A program made the position numbers and the translations under genes. The notes beneath the pieces are model-generated. The model was not told the origin of the DNA and ran no database searches. It was given only the letters and a program-made list of their open reading frames with translations. Shown piece after piece: positions 1 through 48,410 of a stretch of DNA of 48,410 bases (position 1 is its first letter; every line of letters begins with the position of its first letter). The DNA lies in NCBI GenBank assembly GCA_017517865.1, contig JAFWYB010000023.1, positions 1 to 48,410 of the forward strand, in the 5' to 3' direction. This DNA is from Clostridia bacterium. Lineage in GTDB: Bacteria; Bacillota; Clostridia; Oscillospirales; Acutalibacteraceae.

Positions 1-20
1 AGGAAGTATTTCTTTAAAAA

Positions 21-275
21 GCGAAACAACTTCACAATAATGCGTTAAAAATCACCGATATGCGTCAGCATTATCGGTGATTTTTGCCTTTTCTTGCAAA
101 GCTGTTTCGCATTTTAAAGTGCTTCGCAGTTTCGTAAGAACGTAAATTTTCTTGTATTGAAGCCACAAAACGCAGCAAGGCTCTCGCCTTGCGAGGCTTT
201 TGGCAAAAATACGGTGATTTTTGTTCGAGAAACAAATACTGCCTTATGGGGTGTCGGCGAAAATACAGCCCCTTT
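21..275. repeat. Left copy of a ~255-bp inverted repeat found at both window ends
   Basis: These bases read almost identically to the reverse complement of 48155-48410; I count about a dozen differences. The repeat begins with GCGAAACAACTTCACAATAA and carries a perfect hairpin (AAAAATCACCGATA / TATCGGTGATTTTT, about 46-85). No plausible gene lies in it. It is probably an intergenic repeat family or the edge of a larger repeated element; the function is unknown. Confidence 0.85.
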
Positions 276-506
276 TGAGTATCAGTAGTCGGCAGTCAGG
301 ATTTACCTTATAAAAACTGATGATCTGACAGCTCTGTCTTTTCGGGCAGACAAATGTAAGAGTGAATTTAAGTCTGCAGCAAACAAAACGTGACAGTAAA
401 AAACCGTTGTAAAGCTTTGGCTTTTATGCTTTTACAACGGTTTTGTTATTTGCTTTTCTTTTATTTATAAGGTTTTTCAAGCGTGAGTTTTTTTACAGCG
501 CCTTTC
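266..506. repeat. Dispersed ~240-bp non-coding repeat, copy 1
   Basis: This segment matches 30393-30630 in the same orientation, at about 85-90% identity by eye. Shared landmarks are GTCAGGATTTACC, TGACAGCTCTGTCTTTTC, AACAAAACGTNACAGTAAAA, a long hairpin around ACCGTTGTAAAGC, and TTTATTTATAAGGTTTTTCA. It runs into the last codons of the pseudouridine synthase gene, so the repeat edge supplies the end of that reading frame (GCGCTGTAA on the minus strand). No protein-coding content was recognised. Confidence 0.8.
398..444 (-). terminator. Hairpin terminator behind the pseudouridine synthase gene
   Basis: AAAACCGTTGTAAA pairs with TTTACAACGGTTTT, with A-rich and T-rich flanks on both sides, so it could work in both directions. 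It lies about 50 bases past the stop of the minus-strand gene and is an internal part of the 240-bp repeat; the same hairpin recurs at 30526-30575. Confidence 0.7.
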
Positions 507-1389
507 TTTTATTTTTTCTCAGACTTTCGAGCAGTGCCTCCATCTCGGGAGGCATAGGCGCCGAAAGCTCTTTTTTTTCGTTTGTTACAGGGTGTGTAAA
601 GCTGAGCTTGGCACAGTGGAGCGCCTGATGAGAAATAAGAGGGTGCTCCTCATAATAAAGTCTGTCACCGTAAAGGGGAGTTCCGAGAAATCTGAAATGC
701 ACTCTTATCTGATGTGTCCGTCCTGTTTCAAGTCTTATTCTCATAAGGGAATAGTCTTTGCCGCTTTCGACAACACTGTAGTGAGTGACAGCGCGGTCTC
801 CTCTGTCGTCAGCGGTGCGGTACGTCTTCATAGGATCGGGTCTGTATATGGGCTTGTCGATTGTGCCGCCCTCAGAGTATTCACCGCTGACAACGGCCAG
901 GTATTCCTTGCTGATATTTCCCGAAAGCCTTGCCGCCGCGTGAGAGTTAAGGGCGCACACAACAAGACCCGAGGTGCCCTTGTCCAGCCTTCCTATCGCT
1001 CTGAAAGAGGAGGACTTGTTCTTTGCTGCAAGATAGCCTGCAACTGCATTGGCAAGGGTATCGCCCTGATGGTTGTGAGTTTCGTGCATAGCAAGAGTGC
1101 CGGGTTTATTGACGATAAGCAGATCCTCGTCCTCGTAAACTATATCAAGGGGATAATCTATGGAAATGGAAACAGAAGTCTTTTCGTCGTCGGGAATATT
1201 CAGCGTAACAGTATCTCCGCTGTGAATTATGTCAATGGTGCGTGCATGAGTACCGTTGAGCATAATTCCGTCGGGAACAGTTTTAAGGCTTCTGAGCAGT
1301 CTTACTGAAATTTTAATGTGACCGCGCAGAAAGTTAAATATCTTTTTGCCGTCAAAATAATCGGTTACGGTATAACTTATGCTTCTCAT
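493..1389 (-). CDS. RluA-family 23S rRNA/tRNA pseudouridine synthase
   Basis: The 298-residue protein is predicted to isomerise specific uridines in RNA to pseudouridine. The catalytic motif GRLDKGTSGLVV with the family's Asp is present, and GRTHQIRVHF follows further on, both hallmarks of the RluA family. The N-terminal 75 residues resemble an S4-like RNA-binding region (FLRGHIKISVRLLRSLK). The start is set at 1389 because this ATG overlaps the TGA of the upstream nicotinate phosphoribosyltransferase gene (ATGA), indicating translational coupling; extending upstream would run deep into that gene. The last codons lie in a dispersed repeat. The exact RNA target cannot be read from the sequence. 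Confidence 0.9.
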   Translation of the reverse strand: MRSISYTVTDYFDGKKIFNFLRGHIKISVRLLRSLKTVPDGIMLNGTHARTIDIIHSGDTVTLNIPDDEKTSVSISIDYPLDIVYEDEDLLIVNKPGTLAMHETHNHQGDTLANAVAGYLAAKNKSSSFRAIGRLDKGTSGLVVCALNSHAAARLSGNISKEYLAVVSGEYSEGGTIDKPIYRPDPMKTYRTADDRGDRAVTHYSVVESGKDYSLMRIRLETGRTHQIRVHFRFLGTPLYGDRLYYEEHPLISHQALHCAKLSFTHPVTNEKKELSAPMPPEMEALLESLRKNKRKAL

Positions 1390-2843
1390 TTTACCTTTTG
1401 TGAGTATTCGTCGAGGAGACGGTGTTTTTCTTCCCAAAGCTTCTGAGAAAGGTCAACATAATAGGTGTGAGGGTTTTCAAAACGCTTTACCTCGTCCCAG
1501 AGGGTGTCAACCTGACTGTTGCAATAGGCCTTTATGTCTTTGATGTCGGGGCTGTTGTAGCAGCAGCAGCCCTTGTCAAAAATCTGAATAAGCAGAGGCT
1601 TTGCGGTGAAGTTTGTTACAGTCTTCCTCTTCCAGGTGAAATTCGGGTCGAAAAGCTCGTAATCGCGGCTGCTGTCAATTTCTTCATCGTGAAGGGTAAT
1701 AACGTCAGCCATAGCCTTGCCTGTTTTGTTATCGAAAAGGCGATAAAGCTTCTTTGCACAGGGGGTAGTAATTTTCTGTACGTTTTCGCTGAGTTTTATT
1801 CTGGGCACGGGAACACCGTTTTCTTCAACGGCAACAATTTTATAAACACCGCCTAAAACGGGTGTTGAAGCAGCGGTGATAAGTCTTTCGCCAACGCCGA
1901 AGGAGTCAACCTGAGCACCTTGAATGAGCATATCGCGGATAATGAATTCATCAAGAGAGTTACTTGCAACAATCTTGCAGTCGGGGAAGCCGGCTTCGTC
2001 GAGCATTTCTCTTGCCTTTTTTGAAAGGTAGGTAATATCGCCCGAGTCAATGCGTATGCCCTTGGGTCTGAAGCCGCGGGGGAGAACCTCCTCGTTGAAA
2101 GCCTTTATAGCGTTAGGAATGCCTGATTTAAGCACATTGTAGGTATCAACAAGCAGGGTGCAGTTGTCGGGGTACTGCCTTGCGTAAGCCTTAAAGGCCT
2201 CATATTCGTCACCGAAAAGCTGAATCCATGAATGTGCCATTGTGCCTACTGCGGGCACACCGAAATCACGCTCGTCAATTGTGCAGGCGGTGGCATCACA
2301 TCCACCGATATAAGCTGCACGCGCTCCGTAAATTGCGCCGTCATAGCCTTGAGCGCGTCTTGAGCCGAATTCCATAATAGCTCTGTCGCCTGCGGCCCTT
2401 TTGAGACGGTTTGCCTTGGTTGCAATAAGGCTCTGGTGATTTATTGTAAGAAGCACCATTGTTTCGATAAGCTGAGCCTCTATAACGGGACCCTTGACGG
2501 TAACGATAGGCTCACCGGGGAAAATAGGGGTGCCCTCGGGAATAGCCCAGACGTCGCAGCTGAATTTGAAGTTTCTCAGATAGTCAATAAAGTCGCTGTT
2601 AAAGCCCTTTCTTTCAAAAAGCTCAATATCCTTCTGAGTAAACTTGAGGTTTTTCAGATAGTCGATAAGCTGTCGCAGACCCGCCATAATTGCGAAGCCT
2701 CCGTTATCGGGTACCTTTCTGAAAAACATATCGAAATATGCCGTGGTGTCCTTGAAGCCGTTGGTAAAATAACCGTTGGCCATTGAAAGCTCATAAAAGT
2801 CTGTAAGCATTGTAAGGTTTCTTGATTCTAAGGTGTTGCTCAT
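1386..2843 (-). CDS. pncB: Nicotinate phosphoribosyltransferase
   Basis: This 485-residue enzyme joins nicotinate and PRPP to give nicotinate mononucleotide, the salvage entry to NAD. Family signatures are visible: TDFYELSMANGYF near the N-terminus, the GSRRAQGYDGAIYGARAAYI active-site stretch, and the IRIDSGD phosphate-binding motif. The length fits the longer bacterial class. ATG 2843 is chosen over the in-frame GTG at 2852 because an AAGGAAG ribosome site sits 8 bases before it. The gene is first in a two-gene unit with the pseudouridine synthase. Its promoter is overlapped by a perfect inverted repeat, which suggests repression, possibly by NAD status (inference). Confidence 0.95.
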   Translation of the reverse strand: MSNTLESRNLTMLTDFYELSMANGYFTNGFKDTTAYFDMFFRKVPDNGGFAIMAGLRQLIDYLKNLKFTQKDIELFERKGFNSDFIDYLRNFKFSCDVWAIPEGTPIFPGEPIVTVKGPVIEAQLIETMVLLTINHQSLIATKANRLKRAAGDRAIMEFGSRRAQGYDGAIYGARAAYIGGCDATACTIDERDFGVPAVGTMAHSWIQLFGDEYEAFKAYARQYPDNCTLLVDTYNVLKSGIPNAIKAFNEEVLPRGFRPKGIRIDSGDITYLSKKAREMLDEAGFPDCKIVASNSLDEFIIRDMLIQGAQVDSFGVGERLITAASTPVLGGVYKIVAVEENGVPVPRIKLSENVQKITTPCAKKLYRLFDNKTGKAMADVITLHDEEIDSSRDYELFDPNFTWKRKTVTNFTAKPLLIQIFDKGCCCYNSPDIKDIKAYCNSQVDTLWDEVKRFENPHTYYVDLSQKLWEEKHRLLDEYSQKVK

Positions 2844-2875
2844 TAAAAACACTTCCTTTAAGAAATATACATCTT

Positions 2876-2907
2876 ATTATATCACTATTTGAAAAAAATT
2901 CAAATAG
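2876..2907 (-). promoter_or_regulatory. pncB promoter overlapped by a palindromic operator candidate
   Basis: On the minus strand TTGAAT (2903-2898), a 16-base spacer and TATAAT (2881-2876) form a good sigma-A promoter. A perfect 9-bp inverted repeat, CTATTTGAA-A5-TTCAAATAG (2885-2907), covers the -35 box and spacer. It lies upstream of the expected transcript start, so it is more likely a DNA operator than an RNA structure. The cognate repressor is unknown. Confidence 0.75.
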
Positions 2908-2969
2908 TTTACAATATTTATTTAAAACAGACAAATTCCCGTAATACTCAAATTCCTGTTTGTAATTTT

Positions 2970-3015
2970 GGGTATTATTTACAAAATAATTCTTTATAAT
3001 TTAAATAATATACCC
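2970..3015. promoter_or_regulatory. Inverted repeat in front of the HTH gene
   Basis: GGGTATTATTTA (2970-2981) is repeated in inverted orientation as TAAATAATATACCC (3002-3015), with a 2-base indel. It ends 8 bases before the -35 box of the regulator gene, a position suited to autoregulation or to a divergently read operator. The function is inferred from position only. Confidence 0.45.
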
Positions 3016-3023
3016 ATAAAAAC

Positions 3024-3052
3024 TTGACAAAACGGCGCGCAAGTGATATATT
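3024..3052 (+). promoter_or_regulatory. Promoter of the HTH regulator gene
   Basis: TTGACA (3024-3029), 17-base spacer, TATATT (3047-3052): a near-consensus sigma-A promoter, about 45 bases before the start codon. Confidence 0.8.
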
Positions 3053-3096
3053 TAATTGTAGCAAGTTTATCTTTAATTATTATAGAAGGTGAAAAG

Positions 3097-3345
3097 ATGA
3101 GAATTAGAAAGCAGGCTCTCGGCGACAGAAATATCGTCGGTGCCAGAATTGAAGCCAAAAGAAAGGAACTCGGTATCAAGCAGATAGATCTTCTTACCCA
3201 GCTTCAGATAAAGGGCGTTGAGCTTACTGCATCAGGTCTTTCAAAGCTTGAGGGACAGATAAGAAGCGTATGCGATTATGAGCTTGTTGCCATATCAGAG
3301 GTTCTCGGCGTTTCTATCAATTGGCTTGTAGGTAAAGAGGATTGA
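3097..3345 (+). CDS. Small XRE-family helix-turn-helix protein
   Basis: The 82-residue protein is almost entirely one DNA-binding HTH domain. It has the typical order: VGARIEAKRKELGIKQIDL (helices 1-2), GLSKLEGQIR in the recognition-helix region, and a hydrophobic final helix ending INWLVG. No effector or membrane domain is present. The start at ATG 3097 follows the ribosome site GAAGGTG; an earlier in-frame ATG at 3043 lies inside the promoter and is rejected. The gene is monocistronic with its own promoter and terminator and is divergent from pncB. It might control itself, pncB or distant genes; nothing in the sequence settles which. Confidence 0.85.
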   Translation: MRIRKQALGDRNIVGARIEAKRKELGIKQIDLLTQLQIKGVELTASGLSKLEGQIRSVCDYELVAISEVLGVSINWLVGKED

Positions 3346-3375
3346 TAGCCTCTTTGAGCCGATAACAGTAAAAGC

Positions 3376-3410
3376 GGGCTGTTGCACACGCAACAGCCCT
3401 TATTTTTTTG
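3376..3410 (+). terminator. Terminator between convergent HTH and GH20 genes
   Basis: Perfect 10-bp stem GGGCTGTTGC-ACAC-GCAACAGCCC followed by TTATTTTTTT. Strong on the plus strand; the minus-strand gene ending at 3413 may also use it. Confidence 0.9.
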
Positions 3411-3412
3411 CT

Positions 3413-4876
3413 TTATCTGAATGAGGGAAACAGCCGCCTTATAATTCGTCTGAAACTGCCCGGTAAGGCTCGCTTTAGTGTTGCGGGTGTATAGCCCAGA
3501 GCATAGAGCAGGCGGTAATACTCTTTAAGATTTGCGGAAAAACGGTCATAATTCCTGTTTTCAGGTGAAGACCAGGCATTTTCACAGAAGGCGGCAAGAC
3601 GGGGCAAAAGGGCAAAATCCGCCTTTTTAACGTTGGGTATTCGCTCGGTACGAAGGCAGGCCTCCATACCTATCATTCTGTCTGCGTCATTGTCTGAGGG
3701 GTTAACCGCTGTAATTTTGTATGCCCGTTCAAGGTTTATTTCTTCATAAGGCAAATCGAGCTGACAGCAGGGGGTATTAGAAGCTATAAAATCAGCCTCA
3801 TTCAACGCGTGCAGTTCGGAACTATCTTTTATTACGTAGCTGTTCCATCGGCTTAAGGTGCGTATTCTCACCTCAACGCCTTTTTTGTGAAGCTGCCCGG
3901 CTATGCGGCTGATATAGTAGCTGTCGAGGTCATTTTCGTCAGCAAGAGACTCATTTTTTATACGGCTCCGGCAGTGGGGGCATTCCCGCCATCTTTCCCT
4001 TGAAGGTACGTCGCCGCCCAGGTGTATTATGCCGTCGGTGAATACGGTGCTCAGCTCGTTATAAAGGCTGAGCATAAAGTCAAAGGTGCTTTCCTTACCG
4101 ATGCAGAGTATATCCTTTTTGGCACCGAAGGTGGTGGCTACCGGAATCTCAACGCCTCTGCACGAAAGCTCCGGGTAGGCGCTTATCATACTCACCGTAT
4201 GTCCCGGTGCGTTTATTTCGGGAACAACCCTGATGTGCTTACTGTGAGCAAAGGCGATGATTTCTTTTATATCCGCCTTGGTATAATAGCCCGAATGCTC
4301 TTCGTTCTTCATTCCGGTGTGGCTTCTCACCGAGCCTATTTCCGTAAGCAGAGGTGCGCAGTCAAGCTGACAACGGAAGCCCTGGTCGTCACTCAGACAC
4401 CAGTGAAGCTCATTGAGCTTGTGAAGCGCCATAAGCTCAAGAAAGCGGAAAATCTCCTCCTTTGTGAAGAAATAGCTCCCGCAGTCAAGCATAAGTGGGC
4501 GGACAGAGTAGAGAGGCTCGTCATATATTTCAAGCTCAGAAAGATATTCTCCGCACTGAAAAAAGAGCTGCTTGAGGGTTTGCACGGCAAAGAAAAGTCC
4601 TGCGGCACTGTTTGCCGTAACAGTTATACGGCTGTTTTCTGCCTTTATGCCGTAGCCTTCTGCCTTGCCGTAATTGTCGGAAAGCAAGAAATGAATCTCC
4701 TCTTTGCCGCCTGCGGGGAAGATTTCAAGCACTTCATTAAGAAAGAGCATAAGCTCGTCCCTTGCGGCAAGGGTGCTTTCATCTCCCCTTATTTTCATAA
4801 AAGACGACACTCTGAAGGCAGAGGTGTCGCCCTTGATTTCCATATGTGACGGTTGAGGTATTACAGAATATAACAT
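3413..4876 (-). CDS. GH20-fold protein (beta-N-acetylhexosaminidase family) with degenerate active site
   Basis: The 487-residue protein has the GH20 layout: an N-terminal alpha/beta domain (about 1-120), then a TIM barrel from RPLMLD onward (about 127-440). Active family members remove terminal GlcNAc/GalNAc. Here key positions differ from the canonical enzyme: the catalytic pair GGDE reads GGDV (D289, then V, as if one Glu codon were lost); the substrate Arg of LDxSRHFF is Ser134; HWHL is HWCL (C160); EIDxPGH is EINAPGH (N222); and WTEY is RTER (409-412). The frame is intact, so this looks like a pseudoenzyme or a changed activity, not a decayed gene. There is no signal peptide, so it is cytoplasmic. 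The start lies 3 bases after the stop of the upstream membrane-protein gene; its ribosome site is weak. Confidence 0.85.
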   Translation of the reverse strand: MLYSVIPQPSHMEIKGDTSAFRVSSFMKIRGDESTLAARDELMLFLNEVLEIFPAGGKEEIHFLLSDNYGKAEGYGIKAENSRITVTANSAAGLFFAVQTLKQLFFQCGEYLSELEIYDEPLYSVRPLMLDCGSYFFTKEEIFRFLELMALHKLNELHWCLSDDQGFRCQLDCAPLLTEIGSVRSHTGMKNEEHSGYYTKADIKEIIAFAHSKHIRVVPEINAPGHTVSMISAYPELSCRGVEIPVATTFGAKKDILCIGKESTFDFMLSLYNELSTVFTDGIIHLGGDVPSRERWRECPHCRSRIKNESLADENDLDSYYISRIAGQLHKKGVEVRIRTLSRWNSYVIKDSSELHALNEADFIASNTPCCQLDLPYEEINLERAYKITAVNPSDNDADRMIGMEACLRTERIPNVKKADFALLPRLAAFCENAWSSPENRNYDRFSANLKEYYRLLYALGYTPATLKRALPGSFRRIIRRLFPSFR

Positions 4877-4879
4877 TTC

Positions 4880-5290
4880 TTATTTTGCAAGGAAGAAGCA
4901 TACCCACAAAGCGACAACGAAGGCACTTTCTGCAGGAATTGCAAGCTTTGTGTAGGGACATTTCCAACCCTTATCGACAAAGAGAAAGACTGTTCTTGTA
5001 ACGAGTACCGTTGTAGCAAAGAACATACCGCCCACAAGTGAATGGAAGGCAGTACCCGTAGCGATTGCAAGATAGAGAAGGAATGCACCCAGAGCAAAGG
5101 ATATTCCGCCGTAATAAACGCGTATTTCGGTTTTACCGGCATTGTCAACGGGCTTGATAGAAAAGCTTTCTGCGTTTTTAAGAGGCTTGATAATAAATAC
5201 TACTGCCATACCGAAAAAGTATGCACAAAGGCAGGCGGTAGCAAATGCTGCCGGGAAGTTTTCTGCAAATAAGGCTTTGATGGTTTCCAT
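4880..5290 (-). CDS. Small integral membrane protein, DUF4345-like
   Basis: The 136-residue protein has four hydrophobic segments, at about residues 12-35, 58-78, 82-103 and 118-135. The stretch EIRVYYGGISFALGAFLLYL resembles the DUF4345 family signature (Glu-Ile/Leu-Arg, then Tyr-Gly-Gly before a helix). No catalytic motif is visible and the function is unknown. It is preceded by an AGGAG ribosome site and is followed 3 bases later by the GH20-like gene, so the two are probably cotranscribed. Family assignment is by eye. Confidence 0.7.
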   Translation of the reverse strand: METIKALFAENFPAAFATACLCAYFFGMAVVFIIKPLKNAESFSIKPVDNAGKTEIRVYYGGISFALGAFLLYLAIATGTAFHSLVGGMFFATTVLVTRTVFLFVDKGWKCPYTKLAIPAESAFVVALWVCFFLAK

Positions 5291-5324
5291 AATGTTATTA
5301 CTCCTTTTATTTTGGTTATACTTT

Positions 5325-5353
5325 ATAGTAGCATAAAAAATGACCCTGGTAAA
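5325..5353 (-). promoter_or_regulatory. Candidate promoter of the membrane protein/GH20 pair
   Basis: Minus strand: TTTACC (5353-5348), 17-base spacer, TACTAT (5330-5325). Each hexamer matches consensus at 4 of 6 positions, so this is only a moderate candidate. Confidence 0.4.
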
Positions 5354-5361
5354 GAGGAGAA

Positions 5362-5396
5362 AAGAAAAAAGGCGCTGTATTTTTTACAGCCCCTTT
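5362..5396 (-). terminator. Terminator of the 30-residue micropeptide gene
   Basis: On the minus strand GGGGCTGTA pairs with TACAGCGCC around an A-rich loop, followed by TTTTTTCTTTT. It begins 16 bases after the micropeptide stop codon. Confidence 0.75.
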
Positions 5397-5411
5397 GCTT
5401 TCGGTATGATA

Positions 5412-5504
5412 TCAGAGCAATTCCTTCATAATGTCGTCGCCAAAGGCGTCGAGAAGCTTTCTTATAAGGCCCATAAGTACGTTGATAATAGCTAAAATAT
5501 CCAT
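5412..5504 (-). CDS. 30-residue amphipathic micropeptide (PSM-alpha-like)
   Basis: This short gene has a perfect ribosome site (AAGGAGG, 7 bases before ATG), an extended -10 promoter and its own terminator. The product begins MDILAIINVLMGLIRKLLDA, continues with an acidic stretch and ends in KELL; net charge is about -2. Hydrophobic residues recur every 3-4 positions, giving an amphipathic helix. The start resembles staphylococcal alpha-type phenol-soluble modulins (M-x-I-I-A-x-I-I-K-V-I-x-x-L-I). There is no leader peptide and no neighbouring transporter or modification enzyme. Three related genes lie at 31607-32351. A small toxin, a surfactant-like peptide or a membrane-binding peptide are all possible; the role is unproven. 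Confidence 0.75.
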   Translation of the reverse strand: MDILAIINVLMGLIRKLLDAFGDDIMKELL

Positions 5505-5552
5505 AATGTTTCCTCCTTGATAAAAGACAGTTTTTAATTATCCGTCTCTTTT

Positions 5553-5561
5553 ATTATATCA
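5553..5561 (-). promoter_or_regulatory. Extended -10 promoter of the micropeptide gene
   Basis: On the minus strand TGATATAAT is a perfect extended -10 element, about 50 bases before the micropeptide start. No good -35 box is visible. Confidence 0.6.
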
Positions 5562-5604
5562 ACAGAAAAGAAAAATATATTAACAGTTTTTAAACATTGT
5601 AATT

Positions 5605-5640
5605 AAAAATCACCGTATCGTTTGCCGACACGGTGATTTT
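5605..5640 (-). terminator. Terminator of the GPH transporter gene
   Basis: AAAATCACCGT / ACGGTGATTTT with a 13-base loop, 10 bases after the transporter stop codon. A- and T-runs on both sides make it potentially bidirectional. Confidence 0.85.
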
Positions 5641-5650
5641 AGCTGTCAGA

Positions 5651-8155
5651 TTATTTTTTGCCCTTAGCTGCCTTTGCAGCTTCCTTTTCAGCCTTGATAG
5701 CTGCCTTCTGAGCTGCCTTTTCCTCATCAAGACGCTTCTGTTCGGCAAGCTGAGCTGCTCTTTCAGCCTCTACGCGGATCTTTGCTTCCTCATATTCGGC
5801 AGAGATTTCTTCCAGATGAGTGAAGTTTTCTTTCTCTTTGAAAATCTTTTCAGCGTCAAGGAAGGGCTTTGCAGCCTGATTGAAGCGTGCATGAACATCC
5901 ATTTCTGCCTTCTGCTCTTTAAGCACAGCCTCTTTTTCCTTCTTTACAGTTTTAATCTGAGCCTTGATTTCCTTTGTAAGAGCGGAGTTTTCCTTCTTGG
6001 CATCTTCAAGCTTGAGGTAAAGAGCCTTCATTGTTTCGTTGAGCTCGTCTTCCTTTTTATAAAGCTTGTCAAGTACGGTGAAGTCAGGTCTGACAAGGGC
6101 TTCGTTCTTATAATACTTTGTAACGGTGTTATAAGCGCGGATCTTATTTCTTGCAAGACCTACTGCAAATTCGCGGAAGTCCTTTTCATCCTCGTTTGTC
6201 TTGGGAAGAGCCTTTGCTTCTTTGAGCTCCTGCTTTGCAGCATCAATGTCAATTGACTTAACATAGTCAAGACCGAATTTATAAATTGTTTCGCAGAGCT
6301 TGAGCTTTCTTGCGGTAATCTCTGAAGAGAACTTATCAAGCTCTTTACATACGAACTGTGAAATTTCAATTTCTTCGTTATACTTAAGAGCATCTCTGTA
6401 AGCTTTTTTGTTAACCTTTTTGAGATTCTGATCTACAACGATAGGAGTCTTTGCTGCGGTTTCTCTTGCGTTACGGATAATATCAACTGCTTCAACAAGC
6501 TCTCTGTCGCCTAAGATGCCGTTGCCGTAGTCCTCAAAGAGAGCGCGTACACGAAGAACGCGGATGATCGATTTCTGCTTCTTTTCGTTGAAGTCGTACC
6601 AGAAATAGGGAACGATGTTCATAAACGCACCGATAGCGGAAACGATAATAAGAACAATGAGAAGTGATTTGAGAATTTCAGGGTCATAAAGAGCGGAGTA
6701 GGAGTTTGAATAGTTATCCTGACCCTCTGCGAGCTGTTCTGCGAGGATCTGACCTACGGTTTTACCCTCACCGAGCATACGGTTGAGAATTTCAGGTCTT
6801 GATGTAACAAGGAGTGCATTTTCTTTTGTAAGACCGTTCTTTTCATAGATGAAGGGAAGAACTGATGATGTTGCAAGAGTGATGACAGTACCGATTGTAC
6901 CTACTGCGGCAAACATACCGTCAATTCTTTCGCCTGACTTATACTGCTGATAGTCACGGATGTCAGCCTGGATTGCAGGGTTGAGGATATGAGCAAAGGA
7001 GCCCATAAATGCATTGAGATAGAGACAGCCCATAATAAGCCAGATTGTAATACCGGTTGTAACATCCTGAAGAACGGGAAGCATCATAAGAATGAATACA
7101 ACGTTGAAGATATTGGTTACAACAAGCACCATCTTTTTACCCCAACGGCGTATGCAGAAGGGCGCGAGAAGCATACCCCAGAGTGAAGCGTTACCGTAAA
7201 CGGTGTAAAGCAGACCGTATTCGTTACCGTCGCAGGCGCCGCCGTAGTTATAGAGCCAATACAGGATGTTAAGGTATGCACTTTCAAGGAAGCCGAGCCA
7301 GCCTGCCATTGAAATAATCCAGAAATACTTATTCTTTGCAACCTCTCTGAGTGCATCGATAAACTTGATTTTGATAACGTGGGTCTTTGCCTGAACGATT
7401 TTTTCTTCCGTACCCTTGTAAACAATGATGCAAAGAAGGATGCCGAGTACGGCAAGGATGGGCCACAAGAATCTGTAAACACGGATATCGGTTGTGTTGG
7501 TGTGGAAAATGTTTTTTGCAATGATGGGTGAGAAAAGGTTAACAACAGTGGGAGCAAAGGAGTAAACAACGCTCTTTACGGAAGTAACGTCTGCTCTTTC
7601 CTGAGTGTCGGGAGAAAGAACGTGGATGAGATTTTCATATCCGTCATAGAAGAAGTAGTAGAAGAAGTGAAGGAAAAGGTTAAGAACGAGAATAACTGCA
7701 CATTTTGATACGTAGGCAATGCTCTCGCCAAAGACCTGCTTGTTGCCAAAGATATTGGTAAGCAGACTTCCGAAGCCTTCATAGGGGAAATAAATCATAA
7801 GAAGACAGATAATGGCGGTGGGAATAGCCATGGAAACTATGTAGGGCCTGTATTTACCTGCTTTATTACGGGTGTTGTCAATGATATTTGCTCTGATGCC
7901 TGTAAGGAAAATGTTGGATAAAACAGCGATAACGTGCATCCAATACATATCCATAGCATCAACGCCGAGGGTGCTTGAAATAAGAGTGTTGCCTGTACCG
8001 AGAATACATGCAGTGCCGAGGGTTACTATCATATAGGCACCGATACCGCCGCCTGAATATGAAGCAATTTCCTTGAAGGTCATGTATCTGCCCGGCATAG
8101 GAATTTTCCAATAGGTTTTAATGTCTGATAGCTTGTTTTTAATATTTTCTACCAA
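5651..8155 (-). CDS. GPH (MelB-type) sugar:cation symporter with a long charged C-terminal extension
   Basis: Residues 1 to about 545 form a 12-helix MFS transporter of the glycoside-pentoside-hexuronide group: a loop like DNTRNKAGKYRPYI after helices 2-3, a central loop near 250-265, and ADIRDYQQYKSGERIDG before the last helices. Such proteins import sugars with Na+ or H+. The family is usually 450-500 residues; here about 290 more follow, rich in Lys, Glu and Ala and predicted helical or coiled-coil, ending in Ala/Lys repeats. It is not an EIIA domain like that of LacS. The start is TTG at 8155, decided by AAGGAGG 7 bases upstream. A palindrome overlaps the promoter. The substrate is unknown. 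Confidence 0.85.
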   Translation of the reverse strand: MVENIKNKLSDIKTYWKIPMPGRYMTFKEIASYSGGGIGAYMIVTLGTACILGTGNTLISSTLGVDAMDMYWMHVIAVLSNIFLTGIRANIIDNTRNKAGKYRPYIVSMAIPTAIICLLMIYFPYEGFGSLLTNIFGNKQVFGESIAYVSKCAVILVLNLFLHFFYYFFYDGYENLIHVLSPDTQERADVTSVKSVVYSFAPTVVNLFSPIIAKNIFHTNTTDIRVYRFLWPILAVLGILLCIIVYKGTEEKIVQAKTHVIKIKFIDALREVAKNKYFWIISMAGWLGFLESAYLNILYWLYNYGGACDGNEYGLLYTVYGNASLWGMLLAPFCIRRWGKKMVLVVTNIFNVVFILMMLPVLQDVTTGITIWLIMGCLYLNAFMGSFAHILNPAIQADIRDYQQYKSGERIDGMFAAVGTIGTVITLATSSVLPFIYEKNGLTKENALLVTSRPEILNRMLGEGKTVGQILAEQLAEGQDNYSNSYSALYDPEILKSLLIVLIIVSAIGAFMNIVPYFWYDFNEKKQKSIIRVLRVRALFEDYGNGILGDRELVEAVDIIRNARETAAKTPIVVDQNLKKVNKKAYRDALKYNEEIEISQFVCKELDKFSSEITARKLKLCETIYKFGLDYVKSIDIDAAKQELKEAKALPKTNEDEKDFREFAVGLARNKIRAYNTVTKYYKNEALVRPDFTVLDKLYKKEDELNETMKALYLKLEDAKKENSALTKEIKAQIKTVKKEKEAVLKEQKAEMDVHARFNQAAKPFLDAEKIFKEKENFTHLEEISAEYEEAKIRVEAERAAQLAEQKRLDEEKAAQKAAIKAEKEAAKAAKGKK

Positions 8156-8217
8156 TTTTATTCCTCCTTACGGATTTGCATCTGCTCTGAAAAAGCAGAT
8201 ACTTTTTGCATTTTCAC

Positions 8218-8266
8218 ATTATAACATAAAAAGAAACCGTTTGCCATAGTTTAAAGACAAACGGTT
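8218..8266 (-). promoter_or_regulatory. GPH transporter promoter with palindromic operator candidate
   Basis: On the minus strand TATAAT (8223-8218) is preceded by TGT, an extended -10. The region where -35 would lie is covered by a 9-bp inverted repeat, AACCGTTTG (8235-8243) and CAAACGGTT (8258-8266), spaced as for a dimeric repressor. ACGGTTGA occurs three times in the next 70 bases (near 8261, 8292 and 8326). Control by a sugar-responsive regulator is a reasonable inference. Confidence 0.6.
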
Positions 8267-8357
8267 GAAGATTATGAACTTTTTACAAACAGACGGTTGA
8301 TATTTAGGTTAAAATGACAACTTACGGTTGAAGGCACTGCGCATTGCGAATTAATAA

Positions 8358-9602
8358 TCAGCGTTTTGCTCCGCCCTTAGCACCCTTAGTGCCTCCGCCG
8401 AGCTTTACGCCCTGAAGCACGTTTGAATCAAAGGTGTAGGTGATACCTTCGTTTTCTCTTTCACGCTTTCTTGCATATGAAATCATCTTGTCGAGAAGCT
8501 CGGAGTATTTAACACCGAGAGGCTCCCAAAGATAGAATGAAAGTGAGCCGGGAATGGTGTTGATTTCGTTGAGCCAGATCTGCTTTGTTTCGGTGTTCAT
8601 CATAAAGTCGATACGGGAAACACCGTTACAGCCAAGACACTTGAAGGCCTTTATTGCAAGCGCACGTATTTCGTCTCTCTGCTCAGGTGTGATGTCGGCG
8701 GGAATCTTTCTCTTGAGAGTAGCCATACCCTTGCTGCCTGAGGGGGAGGACTTGACACCGCCCTTTACACCGCCTTTTGCGCCCTTTGCCGAGCCGTCAC
8801 CGATATACTTTTCTGCGAAGGTGAGGATTTTATCGCTTGAAACGGGTTCTTCACATTCAGAAGCTTCTGCTGTTTCGTAGTCGCCTAAAACAGAACAGTT
8901 GATTTCCTTGAGGTTCTGCACTGCGGTTTCAACGAGTACCTTTGTAGCGTAGTGGAAGGCAGTATCAAGTGAGTCGAAAAGCTCACTTCTGTTTTCAGCC
9001 TTTGAAATACCGATTGATGAGCCGAGGTTAACGGGCTTTACGATAACGGGGTAACCGATAGTGCTTTCAATTTCCTCAACGATTGCACCACTGTTTTCGT
9101 CGTACTGATTGCCTGTGTAGCACTTGCAGTCGAGCACGGGGATACCGTTATCCTTGAGTACGGTTTTCATAACGTATTTATCCATGCCTACTGCTGAAGA
9201 GAGCACGTCACAGCCAACATAGGGAATGTTGAACATCTTGAGATAGCCCTGAAGAGTACCGTCTTCAACGTTTGTGCCGTGGACGATTGGGAAGGCAATA
9301 TCAATATAGTCGTAAACGCCCTTTGAGAAAAGCTTCTGAGGATACTTTATAAGCTGTGTTTTATCACCCTCATTGACCATAATAACTCTCTGGCTTTCCG
9401 AAAGAAGCTTCTTTATATCGGTATAGGCTTCGATTTTGCCGATATTCTCACCTACGTAAAACTCGTTGTTCTTCGTTATGTAGATGGGAATGATATCATA
9501 TTTATCCCTGTTGAGGTAGCCCATAGCCTGAATTGCTGAAATGATTGAAATTTCGTGCTCAACGGTCTTACCGCCGAACATAACGCCTACCTTGATTTTC
9601 AT
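8358..9602 (-). CDS. ddl: D-alanine--D-alanine ligase with Gly/Lys-rich insert and tail
   Basis: This ATP-grasp enzyme joins two D-alanines for the peptidoglycan stem. It shows MFGGKTVEHEISI at the N-terminus, FPIVHGTNVEDGTLQGYL, the ATP-binding PVIVKPVNLGSSIGI, and the C-terminal SRIDFMM and WLNEINTIPGSLS metal-binding motifs. At 414 residues it is longer than the usual 300-370. The extra length is a low-complexity insert around residues 268-291 (SAKGAKGGVKGGVK) and a similar tail at the extreme C-terminus (TKGAKGGAKR). The ribosome site AAAGGTG precedes ATG 9602. It lies downstream of the murF-type gene on the same strand, separated by a repeat element, and may be cotranscribed with it. Confidence 0.93.
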   Translation of the reverse strand: MKIKVGVMFGGKTVEHEISIISAIQAMGYLNRDKYDIIPIYITKNNEFYVGENIGKIEAYTDIKKLLSESQRVIMVNEGDKTQLIKYPQKLFSKGVYDYIDIAFPIVHGTNVEDGTLQGYLKMFNIPYVGCDVLSSAVGMDKYVMKTVLKDNGIPVLDCKCYTGNQYDENSGAIVEEIESTIGYPVIVKPVNLGSSIGISKAENRSELFDSLDTAFHYATKVLVETAVQNLKEINCSVLGDYETAEASECEEPVSSDKILTFAEKYIGDGSAKGAKGGVKGGVKSSPSGSKGMATLKRKIPADITPEQRDEIRALAIKAFKCLGCNGVSRIDFMMNTETKQIWLNEINTIPGSLSFYLWEPLGVKYSELLDKMISYARKRERENEGITYTFDSNVLQGVKLGGGTKGAKGGAKR

Positions 9603-9655
9603 TTATATATCACCTTTCTTATGAATTCGGAATTACGGTCGCAACTGACCCTTTT

Positions 9656-9973
9656 CAATGCGCAATTCGCAATTCGCAATGCGCAATTGTGGTCGCAACC
9701 GACTGTGGATTAAATATTCAGAGCCTACCTGCGTAAGATAGGTTTTGTGAAACGATAAAAGAGTTAATAATTTCTGCCGTTTAAATATATGTTTGTTTTA
9801 AACAAAACAGTTCGCCGGGTAAAGCTTTGTTTTATTATCCTTGTAAAAGCGGATTATCAGGAACGGAGTGACCATTCATTTTGTATTTTGCATTTACCTT
9901 GGCGGGCTGATGCTCACTATTTTATTAAGCCTTCCCCGCGATTGCGCATTGTGCATTGCGAATTGCGAATTTT
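9656..9973. repeat. Heptad-repeat bounded intergenic element between murF and ddl
   Basis: Tandem degenerate heptads of the type GCGCAAT/TCGCAAT occupy 9656-9689, and their inverted counterparts (GCGCATTGTGCATTGCGAAT) occupy 9938-9973, so the ends can pair. This fills the 378-base gap between genes, and nothing coding is evident inside. Single heptad remnants also occur near 8338, 13460 and 43002. Confidence 0.7.
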
Positions 9974-9980
9974 AACGAAG

Positions 9981-11555
9981 TTAATAGTTATCGGGGAGGT
10001 CGTTTTCAAGAAGGACAACCTTTTTTCTACCCTGAGAATTTACAGCGTAAACGTGGCTGAGAGCTTCGTTTATATTGTTTGCAACGAAAATACGGCTTTC
10101 ATCGTACTTCTCATCAACAAGGCCTGCCTTGATGGGCAAAGCCTGCTTCTGACCTACCAGAACAACATAATCGCAGACCGAAGCGGCATTTCTGCCGAAT
10201 TCACGGTTAAGCTCATCCTGCTTTTCGCCAAGCTCAACCATACCGGGAGTTACAAGAATCTTGTAGCCGTTAAAGAGGCTGAGAGCCTCAAGAGCCGCCT
10301 TTGTGCCGCTGGGGTTTGAGTTGTAGGCATCGTCAATAATTGTCATATTGCCTTTATCGGAAAGCTGAAGTCTGTGAGGTACGCCTTCGAGCTTTCTTAC
10401 CTGAGGTCTGATTTCCTTAAGGGTCATACCCATTTTGTGGCTGATTGCAATTGCGCCCGTGATGTTGAGCACGTTATGTCTGCCGATAAGCTTTGTTGAA
10501 AATTCCTCGGTTTCGCCGTCGCGTGTGCGTACCGAGAAGGTTGTACCTCTTTCGCTTACGGAAAGGTCATAGGCAACATAGTCAGCCTCGCCGCCGATGC
10601 TGTATGAAATATAGGGACGCTTACTGCCGTGAGCCTTTATGTTTTCATCGTCGCCGTTAAGGAAGAGCATACCGCCCTCGGGAAGTGAATCGGCAAGCTC
10701 AAATTTTGTGTTCTTTACCGCATCAAGAGTCTTGAAGGATTCAAGGTGCTGAGGGCCGATTGAGGTGATAACACCGTGGTGAGGATGAACAATATCGCAA
10801 AGCTCCTTGATATCGCCTACCCATTTTGCGCCCATTTCGCAGACGAAAATTTCGTGGGTAGCCTTTAGTGAGCCGCGGATAGTCTTGACAACACCCATAG
10901 GTGTGTTATAGCTTTCGGGTGTCATAAGCACATCGTACTTGCCCTTGAGAAGAGTTGTAAGATAATATTTAACGCTGGTTTTGCCGTAAGAGCCGGTGAT
11001 ACCGATAATTTTAAGGTCGGGACATTTTCTGAGCAATTTTTTTGCATCATTGGTGTAATAACGGTTGATGCTGAGCTCCATAGGCTTGTTTATGAGGTTT
11101 GCAGCAAGGCAGAAAACGGGGGAAAGCATATAGACACCTGCAAGAGCAGCGAGAATAAAAGATTCTCTGTTTGCACCGAGAGCCCATACGGAAACGGGAA
11201 TAACCGCAAGAAGAACAAGAAGAGCCTCGGTTAAGAGCATTCTCTTTACTCTCGCAGTATAAACGAGGGGCTTTTTTGCCTTTTTAGGCTTTTCTGAAGG
11301 AATTGCAAGAAGGAAAACAGCCGCACTGGCAAAAAGCTTTACCGTAAGGTTGGTTTCGGGCACTATTGCTATGCACAGAAGGAGTGAAAGAAGCACATGC
11401 TTTACATATTTTTTCGCGTTTTCGCTTATCCATTTTGTATGTGTATCAAAGCGGTAGGAGTTCAGCTGAAAAAAGTGCATTGAGTCAACAAGGCTCATAG
11501 CGGTGGGAATAACAAAAAGTACAGCACAGACTGCAAGTAAAACCGTATTTAACAT
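9981..11555 (-). CDS. MurF-type Mur ligase with N-terminal membrane domain
   Basis: The 524-residue protein has about 160 N-terminal residues with four to five hydrophobic segments, then a Mur ligase. The ligase shows the ATP-binding P-loop GITGSYGKTS (185-194), the EMGAKWVGDI segment, the HNVLNITGAIA motif and the C-terminal DDAYNSNP motif typical of MurF. MurF adds D-Ala-D-Ala to UDP-MurNAc-tripeptide. Canonical MurF is soluble and about 450 residues; the membrane anchor is the unusual part. Its start lies 14 bases after the alpha/beta hydrolase stop, with AAAGGAG 6 bases ahead, so the two form an operon. Co-location with ddl supports a role in cell-wall synthesis. It could be a MurF paralogue with a modified substrate. 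Confidence 0.85.
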   Translation of the reverse strand: MLNTVLLAVCAVLFVIPTAMSLVDSMHFFQLNSYRFDTHTKWISENAKKYVKHVLLSLLLCIAIVPETNLTVKLFASAAVFLLAIPSEKPKKAKKPLVYTARVKRMLLTEALLVLLAVIPVSVWALGANRESFILAALAGVYMLSPVFCLAANLINKPMELSINRYYTNDAKKLLRKCPDLKIIGITGSYGKTSVKYYLTTLLKGKYDVLMTPESYNTPMGVVKTIRGSLKATHEIFVCEMGAKWVGDIKELCDIVHPHHGVITSIGPQHLESFKTLDAVKNTKFELADSLPEGGMLFLNGDDENIKAHGSKRPYISYSIGGEADYVAYDLSVSERGTTFSVRTRDGETEEFSTKLIGRHNVLNITGAIAISHKMGMTLKEIRPQVRKLEGVPHRLQLSDKGNMTIIDDAYNSNPSGTKAALEALSLFNGYKILVTPGMVELGEKQDELNREFGRNAASVCDYVVLVGQKQALPIKAGLVDEKYDESRIFVANNINEALSHVYAVNSQGRKKVVLLENDLPDNY

Positions 11556-11569
11556 AATGTACTCCTTTC

Positions 11570-12340
11570 TCAGTAGGGTATATTCATAAAGGATGAAAGC
11601 ACTCTGCCGAATTGGTCACGGCACTCAAGGAACGAGTAATGCCCCGCGCCCTCAAACTTTACAAGACCTGCATCAGGCATAAGCTTTTCCATTGTAAGAG
11701 CGTCTGAAAGAGGTGTTGCGTCGTCGAGAGTACCCCAGACTAAAAGTGTGGGAGCCTTTACGTTGGGCATAAGGTCACACAAATCCTCGTTGACAACTCT
11801 TACGAGAGTCTGGCGCATAACGGGTGACGCCGCATTGTAGTCTGCTGAGCCGTTTTTTCTGCGAAGATTTTCAAGAGCCTCGGGGAACATCTTCTGCACG
11901 GGCGCAGAGGAATAAATGCTCTTTGTTGCCTTATATATTTTCTGCTTTGTTTTCTGCTTGAGAGTCTTTTTAGGCTTTACGCCTGCTGCGTCGATAAGAA
12001 CAACCTTTTCAATTTCAAAGGGAAGCTCTCTTGAGCAAAGCTTGATAATTACTCTGCCGCCGAAGGAATGACCCATAACGGTGATTTTTGAGGGACTGTA
12101 TTCCTTTAAAAATTCAATGACAAAATCTACATAATCGTCAACACACCAGGGCTCGGCGGGCTCGTCGCTTTCACCAAAGCCGGGCATATCCATAGCCAAC
12201 ACCCGGTACCTCTGAGCGAGAATTGAAATCATATGCTCGTGAAGTGTGATATTGCTTCCCCAACCGTGAAGAACAACTACAATTTCACCTTCACCGCGGT
12301 CAACGTAATTTATATTAAGTCCGTTAACTGTTTTGTTCAA
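11570..12340 (-). CDS. Alpha/beta-fold hydrolase
   Basis: This 256-residue cytoplasmic protein has the alpha/beta hydrolase fold. It shows the oxyanion-hole HGWGSN (25-30), the nucleophile elbow VMGHSFGG with Ser92, the acid region LVWGTLDDATPL, and the catalytic His in GAGHYSFLE. The substrate cannot be predicted. The start is TTG at 12340: a TGA lies in frame three codons upstream and AAGGA is 10 bases ahead. It is first in the unit with the membrane MurF-type ligase (14-base gap). This hints at a cell-envelope role, but the link rests only on position. Confidence 0.85.
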   Translation of the reverse strand: MNKTVNGLNINYVDRGEGEIVVVLHGWGSNITLHEHMISILAQRYRVLAMDMPGFGESDEPAEPWCVDDYVDFVIEFLKEYSPSKITVMGHSFGGRVIIKLCSRELPFEIEKVVLIDAAGVKPKKTLKQKTKQKIYKATKSIYSSAPVQKMFPEALENLRRKNGSADYNAASPVMRQTLVRVVNEDLCDLMPNVKAPTLLVWGTLDDATPLSDALTMEKLMPDAGLVKFEGAGHYSFLECRDQFGRVLSSFMNIPY

Positions 12341-12410
12341 ATAGGCTCATTCCTTTCAGACAGTATTTATTATATGAAAAGTTTATATGCATAGTAACCC
12401 ATTCTAAAGC

Positions 12411-12419
12411 ATTATATCA
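12411..12419 (-). promoter_or_regulatory. Promoter of the hydrolase/murF unit
   Basis: TGATATAAT on the minus strand is a perfect extended -10 element, about 70 bases before the TTG start. The -35 region (TGGAAA) is poor. Confidence 0.55.
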
Positions 12420-12506
12420 CAACAGTTTCGTAATTTCCATATTTCGGGAGCAATTTTCCTCTTTTTATAAAAATTTTTTCTCTGCTATTTATTTTTTGTA
12501 TTTTTG

Positions 12507-12515
12507 TGGTAAAAT
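12507..12515 (+). promoter_or_regulatory. Promoter of the thioredoxin-reductase-like gene
   Basis: TGGTAAAAT (extended -10, TAAAAT at 12510-12515), about 50 bases before the start codon. No clear -35 box. Confidence 0.5.
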
Positions 12516-12563
12516 AGACTAAGAATAAGGCAAAGCCGGAATGAGTGCGAAGGGAGAAGGCTT

Positions 12564-13460
12564 ATGTATGACATAATTATCATCGGTGGCGGACCTGCAG
12601 GTCTCACCGCGGCATTATACGGTGTCAGAAGCGGCAGAAGGGTGCTTCTTTTTGAAAAAACAGGCTACGGGGGACAGATTGCAAAAAGTCCGCTTGTTGA
12701 AAATTACCCGGGTATAAGAGCGGCAAGCGGTATGGAGCTTTCAGAGATTCTGCGCGGCCAGGCTGAGAGCTTCGGCTGTGAATTCAGAAAGGAAAGGGTA
12801 CTTTCCGTAACTGACGGTGACATTAAAAAAATCACAACCTCAAAGGGCGAGTATGAGGCAAGAGCGGTAATTTTTGCTCTCGGCACCGAGGAAAGAATGC
12901 TCGGCCTTGAAAATGAAGAAAAATATGTGGGCAGAGGTCTTTCCTACTGTGCCTACTGTGACGGAAACTTTTTCAGAAACCGTGAGGTTGCCGTTATCGG
13001 CGGCGGTAATACCGCAGTGCAGGACGCTTTATATCTTTCGGATATATGCAAAAAAATATACCTCGTTCACCGTAGAAATGAATTCAGAGCGGAAAGCAGT
13101 CTCGTTGAAAAGGCAAGGCTCAGAGAAAATATAGAGTTCGTGACCGACAGTGTGCCCGTTGAAATCGGCGGTACACCCATTGTGCAGTGTCTTAAGGTAA
13201 AAAACAAGCTCACCGAAGTGGAAAGGGAGCTTTCGGTAAACGGTGTCTTTGCGGCAATCGGTCAGATACCTCAGACGAAGGAGTTTTCGGATATACTGCC
13301 TCTTGACGAAGGAGGTTACGTAATTGCAGGCGAGGACTGCACCGTAAGAGACGGCATTTACGTTTGCGGTGACTGCAGAAAAAAAGAAATCCGCCAGCTT
13401 ACAACGGCGGTAAGTGACGGTACTGTTGCGGCGACAAAGGCCGTGGCATTTGTAGGATAA
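12564..13460 (+). CDS. Thioredoxin reductase family FAD/NAD(P)-dependent oxidoreductase
   Basis: The 298-residue flavoprotein has the N-terminal FAD motif GGGPAGLTAA (8-17), the redox-active pair C129-A-Y-C132 followed by DG, the second dinucleotide motif VIGGGNTAVQDA (144-155), and the C-terminal FAD motif YVCGDCR near 272. This is the low-molecular-weight TrxB layout, passing electrons from NAD(P)H to a thioredoxin-like partner through the Cys pair. It is slightly shorter than E. coli TrxB (about 320). After GD the usual Ala/Val is Cys (GDCR), a mild variation. The ribosome site AGGGAGAAGG precedes ATG 12564. It is monocistronic and its partner is not nearby. It may be a paralogue, since ferredoxin-type reductases exist in Clostridia. 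Confidence 0.85.
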   Translation: MYDIIIIGGGPAGLTAALYGVRSGRRVLLFEKTGYGGQIAKSPLVENYPGIRAASGMELSEILRGQAESFGCEFRKERVLSVTDGDIKKITTSKGEYEARAVIFALGTEERMLGLENEEKYVGRGLSYCAYCDGNFFRNREVAVIGGGNTAVQDALYLSDICKKIYLVHRRNEFRAESSLVEKARLRENIEFVTDSVPVEIGGTPIVQCLKVKNKLTEVERELSVNGVFAAIGQIPQTKEFSDILPLDEGGYVIAGEDCTVRDGIYVCGDCRKKEIRQLTTAVSDGTVAATKAVAFVG

Positions 13461-13534
13461 TGCGCAATGCGCAATCGCGCTGAAGGCGGTTGAAAAACAT
13501 AGCCTTCGTCCGCCGATAGCAGGTGAATAAATGC

Positions 13535-13563
13535 AAAAAAGACGGATTTTTCCGTCTTTTTTT
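13535..13563. terminator. Bidirectional terminator between convergent genes
   Basis: AAAAAAGACGGA-TTTT-TCCGTCTTTTTT is a symmetric stem with A- and T-runs. It serves the reductase gene on the plus strand and the membrane-protein gene ending at 13562 on the minus strand. Confidence 0.85.
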
Positions 13564-14314
13564 ACGTTAACATATCATATTGAGCATAAAATTCTTCAAG
13601 GTGCTTTATTTCGTCCTCTGAAAGATTATCCCATTCGGGGTCGGGGTCATTAGAAGCGCGCTTCTGAACGTAAACCTTTATGCCGCTTTGCTCAGTCATT
13701 TCCTTGAGCTTTACTATATCTGAAAATTCCTTGAACTCCTCAATGCCGAAGCTCATGCAGTCATCAGAGCTTATATACAGCTCAACATAGGCGTGCATTT
13801 CTTCAAAGCCGCCGTATCGCCAATATTCGGCAACGGGGTAAATTTTAATGAATTTAAGCTCATCATACCCGTGCTTGCTTTTCAGCTCACCCGTTATACC
13901 GTAGTTTTTAACGGTGTAATCGTCTGTGATAACGGTTTTTGCAGAAACGCCGAAAAACATAAGCACAAGACTAACGGTAAGACCGATAACAATAAAAATT
14001 TTCAAAAGAAGGCTCGACCTTCTTTTTTCTTTTTCGTGAAGCTGACCGAGCATGGCAGTGTCGGCAATATCCTTTTCTTTTCTGCAAAATCGGTTAATCA
14101 TAATCCATAAAAAGCCGAAGGTAAAAAAGCCGAGAGGCAACGACAAGGATGCAAGAAGCGGAAAGGTAAAGGCGATTACATCCTCAGTCTCTCTCAGATC
14201 TTTTTCTGCTATATAACTTATAAATTCATTGAGAAACAGAGAAAAAATCAGAGCGAAAAAGCGCAGTGTGACGATATCGGCAGAAAGCTTTTTTTCGGGA
14301 CTTTCCGAGCTCAT
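13562..14314 (-). CDS. Hypothetical membrane protein
   Basis: I do not recognise this 250-residue protein. It has hydrophobic segments at about residues 17-36, 48-74 and 104-124, then a soluble C-terminal half of about 125 residues with many acidic and aromatic residues, ending in an acidic helix. It may be a small sensor or structural membrane protein. The start overlaps the stop of the iron-dependent alcohol dehydrogenase gene by one base (TAATG), so the two are translationally coupled. The stop codon sits directly against the bidirectional terminator. Confidence 0.75.
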   Translation of the reverse strand: MSSESPEKKLSADIVTLRFFALIFSLFLNEFISYIAEKDLRETEDVIAFTFPLLASLSLPLGFFTFGFLWIMINRFCRKEKDIADTAMLGQLHEKEKRRSSLLLKIFIVIGLTVSLVLMFFGVSAKTVITDDYTVKNYGITGELKSKHGYDELKFIKIYPVAEYWRYGGFEEMHAYVELYISSDDCMSFGIEEFKEFSDIVKLKEMTEQSGIKVYVQKRASNDPDPEWDNLSEDEIKHLEEFYAQYDMLT

Positions 14315-15426
14315 TATAAAAATCTCTCCCTGAATATTTTAACTGCGTCCTCCTTGGTGAAGCCACCGGGTGAAAACTTGAAATTGGCGGGTGCGGCAAC
14401 AAATCTTTCGCAGTATTTTTCTATCTGCTCAGCGGTCATTTTAATTTCGGGCAGGTCGGTAAGCTCATCAATAGCTTTTTTGAAGAAAGCAAGGTCGGTG
14501 CCCATAATATCGAGGGCTCTTTCTGCTCTTTCCGGTGTGTACTCTGCGGCTCTTTCAATGAATTCACCCATAAAGGCGGTACAGGCCTTACCGTGAGGTA
14601 TGCCGTAATTTTCTGTTAGTATGTAGCCCAAAGGGTGGGGGAAGGCGGTGCCGCAGTAAGCGAGGGTGATACCTGCATAAAGTGAGCCGTAATATAATTT
14701 TTCGCGCAGGGCTTCATCGGGTACGGTCTTTTCTCTGTGCAGGAATGAAAGCCCCTCCCAAATAAGTGCGATTGCATTTTCACCGAAAAGGGTGGGAATA
14801 TCACCGCATTTTACCGACATATAGCCCTCAAGGACGTGAGAAAGAGCGTCAAGAGCCGTTGAAACAGTGACAGAATAAGGCATTGAATAAGTATATTTCG
14901 GGTCTGCAAAGGTGAGAGACGGGTGGCAATCGTTGGGAGCAATGCTCTTTTTTCTGCTGGTTTTCGGGTTTGTGAGCACGCTGACTCTGCCCACCTCGCT
15001 TCCCGTGCCTGCTGTGGTGCCTATTGCAACAATGGGAAGAGCTCTTTCACGCTTTTCGGGAGTATATATATCCTCGGGTGAAAATGAGGGGTTGGTTGCG
15101 TAAACGGCTACTGCCTTAGCGGCATCAAGGGGTGAGCCGCCTCCGATGCCTATTACGAAAGCTGCATTGAAATCACGGGCGAGGGCACCTGCCCGGTGAC
15201 AGTGGTCGATGCGCGGATTTTCGGTGATTTTATCGTAGATTATATATGCGATATCTTCCTTTTCCAGTGCCCCGGTAACGTCGGAAAGAGCGCCGCATCT
15301 TTTGGCACTTGCAGAGCCCGTAACAATGATGCATTTTTTGCCGAAGCTCTTTAAAAGCGCGGAATTATCCGTAACACAGTCCTTGCCGCTTTTAACGTTT
15401 ATGGGTGAGTAAAAGTTGAAATCCAT
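14314..15426 (-). CDS. Iron-containing alcohol dehydrogenase
   Basis: The 370-residue group III (Fe-dependent) dehydrogenase reduces aldehydes or ketones, or oxidises alcohols, with NAD(P)(H). Visible features are the nucleotide-binding GIGGGSPLDAAKA, the GTTAGTGSEV motif, and the metal ligands in DALSHVLEGY (Asp and His), FPHPLGY (His) and IPHGKAC (His). Length fits the family. A good promoter and a GAAAGGAG ribosome site precede ATG 15426. It heads a two-gene unit with an unknown membrane protein. The substrate cannot be assigned; butanol- or lactaldehyde-type activities are possible. Confidence 0.9.
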   Translation of the reverse strand: MDFNFYSPINVKSGKDCVTDNSALLKSFGKKCIIVTGSASAKRCGALSDVTGALEKEDIAYIIYDKITENPRIDHCHRAGALARDFNAAFVIGIGGGSPLDAAKAVAVYATNPSFSPEDIYTPEKRERALPIVAIGTTAGTGSEVGRVSVLTNPKTSRKKSIAPNDCHPSLTFADPKYTYSMPYSVTVSTALDALSHVLEGYMSVKCGDIPTLFGENAIALIWEGLSFLHREKTVPDEALREKLYYGSLYAGITLAYCGTAFPHPLGYILTENYGIPHGKACTAFMGEFIERAAEYTPERAERALDIMGTDLAFFKKAIDELTDLPEIKMTAEQIEKYCERFVAAPANFKFSPGGFTKEDAVKIFRERFL

Positions 15427-15460
15427 ATTATTTTCTCCTTTCAGAAAATCTTACCTTTTC

Positions 15461-15489
15461 ATTATAGCAAATCCAAAAGATTACTGCAA
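15461..15489 (-). promoter_or_regulatory. Promoter of the alcohol dehydrogenase unit
   Basis: Minus strand: TTGCAG (15489-15484), 17-base spacer, TATAAT (15466-15461). Confidence 0.75.
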
Positions 15490-15506
15490 GTTTTATCAGA
15501 ATTCTA

Positions 15507-15535
15507 TTGAAAAATTTGTCGTGATAGTATAAAAT
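15507..15535 (+). promoter_or_regulatory. Promoter of the apbE-rnf operon
   Basis: TTGAAA (15507-15512), 17-base spacer, TAAAAT (15530-15535), about 75 bases before the GTG start of the ApbE-type gene. No other convincing promoter was seen before rnfC. Confidence 0.75.
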
Positions 15536-15608
15536 ATATAAGTTGGGATATGTACCTATATTAAATGGGATATATTTCCGTAGTTTATAACCGTGAGGTG
15601 CGGCTTTT

Positions 15609-16607
15609 GTGAAAAATAAAAAGCGTATTTTAAAAATTGTATCACTGCTTCTTACGTGTGCTGTTGTTCTTTCTGCGGCTCTTATTATACGGGACAGAAA
15701 AAAGGATTTCAACAGTGCCGAAAAAAGCACGGTAGCGATGAATACCATAATGACACAGAAGATATATTCCGAGGTGCCGGGCAGTCAGATAACCGATATA
15801 ATCACAATAGTGAACGTGCTTGAGAAAATGATTTCCTTCAAGGACATTGACTCTCAGCTTTCAATACTCAACAGGGAGGGCACTCTTGATAACGGTGCCA
15901 TAGCAGACGTGCTTCGTGTATGCACAGAGATAAGCGAAAAGAGCGGCGGTGTGTTTGACGTTACCGTAGGTGAGCTTTCGGAGCTTTGGGGAATAGGTAC
16001 CGAAAACGAAAATATACCTGAGGCTGAAGAAATTTCTTCTCTTCTTTCAGAGTGCGGGTATGAAAAAATCAGCATAAATGGCAGTACCGTTACTTTTGAC
16101 GGAGATTTCTCGGTTGACCTGGGCGCAGTAGGTAAGGGTATGGCCTGCGATTATATAATGAATTATCTGATGTCCTCGGAGGGTGTTAACGGTGGTGTTG
16201 TTTCCGTCGGCGGCAGTATTGTTGTTTACGGTCAGCGTAACAAGGCAGGCGATAAATGGCGCGTTGCGGTCCGTCACCCGAGAAATGAGGGCGAGCTTCT
16301 CGGCGTAATCAGTCTTTCTGAGGGCTTTGTTTCAACCTCAGGCGATTACGAAAGATATTTTGAAGAAAACGGCAAGCGTTATCACCATATACTTGACGCT
16401 GAAAGCGGCTATCCCTGCGAAAGCGGACTTATCAGTGTTACGGTTGTCTGCGACAGCGGCATTCTCAGCGACGCTCTTTCAACTGCCTGCTTTATACTTG
16501 GCAGAGAGAAGGGTGAAAAGCTCCTTTCCGAATACGGGGCAGCAGGTATTTTTGTTGATAAGGATATGAACATTACCACGGTAGGAGATATAGATTTTGA
16601 ATACTGA
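15609..16607 (+). CDS. apbE: FAD:protein FMN transferase (ApbE family)
   Basis: The 332-residue protein transfers FMN from FAD to a Thr of target proteins; RnfD and RnfG, encoded just downstream, are established targets of this family. An N-terminal hydrophobic anchor (residues 8-26) places it outside the membrane. ApbE signatures are present: VDLGAVGKGMACDYIM, VSVGGSIVVYG, VSTSGDYERYF, HHILDAESGYP and the C-terminal DALSTACFILG. The start is GTG at 15609, with GAGGTG 8 bases ahead. The gene overlaps the next one by 11 bases. No lipobox Cys is seen, so it is anchored by its helix. Confidence 0.93.
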   Translation: MKNKKRILKIVSLLLTCAVVLSAALIIRDRKKDFNSAEKSTVAMNTIMTQKIYSEVPGSQITDIITIVNVLEKMISFKDIDSQLSILNREGTLDNGAIADVLRVCTEISEKSGGVFDVTVGELSELWGIGTENENIPEAEEISSLLSECGYEKISINGSTVTFDGDFSVDLGAVGKGMACDYIMNYLMSSEGVNGGVVSVGGSIVVYGQRNKAGDKWRVAVRHPRNEGELLGVISLSEGFVSTSGDYERYFEENGKRYHHILDAESGYPCESGLISVTVVCDSGILSDALSTACFILGREKGEKLLSEYGAAGIFVDKDMNITTVGDIDFEY

Positions 16608-16980
16608 TAAAAAGCTTCTCAGGACTCTTACAAAGGGTGATATCCTGCTTGCTGCCGTTCTTATTCTTGTGAGTCTTGTGTGGTTTGCTTCTTCCTTTGC
16701 TTCAGATGAGGAAAGTCTCACGCTGAAAATATATCTTGACGGTACGGAGAGTGTCAGTGTCAGCCTTGCTTCTCTCAGCGAAGAGAAGCATTACACGGTG
16801 GGCGGCTGTATCATCTGTGCCGACAGCGAGGGCGTATGCTTTGAAAAGTCTGACTGCCCCGACGGACTCTGCATCAAAAGAGGCAGAATGACGAGGGCGG
16901 GCGATGCTATGGCCTGCGTACCCGAAAGGGTGGTAGTAAGGCTTTACGGTTCAGATGACTTTGATACGCTTGCTTACTGA
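16597..16980 (+). CDS. NusG domain II-containing membrane-anchored protein
   Basis: The 127-residue protein has one N-terminal membrane helix (about 15-35) and an extracytoplasmic domain. CPDGLCIKRGRM and the following AMACVPERVVVRL match the NusG_II family pattern (Cys-Pro-Asp-x-x-Cys ... Cys-x-Pro). Despite the name these are not transcription factors; their role is unknown, but they commonly accompany ApbE and Rnf genes in Clostridia. The four Cys at 74, 77, 87 and 92-106 could form disulfides or bind metal. The start is TTG at 16597 with AGGAG about 10 bases ahead, overlapping the apbE stop. Confidence 0.8.
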   Translation: MNTDKKLLRTLTKGDILLAAVLILVSLVWFASSFASDEESLTLKIYLDGTESVSVSLASLSEEKHYTVGGCIICADSEGVCFEKSDCPDGLCIKRGRMTRAGDAMACVPERVVVRLYGSDDFDTLAY

Positions 16981-16994
16981 CAAGGGTGAAACTA

Positions 16995-17549
16995 ATGAAA
17001 ACAGATAAGCTTGTTAAAAAGGTTGCTCTTCTCGGGATTATGGGATCCCTTGCTCTTGTGTTGGGCTTTCTTGAGAGTATTTTCATTCCCGACATACCCT
17101 TTCTTCCCGTGGGTGCAAAGCCGGGCCTTTCAAACGTGGTTACTATGTATACGGTCAGTGTGACAGGCCTCGGCGGCGGAATATATATAACGCTTATTAA
17201 GGCAGCGTTTGCCCTGATAACAAGAGGTGCAACCGCTTCGGCAATGAGCCTTTGCGGCGGACTTCTGAGTACCGTAACGGTATGGCTTCTGATGAAGAAA
17301 AAGGACAGACTTTTTTCCTTTGTGGGAATAGGAATATCGGGAGCTCTTATGCACAATCTGGGTCAGCTTACCGTTGCCTGTCTCATATCGGGTACTGCGG
17401 CACTTTTCGGCTACGGAAAGTATCTGATAATATTTGCACTTGTTACGGGTGCGGTAACCGGCGGTATGCTTACATTTGTTATGCCCGGTATTGACAGAAT
17501 AACGAAAAATAAACAGTATGATAAATATGATAAGGAGATGAAAGAATGA
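16995..17549 (+). CDS. Gx transporter family membrane protein
   Basis: The 184-residue protein has five to six membrane helices and the family motif VGAKPGLSNVVTMY, followed by a glycine-rich stretch (GLGGGIY). Pfam calls this Gx_transp; older annotation as heptaprenyl diphosphate synthase component I is probably wrong. It may be an S-component-like small-molecule transporter supporting flavin or quinone supply to Rnf, though that is inferred from location. ATG 16995 is preferred over GTG 16986 because AAGGG lies 8 bases before it. The end overlaps the rnfC start (ATGA). Confidence 0.8.
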   Translation: MKTDKLVKKVALLGIMGSLALVLGFLESIFIPDIPFLPVGAKPGLSNVVTMYTVSVTGLGGGIYITLIKAAFALITRGATASAMSLCGGLLSTVTVWLLMKKKDRLFSFVGIGISGALMHNLGQLTVACLISGTAALFGYGKYLIIFALVTGAVTGGMLTFVMPGIDRITKNKQYDKYDKEMKE

Positions 17550-18892
17550 GTAAGAAAACTCCCGGAGTTCTTACGGCGGTCAGACTCGGCCGCGGAGGAG
17601 TCAAAGTAACTCACAACAAAAATACTGCTGAGATGCCTATCGAGAGAATGCCTGTTCCTCAGAGGGTAATTCTTCCTATGCAGCAGCATATAGGTGCTCC
17701 CTGCACTCCTACCGTAAAGGTAGGCGATACGGTAGCCGTAGGTCAGAAAATCGGTGACAGTGATAAGTTTATCTGTGCCCCCATACATTCAAGTATTTCA
17801 GGTACTGTTGTTGCTGTAGGTGACGTTAAGCTTGCAAACGGCATTATCGTCAAGGGTGTAACAATTGAAAGTGACGGTGAAATGCGCCTTTATGAGGGCA
17901 TAAAGCCCCCCGTTGTTACAAATAAGGCAGAGCTTTGTGCTGCGGTCAGAGAATCAGGTCTTGTAGGTCTCGGCGGTGCAGGCTTCCCCACTCATGTCAA
18001 GCTCAACATCCCCGAGGATAAGGATATTGATACTCTTATTATCAACGCAGCCGAATGCGAGCCCTATATCACCGTTGACTACCGTGAGTGCATTGAAAAT
18101 GCAGAGAACATCCTCAAGGGTGTTGAAATTCTTAAGAATATTCTCGGCTTTAAGCAGGTTATTATCGCTATTGAGGATAATAAGCCCAAGGTATTCAAGA
18201 TTATGAAGGAAATTGCAGACCGCGACAACGATAAGGACGACGCAATCAAGCTTATGACCCTTCGCTCAAGATATCCCCAGGGCGCGGAAAAGATGATGGT
18301 GCTTTCCGCAACCGGCAGAAAGGTGCCTCCCGGAAAGCTTCCCTCAGACGTTGGGTGTGTTGTTATGAATGTTACTTCAACAGCCTTTATTGCAAGATAT
18401 CTTGAAACGGGTAAGCCTCTCGTTTCTCGTTCAATTACTGTTGACGGCAGTGCCATAGCAGAGCCTAAGAATATCCGTGTTCCTATCGGTACCAACATTC
18501 AGGATATTATTGATTTCTGCGGAGGCTTTAAATCTGAGCCCAGAAAGATTATTTTCGGCGGACCTATGATGGGTCTTGCAATATGCGGCACCGAGGCACC
18601 TATATGTAAGCAGAACAATGCAATTCTTGCTTTTGAGGAAAGAAAAGACCTCATCAAAAAGGAAAGGGCGTGTATACGCTGCGGCAGATGCGTTGATGTG
18701 TGTCCCATGAGTCTTACACCTACTCTTATTGAAAGATATTCAAGAGTAAAGGATGCTCAAAAGCTTAAGTCGATAAACGTAAACACCTGTATGGAGTGCG
18801 GCTCCTGTGCATACGCCTGTCCCTCAGGCAGACCTCTTGTTCAGTATATCCGCCTTGCAAAGCAGGTCATCAGAGAGGAGAGTGGAAAATAA
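17546..18892 (+). CDS. rnfC: Rnf complex subunit C
   Basis: This 448-residue peripheral subunit is the NADH-oxidising/NAD-reducing module of the ion-pumping ferredoxin:NAD oxidoreductase. It shows the NAD/FMN-binding region GLGGAGFPTHVKLN and INAAECEPYITVDYR, then two 4Fe-4S motifs, CIRCGRCVDVCP and CMECGSCAYACP, near the C-terminus. Length is typical of clostridial RnfC, without the long C-terminal repeats of enterobacterial forms. AAGGAGA precedes the ATG, which overlaps the preceding stop. The TAA overlaps the rnfD start (TAATG), showing tight coupling. Confidence 0.97.
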   Translation: MSKKTPGVLTAVRLGRGGVKVTHNKNTAEMPIERMPVPQRVILPMQQHIGAPCTPTVKVGDTVAVGQKIGDSDKFICAPIHSSISGTVVAVGDVKLANGIIVKGVTIESDGEMRLYEGIKPPVVTNKAELCAAVRESGLVGLGGAGFPTHVKLNIPEDKDIDTLIINAAECEPYITVDYRECIENAENILKGVEILKNILGFKQVIIAIEDNKPKVFKIMKEIADRDNDKDDAIKLMTLRSRYPQGAEKMMVLSATGRKVPPGKLPSDVGCVVMNVTSTAFIARYLETGKPLVSRSITVDGSAIAEPKNIRVPIGTNIQDIIDFCGGFKSEPRKIIFGGPMMGLAICGTEAPICKQNNAILAFEERKDLIKKERACIRCGRCVDVCPMSLTPTLIERYSRVKDAQKLKSINVNTCMECGSCAYACPSGRPLVQYIRLAKQVIREESGK

Positions 18893-19893
18893 TGGCAAAA
18901 AGACTTACCGTAAGCGCATCACCTCACGTGCGTTCAAACGAAACCACAACCGGCATAATGCTTGACGTTATTCTTGCCCTTGTTCCCGCTCTCGTAATGA
19001 GTGCAATCTATTTCGGCACAAGAGCCCTTGTGCTCACTGCGGTAACAGTAGCTTCTTGTGTGCTCAGTGAATTTGTCTGCCGTAAGGTTATGAAAAGAGA
19101 TAACACTCTCGGCGACCTTTCAGCGGTTGTAACAGGCATCATTCTTGCCTTCAATCTTCCTGCAACCCTTCCCTTATGGATGGCTGCAATCGGCGGTATT
19201 ATTGCAATAGTTGTTGTTAAGCAGATGTTCGGCGGTATCGGTCAGAACTTTGTAAACCCTGCTATGACCGCAAGAATTATTCTTATGGTATCATTCCCTA
19301 CGGCTATGGCAAACTGGGTTGTTTCAGGCTCAGATGCCTGGAGTGCAGATGCTATTACAGCGGCTACACCTATGGCAACTCTCGCAGGTGCTCAGGGCGG
19401 CAATATCGCTGCCGTTTCAGACAGTCTTCCCTCAATAGCCGAAATGCTTCTCGGAAGACACGGCGGTTCAATGGGTGAGGTATGCTCCATAGCTCTTATC
19501 TGCGGCGGCTTCTACCTGCTTCTCAGAAAGGTTATTTCACCTATAATTCCCTTCTTCTTCATCGGCACCGTTGCCGTGTTTATGTTCTTTGCGGGTGGCG
19601 GAAATATAGAATTCGTTATCTACCAGCTTCTCGGAGGCGGTCTTATGCTCGGTGCTTTCTTTATGGCAACCGATTATGCAACCTCTCCCATAACAAAGAA
19701 GGGCAAGATAATTTTCGCAATCGGCTGCGGTCTCATCACATCGGTAATCCGTATTTACGGTTCACTTCCCGAGGGCGTTTCCTTCTCAATTATTCTTATG
19801 AATATTCTTGTTCCTCACATAGAAAACCTTACTCTTTCAAAGCCCTTCGGTTTTGTTAAGGAAAAGAAGCAGAAGAAGGAGGTCGAGGCATGA
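18892..19893 (+). CDS. rnfD: Rnf complex subunit D
   Basis: This 333-residue membrane subunit carries covalently bound FMN and helps form the ion path. There are about nine hydrophobic helices. The flavinylation site corresponds to DAITAATPM (around residues 155-165), in which a Thr is the expected FMN acceptor; compare the usual S/T-G-A-T. FGGIGQNFVNPAMTARI is a strong RnfD/NqrB signature. The start is the ATG overlapping the rnfC stop; in-frame codons further upstream lie inside rnfC and are rejected. Confidence 0.96.
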   Translation: MAKRLTVSASPHVRSNETTTGIMLDVILALVPALVMSAIYFGTRALVLTAVTVASCVLSEFVCRKVMKRDNTLGDLSAVVTGIILAFNLPATLPLWMAAIGGIIAIVVVKQMFGGIGQNFVNPAMTARIILMVSFPTAMANWVVSGSDAWSADAITAATPMATLAGAQGGNIAAVSDSLPSIAEMLLGRHGGSMGEVCSIALICGGFYLLLRKVISPIIPFFFIGTVAVFMFFAGGGNIEFVIYQLLGGGLMLGAFFMATDYATSPITKKGKIIFAIGCGLITSVIRIYGSLPEGVSFSIILMNILVPHIENLTLSKPFGFVKEKKQKKEVEA

Positions 19894-20462
19894 AAAAGAT
19901 AAATATAAAGGATATCATAGTTCCCACGATAGCACTGTTTATTTTCTGCCTTGTTGCAACCGCACTTCTTGCCGGGACAAATATGATTACAAAGGATAAG
20001 ATTGCCGACAATGCGGTACAGACGGAAATACAGAGCCGTAAGCTTGTTCTTCCCGAGGGTGTGACCTATTCCGATGCTGTTGAAGCAGATGACGGTGTTA
20101 CCTACTGCACGGGCTATGACAGCGAGGGCAACGAGGTGGGCTATGTGTTCACTGCAGGTGCCAAGGGCTATGGCGGTACCGTTACCGTAATGGCAGGCAT
20201 TGACACTGAGGGCAAAATTACCGGCGTGGAAATTCTTTCTCACAGCGAGACACCGGGCCTCGGGGCAAATGCGGTAAAGCCCGATTTCAAAAACAGATTC
20301 ATCGGCAAAAGCGGTATTCTTACCGTTGATAAAAACTCTAACGAGGGGCAGAATGTTCAGGCTATTACAGCTGCAACAATCACCTCAAAGGCGGTTACAA
20401 ATGCAGTAAACCTTATTACAGAAGCTTATAATCAGATTACAGGAGGTGAGAACAATGGCTGA
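19890..20462 (+). CDS. rnfG: Rnf complex subunit G
   Basis: This 190-residue subunit has one N-terminal membrane helix (about 10-32) and an extracytoplasmic FMN-binding domain. AITAATITSKAVTNAV contains the Thr that ApbE should flavinylate (family form S-G-A-T-I-T-S). GYGGTVTVMAGID and SHSETPGLGANAV are typical. AAGGAGG precedes the ATG, and the start overlaps the rnfD stop by 4 bases. Confidence 0.96.
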   Translation: MKKINIKDIIVPTIALFIFCLVATALLAGTNMITKDKIADNAVQTEIQSRKLVLPEGVTYSDAVEADDGVTYCTGYDSEGNEVGYVFTAGAKGYGGTVTVMAGIDTEGKITGVEILSHSETPGLGANAVKPDFKNRFIGKSGILTVDKNSNEGQNVQAITAATITSKAVTNAVNLITEAYNQITGGENNG

Positions 20463-21150
20463 GAAAAAAGGAATAGTCAAAGAATTCAGTAAGGGTCTTG
20501 TGGCGGAAAACCCGGTTTTACGTCTTGTTCTCGGCACCTGTCCCACTCTTGCAACAACAACCTCGGTTGAAAGTGCAGTAGGTATGGGCCTTGCCGCCTC
20601 GGTTGTTCTTGTCTGCTCAAATATGGCAATTTCAGCCCTTCGTAAGGTAATCCCCGATAAGGTCCGTATTCCCGCATATATCGTTATTATTGCTTCATTC
20701 GTTACAATAGTACAGATGGCAGTTAAGGCATTCCTTCCCGCTCTTGACGAGCAGCTGGGTGTTTACCTTCCCCTTATTGTTGTTAACTGTATCATCCTCG
20801 GCAGAGCAGAGGCTTTTGCAAGTAAGAACCCCGTGCTCGCTTCGGCTGTTGACGGCCTCGGTATGGGCGTAGGCTTCACCGTTGCACTCTTTATTATGGG
20901 TGCGGTACGTGAAATTCTCGGTGCAGGCTCGTTCTACGGCATCAGCATTCCCTTCCTTGCCGAAAATCCCATGCTTGTATTCATTCTTCCTCCCGGAGGC
21001 TTTTTCGTTTACGGTATTATAATGGCAGCTGCAAACAGACTTGCAGAAAGCAAGGGTAAGCCCCGTGCAGAGCTTCGCGGCTGTGAGGGCTGTCCCATGG
21101 CTCAGAACTGTGCTCTCAACAATAATAAAAAGGAGGAGGCATCGGCATGA
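20455..21150 (+). CDS. rnfE: Rnf complex subunit E
   Basis: The 231-residue integral membrane protein has about six helices. It is paralogous to RnfA and forms the membrane core with it. Signatures are NPVLRLVLGTCPTLATTTS, VNCIILGRAEAFASKN and DGLGMGVGFT. The C-terminal loop GCEGCPMAQNC adds three cysteines. ATG 20455 has AGGAGGTG ahead and overlaps the rnfG stop by 8 bases; the in-frame GTG at 20446 is less likely. Confidence 0.96.
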   Translation: MAEKKGIVKEFSKGLVAENPVLRLVLGTCPTLATTTSVESAVGMGLAASVVLVCSNMAISALRKVIPDKVRIPAYIVIIASFVTIVQMAVKAFLPALDEQLGVYLPLIVVNCIILGRAEAFASKNPVLASAVDGLGMGVGFTVALFIMGAVREILGAGSFYGISIPFLAENPMLVFILPPGGFFVYGIIMAAANRLAESKGKPRAELRGCEGCPMAQNCALNNNKKEEASA

Positions 21151-21740
21151 CAAAGGAATTATTCTCAATTCTTCTCACAGCTATTCTTACCCAGAACTTC
21201 GTTCTTGCAAAGTTCCTCGGTATATGTCCCTTCCTCGGCGTTTCAAAAAAGCTCAACACCGCAGTAGGTATGAGTGCGGCAGTTATTTTCGTTATGGCTC
21301 TTGCCACAGCGGTATGCTATCCCATAAATCAGTACCTTCTCGTTGCCAACGGCCTTGAATATCTTCAGACTATCGTATTTATTCTTGTTATTGCGGCTCT
21401 CGTTCAGCTCGTCGAAATCATTCTTAAAAAGTATATCCCTGCTCTTTACAGCGCTTTGGGTATTTATCTTCCTCTTATAACAACAAACTGTGCAGTTCTC
21501 GGTGTTGTTATACTCAATGTTGATAACGGCTACGGCTTTGCTCAGTCAATGTTCAACTCTGTCGGCGCGGGCCTCGGCTTTATGGTAGCAATGGTGATGT
21601 TCGCAGGTGTAAGGGAAAGACTTGAAAGCTGTCAGATTCCCAAATTTATGCAGGGACTTCCCATAACACTCGTTGCAGCTTCACTTGTTTCCGTTTCATT
21701 CCTCGGCTTTACAGGTGTTGTTGAAAACATTTTCGCTTAA
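21147..21740 (+). CDS. rnfA: Rnf complex subunit A
   Basis: The 197-residue integral membrane protein has six helices. The signature TQNFVLAKFLGICPFLGVSK carries the conserved Cys thought to bind a membrane Fe-S centre with RnfE, and LPLITTNCAVLGV holds the second conserved Cys. It overlaps rnfE by 4 bases (ATGA) and is followed 14 bases later by rnfB. Confidence 0.97.
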   Translation: MTKELFSILLTAILTQNFVLAKFLGICPFLGVSKKLNTAVGMSAAVIFVMALATAVCYPINQYLLVANGLEYLQTIVFILVIAALVQLVEIILKKYIPALYSALGIYLPLITTNCAVLGVVILNVDNGYGFAQSMFNSVGAGLGFMVAMVMFAGVRERLESCQIPKFMQGLPITLVAASLVSVSFLGFTGVVENIFA

Positions 21741-21754
21741 AGGAGGATGCCACG

Positions 21755-22567
21755 ATGACTGAAATTTTAGTTCCCGTAATAATTGTTGCGGTTATCGGTC
21801 TTATAGCCGGTCTCGGCCTTGCTTTTGCCTCCGCTTTTTTTGCAGTACCGGTTGACGAAACCACCGAAAAGGTACGTGAGTGCCTGCCCGGTGCAAACTG
21901 CGGTGCCTGCGGCTATACCGGCTGCGACGGTTATGCAGACGCTCTTTCAAAGGGTGAAACCAAGGAGTGTAATCTCTGCACCCCCGGCGGTAACGATGCA
22001 GCTCAGGCTATTGCCGCCGTGCTCGGTCTTGAAGCAGGCAGCGTTACGCCTATGGTTGCGGCTGTTATGTGTCAGGGCAACAGACAGAACGTTGAAGAAA
22101 AGCTCGAATACAGCGGTGTTCATTCCTGCAAGATTGCAACACAGCTTTTCGGCGGCCCCAAAAACTGCGTTCACGGCTGCATCGGCTTCGGCGACTGTAT
22201 CGAGGTCTGCCCCTATGACGCAATCTTTCTTTGCGACGGTATCGCGCGAATCAATCCCGATAAGTGCCGTGCCTGCAAGAAGTGTATAAAAACCTGTCCC
22301 CGTCAGCTTATTGATCTCTTTCCTCTTGATACCGTCAAGGCGGCAGTGCTTTGCAAAAACCATGCTAAAGGTGCTGAAACCAGAAAGCAGTGCAAGGCCG
22401 GCTGTATCGGCTGTATGAAGTGTGTTAAGGCTTGTCCCGTAGGTGCGGTTACAGTTGAAAACTTCTGTGCTAAGGTTGATTATGAAAAGTGTATAGGTTG
22501 CGGTGCCTGCCACCAGGTTTGTCCCGTAGGCTGTATTGATATTTATCAGATTAAGAAACACTTTTAA
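21755..22567 (+). CDS. rnfB: Rnf complex subunit B (multi-cluster ferredoxin-like)
   Basis: The 270-residue subunit is the likely entry point for electrons from reduced ferredoxin. After an N-terminal membrane helix (about 3-25) it has the CNCGACGYTGCDGYADAL-type cluster motif (cysteines in PGANCGACGYTGC), then four ferredoxin-type motifs: CIGFGDCIEVCP, CRACKKCIKTCP, CIGCMKCVKACP and CIGCGACHQVCP. Four motifs after the first cluster is within the range of clostridial RnfB. It closes the operon, with AGGAGG before ATG 21755 and a strong terminator just after the stop. Confidence 0.97.
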   Translation: MTEILVPVIIVAVIGLIAGLGLAFASAFFAVPVDETTEKVRECLPGANCGACGYTGCDGYADALSKGETKECNLCTPGGNDAAQAIAAVLGLEAGSVTPMVAAVMCQGNRQNVEEKLEYSGVHSCKIATQLFGGPKNCVHGCIGFGDCIEVCPYDAIFLCDGIARINPDKCRACKKCIKTCPRQLIDLFPLDTVKAAVLCKNHAKGAETRKQCKAGCIGCMKCVKACPVGAVTVENFCAKVDYEKCIGCGACHQVCPVGCIDIYQIKKHF

Positions 22568-22574
22568 TTGATAG

Positions 22575-22608
22575 GCGGCGGAGCTTAGCTCCGCCGCTTA
22601 CTTTTTTT
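22575..22608 (+). terminator. Terminator of the rnf operon
   Basis: Perfect 10-bp stem GCGGCGGAGC-TTA-GCTCCGCCGC, then TTACTTTTTTT, 8 bases past the rnfB stop. Confidence 0.93.
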
Positions 22609-22632
22609 AGGAGACGTAACCGGTAGGTGGGC

Positions 22633-22743
22633 GGCGGCTCCCGTGAAACGGCGGGCTTGCCCGCCGTTTCGTTTAATGCGCATTTCAATGCGCATTAAAC
22701 ACAAGCGGAGCTCCGAAAGGAGCTCCGCTTGTCGGGAGCCGCC
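22633..22743. repeat. Cloverleaf-shaped intergenic element, copy 1
   Basis: This 111-base segment folds completely. The outer stem is GGCGGCTCCCG (22633-22643) with CGGGAGCCGCC (22733-22743). Inside are three perfect hairpins: 12 bp (GAAACGGCGGGC, 22645-22670), 14 bp (GTTTAATGCGCATT, 22671-22700) and 14 bp with a GAAA loop (ACAAGCGGAGCTCC, 22701-22732). The arms abut with almost no unpaired base. A second element of the same design lies at 46193-46308. It could act as DNA cruciform or as RNA on either strand. It lies beyond the rnf terminator and 180 bases from the next gene; the remainder of this 355-base gap shows only terminators. Confidence 0.85.
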
Positions 22744-22871
22744 TGCTTTTCAGCTTACTTGCACGACGAAACCGAAATAAGGCTAAAATGCCGTCTAAAA
22801 CGGCTTTTAACACAAAATGAAAAATAACACGACAAAACACCAAAACATTCTTAAAACCGTCTTAAACAAAG

Positions 22872-22907
22872 AAAATGACAGTAGCTTCTGAGAAGCTCTG
22901 TCATTTT
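22872..22907 (-). terminator. Terminator of the lysozyme-like protein gene
   Basis: AAAATGACAG / CTGTCATTTT with an inner AGCTTCT/AGAAGCT stem, 15 bases past the minus-strand stop, followed by TTTTCTTTGTTT on the minus strand. Confidence 0.85.
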
Positions 22908-22922
22908 ATAGTTTTTTTTCAC

Positions 22923-24464
22923 TTAAGAAGCCTTAATCTGCTTTGAATCTGAGCAATTGCTGAAAACATAAGAGCCGTTACTGCAAACGATATAGCTTCT
23001 TACAACGAAACGGTAGGTCTGACCCTTTTTGAGAGACTTAACAGTGAAATCATTCTCACGGCTGCCTACTGTTGCAACTCTTTTATAGCTGCCCTTGCCG
23101 GTTGCCATATAAATCTGGTAACCGTCTGCACCTTCAACCTTATCCCATGAAACGGTACATTTACCGCTTCTTTTTTCAAGCTCTGAAATTTCGGGAACTT
23201 CGGTTTCTGTTGATGTGAGCAGAGTGGAAGAAACTGAGTTGTGATATGTTTTTCCCTCGTGATTCATATAAGCCTTTACACAGAACTTATATTCGGTTGC
23301 TTCATCAAGGTTTCTGTAAAGATAGGTGAGTTCTTCGTCTGCTGAGATTTTTGCAAGAAGCTTCCACTTGCCGTTTTCTCTGATATATACACGGTAGCCT
23401 GTTGCATGGTCGGTGGGCTGCCATCTGACCCTTACTGCTGAAGATGAGGCAGCTGTGACAATGGGTGTTTCGGTTTTTGTCTCTGTGAAATCCTCAACCG
23501 TGAGAACGGGGAGGGTAGCTTTTTTTACCTTACCGCACTTTTCGCAGGTTGAAACCTGTGAGCCGGATTGCTCGAAAGTGGGCTCGCGTAATACCACGGT
23601 TGTATATTCGTGGTCGATGCAACCTACGCTGAAGTAAGCATAGCTGCTTGTTTTCTGCTCGTCACTTGAAGCGTTTACGGCACGCACGAGAACTGCGTAA
23701 TCGCAATCCATATTAAGAGAGAAGGCGGGAATTTCAAGGCTTCTCTTTTTTGTTGAAACAGACTTGATGTTATCCTTGTCAAAGCTCTTTTCACCGGGAG
23801 CCTTCTGCATAAGGTAAACGCGGTAAAAATCCGTGCCGCCGCCACCGGAGGTCCACGTGATGGTAACATCGTCTGTTATGTCATATCTGGCATTTTTCTT
23901 GTCAAAGGAAATAACGGGCTCTTCAGGTGTTGATTCACCGTATTTGGGCCAGTATTCCTTTTCGGCCATTGTACCTCTCTGTCTTGCCTTGGCACTTCTG
24001 TTGCTGGGAATTTCGAAATAGTAGCACCAATAATGAGCTGCATCGTAAGCGCCGTCTGCAGTGTTTTCAACGTTTCTAAGGTAGTTGTAAATGTGTTTAT
24101 AGGTGTTTTTCTGAAGCTCATAATTAAGATATCTGAGCTGACCTTCAATTGAAAGGTAGTCGTAACCGCGGTCATAGCAGTAATTTTTGAGATTGCTGAA
24201 TCTGCCGCCGTTCCACTGGCATAAGCCGCCACTGGTACGACCGTTACTGTCACGGATTACTAATCGGGGGTTAAAATCTGATTCTCTTTCGATGTTTGCC
24301 AGAATTCCGCAAGCTGATGCTGAATTGAAGCCTAATTCGTCTGTGAGGAAATTGTAGATTTTCTTTATGTTGCTGGTACTTGCATTAGCGGAGATTGGCA
24401 TGACGGTGGCAAGAGTAACAACGGTCATTACAATAAGCAAAGCCCTTGTTAAAGCCTTTTTCAT
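22923..24464 (-). CDS. Secreted lysozyme-like (phage-tail-lysin type) protein with fibronectin III domains
   Basis: The 513-residue exported protein starts with a signal peptide (KKALTRALLIVMTVV, cleavage probably after ISANA). A domain of about 145 residues follows, resembling phage tail lysin domains (YNFLTDELGFNSASACGILANIERES, in which the last Glu is a catalytic candidate, and GGLCQWNGGRF). Then come fibronectin III-like modules around 185-280, 330-420 and 425-510. A short CEKCGKVKKA segment with two Cys lies between them. It probably cleaves glycan or binds the cell wall outside the cell; there is no LPXTG anchor. The start is ATG 24464, after AGAGGTG. A near-consensus promoter lies about 300 bases upstream, giving a long leader. 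There are no phage genes nearby. Confidence 0.8.
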   Translation of the reverse strand: MKKALTRALLIVMTVVTLATVMPISANASTSNIKKIYNFLTDELGFNSASACGILANIERESDFNPRLVIRDSNGRTSGGLCQWNGGRFSNLKNYCYDRGYDYLSIEGQLRYLNYELQKNTYKHIYNYLRNVENTADGAYDAAHYWCYYFEIPSNRSAKARQRGTMAEKEYWPKYGESTPEEPVISFDKKNARYDITDDVTITWTSGGGGTDFYRVYLMQKAPGEKSFDKDNIKSVSTKKRSLEIPAFSLNMDCDYAVLVRAVNASSDEQKTSSYAYFSVGCIDHEYTTVVLREPTFEQSGSQVSTCEKCGKVKKATLPVLTVEDFTETKTETPIVTAASSSAVRVRWQPTDHATGYRVYIRENGKWKLLAKISADEELTYLYRNLDEATEYKFCVKAYMNHEGKTYHNSVSSTLLTSTETEVPEISELEKRSGKCTVSWDKVEGADGYQIYMATGKGSYKRVATVGSRENDFTVKSLKKGQTYRFVVRSYIVCSNGSYVFSNCSDSKQIKAS

Positions 24465-24755
24465 TTTTATCACCTCTGATATTTTTTGAGCTGCCACTGT
24501 GTTGATAGTTTTCAGATTTTTTGTAGTAGTGTGTGACAGCAGACAAGCATGATTGAATGACTTTCTCCCGTATTTTGTATTTGCATAAACTTGGTCAGAC
24601 GGTAAAAAATTTGAAAGAATTTTTGTTGCGATTGTTAGTATTTTTTACACTGTTGTCTGTCCTCGTTCTGACCCAGCAGATACGAGCATTGGCAATACTG
24701 ATGCTTGTTTGAGCCCTGAAACAGGGGCTCAGTGAATGTTTTCATATCGGCAACA
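24465..24755 (-). other. Long untranslated leader of the lysozyme-like gene, possibly structured
   Basis: The promoter at 24762-24790 implies a leader of about 290 bases. It contains a bulged hairpin TGAGCCCCTG / CAGGGCTCA and a following AGCAT...ATGCT stem in the first 100 bases. No reading frame with a ribosome site is evident. I compared it mentally with c-di-GMP, c-di-AMP, TPP, glycine and cobalamin riboswitch cores and found no match. Confidence 0.5.
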
Positions 24756-24761
24756 GGGGGT

Positions 24762-24790
24762 ATTATATATATTTATGACAGAAATGTCAA
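24762..24790 (-). promoter_or_regulatory. Promoter of the lysozyme-like gene
   Basis: Minus strand: TTGACA (24790-24785), 17-base spacer, TATAAT (24767-24762), a perfect consensus. TGACA-GAAA-TGTCA (24776-24789) forms a palindrome across the -35 box and may be an operator. Confidence 0.85.
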
Positions 24791-24830
24791 ATTTTATGCG
24801 TCAGAGGGGCAAAAAAACATAAAAATGAAG

Positions 24831-24862
24831 AAAAAATCGCCCCTTGAAAAGAGGCGATTTTA
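24831..24862 (-). terminator. Terminator downstream of proS
   Basis: AAAATCGCC-CCTT/AAGA-GGCGATTTT stem with a T-run on the minus strand, about 125 bases past the proS stop. It has A- and T-runs on both sides. Confidence 0.8.
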
Positions 24863-24987
24863 GTGTGCTTTATATAAAATATTCAAATTGAGATGCAGTG
24901 CTTTGTGCATTTCGCTGAAAATGGTCAAAATGGGCTGTTTTTAGCAAATGTTAAAAAATATTCACATTTTGGATTTTTAAGTAAAAA

Positions 24988-26430
24988 TCAATAAGCTTTG
25001 CCCCAATACACAAGATGTTGTGCCTTTTTACCGCAGCATACACAAGTATCTGAGATTTCTTCCTGCTCAAGAGGCATACAGCGTGAGCCTGCACCTGTAA
25101 GCTCCTTAACCTTATCCTCGCAATTTTCGTCTCCGCACCACATAGCTTTGATGAATCCGTCACCTTTTTCAGCCAAAGCAGCGTTAATTTCGTCAATCGT
25201 CTTGCAGGAATAGGTCTTGTTTTCGCGATTTTCAAGAGCCTTCTGATAAATACCCTCGTTAACCTCTGTGAGTTTTGCGTTGATTGTTTCAGCAAGGTTA
25301 TCAAGAGAAACAAAGGTTTTTTCTCTGTTATGGCGGGTTACGATAACACACTGATTGTTTTCAATATCGCGGGGGCCGAGCTCGATACGTACGGGAACAC
25401 CTTTCATTTCATACTCTGCATATTTCCAGCCTGCTGAGTTGTTGCTGTCGTCAAGCTTTACTCTTATGCCTGCTGCCTTAAGCTGAGCCATAACTTCTTC
25501 AGCTTTTTCAAGAACACCGGGCTTATGCTGAGCAACAGGGATAATAACAGCCTGAATGGGAGCAACAGCCGGGGGAAGCACAAGACCGTTGTTATCGCCG
25601 TGTGTCATAATGATAGCACCGATGAGTCTTGTTGTCATACCCCATGATGTCTGATGGGGGTATTCAAGCTTGTTTTCCTTGCTCTGATACTGAATGCCGA
25701 AGGCTTTTGCAAAGCCGTCGCCGAAATAGTGTGAGGTGCCGGCCTGGAGAGCCTTGCCGTCGTGCATAAGAGCTTCAATAGCATAGGTTGAAACTGCACC
25801 TGCAAACTTGTCGCTTTCGGTTTTCTTACCCTTTACAACGGGGATGGCAAGATACTTTTCACAGAAATCCGCATAAACGTTAAGCATCTTTTCAGTTTCT
25901 GCAATTGCTTCCTCAGCAGTGGCGTGGATTGTATGACCCTCCTGCCAGAGGAACTCTCTTGAGCGAAGGAAGGGGCGAGTCGTCTTTTCCCAGCGTACAA
26001 CGCTTACCCACTGATTATAAAGCTTGGGAAGATCACGGTGTGAGTGGATGATATTTGCATAGTGCTCACAGAAAAGTGTTTCTGAGGTGGGACGTACGCA
26101 AAGCTTTTCTTCAAGCTTTTCACTGCCGCCGTGGGTTACCCATGCAACCTCGGGAGCGAAGCCTTCAACGTGGTCTTTTTCCTTCTGAAGAAGCGATTCG
26201 GGAATGAACATAGGCATACAGACGTTTTCGTGGCCTGTTTCCTTAAACATACCGTCGAGGATTCTCTGGATATTTTCCCAGATAGCATAGCCGTAGGGTC
26301 TGATAACCATACAGCCCTTGACGCTTGTGTATTCTATAAGCTCTGCTTTTTTAACAATGTCGGTATACCACTTGGCAAAATCCTCTTCCATAGAGGTGAT
26401 ATCCTCAACCATTTTTTTATCGTTAGCCAT
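24988..26430 (-). CDS. proS: Prolyl-tRNA synthetase, archaeal/eukaryal (type 3) class
   Basis: The 480-residue class II synthetase charges tRNA-Pro. Seen in order are [18 protein letters not shown] (motif 1 region), [10 protein letters not shown] and [24 protein letters not shown] (motif 2), [14 protein letters not shown] (motif 3), the anticodon-binding PIQAVIIPV domain, and a C-terminal zinc-binding-type domain (CGDENCEDK, then CVCCGKKA) ending WGKAY. It lacks the editing insertion of the E. coli-type enzyme, which fits type 3. Upstream on the same strand is ileS, 158 bases away, with a perfect palindrome between them. The gene is essential in most bacteria if it is the only ProRS. Confidence 0.96.
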
Positions 26431-26510
26431 AGTAATTTTCCTTTCGTTTACTGTCGTAAAATTACATATATATAATAGTATACGAAAAACGTGTTTTTTC
26501 GTCTTATTTT

Positions 26511-26540
26511 ATCAACCCACAGACGGAACTGTGGGTTGAT
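26511..26540. promoter_or_regulatory. Perfect 12-bp inverted repeat upstream of proS
   Basis: ATCAACCCACAG / CTGTGGGTTGAT with a 6-base loop in the ileS-proS gap. No T-run follows on either strand, so it is not a standard terminator. A second hairpin with A- and T-rich arms (ACGAAAAAC / GTTTTTTCGT, 26482-26502) adjoins it and could end ileS transcription. The role of the first stem is open. Confidence 0.5.
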
Positions 26541-26588
26541 ATCTGCTGTTATACTGTGATAAATGCGGAGCTCCGCAACGCCGAAGGC

Positions 26589-29500
26589 TTATGCCTTCTT
26601 AACTGAAAGAGCAACATTCTTGTCAGCAATTGCAACTTCCTTGCTGAGGTCTGCCTCAATGTCGCCGCAGATGATTACATCGTCAGCGAGAAGCTCGTCG
26701 CACATATAAGCTTTGTTTGCTTCAAGAACTGACTTGACGAGAGAATCGTCTGAGCTGATAGCCATAATAACTCTCTGATCAACCTCATAGCCTGCTTCTT
26801 TACGGATAAGCTGGCACTGACGGATAATATCACGGAGAGTACCCTCAGCGATAAGCTCATCTGTAAGAACAACGTCAAGAGCGATGATAGCGCCCTGCTG
26901 ACACTCAGCAGAAACGATGCCTTCCTTGGTCTTGGTCATAACGTTGAAGATTGAGCCGTCATAAGCCTCGTCGAAGCCTTCAACAAGAACTGCTTCGCCT
27001 GCCTTGACCTTAGCGGTATATTCAGCCATCTTTTCTGCTGAAGCGGCTTCAAGAGCCTGCTTCATCTTGTTGACATTCTGCTTGAGCACTGCACCTGCAA
27101 CCTTGAAGTTAACGGTGAGGTAGCTGTCCTCGAGAACTGAGGAATCGCTGATGTATTCAATAGTCTTGATGTTAAGCTCGTCAAGAATGTTCTTTTCAAA
27201 TACCTTGATATCGTCGCTTACATTTCCCTCGCAGCATACATAGAGCTTTGAAAGGGGCTGACGTACCTTGATCTGATGTTCGTTACGTAATCTCATAGCA
27301 ACTGCGATGATGTCACGGGCAAAGGCTGTCTTAGCGATGATTGATTCATCCTCAAAGCCTTCGATAACTGTGGGCCAGTCTGAAAGGTGAACTGAAAGCT
27401 CAGCTGAAGGCATTACACGGCGGATAAGATTCTGCCAGATGCTTTCTGTCATAAAGGGAATGATGGGAGCCATAGTCTTAACGCAGGCATTGAGAGCTGT
27501 GAAGAGAGTCCAGTAGGCAATCATCTTATCGCTTTCGTCGCCTGTTTTCCAGAAACGGCGGCGGTTTGTTCTGATGTACCAGTTGGAAATATCGTCAACA
27601 AAGATTTCGAATTCCTTGATAGCGTTATAGCTCTTGTAATCCTCCATCTGAGCAGTTACTTTTCTGATATAATCATTTGTTCTGCAGATAAGCCACTTAT
27701 CTGTAACAGTCATAGCGTCCTTATCGGGTGTATAGCCGTCGAAGTTGGGCTTGTCAAGCTTTGCGTAGGTTTCAAAGAAGGTGTAGATATTCCAGAAGCC
27801 GAGAAGCTTTCTTCTTGCCTCGTCACCGAGGTTGAAGCCGAAGCGCACGTCGTTTGCAACGGGACCGCCTGCATAGAGGTAACGTACTGTATCTGCGCCG
27901 ATTTTCTCCGCAGCCTCGTCGAAGCGGATCATATAGCCGGTCTTTGAGAATTTCTGACCGTTTTCCTGAATAACACTCGAATGGCAGAGAACTCTTTCAT
28001 AGGGAGCTCTGTCTTCAAGAACAGTACTCATAAAGAGAAGTGAGTAGAACCAGAGACGAACCTGCTCGCGCATTTCAACAACCCATTCTGCGGGGAAGTT
28101 CTTTCTCCACTCTTCCTTATCGGTGAAGTAGCCTGTTGTTGAGAAGGGAACGATACCTGCGTCAAGCCAAACGTCACCAACGTCGGTAATGCGCTTAACA
28201 TTCTTGCCGCACTTGGGACACTTGATTTCAACTTCGTCAATCCAGGGTCTGTGAAGCTCGGGAAGAGCATCAACCTTAGCGGGATCAACAGCGAGGCTCT
28301 TAAGCTCGTCGAGTGAGCCGACAACGTGAACGTTGCCGCAATCTTCACATACATAGAAGGGGAGGGGCATACCGTAATAACGCTTACGTGAGATATTCCA
28401 GTTGCCCATATTGTTGAGCCAGTCAATCATTCTCTTACCGTTTGATTCGGGCTCCCACTTAACGCTCATAGCGTTTCTGATAAGACGGGGCTTAAGCTCC
28501 TCAGTGGTGATGAACCAAGAGGGTACAAGGCGGTAGATGAGTTCCTCCTTACATCTCCAGCATACGGGGTAGCTGTGTTCGTGGGGCTTGATGAGATAAA
28601 GCTTATCTCTCTTATTAAGCTCCTCGAAAACCTCGTCAGCGATTGTCTTTGAGTTTTTGCCGCTGAAGAAGCCGAAGCCCTTAAGGAAGATACCCATATC
28701 GTCAACGGGCATAATCTCGGGAAGACCGAGTCTCTTGCCTAATTCGTTATCTTCTGCACCGCAGCCGGGAGCAATGTGAACAACGCCGGTACCTTCTTCG
28801 GCGTCAACGTCTTCCCATGCAACGATTTTATGCTCGAAGCCCTGCTGAGCTTCTAATTCGGGGAAGCAGGTGTCGTATTTCTTGCCTACCAGCTCTTCAC
28901 CCTTGAACATACGAAGAACCTCAAGCTTGTCGTCGCCGAGATACTTGATAGCGTTCTTAGCAAGGATAAGAGTCTTTTCGTCGCTCTTTACCTTAACCTC
29001 AACGTAGTCGATTTCAGGGTTAACTGCAAGAGCTACGTTTGAAGAAAGAGTCCAGGGAGTTGTTGTCCATACGATGATTTTGCTGTTTGTGCCTTCAACG
29101 GGGAGCTTGAAGAAAACAGAGTTATGTGTAATGGTTTTGTATGAGCCGGTCATTTCGTGCTCTGAAAGAGAAGTACCGCAGCGGGGGCACCAGGGCATAG
29201 GCTTATACTCTCTCTGAATCCAGCCGTTGTTGTCGCAGGTCTTGAGGAAGTGCCAGATTGAGGTGATGTTAAGGTCTGTGTTGGTGTAGTAAGAATTATC
29301 CCACTGCATCCACTGTCCGAGTCTCTTTGACTGCTCGGTAATAACGCCTGAATACTGCTTAACACGCTCAACGCACTTTTTTGTAAAGTTACCGATGCCG
29401 TAATCCTCAATATCCTTCTTTGATTCGAAGCCGAGATCCCTTTCAACGCCGACCTCAACCCAGAGGCCCTGACTGTCGAAGCCGTTCTGACAGCGGCAGT

Positions 29501-29729
29501 CGTAGCCTCTCATATACTTATATCTGATAAAGGTATCCTTGAGGGTACGACCCCAAGCGTGGTGGATACCCATAGGATTATTGGCGGTGATAGGACCGTC
29601 GATGAAGCGGAAACGCTCCTTACCCTGATTTTTTGCTTTACGCTTTTCATAGCATTCATTTTCTTCCCAGAACTTGAGCACGTCATGTTCCATAGAAATA
29701 AAACTGTTGCTCTTTTCCATTTCAGCCAT
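26589..29729 (-). CDS. ileS: Isoleucyl-tRNA synthetase, IleRS2-type with swapped GXHH signature
   Basis: The 1046-residue class I synthetase charges tRNA-Ile. The ATP-binding signature normally read HXGH appears as G54-I-H-H57 (NNPMGIHHAWGRTLKD), with positions 1 and 3 exchanged; the distance to the following K-D matches canonical enzymes. The KMSKS loop reads KFSKT. The editing domain (WTTTPWTLSSNVALAV, GTGVVHIAPGCGAEDNELG) and a C-terminal tRNA-binding region are complete. Zinc-type pairs CEDCGN and CPKCGK are present. Length and style fit the eukaryote-like IleRS2 branch, known for mupirocin resistance, and the GXHH variant has been reported as hyper-resistant. CGGAGG precedes the ATG. No T-box leader fits in the short 5' region. 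Confidence 0.95.
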   Translation of the reverse strand: MAEMEKSNSFISMEHDVLKFWEENECYEKRKAKNQGKERFRFIDGPITANNPMGIHHAWGRTLKDTFIRYKYMRGYDCRCQNGFDSQGLWVEVGVERDLGFESKKDIEDYGIGNFTKKCVERVKQYSGVITEQSKRLGQWMQWDNSYYTNTDLNITSIWHFLKTCDNNGWIQREYKPMPWCPRCGTSLSEHEMTGSYKTITHNSVFFKLPVEGTNSKIIVWTTTPWTLSSNVALAVNPEIDYVEVKVKSDEKTLILAKNAIKYLGDDKLEVLRMFKGEELVGKKYDTCFPELEAQQGFEHKIVAWEDVDAEEGTGVVHIAPGCGAEDNELGKRLGLPEIMPVDDMGIFLKGFGFFSGKNSKTIADEVFEELNKRDKLYLIKPHEHSYPVCWRCKEELIYRLVPSWFITTEELKPRLIRNAMSVKWEPESNGKRMIDWLNNMGNWNISRKRYYGMPLPFYVCEDCGNVHVVGSLDELKSLAVDPAKVDALPELHRPWIDEVEIKCPKCGKNVKRITDVGDVWLDAGIVPFSTTGYFTDKEEWRKNFPAEWVVEMREQVRLWFYSLLFMSTVLEDRAPYERVLCHSSVIQENGQKFSKTGYMIRFDEAAEKIGADTVRYLYAGGPVANDVRFGFNLGDEARRKLLGFWNIYTFFETYAKLDKPNFDGYTPDKDAMTVTDKWLICRTNDYIRKVTAQMEDYKSYNAIKEFEIFVDDISNWYIRTNRRRFWKTGDESDKMIAYWTLFTALNACVKTMAPIIPFMTESIWQNLIRRVMPSAELSVHLSDWPTVIEGFEDESIIAKTAFARDIIAVAMRLRNEHQIKVRQPLSKLYVCCEGNVSDDIKVFEKNILDELNIKTIEYISDSSVLEDSYLTVNFKVAGAVLKQNVNKMKQALEAASAEKMAEYTAKVKAGEAVLVEGFDEAYDGSIFNVMTKTKEGIVSAECQQGAIIALDVVLTDELIAEGTLRDIIRQCQLIRKEAGYEVDQRVIMAISSDDSLVKSVLEANKAYMCDELLADDVIICGDIEADLSKEVAIADKNVALSVKKA

Positions 29730-29806
29730 TGTGATTCCTCCGTGATTTTTATTGGATAATCTTGCGGAAAATTAAAGACAATTTTCCAATTTACATATAC
29801 TGCTAC

Positions 29807-29835
29807 AGTATACTATATTATTAAAATTTTTTCAA
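29807..29835 (-). promoter_or_regulatory. Promoter of ileS
   Basis: Minus strand: TTGAAA (29835-29830), 17-base spacer, TATACT (29812-29807). The resulting leader of about 70 bases is too short for a T-box element. Confidence 0.75.
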
Positions 29836-29944
29836 GGACTTGAGAGCTTTTTTATAAACTTTTGAACAAAAAATAATAATAAATAAGTGTGCTGCAACAT
29901 TCAGGGTGTTTTTTTACTCTAATATAATAAAGGAGGTTGATTTT

Positions 29945-30295
29945 ATGAAAAAGCTTTCAGTTGCATTGATTGTTGTTCTGTCGGCACTTGTGCTTTTTTC
30001 CTGCGGGAAAAATGAAAACAAAGCGGACACGTCAGTCAGAAAAGGAGAAACCGAAATAACGGGTACGGTTGAGCAGGTCAGCGGCAACAGTATAATTATT
30101 CACGACGGCAAGGGCTCAAGATACAGCTTTACTTATTCGGACGGGATTGACGTAGTTGAAAACGGCTGGTACGTGGTTGATCTGGCAGCTGCTTCCTTTG
30201 CAGAAAAGGAAATAACCGTAATTTGCAGTGACCGTATTATGGAAACCTATCCGGCTATGCTTTCTGAGGTAAGAGTTATTGTGATTAAAAAATAA
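29945..30295 (+). CDS. Small lipoprotein of unknown function
   Basis: The 116-residue protein begins with a lipoprotein signal: KK, a hydrophobic run, then the lipobox ALVLFSC with the Cys at about residue 20 to be lipidated. The mature part (about 96 residues) is small and beta-rich by eye (GTVEQVSGNSIIIHD...), reminiscent of OB-like or DUF3221-type folds, but no family is certain. AAAGGAGG precedes ATG 29945; an earlier in-frame ATG at 29906 lacks a ribosome site. It stands alone between ileS (divergent) and a repeat. Confidence 0.75.
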   Translation: MKKLSVALIVVLSALVLFSCGKNENKADTSVRKGETEITGTVEQVSGNSIIIHDGKGSRYSFTYSDGIDVVENGWYVVDLAAASFAEKEITVICSDRIMETYPAMLSEVRVIVIKK

Positions 30296-30392
30296 AAGGG
30301 CTACACACTATAAATCCCGCCGAAAAAAACGGAATTCGATTTACACTCGGCACAATATAAGTAATTAACCCCAAAATGGGCTGTAAAAAAAT

Positions 30393-30630
30393 GCAACTCC
30401 TTTTGAGTGGTCAGTAGCCGGTAGTCAGGATTTACCCTATAAAATCTGATGAGCTGACAGCTCTGTCTTTTCAGGCAGACAGATGAAAGAGCGAATTTAA
30501 GTCCGCAGTAAACAAAACGTAACAGTAAAAAACCGTTGTAAAGCTTTGGATTTTATGCTTTTACAACGGTTTTGGTTTTTACTTTTCTTTTATTTATAAG
30601 GTTTTTCAGGCGTTGAGTTTTTACAGCGCT
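30393..30630. repeat. Dispersed ~240-bp non-coding repeat, copy 2
   Basis: Direct copy of 266-506, including the long AAAACCGTTGTAAA hairpin (30526-30575), which may terminate the upstream lipoprotein transcript. Its right edge stops at TTTTTACAGCGCT, the same bases that form the stop of the pseudouridine synthase gene in copy 1. It fills most of the 419-base gap; bases 30296-30392 show nothing recognisable. Confidence 0.8.
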
Positions 30631-30654
30631 TTTTAATTATATCATTTTTTTTAC

Positions 30655-30683
30655 TTGCATTTATCTGATTGAAGGGGTATAAT
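30655..30683 (+). promoter_or_regulatory. Promoter of the SDR gene
   Basis: TTGCAT (30655-30660), 17-base spacer, TATAAT (30678-30683), 31 bases before the start codon. Confidence 0.8.
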
Positions 30684-30714
30684 TAACGAAGTATTTAAAG
30701 TGAGGGGTTAAACT

Positions 30715-31488
30715 ATGAACTATAATCTTGATTTCAGCGAAAAATCGGTGCTCATAACGGGTGCGGCAAGCGGCATCGGCCTTGAAAGCACCGTAGCTTT
30801 TCTTCAGAACGGTGCAAAGGTATATATGGCAGACTGTAACGGGATACAGCTCAGCGCAAGGGCTGATGAGCTTATAAAGCAGTACGGTGAAGAGAAAATA
30901 GTTGCTCTTGTGTGCGATATAACCGACAGTGAAAGCGTTAAGGCTATGACCGCAGAGATAAAAATGCTCGGCGGCGATATTGATATTCTCATAAACAACG
31001 CGGGTATGTCCCATCAGCAATACAGCATTTATGAAAAGGAAGAGGACTGGAATAAGGTTATCAATCTCAACCTTACAGCTCAGTTTTTTCTTGCACAGAC
31101 CGTTGCCAACGAATTCTTTCTGACCAAAAAGCAAGGTAAAATTATAAATATGTGTTCTCTCGGCGGTGTACTTGGCATACCCTCAGCCGTTGCGTACAGT
31201 GCCTCAAAGGGCGGACTTATTCAGACCACCAAGAGCCTTGCCTTTGAATGGGCGAGATTCGGCATCAACGTAAACGCAGTCTGTCCCGGCTTTGTTGATA
31301 CGCCTCTTATTGCAGAAAGCACGTCAGACGAAAGATGGGTGAATTATATGATATCACGAACCCCGATGCGCAGACTTGCAAGACCCGAGGATGTTGCAGG
31401 AAGTGTGATTTTCCTTGCATCTGATATGGCGGATTATATAACGGGAGCAACCCTTATTGTTGACGGAGGTATGTCGGCAGGAGCGTAA
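30715..31488 (+). CDS. Short-chain dehydrogenase/reductase (classical SDR)
   Basis: The 257-residue NAD(P)-dependent oxidoreductase has the Rossmann motif GAASGIG (16-22), the NNAG motif (94-97), catalytic Ser148, and YSASK with Tyr161 and Lys165. The C-terminal DYITGATLIVDGG is typical of FabG- and gluconate dehydrogenase-like SDRs. An acidic residue at the end of the second strand (MAD, Asp40) suggests NAD preference. GAGGGG lies ahead of ATG 30715. It is monocistronic with its own promoter and terminator; the substrate cannot be predicted. Confidence 0.9.
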   Translation: MNYNLDFSEKSVLITGAASGIGLESTVAFLQNGAKVYMADCNGIQLSARADELIKQYGEEKIVALVCDITDSESVKAMTAEIKMLGGDIDILINNAGMSHQQYSIYEKEEDWNKVINLNLTAQFFLAQTVANEFFLTKKQGKIINMCSLGGVLGIPSAVAYSASKGGLIQTTKSLAFEWARFGINVNAVCPGFVDTPLIAESTSDERWVNYMISRTPMRRLARPEDVAGSVIFLASDMADYITGATLIVDGGMSAGA

Positions 31489-31556
31489 GCTGCTTTCTGA
31501 CGGCGGTGTGCGCCCCGTAGGGGGAAGAAAGATAAATATTTTTAAATAAAAAGCAA

Positions 31557-31597
31557 CAAAAAACCGCTGTGCTCATAAGAACACAGCGGTTTTTTTC
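31557..31597. terminator. Bidirectional terminator between SDR and micropeptide genes
   Basis: ACCGCTGTG / CACAGCGGT stem, flanked by AAAAAA on the left and TTTTTTT on the right. Confidence 0.9.
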
Positions 31598-31606
31598 TGT
31601 TTTCAA

Positions 31607-31741
31607 TTATGCATCTTCTTCTGCAAGCTTTGCGTCGATCTTAGCTGCAAGATCTACGAGCTCCTTAACACCTGTCATAACAAGGATGTCTGTAAGAAGA
31701 TCAATCCAACCGGCGATGAGTGCCTTGATTTCTGCTGTCAT
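31607..31741 (-). CDS. 44-residue acidic amphipathic micropeptide
   Basis: A perfect AGGAGGT stands 8 bases before the ATG, with a TTGACA-17-TAAAAT promoter upstream and a strong terminator 10 bases after the stop. The product contains IKALIAGWIDLLTDILVMTG followed by a second helix (VKELVDLAAKIDAKLAEE). Net charge is about -5. The WIDLLTDIL core resembles IVDFLNKIL and IIEFVKKIL in the two neighbouring peptides. There is no signal peptide, Cys, leader cleavage motif or adjacent transporter. In size and charge it resembles beta-type phenol-soluble modulins (about 44 residues, acidic). The function is unknown. Confidence 0.75.
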   Translation of the reverse strand: MTAEIKALIAGWIDLLTDILVMTGVKELVDLAAKIDAKLAEEDA

Positions 31742-31807
31742 TGTAAATTACCTCCTGTTAATATTTCGGTCGTACCGATGCTGTGCGGATTTCTCCGTAA
31801 TGAATTT

Positions 31808-31836
31808 ATTTTAACAAACTGTGAAGAAAATGTCAA
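31808..31836 (-). promoter_or_regulatory. Promoter of the 44-residue micropeptide gene
   Basis: Minus strand: TTGACA (31836-31831), 17-base spacer, TAAAAT (31813-31808). One mismatch from full consensus. Confidence 0.85.
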
Positions 31837-31943
31837 TGGGTATATATAAAAATCAGAAGAAAATGAGAGTCACCGCGGGAATAGTCTTGGCTTACTTCTC
31901 GTAAAAATCATGAGGCAGCAGAACACGGGAGCTCTGCTGCGTG

Positions 31944-31978
31944 CACAAAAAAGAACCGCCCATAAAGGCGGTCTTTTA
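31944..31978 (-). terminator. Terminator of the two-gene micropeptide unit
   Basis: ACCGCC-CATAAA-GGCGGT with TTCTTTTTT on the minus strand, about 45 bases after the 46-residue gene. Confidence 0.8.
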
Positions 31979-32017
31979 ATTATACTATACTATACTATAA
32001 TTATGTTGTTAGAAGAA

Positions 32018-32158
32018 TCATTCTGTAACTTCTTCTTCTACTTTTTCCCAGCCTTCTTCTTTAGCGATAAAGCCGAAGATTTCGCCAAGGATCTTGTTGA
32101 GGAAGTCAACGATCTGCTGGAATGTGATCTTAATTTCTTCTGCAAGTTTGAAGCTCAT
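32018..32158 (-). CDS. 46-residue acidic amphipathic micropeptide
   Basis: AGGAGGT lies 8 bases before the ATG. The product has FQQIVDFLNKILGEIFGF as a strongly amphipathic helix followed by an acidic tail (EGWEKVEEEV); net charge is about -6. It is the second gene of a unit with the 48-residue gene, 46 bases downstream of it, and is followed by a terminator. The hydrophobic core matches the other peptides at I-[VI]-[DE]-F-[LV]-x-K-I-L, so it belongs to the same small family. No known family is recognised. Confidence 0.75.
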   Translation of the reverse strand: MSFKLAEEIKITFQQIVDFLNKILGEIFGFIAKEEGWEKVEEEVTE

Positions 32159-32204
32159 TACTAAATACCTCCTATTAGATTTTTTGAATTGAAATCTGTT
32201 TTAA

Positions 32205-32351
32205 TTAGAAATCAAATTCGAATGAAAGGATCTTCTTAACGAATTCGATGATTGTGTTAAGAAGGTCTTTAAGGTTGAAGCTTTCAACTTTTTCTTCGCC
32301 TTCATAAACATCAACGATTACATCGTTTTCTACTTTGATATCGTCAAGCAT
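32205..32351 (-). CDS. 48-residue acidic amphipathic micropeptide
   Basis: AAGGAGGT stands 7 bases before the ATG, and a TTGACA-17-TAAAAT promoter lies 42 bases further upstream. The N-terminal half is acidic and beta-like (VIVDVYEGEEKVESF); the C-terminal half holds the helix LKDLLNTIIEFVKKILSFEF. Net charge is about -8. It is the first gene of the two-gene unit. Promoter, ribosome site and terminator all argue for high expression of a real product. The function is unknown; membrane-active peptide, small toxin or regulatory peptide are candidates. Confidence 0.75.
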   Translation of the reverse strand: MLDDIKVENDVIVDVYEGEEKVESFNLKDLLNTIIEFVKKILSFEFDF

Positions 32352-32392
32352 TGTACGTACCTCCTTTATTATTCCTATTACTAGGTGTCTAT

Positions 32393-32421
32393 ATTTTATA
32401 ACAATATCTTTATTTTGTCAA
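32393..32421 (-). promoter_or_regulatory. Promoter of the two-gene micropeptide unit
   Basis: Minus strand: TTGACA (32421-32416), 17-base spacer, TAAAAT (32398-32393), the same hexamers and spacing as the promoter at 31808-31836. The rest of this 305-base gap (32422-32620) is AT-rich with nothing recognisable. Confidence 0.85.
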
Positions 32422-32621
32422 TAGTAAATTCACAAAAATATTAAAATTCTTTGAACAAATGTGAATAAATAGACAAAAACATATTTAATGTTGCGCAAAT
32501 CGCCCCAAAAGAGTTAAATTAAAGGGAAATATAATAATTTATAATATTTTTTTTGCGAGAAAATCTATTGTTACCCCATCACTCCTTGTTGAAGGTGGCG
32601 TCACAGAAAAGCGAAGGAATG

Positions 32622-32651
32622 AAAAAGACGGAAGCCATAACTTCCGTCTTT
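32622..32651 (-). terminator. Terminator of the purine operon
   Basis: Perfect 11-bp stem AAAGACGGAAG-CCATAA-CTTCCGTCTTT just after the purL stop, with TTTTTC on the minus strand. Confidence 0.9.
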
Positions 32652-32656
32652 ACATT

Positions 32657-35600
32657 TTATTTATTAAAATATTTCACCGCTGCCTCAAACATACGGATAT
32701 CATATTCACCGGGTACGTTCTTATAAAGGCCGTCTCCGATACGCTCACTGTGACCCATCTTACCGAATACACGGCCGTCGGGTGAGGTGATACCCTCGAT
32801 AGCACAAAGAGAGCCGTTGGGGTTGAAGTCGATATCTGAGGTTGCGTTGCCATCAAGGTCAACATACTGAGTAGCAATCTGACCGTTTTTGGCGAGCTCC
32901 TCGATAAGCTCCTTTGAAGCGAGGAACTTACCTTCACCGTGTGAAATGGGTACGTTAACGATGTCGCCCACATTCATAAGGCTAAGCCAGGGTGATTTGG
33001 TGGAAGCGATACGTGTGTGTACTATTCTTGACTGGTGACGGCTGATGTTGTTAAAGGTAAGTGTGGGACAGCTTTCGTCAGTGTCGATAATCTTACCGTA
33101 GGGAACAAGACCGAGCTTTATAAGAGCCTGGAAGCCGTTACAGATACCGCACATAAGACCGTCACGGTTGTCGAGAAGGTCTGTTACAGCCTCCTTGACT
33201 GCGGGGTTGCGGAAGAATGCGGTAATGAACTTTGCTGAGCCGTCGGGCTCGTCACCGCCTGAGAAGCCGCCGGGAATGAATATCATCTGAGCTTCCTTAA
33301 CCTTAGCAGAGAAGCCTTCAACGCTTCTTGCAACATCCTCTGCCGTGAGGTTTCTGATAACAAATATTTCAGCCTCAGCGCCTGCCTTTTCTACTGCACG
33401 TGCTGAATCGTATTCGCAGTTTGTACCGGGGAAGACGGGAATAAGCACCTTAGGTCTTACTGTATTCTTTGCGGGAGCAATATCACACTTGCCGTCAAAT
33501 GAGAAGGTGGGAATTTCTCCCTTATCCTCTTTGGCCTTGGTGGGATATACGTCTTCAAGAGTTGCAGTGTGTAATTTATAAAGCTCTGCTATTTCTTCAC
33601 TGTCGTTTTCAAGAGTAATAACGGCTTCGTCTGTTGTTGTACCTATCTTCATAACACCGGGGAGAGTTACATCCTCCGTAAGCTCTGCAACGATGAAGCC
33701 CCACATACCGAGATGCCAGTTTTCACCGAGTGCAGCAGATGATTTGAAGCCGATGTTGTTACCGAAGGACATCTTCATAACTGCTTCGCCGATGCCTCTC
33801 TCAACTGCCCATGAAGCCTTGACCTTGCCTGCCTTGCAAAGCTCGTGGAAGGCTTCCCATGTAGCCTTGAGACTGTCTGCGCTTTCATCCTTGGCTCCGA
33901 AAAGGTAAACGGGGTTACCGGCTTCTTTAAATTCGGGGCTGATTACGTCCTGCTTCTTAATGGGAGCAATAGCAAATGAAATAAGAGTGGGAGGTACGTC
34001 CTTATCAAGGAAGGAGCCGGACATTGAGTCCTTGCCGCCGATAGCGGCAGCACCGAGTTCAAGCTGAGCATCAAGAGCGCCTAAAAGAGCTGCGAAGGGT
34101 TTACCCCAACGGTCGGGCTCTGTTCTGAGCTTTTCAAAGAATTCCTGAAGAGTGAGATATGCCTTCTTGTAATCACAGCCTGCAGCTACAAGCTTTGCCA
34201 CTGAGTTGTAAATTGCAGCGTGAGCGCCTGTGTAGGGGTCAACTGAAAGGTGGTCGGGGTCACAGCCCCAACTGAATACGCTTGCCATATCTGTTTCCTG
34301 ACCGGGAAGTACGGGTAATACAGCCGCCATTGACTGAGCGGGAGTGAGCTGCTTCTTACCGCCGTAGGGCATAATAACACTGCCTGCACCGATAGTTGAG
34401 TCAAAGCGTTCAACAAGGCCTCTCTGGCTTGCGGTGCGAAGGTCAGCTGCCATTTCACGAAGTGAGCCGAACATAGCTTTGCTGAGTACTGAAAGGTCCT
34501 TTTCGGTTACGTCAACATCTGTATGCTTTACTGCACCGTTGGTGTCAAGGAAGGCTCTGCTGAGGTCAGCAATAACATTGCCCTTCCACTTCATAACCAT
34601 ACGCTCTTCCTCGGTTACAACTGCAACGCGGTAAGCCTCAAGGTTTTCGGCCTCTGCAAGGGCGATGAATTTATCTGCATCCTTTTCTTCAACAACAACT
34701 GCCATTCTTTCCTGAGATTCTGAAATAGCAATTTCGGTGCCGTCAAGACCCTCGTACTTTTTACGTACTGCGTCAAGGTCTATCTGAAGACCGGGAGCAA
34801 GCTCACCGATAGCAACGGATACACCGCCTGCACCGAAGTCGTTACAACGCTTGATAAGGCGTGTTACCTCGGCGTTACGGAAAAGTCTCTGAATCTTTCT
34901 TTCCTCGGGAGCATTACCCTTCTGTACCTCTGAAGCCATTGTGGTGAGTGACTTCATATTGTGGCTCTTTGATGAGCCGGTAGCACCGCCGATACCGTCA
35001 CGGCCCGTACGGCCGCCGAGAAGCACGATTACGTCACCGGGGGCGGGTCTTTCACGGCGTACGTTATAAGCGGGGGCGGCGGCAACAACTGCACCGCATT
35101 CGAGTCTCTTTGCAACAAAGCCCTCGTGATAGATTTCAGCAACGTGACCTGTGGCAAGACCTATCTGGTTACCGTATGAGGAGTAGCCTGCGGCGGCTGT
35201 CTGACAGATTTTTCTCTGAGGAAGCTTACCGGCCATAGTTTCGGCAATAGTCTTTCTCGGGTCGCCTGCACCTGTTACGCGCATAGCCTGATGAACGTAG
35301 GCACGGCCTGAAAGGGGGTCACGGATACAACCGCCGATACAGGTTGCGGCACCGCCGAAGGGCTCGATTTCTGTGGGGTGGTTGTGAGTTTCATTCTTGA
35401 ACATAAGAAGCCAATCCTGGTCCTCACCGTTAACTGTTGCAGTAACGTGGATTGAGCAGGCGTTGATTTCTTCACTTTCGTCAAGCTCGGGAAGAAGACC
35501 TCTCTTTTTGAGCGTCTTCGTACCGATTGTAGCAATATCCATAAGGGTCTGAGGACGTGCGGCGGCCTTTTCTTCACCGTAAACCTCAACTCTTGCGGCA

Positions 35601-36349
35601 AGATAACGCTTATAAGCCTTTTGCACTGCTTCGTCGTGGATACGCACGTTATCGATATGTGTTGAGAAGGTTGTGTGACGGCAATGGTCTGACCAATAGG
35701 TGTCAACAACACGGATTTCTGTTATAGTGGGGTCTCTCTTTTCGTCATCTCTGAAGTAGGCCTGCAGGAACTTGAGGTCATCAAGGTCCATAGCAAGACC
35801 CTTTTCGTCAAGAAGCTCTGCAAGTGCATTTTCATCCATAGCGATGAAGCCTTCAACGGTGTCAACCTTTTCAGGTGCGGCATAGGTAGCTGCAAGGGTT
35901 TCGGGCTTTTCAAGAGAAGCCTCACGGCTTTCAACGGCGTTGATTACGTGATGCTTGAAGTCTGCAATATCCTTTTCGCTGAGTGCGCCGTAAAGAGCAT
36001 AAACCTTTGCAGTTCTTATGAGAGGACGCTCGCCCTGAGAGATAATCTGAATACACTGAGCGGCTGAGTCGGCTCTCTGGTCAAACTGACCGGGAAGAGC
36101 TTCAACTGCAAAAACATAAGCTTCGGGAATTTCTACGCTTTCTGAAACATTATCGAGCTGAGGCTCGGAAAAAACTGTTTTTACAGCATAGTCGAATAAT
36201 TCTTCTGTGATATTTTCTGCATCATAGCGGTTGAAAAGACGGATATCCTCAATGTTTTCAATGCCGAGCAGATTTTTTGCTTCGCTGAGAAGACCCTTAG
36301 CCTCATTATCAAGGCCTGCCTTCTTTTCTACAAATATACGGTAAACCAT
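32657..36349 (-). CDS. purL: Phosphoribosylformylglycinamidine synthase, large single-chain type
   Basis: The 1230-residue enzyme converts FGAR, Gln and ATP to FGAM (step 4 of purine synthesis). It fuses the synthase (with RVVDTYWSDHCRHTTF, FKNETHNHPTEIEPFGGAAT and GGRTGRDGIGGATGSS) to a C-terminal glutamine amidotransferase. That domain shows LMCGICNGFQ with the nucleophile Cys and ISHGEGKF with the catalytic His. Separate purS and purQ genes are therefore not needed. GGAGG precedes the ATG, 22 bases after the purD stop. It is the last gene of the operon. Confidence 0.97.
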   Translation of the reverse strand: MVYRIFVEKKAGLDNEAKGLLSEAKNLLGIENIEDIRLFNRYDAENITEELFDYAVKTVFSEPQLDNVSESVEIPEAYVFAVEALPGQFDQRADSAAQCIQIISQGERPLIRTAKVYALYGALSEKDIADFKHHVINAVESREASLEKPETLAATYAAPEKVDTVEGFIAMDENALAELLDEKGLAMDLDDLKFLQAYFRDDEKRDPTITEIRVVDTYWSDHCRHTTFSTHIDNVRIHDEAVQKAYKRYLAARVEVYGEEKAAARPQTLMDIATIGTKTLKKRGLLPELDESEEINACSIHVTATVNGEDQDWLLMFKNETHNHPTEIEPFGGAATCIGGCIRDPLSGRAYVHQAMRVTGAGDPRKTIAETMAGKLPQRKICQTAAAGYSSYGNQIGLATGHVAEIYHEGFVAKRLECGAVVAAAPAYNVRRERPAPGDVIVLLGGRTGRDGIGGATGSSKSHNMKSLTTMASEVQKGNAPEERKIQRLFRNAEVTRLIKRCNDFGAGGVSVAIGELAPGLQIDLDAVRKKYEGLDGTEIAISESQERMAVVVEEKDADKFIALAEAENLEAYRVAVVTEEERMVMKWKGNVIADLSRAFLDTNGAVKHTDVDVTEKDLSVLSKAMFGSLREMAADLRTASQRGLVERFDSTIGAGSVIMPYGGKKQLTPAQSMAAVLPVLPGQETDMASVFSWGCDPDHLSVDPYTGAHAAIYNSVAKLVAAGCDYKKAYLTLQEFFEKLRTEPDRWGKPFAALLGALDAQLELGAAAIGGKDSMSGSFLDKDVPPTLISFAIAPIKKQDVISPEFKEAGNPVYLFGAKDESADSLKATWEAFHELCKAGKVKASWAVERGIGEAVMKMSFGNNIGFKSSAALGENWHLGMWGFIVAELTEDVTLPGVMKIGTTTDEAVITLENDSEEIAELYKLHTATLEDVYPTKAKEDKGEIPTFSFDGKCDIAPAKNTVRPKVLIPVFPGTNCEYDSARAVEKAGAEAEIFVIRNLTAEDVARSVEGFSAKVKEAQMIFIPGGFSGGDEPDGSAKFITAFFRNPAVKEAVTDLLDNRDGLMCGICNGFQALIKLGLVPYGKIIDTDESCPTLTFNNISRHQSRIVHTRIASTKSPWLSLMNVGDIVNVPISHGEGKFLASKELIEELAKNGQIATQYVDLDGNATSDIDFNPNGSLCAIEGITSPDGRVFGKMGHSERIGDGLYKNVPGEYDIRMFEAAVKYFNK

Positions 36350-36371
36350 TTGTTTTTTCCTCCGGTATAGT

Positions 36372-37637
36372 TTATTTTAAAGCCTGAAGAGCTCTCTGTC
36401 CGATGTCAGATCTGCGGTATGCGCCCTCAAACTTAACACCGTCTGAAAGGCGGTAAGCTTCCTTGATAGCCTCGGGAAGTGAGTCGGCAACGGCAGTTGT
36501 GCCGGTTACACGGCCGCCCCAGGTGAGGAGCTTTCCGTTTTCAAGCTTTGCGCCGGCAACGAAGGTAGCCTCACGTGCTTCCTCGGTGAAGGTCATCGGG
36601 AAGCCCTTCTTATATGCTGTGGGATAGCCCTCTGAAGCGAGGATAACACAGCAGGCGTGCTTGTCAGAGAACTTAACCTCTGTTTCGGCAAGAGTTCCCT
36701 CTGTGGTGGCCTTCATAACGGTGAGAAGGTCGCTTTCGAGAAGGGGGAGAACAACCTGAGTTTCGGGGTCACCGAAGCGACAGTTATATTCAATAACCTT
36801 GGGGCCCTTTTCGGTAAGCATAAGGCCGAAGTAAAGACAGCCCTTGAAGGTTCTGTTTTCCTTATTCATAGCCTCAATAGTGGGAAGAAAGATTTCCTTC
36901 ATACATACATCGGCAATTTCCTTTGTGTAATAGGGGTTGGGTGCAACAGTGCCCATACCACCCGTGTTAAGACCCGTATCATTGTCACCGATACGCTTGT
37001 GATCCATTGAAGAAATCATAGGCTTTACGGTTTTACCGTCTGTAAATGCAAGCACGGAAACCTCGGGGCCGGTAAGGAATTCTTCAACAACAACGCGGCT
37101 TCCGCTTTCGCCGAACACCTTGTCCTCCATCATTGAGCGCACTGCGTCCTTAGCTTCGTCACGTGTCATAGCGATGATAACACCCTTGCCGAGTGCAAGA
37201 CCGTCAGCCTTGATAACTGTGGGAATGGGAGCTGTTTCAAGGTAAGCAAGAGCTGAATCAAGGTCTGTAAACACCTCGTATTCTGCGGTGGGAATGCCGT
37301 ATTTTTTCATAAGGTTCTTTGAGAAAACCTTACTGCCCTCGATAATAGCCGCTGCCTTATTGGGGCCGAAGCAGGGAATGCCGATTTCGTTAAGGGCATC
37401 CACACAGCCGAGAACGAGGGGATCGTCGGGAGCAACAACCGCATAGTCGATTGCATTTTCCTTTGCGAAGGCGGTTATGCCTTCAATGTCCTTTGCATCA
37501 ACTGCAACACAGGTGGCGTCGGCAGCAATACCGCCGTTACCGGGCAGAGCAAAGATTTCTGTAATTTCTTTATTTTCCTTGAGTTTTTTGATGATGGCGT
37601 GTTCACGTCCGCCACCGCCTACAACCATTATTTTCAT
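36372..37637 (-). CDS. purD: Phosphoribosylamine--glycine ligase (GAR synthetase)
   Basis: The 421-residue ATP-grasp enzyme joins phosphoribosylamine and glycine (step 2). The N-terminus VVGGGGREHAII and LPGNGG are classic. PTVIKADGLALGKGVIIA is the ATP-binding segment, and YNCRFGDPETQVVLP carries metal ligands. Length is normal. It is read from the purine operon; upstream lies a 175-bp heptad-repeat element that separates it from glyA. Confidence 0.97.
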   Translation of the reverse strand: MKIMVVGGGGREHAIIKKLKENKEITEIFALPGNGGIAADATCVAVDAKDIEGITAFAKENAIDYAVVAPDDPLVLGCVDALNEIGIPCFGPNKAAAIIEGSKVFSKNLMKKYGIPTAEYEVFTDLDSALAYLETAPIPTVIKADGLALGKGVIIAMTRDEAKDAVRSMMEDKVFGESGSRVVVEEFLTGPEVSVLAFTDGKTVKPMISSMDHKRIGDNDTGLNTGGMGTVAPNPYYTKEIADVCMKEIFLPTIEAMNKENRTFKGCLYFGLMLTEKGPKVIEYNCRFGDPETQVVLPLLESDLLTVMKATTEGTLAETEVKFSDKHACCVILASEGYPTAYKKGFPMTFTEEAREATFVAGAKLENGKLLTWGGRVTGTTAVADSLPEAIKEAYRLSDGVKFEGAYRRSDIGQRALQALK

Positions 37638-37669
37638 AAGGTACTCCTTTTTTATGTTTGTGGTGCTTT

Positions 37670-37844
37670 GAGTAGTCAGTAGTTAGTAGTTAGTAGTTAG
37701 TAGTCAGTAGCAAGGGGAATCGCTTCGCGATTTTGAGATTTTAAAATAAAACTAAAAACTCTCTTTAATATCAGTAGTAACCGTCAGGATATAATAACGT
37801 TTACGGTTAATTCCTGACTACCGGCTACTGATTACTGACTACTC
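37670..37844. repeat. Heptad-repeat hairpin element between glyA and purD
   Basis: The left arm is a run of degenerate heptads (AGTAGTCAGTAGTTAGTAGT...), and the right arm is their inverse (CTACTGATTACTGACTACTC), so the 175-bp element can fold end to end. Inside are GGGGAATCGCTTCGCGATTTT (about 37714-37734, itself a hairpin) and ACGGTTAATTCCTGAC. The same plan recurs at 40391-40528. Present within an operon, it would be transcribed as a long stem. Confidence 0.8.
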
Positions 37845-37883
37845 TTACTGCCGCCTTACCTTACAGCACGAACCTATATTATC

Positions 37884-39122
37884 TTAATAAATGGGGAACT
37901 TTTTGCAAAGAGCTTCAACTTCCTTTGTGATTCTTTCCTTATTGCCTTTAAAGTCAGCAATAACGTCTTTAATCCAGTGAGCGATGAGCTTCATTTCAGC
38001 TTCCTTGAAGCCTCTCGTTGTTACTGCGGCAGTACCGATTCTCAGACCGCTTGTAACAAAGGGGCTTGCAGGGTCGTTGGGGATAGTGTTTTTGTTTGTT
38101 GTGATGTGTACCTCGTCAAGGCGCTTTTCGAGCTCCTTGCCGGAAATGCCGAACTTGCGAAGGTCAAGAAGCATAAGGTGGTTGTCTGTGCCGTCTGAAA
38201 CAATGTCAACGCCGAGAGCTTTAAGCTCGTCGCACAGAACAGCCGCATTTTTCACAATCTGCTGACCGTATGCCTTGAAATCATCTGAAAGAGCCTCGCC
38301 GAGAGCAACAGCCTTTGCCGCAATAACGTGCATAAGAGGTCCGCCCTGGTTGCCGGGGAAGACTGCCTTGTCGATAGCCTTTGCGAGCTCTTCTTTGCAG
38401 AGAATCATACCGCCGCGGGGACCTCTTAAGGTCTTGTGTGTGGTGGTTGTTACAACGTCTGCATAGGGTACGGGAGAGGGATGGACACCTGCGGCAACAA
38501 GACCTGCAATGTGTGCCATATCAACCATAAGGTAAGCACCTACCTCGTCTGCAATTTCTCTGCAGCGGGGGAAGTCGATGATTCTTGAGTAAGCACTTGC
38601 ACCCACAACAATCATCTTAGGCTTACATTCGAGAGCGATTTCTCTCATTTTATCGTAGTCGATAACCTCTGTTTCATCATCAACACCGTAGGGAACGATG
38701 TTCCAGTATTTACCTGAGATGTTTACGGGTGAGCCGTGGGAAAGATGTCCGCCCTGAGAAAGGTTCATACCCATAATAGTGTCACCGGGGTTTGTGAGTG
38801 CGAAGAAAACCGCAAGGTTTGCGCTTGCGCCTGAGTGGGGCTGCACGTTAGCATGGTCAGCACCGAAAAGCTTTTTTGCTCTTTCTCTTGCTATTTCTTC
38901 AACCTCGTCAACACAGTGACAGCCGCCGTAATAGCGCTTGCCGGGGTAGCCTTCCGCATATTTGTTTGTAAGAACACTGCCTGCGGCAAGAAGAACGGCC
39001 TTTGAAACAATGTTTTCTGAAGCGATAAGCTCAATGAAGGTCTGCTGACGGTCAAGCTCCTTATTGCAGGCAGCAAAAACCTCAGAGTCAAAATTTTCAA
39101 GTTCGTTAAAGTAGTTAAGCAT
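37884..39122 (-). CDS. glyA: Serine hydroxymethyltransferase
   Basis: The 412-residue PLP enzyme interconverts serine and glycine, charging tetrahydrofolate with a one-carbon unit. Signatures are [26 protein letters not shown], the PLP lysine motif [16 protein letters not shown] and [11 protein letters not shown]. Its place in the purine operon makes sense because PurD uses glycine and PurN and the AICAR transformylase use 10-formyl-THF. It ends 28 bases from the AICAR transformylase side and is read with the operon. Confidence 0.97.
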
Positions 39123-39150
39123 TGTTTAGCTCCTTTAAATATATTTATTC

Positions 39151-40335
39151 TTAGTGGTGGAAGAGTCTCATTTTAGTGAATGCCATTACCATATTGTACT
39201 TATCTGCACATTCAATAACTGCATCGTCACGGATTGAGCCGCCGGGCTCTGCAATATAGCTTACGCCGCTTCTGTATGCTCTTTCAATGTTGTCTGAGAA
39301 GGGGAAGAAAGCATCTGAGCCGAGGGCGATACCTGAGAAAGATGCAAGGTGAGCATCCATTTCTTCCTTTGTGAAGGGCTCGGGCTGTACGGTGAAATAT
39401 TTCTGCCAGTTGCCGTCTGCACATACGTCTTCTTCATTCTTGTTGATGTAGCCGTCGATAACGTTATCTCTGTCAGCTCTGCCGAGTGTGGGAAGGAAGG
39501 GAAGGTTAAGCACCTTATCAGCCTGGCGCAGAAGCCATGTATCTGCCTTTGTTCCTGCAAGACGTGTGCAGTGGATTCTTGACTGCTGACCTGCGCCTAC
39601 GCCGATGGCCTGGCCGTCAACTGCATAGCAGACTGAGTTTGACTGAGTGTATTTAAGAGTGATAAGAGCAACGATAAGGTCACGCTTTGCACTTTCGGGA
39701 AGGTCTTTGTTCTTTGTTACGATATCTTCTAAAAGAGCCTCGTTTATTTCGAAGTTGTTTCTGCCCTGCTCAAAGGTGATGCCGAAAACCTGCTTTCTTT
39801 CTGCAAGGTCGGGAACATAGCTTTCGTCGATTTTAACAACGTTGTAGTTGCCGTTTCTCTTGAGCTTGAGAATTGCAAGAGCCTCGTCTGTATAGCCGGG
39901 AGCGATAACGCCGTCGGAAATTTCTCTTTTGATAAGCTTTGCGGTTGTAGCGTCGCAAACGTCTGAAAGAGCAACCCAGTCACCGAAGGAGCACATTCTG
40001 TCTGTACCTCTTGCTCTTGCATAAGCGCAGGCGAGAGGGCTTTCGTCAAGACCTTCCACATCGTCAACGAAGCAAGCCTTCTTGAGCTTTTCGGGAAGGA
40101 TAGTACCGCAGGCAGCTGAGGTAGGGCTTACGTGCTTGAAGGAAGCGGCACAGGGAAGACCTGTTGCTTCTTTAAGCTCCTTTACAAGCTGCCATGAGTT
40201 GAAGGCATCAAGGAAGTTGATGTAGCCGGGGCGGCCTGAGAGAATCTCAATGGGGAGGTCGCTGCCGTCGTGCATATAGATTTTTGCGGGCTTCTGATTG
40301 GGGTTACAGCCGTATTTAAGTTCAAATTCTTTCAT
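39151..40335 (-). CDS. Stand-alone AICAR transformylase (PurH C-terminal domain type)
   Basis: The 394-residue protein formylates AICAR with 10-formyl-THF (step 9). It matches the transformylase part of PurH: AASFKHVSPTSAACG with the catalytic Lys-His pair, DRMCSFGDWVALSD, VIAPGYTDEAL, LKYTQSNSVCYA, and IGVGAGQQSRIHCTRLAG. There is no MGS-like IMP cyclohydrolase domain, which in normal PurH (about 510 residues) forms the N-terminal third. The missing activity is supplied by the PurO-type gene just upstream. The two are separated by a heptad-repeat element. Confidence 0.93.
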   Translation of the reverse strand: MKEFELKYGCNPNQKPAKIYMHDGSDLPIEILSGRPGYINFLDAFNSWQLVKELKEATGLPCAASFKHVSPTSAACGTILPEKLKKACFVDDVEGLDESPLACAYARARGTDRMCSFGDWVALSDVCDATTAKLIKREISDGVIAPGYTDEALAILKLKRNGNYNVVKIDESYVPDLAERKQVFGITFEQGRNNFEINEALLEDIVTKNKDLPESAKRDLIVALITLKYTQSNSVCYAVDGQAIGVGAGQQSRIHCTRLAGTKADTWLLRQADKVLNLPFLPTLGRADRDNVIDGYINKNEEDVCADGNWQKYFTVQPEPFTKEEMDAHLASFSGIALGSDAFFPFSDNIERAYRSGVSYIAEPGGSIRDDAVIECADKYNMVMAFTKMRLFHH

Positions 40336-40390
40336 TGTTATAACTCCTTTTAGTATATAGGTTATGCTTTTGTATACAGCAGGTATTTAA

Positions 40391-40528
40391 AGTAGTAAGT
40401 AGTAAGTGATAAGTAGTAAGGGGAAATCGCTGCGCGATTTTATGGGTTTTAGCTTGAGCATACAGGAATAAATAAAACCTTCGGTTAATTCCTTGCTACT
40501 TACTACTTGCTACTTGCTACTTGCTACT
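40391..40528. repeat. Heptad-repeat hairpin element between purO and the AICAR transformylase gene
   Basis: The left arm AGTAGTAAGTAGTAAGT... and right arm CTTGCTACTTGCTACTC are inverted heptad runs. The core contains GGGGAAATCGCTGCGCGATT and TTCGGTTAATTCCTT, matching the core of the element at 37670-37844 while the arm heptads differ (AGTAGTAA versus AGTAGTTA). This is a second member of one family. Confidence 0.8.
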
Positions 40529-40557
40529 CATACCGATGCCTGCCGTTACACAGCCTA

Positions 40558-41274
40558 TTATTTATTTTTGTTTACAACTCTTGTCTCACTTTTGCCTGTT
40601 GCGATATCAATGTATCTTACGAAAAGTGATACCTTGTTATCCTCATTGAGGTTTGTCCAGATAAGGTCTGTAAGCTCATCAATGGAAACGTCGGGAAGCT
40701 CAAGAGTCTTGGGCTCGCCTTCAAATGAGGGCAGGGGATTGCCGTCACAGTTATAGGTGTGAATGAACTTTGCCTTACCGCAAAGGGGATTTGAGTAAGC
40801 ATAGGTAAATCTCTCGCAGGAGCTGTCGTCACCCTCAGCACTCTTAAGAATTGACATAGCGTAGTTCATACCGTCCTTTTCAAGACGGATGATACCTGAA
40901 ATTCTCGGTGTGAAGTTGGGCTTGTCGTCCTCAAACTCTCTTGTTCTGAGAGCCTGCTCGAAAGAGAACTGCTTATCCATAAGCTCATAGATCGTGTCGG
41001 TCTGGTCACCGTTTGTAACGATAGTCTTGTTGCCGAGCACTCTTACGGGGTAGTAAATAATGAGGTGGGGGTCTGTCATCTTGCTTTCGTCAAAAGCCTT
41101 GGTGCGCATAGCGTCACCCTCAAGAACGAAAACACGGTTACGGCTGTTCTCGCTTCTGCCCATAATGAAGTAAGCGGTAACTGCCTTTGTGCCGTCGGCG
41201 CTTTTGCCGATGATAATGCCTCTGCCGTGGTAGGCGAGGGAGTTAAGCTCTTCCTTGATTGTAGAAATTTTCAT
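40558..41274 (-). CDS. purO: IMP cyclohydrolase, PurO type
   Basis: The 238-residue protein matches the IMP_cyclohyd family first known from archaea, which closes FAICAR to IMP (step 10). Supporting motifs are YHGRGIIIGKSADG near the N-terminus, AYFIMGRSENSRNRVF, and YYPVRVLGN. It is unrelated to the N-terminal domain of bacterial PurH. AGGAG precedes the ATG, 4 bases after the purN stop. With the stand-alone transformylase downstream it replaces bifunctional PurH. Assignment is by motif and context. Confidence 0.9.
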   Translation of the reverse strand: MKISTIKEELNSLAYHGRGIIIGKSADGTKAVTAYFIMGRSENSRNRVFVLEGDAMRTKAFDESKMTDPHLIIYYPVRVLGNKTIVTNGDQTDTIYELMDKQFSFEQALRTREFEDDKPNFTPRISGIIRLEKDGMNYAMSILKSAEGDDSSCERFTYAYSNPLCGKAKFIHTYNCDGNPLPSFEGEPKTLELPDVSIDELTDLIWTNLNEDNKVSLFVRYIDIATGKSETRVVNKNK

Positions 41275-41278
41275 ATTC

Positions 41279-41905
41279 TTACTCTCCTATATGTACTATA
41301 TTGTTTTCAACCGTAAGTCTGTCCTGACAGAAAAGGCTTACTGCCTCCGGGAGGATATTCCACTCGGCCTCGGTCATAACTCTTTTCTGTAAAATCTCGG
41401 GAGTGTCTCCCTCTTTAACTTCAACAGCCTTTTGTAAAATGATTTCGCCGCCGTCGGGAATTTCATTTACAAAGTGTACCGTTGCACCCGTAACCTTTAC
41501 GCCGTATTCAAGGGCCTTTTCGTGAACGTGAAGCCCGTAAAAGCCCTTGCCGCAGAAGGAGGGGATAAGTGAGGGATGTACGTTTATTATTCTGTGGGGG
41601 AAGGCTTTAGTGAATTCTTCGGAAAGGATGCTCATAAAGCCTGCAAGAACGATGAGGTCAATTTCGTGCTCTCTTAAAAGAGCAGTGATGTTCTGCTCGA
41701 AGGCCTCCTGACTGCCGCAGTCCTTTTTTAGTACCACAGCAGAAGCGATGCCGTTCATTCTTGCTCTCTCGAGAGCGTATGCTCCCTTTACGTTGGAAAT
41801 TACAAGGCTGATTTTACCGTTTACGATGATACCGCTTTTTTCGGCGTCGATTAGAGCCTGAAGGTTGGTACCGCCGCCTGAAACGAGAACTGCTATTCTT
41901 TTCAT
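41279..41905 (-). CDS. purN: Phosphoribosylglycinamide formyltransferase
   Basis: The 208-residue enzyme formylates GAR with 10-formyl-THF (step 3). The phosphate-binding GGGTNLQALID, the active-site NVHPSLIPSFCGKGFYG (Asn and His) and VHFVNEIPDGGEII with the catalytic Asp are all present. The start overlaps the purM stop by one base (TGATG). Confidence 0.96.
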   Translation of the reverse strand: MKRIAVLVSGGGTNLQALIDAEKSGIIVNGKISLVISNVKGAYALERARMNGIASAVVLKKDCGSQEAFEQNITALLREHEIDLIVLAGFMSILSEEFTKAFPHRIINVHPSLIPSFCGKGFYGLHVHEKALEYGVKVTGATVHFVNEIPDGGEIILQKAVEVKEGDTPEILQKRVMTEAEWNILPEAVSLFCQDRLTVENNIVHIGE

Positions 41906-42957
41906 CAGAGAATCACCTTTTCGTCGCCTTCAATGATTTCACCTATAACGTAAGCGTCAATGCCGTTTTCCCTGAGAACTGAGAGTGAAAGCTCAACCTC
42001 GTCTGCAGGAACGACTATGCTCATACCTACGCCCATGTTGTAGGTGTTATACATATCTCTTTCGGGGATATTGCCCCACTTTGCAATTACGTCAAAGATG
42101 GGAAGCACCTTAATTGCTGATTTGTCAATCTTAGCGCAAAGTCCGTCGGGAATGCTTCTGGGGATGTTTTCGTAGAAGCCGCCGCCGGTGATGTGGGAAA
42201 TACCCTTAACCTTAACCTTCTCAATAAGAGCGAGAACAGGTTTAACATAAATCTTTGTGGGAACAAGAAGTGCTTCTGCAATACTCTTGCCGCCTAATTC
42301 CTCACGGGCAACGTAAAGCTCGGGATTGTTGTTATCAATATCGAAAACCTTACGGCAAAGGCTGAAGCCGTTGGAATGAATACCCGTTGAGGGGAGAGCG
42401 ATAACAACGTCGCCTGCAGCCATTTTGCTGTTGTCAATCATCTTGGGCTTGTCAACAACGCCTACTGCGAAGCCTGCAAGGTCGTAATCCTCCTCAGGCA
42501 TAAGACCGGGATGCTCAGCGGTTTCTCCGCCGATAAGCGCACAGCCTGACTGTACGCAGCCCTCAGCTACACCGCTTACGATTTCTGCAATCTTTTCGGG
42601 GTAGTTCTTACCGCAGGCAATATAGTCAAGGAAGAAGAGGGGCTTTGCACCGACGCAGATAATGTCGTTAACGCACATAGCAACTGCATCAATACCTATT
42701 GTGTCGTGCTTATCCATAAGGATTGCAAGCTTAACCTTTGTGCCGCAGCCGTCAGTGCCTGAAACCGAAATAGGGTGTTCCATACCTGCGATTGATGAAA
42801 GGTCAAAGCAGCCGCCGAAGCCACCTACATCGTCAACCGAACCCTCGTTGCGGGTTCTTGCAACGTGCTTTTTCATAAGCTCTACCGATTTGTACCCGGC
42901 AGTGATATCAACGCCTGCAGCAGCATAGCTTGCAGAAAAAGAATTTTTATGATCCAT
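41905..42957 (-). CDS. purM: Phosphoribosylformylglycinamidine cyclo-ligase (AIR synthetase)
   Basis: The 350-residue enzyme closes FGAM to AIR (step 5). It has [15 protein letters not shown], the conserved [29 protein letters not shown], and [12 protein letters not shown]. Length is normal. It follows purF by 69 bases; that gap holds only a short heptad remnant (CAATGCGAATTGTGCATTG). Confidence 0.97.
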
Positions 42958-43026
42958 GGTTATTACTCCTGTGTTTTATTTTTAATAGTTAGAGGGGATT
43001 TTCAATGCGAATTGTGCATTGTACTC

Positions 43027-44451
43027 TTATTCCTTGCCTGTCCAGCAATAGGTACAGATCTTATCTGCGGGAAGACCGATGGCCTTTATAATGCCGTCGA
43101 TGGACTGGAATTCGAGGGAGGTGAAGTGCAGCTTTTCGCAGATAGCGTTTCTTAAGCTCTTACCTCTTTCGGTTGTATTGTCTATATACTCGTCAAGATG
43201 CCTGAAGCCCTCCTCGCCCTCAAGCTCCATAACAGTGCTTCGTGCGATAAGCTCCATCTCTGAGGTTGCTCTTGAGAAGTTGAGATATTTGCAGCTATAC
43301 ATAATCGGAGGACAAGCGGAACGGATGTGCACCTCTTTTGCTCCGTTTTCATAGAGAAATTCAACAGTTTCACGAAGCTGTGTACCGCGTACTATACTGT
43401 CGTCTACAAAAAGCAGTTTTTTGCCGTGAATCAGGTCGTGAACGGGAATCTGCTTCATTTTGGCAACTCGGTTTCTCTCGTTCTGATTGGCAGGTGTAAA
43501 GCTTCTTGCCCAGGTGGGAGTATACTTGATAAAGGGACGCGCGAACTGGATTCTGCTTTCGTGTGCATAGCCGATAGCGTGGGGAGTACCCGAATCGGGA
43601 ACTCCGCTTACATAGTCGATATCCTGAGCTATGCCGTTTGCTCTGTCGGTTTCTGCCATGATCTGACCGTTTCTGTATCGCATAACCTCAACGTTCACAC
43701 CCTCATAGCAGGATGTTGAGTAACCGTAGTAGGACCAGAGAAAGGCACAGATTTTTGTTTCCTTACCCGCCTGTCTGAGCACCTTGAAGGAATCTGCCGT
43801 AAACTCAACTACTTCACCCGGACCGAGCTCCTTGTAGTCGTTGTAGCCGAGCTTCTTGTAAGCGAAGTCCTCAAAGGAAACACAGTAGCCCTCATCGTTG
43901 GCTCCGATTAAAACGGGAATTCTGCCGAGTCTGTCACGTGCAGCAATGATTCTGCCGTCGTCTGTGAGAATGAGAATTGAGGCGGTGCCGTCAATAAGAC
44001 TCTGAGCGTGCGCAATACCGTCCTGAAAGGTATCCTTCTGGTTTATCATTGCAGCAACGAGCTCAGTTGAGTTGATACCGTCGTTGGTCATAGCACCGAA
44101 GTGACCGCCGTTGGTGAAAAGAAAATTCTCAACAAGACTTTCCTTGTTGTTTATAAGGCCGATGATGCATATAGCATAAAGACCCAGCTTTGAGCGTACC
44201 AGCAGAGGCTGTGCATCTGAGTCGCTTATGCTGCCTATTGCAGCCTTACCCTTCATTGTGGACGAAATGTTTTCAAACTTCGTTCTGAAGGGTGAGTTTT
44301 CAATTTTGTGAATTTTACGTTGTAAGCCCTTTTTCTCGTCGTAGGCAGCCATACCGCCGCGACGGGTACCGAGGTGAGAGTGATAGTCAGTGCCGAAGAA
44401 TACGTCTAAAACAGTATCATTTTTACTGACTGCGCCAAAAAAACCACCCAT
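43027..44451 (-). CDS. purF: Amidophosphoribosyltransferase-like protein lacking the N-terminal Cys nucleophile
   Basis: The 474-residue protein has the PurF layout: an N-terminal Ntn-type glutaminase (1 to about 235) and a C-terminal phosphoribosyltransferase with the PRPP loop LLFVDDSIVRGTQLRETV. Canonical PurF begins M-C-G, with Cys2 as the glutaminase nucleophile after Met removal. Here it begins MGGFFGAVSK, so Cys is replaced by Gly (codon GGT where TGT is expected). A strong AAGGAG is 7 bases from this ATG, so a wrong start is unlikely. RRGGMA and NGGHFGAMTND follow in the glutaminase part. C-terminal CTYCWTG resembles the Fe-S ligand pair of Bacillus-type PurF. Ammonia may come from elsewhere. 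Confidence 0.9.
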   Translation of the reverse strand: MGGFFGAVSKNDTVLDVFFGTDYHSHLGTRRGGMAAYDEKKGLQRKIHKIENSPFRTKFENISSTMKGKAAIGSISDSDAQPLLVRSKLGLYAICIIGLINNKESLVENFLFTNGGHFGAMTNDGINSTELVAAMINQKDTFQDGIAHAQSLIDGTASILILTDDGRIIAARDRLGRIPVLIGANDEGYCVSFEDFAYKKLGYNDYKELGPGEVVEFTADSFKVLRQAGKETKICAFLWSYYGYSTSCYEGVNVEVMRYRNGQIMAETDRANGIAQDIDYVSGVPDSGTPHAIGYAHESRIQFARPFIKYTPTWARSFTPANQNERNRVAKMKQIPVHDLIHGKKLLFVDDSIVRGTQLRETVEFLYENGAKEVHIRSACPPIMYSCKYLNFSRATSEMELIARSTVMELEGEEGFRHLDEYIDNTTERGKSLRNAICEKLHFTSLEFQSIDGIIKAIGLPADKICTYCWTGKE

Positions 44452-44520
44452 GTAAATGCTCCTTTATAAAATGCGAGGGCAACCGGACTGTTAAGTCCGA
44501 TTGCTTGCGGATTTATTTGA

Positions 44521-45201
44521 TTATGCGAAGAAGAGCTCTGAAAGAGTCATGGGATCGATGTACTTACCGTCCTTGTAAACGCGCATATTACCTGATGCGA
44601 TTTCGTCGATAAGCATAACGTTGCCTTCGGGATCATAGCCGAATTCGAACTTGATGTCGTAGAGAACGAGACCCTTTTCTTTAAGATCGTCAGCAACTAT
44701 CTGTGTAATCTTCTGAGTCATTTCCTTAATGTCCTCATACTGCTTGTCGGTCATAACACCGAGAGCAACAAGTGCATCCTTGATTACGAGGGGGTCGCCC
44801 TTGGCGTCGTTTTTGAAGGTCATTTCAACATATGCGGGAAGGTCTGCACCCTCTTCAATATAATCGCCGTAGCGACGGATGAAGCTGCCGACTGCCTTAT
44901 GACGGCAGATAACCTCAAGACCGTGACCGAATACCTTAGCGGGAAGAACTTCCATTGTTGTGTCTTCAAGGTTTGCATTTACGTAATGAGTTTTGATTCC
45001 GGCAGCATTAACCTTTTCAAAGAAGTAAATTGACATTCTGAGATTAACATCACCTACACCGTCAATTGTAAGACCTACTGCATTTTCACCGGGATCGAAA
45101 ACGCCGTCTTTACCTGTGCAGTCGTCCTTGAATTTAAGAAGGCAGTTGCCGTTCTCAAGCTTGTAAACGTCTTTTGTTTTACCTGTGTAGATTTTTTCCA
45201 T
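44521..45201 (-). CDS. purC: SAICAR synthetase
   Basis: The 226-residue enzyme adds aspartate to CAIR (step 7). It starts YTGKTKDVY, with a shortened ATP-loop region, then [32 protein letters not shown], and the metal/ATP site [21 protein letters not shown]. It is slightly shorter than the usual 235-240. The ribosome site GGAGG precedes the ATG, 83 bases after the purE stop. Confidence 0.95.
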
Positions 45202-45284
45202 GGTTTATTCCTCCGTTTAATAATTTGTAAGTTTATTTTTTTAATTTATATTGTACTTTCAATAACTGAGTGATAAGAAGCAGC

Positions 45285-45779
45285 TCAAACGTTATACTGT
45301 GCTTCCGCTGCGGCGTTCTTTTCGAGAACCTTTGCAGTGTCTGCTGCTCTTTTGGCTTTCAGCTTTTCTGCGAGCTCCTCATCTGTAACTGCAAGAATCT
45401 CAACAGACAACAAGGCGGCATTGACTGCACCGTCAATTGCAACTGTGGCTACAGGGATACCTGAGGGCATCTGAACAGTTGACAAAAGGGCGTCAATACC
45501 GTCGAGATATTTTGATTTCATGGGAATGCCGATAACGGGAAGAGTGGTGTTGGCGGCAATAGCACCTGCAAGATGTGCAGCCATACCTGCGGCGGCAATA
45601 ATACAGCCGAAGCCCTTTTCTCTTGCAGTTTCGGAAAACTCCTTAGCTTCTGCAGGAGTGCGGTGCGCGGAATAGATGTGCAGCTCATAGGGCACGCCGA
45701 AATCTCTGAGTGTGTCGGCTGCTTTTGAAACAACGGGTAAATCGCTGTCGCTGCCCATAATGATTGCAACTTTTTTCAT
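45285..45779 (-). CDS. purE: N5-CAIR mutase
   Basis: The 164-residue class I PurE rearranges N5-CAIR to CAIR (step 6). The [12 protein letters not shown] phosphate loop, [12 protein letters not shown] with the catalytic His, and [24 protein letters not shown] are diagnostic. ATG 45779 is chosen because AAGGAGG stands 7 bases ahead; an upstream extension would run into the riboswitch terminator. First gene of the purine operon. Class I PurE needs PurK to make N5-CAIR, which is not in this window. Confidence 0.97.
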
Positions 45780-45814
45780 GACAAAACCTCCTTGATGGAA
45801 AATAATATTAAATA

Positions 45815-45940
45815 AAAACAAAAAGGGCATACTTACACAAGGAAAAAACTTGTTCATAAGATGCCCAGACGGTCGGCTTATAGGTTCTTTGATTCATGTG
45901 GTGAACTCCACTTAACCGTCAGTTTCAAAGAACTAAGTTT
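45815..45940 (-). ncRNA. ZTP (pfl) riboswitch with overlapping terminator, upstream of purE
   Basis: In the minus-strand RNA the aptamer begins with a perfect 9-bp stem GUUCUUUGA / UCAAAGAAC (45933-45925 and 45892-45884). It encloses AACUGACGG and a GUGG...CCAC hairpin followed by CAUGA. Downstream is CCGUCUGGGC (45872-45863), whose CCGUC can pair with GACGG to form the family pseudoknot. The terminal GGGCAU then also starts a terminator stem (GGGCAUCUUA ... AAGUAUGCCC, 45866-45825), followed by UUUUUGUUUUU. ZTP binding should hold GGGC in the aptamer and block the terminator, turning the operon on. Confidence 0.9.
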
Positions 45941-45995
45941 TTGTAAAAATCCGTGGGTATATATACAATAGTAAAAGTAAAATACCGACTTCAAA

Positions 45996-46025
45996 AGTAT
46001 ATCATAAAATGACGCTTTTTGTCAA
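45996..46025 (-). promoter_or_regulatory. Promoter of the purine operon
   Basis: Minus strand: TTGACA (46025-46020), 18-base spacer, TATACT (46001-45996) preceded by TGA as an extended -10. The transcript would start about 50 bases before the ZTP aptamer. Bases 46026-46192 hold nothing recognisable. Confidence 0.8.
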
Positions 46026-46192
46026 CGAAAAAAGGCAGAAAAAAACGTTTTGTGAATAAAAACTAAATTGGATAATTATGTTGTGTTTATGTTGTCATAT
46101 TTGACGTTTTACGGGTTCTTTTTCGTCTTCGCGGCCGTATATTCGACAGCCGAAAACGCTCGAGGTAATGTTTTTTTAAGTTGAGCACGGCC

Positions 46193-46308
46193 GGGCGGCT
46201 CCCTGCCTGCGGGCGCGCTTTCGCGGCCCGCAGGGCTTTTGCGTGAAGCGCAGCTTCCGCAAAAGAAGCGGAGCGGCCAAAGGCCCGCTCCGCTTCAGGG
46301 AGCCGCCC
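46193..46308. repeat. Cloverleaf-shaped intergenic element, copy 2
   Basis: The outer stem is GGGCGGCTCCCTG (46193-46205) with CAGGGAGCCGCCC (46296-46308), 13 bp perfect. Inside are three hairpins: CCTGCGGGC / GCCCGCAGG (46206-46234); CTTTTGCG-T-GAAGC / GCTTC-CGCAAAAG (46236-46265); and GAAGCGGAGCGG / CCGCTCCGCTTC (46265-46296). Outer stem and third hairpin resemble copy 1 at 22633-22743; the middle hairpin is different but still paired. GC content is much higher than the surrounding AT-rich gap. Confidence 0.85.
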
Positions 46309-46402
46309 CACCTTCAGCAGTATCTTGCGGGAAGTACTGTCTGCGTAAATTCTGCGGGGAGCGGTTGACTGTTACGAATACTTTTTACGCGGCTGCGGAC
46401 TG

Positions 46403-47146
46403 TCAGAAGCCCATTGCCTCAAGAGGGTCAACGGCAACGCCGTCCTTAAGCACTTCAAAGTGAAGGTGGCTCTCCTCGGCTGCCTCACACGGTACAGTCA
46501 TAAGCGTGCCGACAGTATCGCCTTTTTTTACGGTGTCGTTGAGTCGCAGAGCATTTTCCTGACTCAGACCGCAGTATCGTGCAGTGAAGCTGCCGTGGTC
46601 AATTTCTATGGTAAAGCCGTAGCTTTTATCTGAAAGCACCCTTGTTACTCTGCCGTTGCCGATACTTTTCACTTCGGCACCCTCTTCAGCGTAAAAATCG
46701 ATGCCCTTATGCGTACGCCAATCGCCCATGGTTTCGTCATAGGTCGGCACATCGGGAGAATAATCTCTTGCTATTTCACTTCCGAGAGGAAGAACATAGC
46801 TGTTATTTACAATAGCCGCCTCGGTAGCTTTTTCGGTGGTTATCCGTTCTGCATCGGTGCTGTTGTGGCGTGGCGAGGTTTCAACGCTGACCGTTGTTTC
46901 TGCGGTGCTTTTTTCTTCGGTGCTCAGAGGGATATCAAATTCGTAGCGGGGATCGGCCTCGTCTGTTTCATTTTGCCGTGCCTGTTGAGTGATATCGTCC
47001 GGCACTGTAAGAATGTCTTTGAGCATATTTGTTGATGTGCGATAAATAAGTGACACGGCAAAAACAATAACGCACACGCTGAGTGTAACAGCGATGTAAA
47101 AGCCCTTGCCGGCTGCTATTTTCTGAAGAAAGCTGTTTTTTTTCAT
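46403..47146 (-). CDS. M23-family (LytM-like) membrane-anchored protein, SpoIIQ-like
   Basis: The 247-residue protein has an N-terminal membrane helix (about 16-35), a Thr/Glu-rich linker (36-115) and a C-terminal LytM domain. Zinc ligands H146 and D150 (THKGIDF) and the HLHF pair (H227, H229) are present. The remaining catalytic His (usually YxHL) is replaced: RYCGLS has Gly at that place. Architecture resembles SpoIIQ, which links mother cell and forespore during sporulation, where catalytic activity can be dispensable. Loss of the His suggests a structural role. It is divergent from lexA. The assignment to SpoIIQ is tentative; a generic M23 protein is the alternative. Confidence 0.75.
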   Translation of the reverse strand: MKKNSFLQKIAAGKGFYIAVTLSVCVIVFAVSLIYRTSTNMLKDILTVPDDITQQARQNETDEADPRYEFDIPLSTEEKSTAETTVSVETSPRHNSTDAERITTEKATEAAIVNNSYVLPLGSEIARDYSPDVPTYDETMGDWRTHKGIDFYAEEGAEVKSIGNGRVTRVLSDKSYGFTIEIDHGSFTARYCGLSQENALRLNDTVKKGDTVGTLMTVPCEAAEESHLHFEVLKDGVAVDPLEAMGF

Positions 47147-47251
47147 ATATGTCCGCCTTTCAGTTATTTCTTAGTAAAAGCATTGGCAGTGTAAGGCGGT
47201 TTTATACTGTTTTCAGATTTCAAGGGCGTCAAAAAAATTTTTTAAAAAAAC

Positions 47252-47316
47252 AGAACAAATGTTTGCATTTTTCGGAAAGGTGTGTTATAATGGCTCTATA
47301 AACGAACATTTGTTTT
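47252..47316 (+). promoter_or_regulatory. lexA promoter flanked by two LexA-box-like sites
   Basis: TTGCAT (47263-47268), 17-base spacer, TATAAT (47286-47291). AGAACAAATGTTTG (47252-47265) overlaps the -35 box, and CGAACATTTGTTTT (47303-47316) lies just past the start site. Both resemble the Firmicute SOS box (CGAAC-N4-GTTCG) with one or two mismatches, consistent with autorepression. Confidence 0.8.
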
Positions 47317-47355
47317 AAAATTATGCTTAAAAATAAAGAAAAAGAGGTCGGAATT

Positions 47356-47949
47356 ATGAGAGAGCTTACTGAAAATCAATTCAAAATTCTCGAATATCTT
47401 AAGGAAAGGGCGGGCTACGGCGCAATTCCCTCGGTGAGAGAGATATGTCAGGCAGTGGGTCTGAGCTCAACCTCATCGGTGCAGAATAATCTCAACGCCC
47501 TTGAGGAAAAGGGCTACATAGAACGCGACCCGATGCTTAAGCGCTCAATCCGCATTGTAGGTCAGGCAGAAAACGTAAGACACGTGCCGTTGCTTGGTAC
47601 GGTAACCGCAGGTGTACCTATTCTTGCTGTTGAGCAGATAGAGTGCTATCTTCCCTTTACGGGCGGGCATATTTCGGGGGATAAGGAGATGTTTGCTCTT
47701 CGCGTAAGAGGCGAAAGTATGCTTTATGCAGGTATACTTGACGGCGACATCCTTTTTGCGGAAAAGACTTCTACGGCAAGAAACGGTGATATCGTTGTTG
47801 CTCTTATTGAAGACGAGGCAACGGTAAAGACCTTCTATAGAGAAAACGGACACTTCCGTCTTCAGCCGGAAAATGACGAGTTTGAGCCTATCATTGTTGA
47901 TCAGGTTGCAATTCTCGGCAAGGTTGTTGCACTTATGAGATATATGTAA
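47356..47949 (+). CDS. lexA: LexA repressor
   Basis: The 197-residue SOS repressor has a winged-HTH N-terminal domain (about 1-65: ITEN-type start, PSVREICQAVGLSSTSSVQ) and a self-cleaving C-terminal domain. The cleavage site is A85-G86 in GTVTAGVP, the nucleophile Ser121 lies in RGESML, and Lys158 lies in ATVKTF. ATG 47356 has AGAGG 8 bases ahead; an upstream in-frame ATG at 47323 lacks a ribosome site. Its promoter carries two operator-like boxes. Confidence 0.96.
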   Translation: MRELTENQFKILEYLKERAGYGAIPSVREICQAVGLSSTSSVQNNLNALEEKGYIERDPMLKRSIRIVGQAENVRHVPLLGTVTAGVPILAVEQIECYLPFTGGHISGDKEMFALRVRGESMLYAGILDGDILFAEKTSTARNGDIVVALIEDEATVKTFYRENGHFRLQPENDEFEPIIVDQVAILGKVVALMRYM

Positions 47950-47958
47950 AAAAACGCT

Positions 47959-48002
47959 TAAGGGAGGCACTTCGCAAAGAAGCTGTCTCCCTTATGTTTT
48001 TT
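47959..48002 (+). terminator. Terminator of lexA
   Basis: AAGGGAG-GCACTTC / GAAGCTGT-CTCCCTT stem followed by TGTTTTTT. Confidence 0.85.
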
Positions 48003-48154
48003 CAGAATGGCGGTGCATATTCCGCCGCGGCAGGCAGAAATGAAATGCCGTTTGCTTCGTTTCCGTATATTTCTGCCCGTTGCCGGTATATGGCGGATTT
48101 ATGCGGGTGTCATTTTCATTCTTTACACCGCTTCGGCGCGTTACTGTCAATTTT

Positions 48155-48410
48155 AAAAGGGACTGTTTTTTCGCCGACACCTCATAAGGCAGTATTTGTT
48201 TCTCGAACAAAATTCCCCGTGTTTTTGCCAAAAGCCTCGCAAGGCGACAGCCTTGCTGCGTTTTGTGGATTCAATACAAGAAATTTTAAGTTCTTACGAA
48301 ACTGCGAAGCACTTTAAAATGCGAAACAGCTTTGCAAGAAAAGGCAAAAATCACCGATAATGCTGACGCATATCGGTGATTTTTAACGAATTATTGTGAA
48401 GTTGTTTCGC
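48155..48410. repeat. Right copy of the ~255-bp inverted repeat
   Basis: Reverse complement of 21-275. It ends exactly at the last base of the window with TTGTTTCGC, the mirror of GCGAAACAA at 21. The 150 bases before it (48003-48154) show no gene or recognisable feature. Confidence 0.85.

Follow-up and report, generated by a model that had tools for sequence, protein, structure and literature searches.

What three very short reading frames, packed together on the minus strand of a Clostridia contig, may do for the cell is the question raised by this locus. The window analysed here, i.e. the whole stretch of 48,410 nucleotides, corresponds to contig 13 in a draft genome of 2.69 Mb (the home genome, G000 in the following). 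A preliminary description had recognized in it a cluster of acidic amphipathic micropeptide genes with strong expression signals, and had proposed an undescribed family similar to phenol-soluble modulins (PSMs), or to small toxins, in gut Clostridia. Genes of this size are usually missed by annotation, yet most of those described below carry near-perfect promoters and strong Shine-Dalgarno sequences. If made and exported, their products would be abundant peptides of the herbivore gut, with surfactant, antimicrobial or signalling roles as in staphylococci, and the cassette design and fast turnover of the genes would make them a good system for studying how micropeptide families originate and diversify.

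The cluster and its signals

The three reading frames (48, 46 and 44 codons) were found again, as were the two units into which they had been grouped, A-B and C, each with a TTGACA-17-TAAAAT promoter and its own hairpin terminator. The features are, in the order of transcription:

32393-32421, minus strand: promoter of the A-B unit, TTGACA-17-TAAAAT, 11/12 matches
32374-32385, minus strand: small stem-loop of the A-B 5' leader, 4 pairs
32360-32365, minus strand: Shine-Dalgarno sequence of A, AGGAGG, 8 bases from the ATG
32205-32351, minus strand: micropeptide A, 48 aa, net charge -8, gene 1 of the two-gene unit
32168-32173, minus strand: Shine-Dalgarno sequence of B, AGGAGG, 9 bases from the ATG
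32018-32158, minus strand: micropeptide B, 46 aa, net charge -6, gene 2 of the A-B unit
31954-31973, minus strand: terminator-like hairpin after B, fold z -4.3
31808-31836, minus strand: promoter of the C unit, TTGACA-17-TAAAAT, 11/12 matches, TG before the -10
31766-31797, minus strand: two stem-loops of the C 5' leader, from leader folding
31751-31756, minus strand: Shine-Dalgarno sequence of C, AGGAGG, 9 bases from the ATG
31607-31741, minus strand: micropeptide C, 44 aa, net charge -5, in a unit of its own
31558-31595, minus strand: terminator-like hairpin after C, 17 pairs, fold z -7.5

The perfect AGGAGG reported for all three genes is thus present, but at 8, 9 and 9 bases from the ATG and not at 7-8. 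Folding of the A-B leader gives z -2.5 for the leader alone and z -0.06 (not significant) when the Shine-Dalgarno region is added. The common core I/W-[VI]-[DE]-[FL]-[LV]-x-x-I-L holds in A (IIEFVKKIL), B (IVDFLNKIL) and C (WIDLLTDIL), and the charges listed above agree with the net acidity of -5 to -8 first noted; gene A also encodes a long N-terminal part with no obvious amphipathicity.

That such genes are not a product of chance was assessed with a finder that takes ATG reading frames of 28-66 aa with a strong Shine-Dalgarno sequence, lying outside long reading frames. Its four hits in the window, i.e. A, B, C and a fourth member far from the cluster, compare with a mean of 0.34 (maximum 3) in 200 shuffles of the window's intergenic sequence, and are more than chance would give. 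The features of this fourth member are:

5553-5561, minus strand: extended -10, TG-N-TATAAT, read from the sequence, with no good -35 seen
5412-5504, minus strand: fourth member, 30 aa, net charge -2
5366-5396 (approximate), minus strand: terminator-like hairpin, read from the sequence

The best full promoter found before the 30-aa gene by a scripted scan has 9/12 matches, and a 93% identical relative occurs in genome G005 (pN 0.04, pS 0.54).

A family spread through the genus

The three-gene cluster exists as described, but it accounts for only a few members of a far larger family, which is organized partly in two-gene units. The search of related genomes that had been proposed as a check (protein, profile and promoter searches, with fetched stretches) gave 123 distinct peptides, a few singletons among them doubtful, in 23 of the 34 genus genomes, with at least 12 members in the home genome; none was obtained from the other 11. 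Of 133 finder hits in fetched genus loci, inspection by eye discarded 28 (among them ribosomal proteins and Cys-rich or cationic sequences), which left 105 curated members in 19 genomes; the further 18 peptides came from terminase loci and from one gene hidden by the finder's mask. With 20 stretches taken from each of two locus lists, these counts are lower bounds and not a census.

The largest arrays hold 11 genes in 3.1 kb (G017), 8 (G031) and 7 (G021). By comparison, an arbitrary 398 kb from eight species of the genus gave seven finder hits, of which none is clear and one (locus L308, a neutral peptide) is possible, and an arbitrary 398 kb from six genomes of other genera gave eight, none of the family type by eye. 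The near-blank arbitrary stretches indicate that the members are clustered rather than evenly spread.

The position of the arrays varies. The window's arrangement, with the array after purL, is found again in G031, while in G005, G016 and G032 arrays are found elsewhere, near ileS (rnf, ileS, mfd and the short-chain dehydrogenase are reading frames named by reading, the purL and dehydrogenase domains being identified also by domain search). Of 571 purL relatives the best 80 were used (68-93% identity); they come mostly from assemblies of uncultured Clostridia and Oscillospiraceae, in many cases of ruminant-gut origin, in keeping with the habitat first suggested. In 1.23 Mb around these 80 genes the finder gave 14 hits, none of the A-B-C type by eye; since 72 of the loci extend at least 1.2 kb past purL, the placement of the array at purL is lineage-specific. 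For the short-chain dehydrogenase gene that adjoins the cluster (window 30715-31488, plus strand), tblastn at E 1e-40 gave no match among the same 80 loci, so that this flank of the site is variable too.

Outside the genus, profile A3 gave two hits besides the home genome in 295 genomes of the order, and profiles A4 and A5 gave seven and five hits in other genomes among 391 of the class; no micropeptide of the family's type was seen at the 14 non-home loci inspected. As A3 recovered, at threshold, one of the at least 12 members in G000, such profiles miss most members, and the result that no member was recognized outside the genus comes from insensitive profiles and does not prove absence.

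Homology and selection

A phmmer comparison among the 105 members gave 141 links, against 0-2 in five pattern-preserving shuffles and 0-1 in five full shuffles. The largest group includes 61 members from 19 genomes, and the other 44 fall into small groups or stand single; homology is well supported for most, rather than for all 105, of the members. A relative of A, 40% identical, is found in G016; for B there are relatives at E 1.4e-9 (G016) and E 1.5e-4 (G031), and for C in G005 and G002.

A separate observation concerns the best conserved branch, the MFW-x-D-x-T subfamily, whose motif is invariant in five species (G000, G002, G011, G023 and G006), in differing gene contexts:

L258:7091-7234, L219:9769-9915, L165:14537-14671, L163:1059-1190 and L188:1584-1709: members of the MFW-x-D-x-T subfamily

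As to coding conservation, for which the preliminary description had pointed to a Ka/Ks of about 1 as the contrary sign, pN is lower than pS in every pair computed. This includes 36 of 36 cross-species pairs (pooled pN 0.25, pS 0.62; third positions account for 571 of 1137 differences), which were picked at a protein identity of at least 50% and are non-independent, a choice that favours a low pN. The pN/pS values are 0.21/0.45 and 0.40/0.74 for B, 0.32/0.71 and 0.35/0.51 for C, and 0.38/0.52 for A, which is weakly constrained. As judged from these substitution patterns, the family is under purifying selection. On the evidence of sequence comparison, the cluster is part of a multi-copy amphipathic micropeptide family, known so far from the genus alone, that duplicates and diverges fast.

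Character of the peptides

The 123 peptides are 26-61 aa long (median 41 aa) and net negative in all but two cases (121/123; mean charge -4.3), with Arg at 1.0%, Cys at 0.1% (present in 5/123) and Trp in 67/123. An amphipathic helix, as had been claimed, finds support across the family: the helical moment (100 degrees) exceeds that of shuffles at p<0.05 in 67% of the peptides (Fisher 1e-82, with p floored at 1/300), against 0.8% for a beta-strand control (165 degrees). The longest uncharged stretch has a median of 7 residues and reaches 17 or more in 2/123, which leaves the peptides without membrane-spanning segments; 'leaderless' refers here to the absence of long uncharged stretches.

Short, strongly initiated and repeated reading frames could also encode type I toxins, AgrD-type signal precursors, RiPP precursors or leader peptides, and one of 70 members scanned did touch Pfam AgrD (E 0.01). 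Such an identity is very improbable, as the rarity of long uncharged stretches argues against type I toxins, together with the lack in the window cluster of a strong antisense promoter (the best plus-strand site has 9/12 matches) and of any Rfam match at Rfam's cut-off, while the scarcity of Cys and the lack of a recurrent, recognized processing gene speak against AgrD or RiPP precursors; against the whole group stand the terminators that the reading frames have of their own.

Expression units and gene pairs

In the recurring unit, a consensus promoter is combined with one or two close peptide genes and a terminator, and a 5' stem-loop is often present. A promoter with at least 10/12 matches is found within 140 nt of 70 of the 105 members (perfect in 26), the spacer being 17 nt in 67 of these 70, and a terminator lies within 120 nt downstream of 69/105, compared with 1.2 in shuffles. 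For the 56 family leaders folded, mean z is -1.84 and 48% reach p<0.05, against -1.00 and 25% for 73 control leaders of other strongly promoted genes (difference p 4e-4); since about 9 of the 56 have no or almost no stem-loop, and controls do show it, the 5' stem-loop is a tendency of the family that is also found outside it. Codon bias is seen for Ile (ATC 0.67 versus 0.29), Ala (0.92 versus 0.70), Glu (0.78 versus 0.59), Phe and Asn, and is little or absent for Asp, Lys and Gly. Promoters, leaders and codon bias across the family agree with the strong expression signals first reported for the window, and the prediction that the units are designed for high output is well supported.

Distances between neighbouring genes are bimodal. 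At short gaps (21-77 nt) there are 22 pairs, 21 of them without a terminator in between; at long gaps (at least 107 nt, for pairs under 700 nt) there are 37, with a terminator in 32; no pair falls between 77 and 107 nt. LFGF-like motifs are frequent in second genes and the II-x-F core in first genes, and similar gene pairs recur in G000 and G016, in G002 and G014, and in G005 and G032. Close pairs with recurring first-gene and second-gene types, in lineage-specific arrays, are what would be found if the peptides were two-peptide antibacterials (class IIb or multi-peptide leaderless bacteriocins) acting on close relatives, the immunity being intrinsic or specified by genes elsewhere. This is unlikely, given peptides that are net acidic and leaderless, with no immunity or export gene that recurs.

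Neighbouring genes and the capsid module

Within 4 kb around 44 clusters, no exporter, immunity or modifying/processing gene was recognized as recurring in three or more genomes, in keeping with the lack of an adjacent transporter noted in the window. As a side observation, three arrays, each in a different species, have a DUF559 gene at a distance of 119-284 bases:

L168:7731-8204, L009:9036-9443 and L011:1735-2115: DUF559 genes near arrays

A phage head module is instead the recurrent neighbour, by arrays of W-type peptides in eight genomes, its genes being identified by PHROGs as TerS, TerL, portal, structural protein and major head protein. In the home genome it is found outside the window:

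L254:2315-8964 (G000, contig C24): head module with TerS, TerL, portal, structural and major head proteins; integrase not seen

TerL occurs in 33 of the 34 genus genomes, 31 of which have a single copy. At the family rank it was found in 194 of 300 genomes (88 of 135 genera), there at times in two or three copies. Five comparisons show it to be under purifying selection. The module has the look of a capsid element that was domesticated, perhaps as a gene transfer agent. For Ruminococcaceae and Oscillospiraceae, PMC12946183 reports gene-transfer-agent activity. In the stretches examined, TerL has W-type peptides no more than about 1.5 kb away at 18 of 30 genus loci (17 and that of G017), with none at the other 12 and none at 25 TerL loci of other genera; given these latter loci, the capsid module appears to predate the peptides.

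The proximity to a conserved module raises the option that the W-type branch supplies partner or release factors of the adjacent capsid/terminase genes, possibly of a gene transfer agent. It is improbable in view of the 12 genus loci and all 25 loci of other genera that have no such peptide, of the distance of the window cluster and other arrays from the module, and of promoters that look constitutive; the common position may be plain inheritance.

An internal role is conceivable for species-conserved members near the capsid module. More generally, the main rival to export is that amphipathic peptides stay in the cell and act on the producer's membrane or on a protein partner, e.g. as envelope or division regulators or scaffold helices. 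The peptides have no export signal, no exporter is among the recurrent neighbours, and certain subfamilies are well conserved between species (the MFW-D-T motif, in five genomes, and the W-type peptides among them). Such a number and diversity of copies, their arrays and their patchy occurrence would nevertheless be unusual for a fixed internal partner, and the strong promoters of most units also weigh against it, so that an intracellular role is possible but somewhat doubtful.

A proposed role

The reading that we favour, tentatively and as the likeliest rather than as a probable one, is that these are exported, membrane- or surface-active peptides of the PSM-beta type, many of them made as pairs, export and activity both being inferred. 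Each unit, with its strong promoter, frequent 5' stem-loop, strong Shine-Dalgarno sequence, one or two peptides and terminator, would give high output; the primary translation products would themselves be released from the cell and may act at membranes or other interfaces, surfactant-like or weakly lytic, as beta-type PSMs do. Two-gene units would provide partner peptides, the acidic charge could spare the anionic membrane of the producer, and the fast turnover may mirror competition or the host niche. The PSM-beta-like reading draws on the acidity, helix moment and few uncharged stretches of the 123 peptides, on the 141 similarity links and pN below pS, on promoters, codon bias, two-gene units and terminators, and on traits shared with PSMs, besides PSM-alpha3 as the top, albeit not significant, PDB match. 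Against it stand the lack of a recurrent exporter nearby, PSM profile matches that are not significant, the N-terminal part of A, and an acidity that appears greater than that of most PSMs.

A bolder, and rather unlikely, extension would see in gut Oscillospiraceae a combinatorial, largely two-peptide acidic arsenal that ranks among the community's most highly translated gene sets, is kin to the Clostridiales peptides of 29 aa known from MetaRibo-Seq, and has one branch linked to a conserved capsid system: a new class of secreted interface peptides shaping membranes, competitors or DNA-carrying particles in the gut.

Comparison with known families and systems

Searches of Pfam and NCBIfam with A, B, C and 70 members assigned no consistent family, with no significant match to the PSM models, and PHROGs, PDB and Rfam gave nothing consistent either; assignment to a known family was dropped, and the family is undescribed, as supposed, in that Pfam, NCBIfam and PHROGs give it no name. 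PSM_epsilon was weakly touched by one of the 70 (E 7.6e-4), a member not among the 10 rescanned, and the unrelated NarX model was touched with a better score by another (E 3.3e-4); a profile of the 70 placed PSM-alpha3 chains at the top of the PDB (E 0.14-0.18, not significant). Short length, lack of a leader and an amphipathic helix are as in PSMs; membership in the PSM families failed in profile search.

An origin as phage or plasmid cargo was also considered and rejected: the 901-base cluster has no DNA match in 50,697 phage and 72,556 plasmid records, tblastn of one W-type peptide against phages and of B against plasmids gave no match, and the 88 pattern hits of profile A4 on viral contigs yielded no confirmed member. 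In full-text literature, with subscription journals and preprints largely outside its scope, no paper on such arrays was found.

Class IIb two-peptide and leaderless multi-peptide bacteriocins, which are cationic and come with immunity and export genes, resemble the family in having neighbouring genes for two short amphipathic peptides; the family differs in being acidic and in having no recurrent immunity or export neighbour. Staphylococcal beta-type PSMs, according to PMC9520458 and, for further PSM features, PMC12607899, are amphiphilic helices of 4-5 kDa with no leader, with several genes per operon, and small size, amphiphilic leaderless helices and multi-gene units are common to both (PMC9520458). 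In contrast, the family has no significant profile match and no known exporter nearby, belongs to another branch of the phylum, and forms a far larger and more diverse set. Finally, the W-type peptides (28-40 aa) may be set beside MetaRibo-Seq family 386917 (about 29 aa), also from Clostridia; the likeness, compared by description, is one of length and broad taxonomy only, and PMC7324362 reports very high output for these Clostridiales peptides and predicts family 386917 to be secreted.
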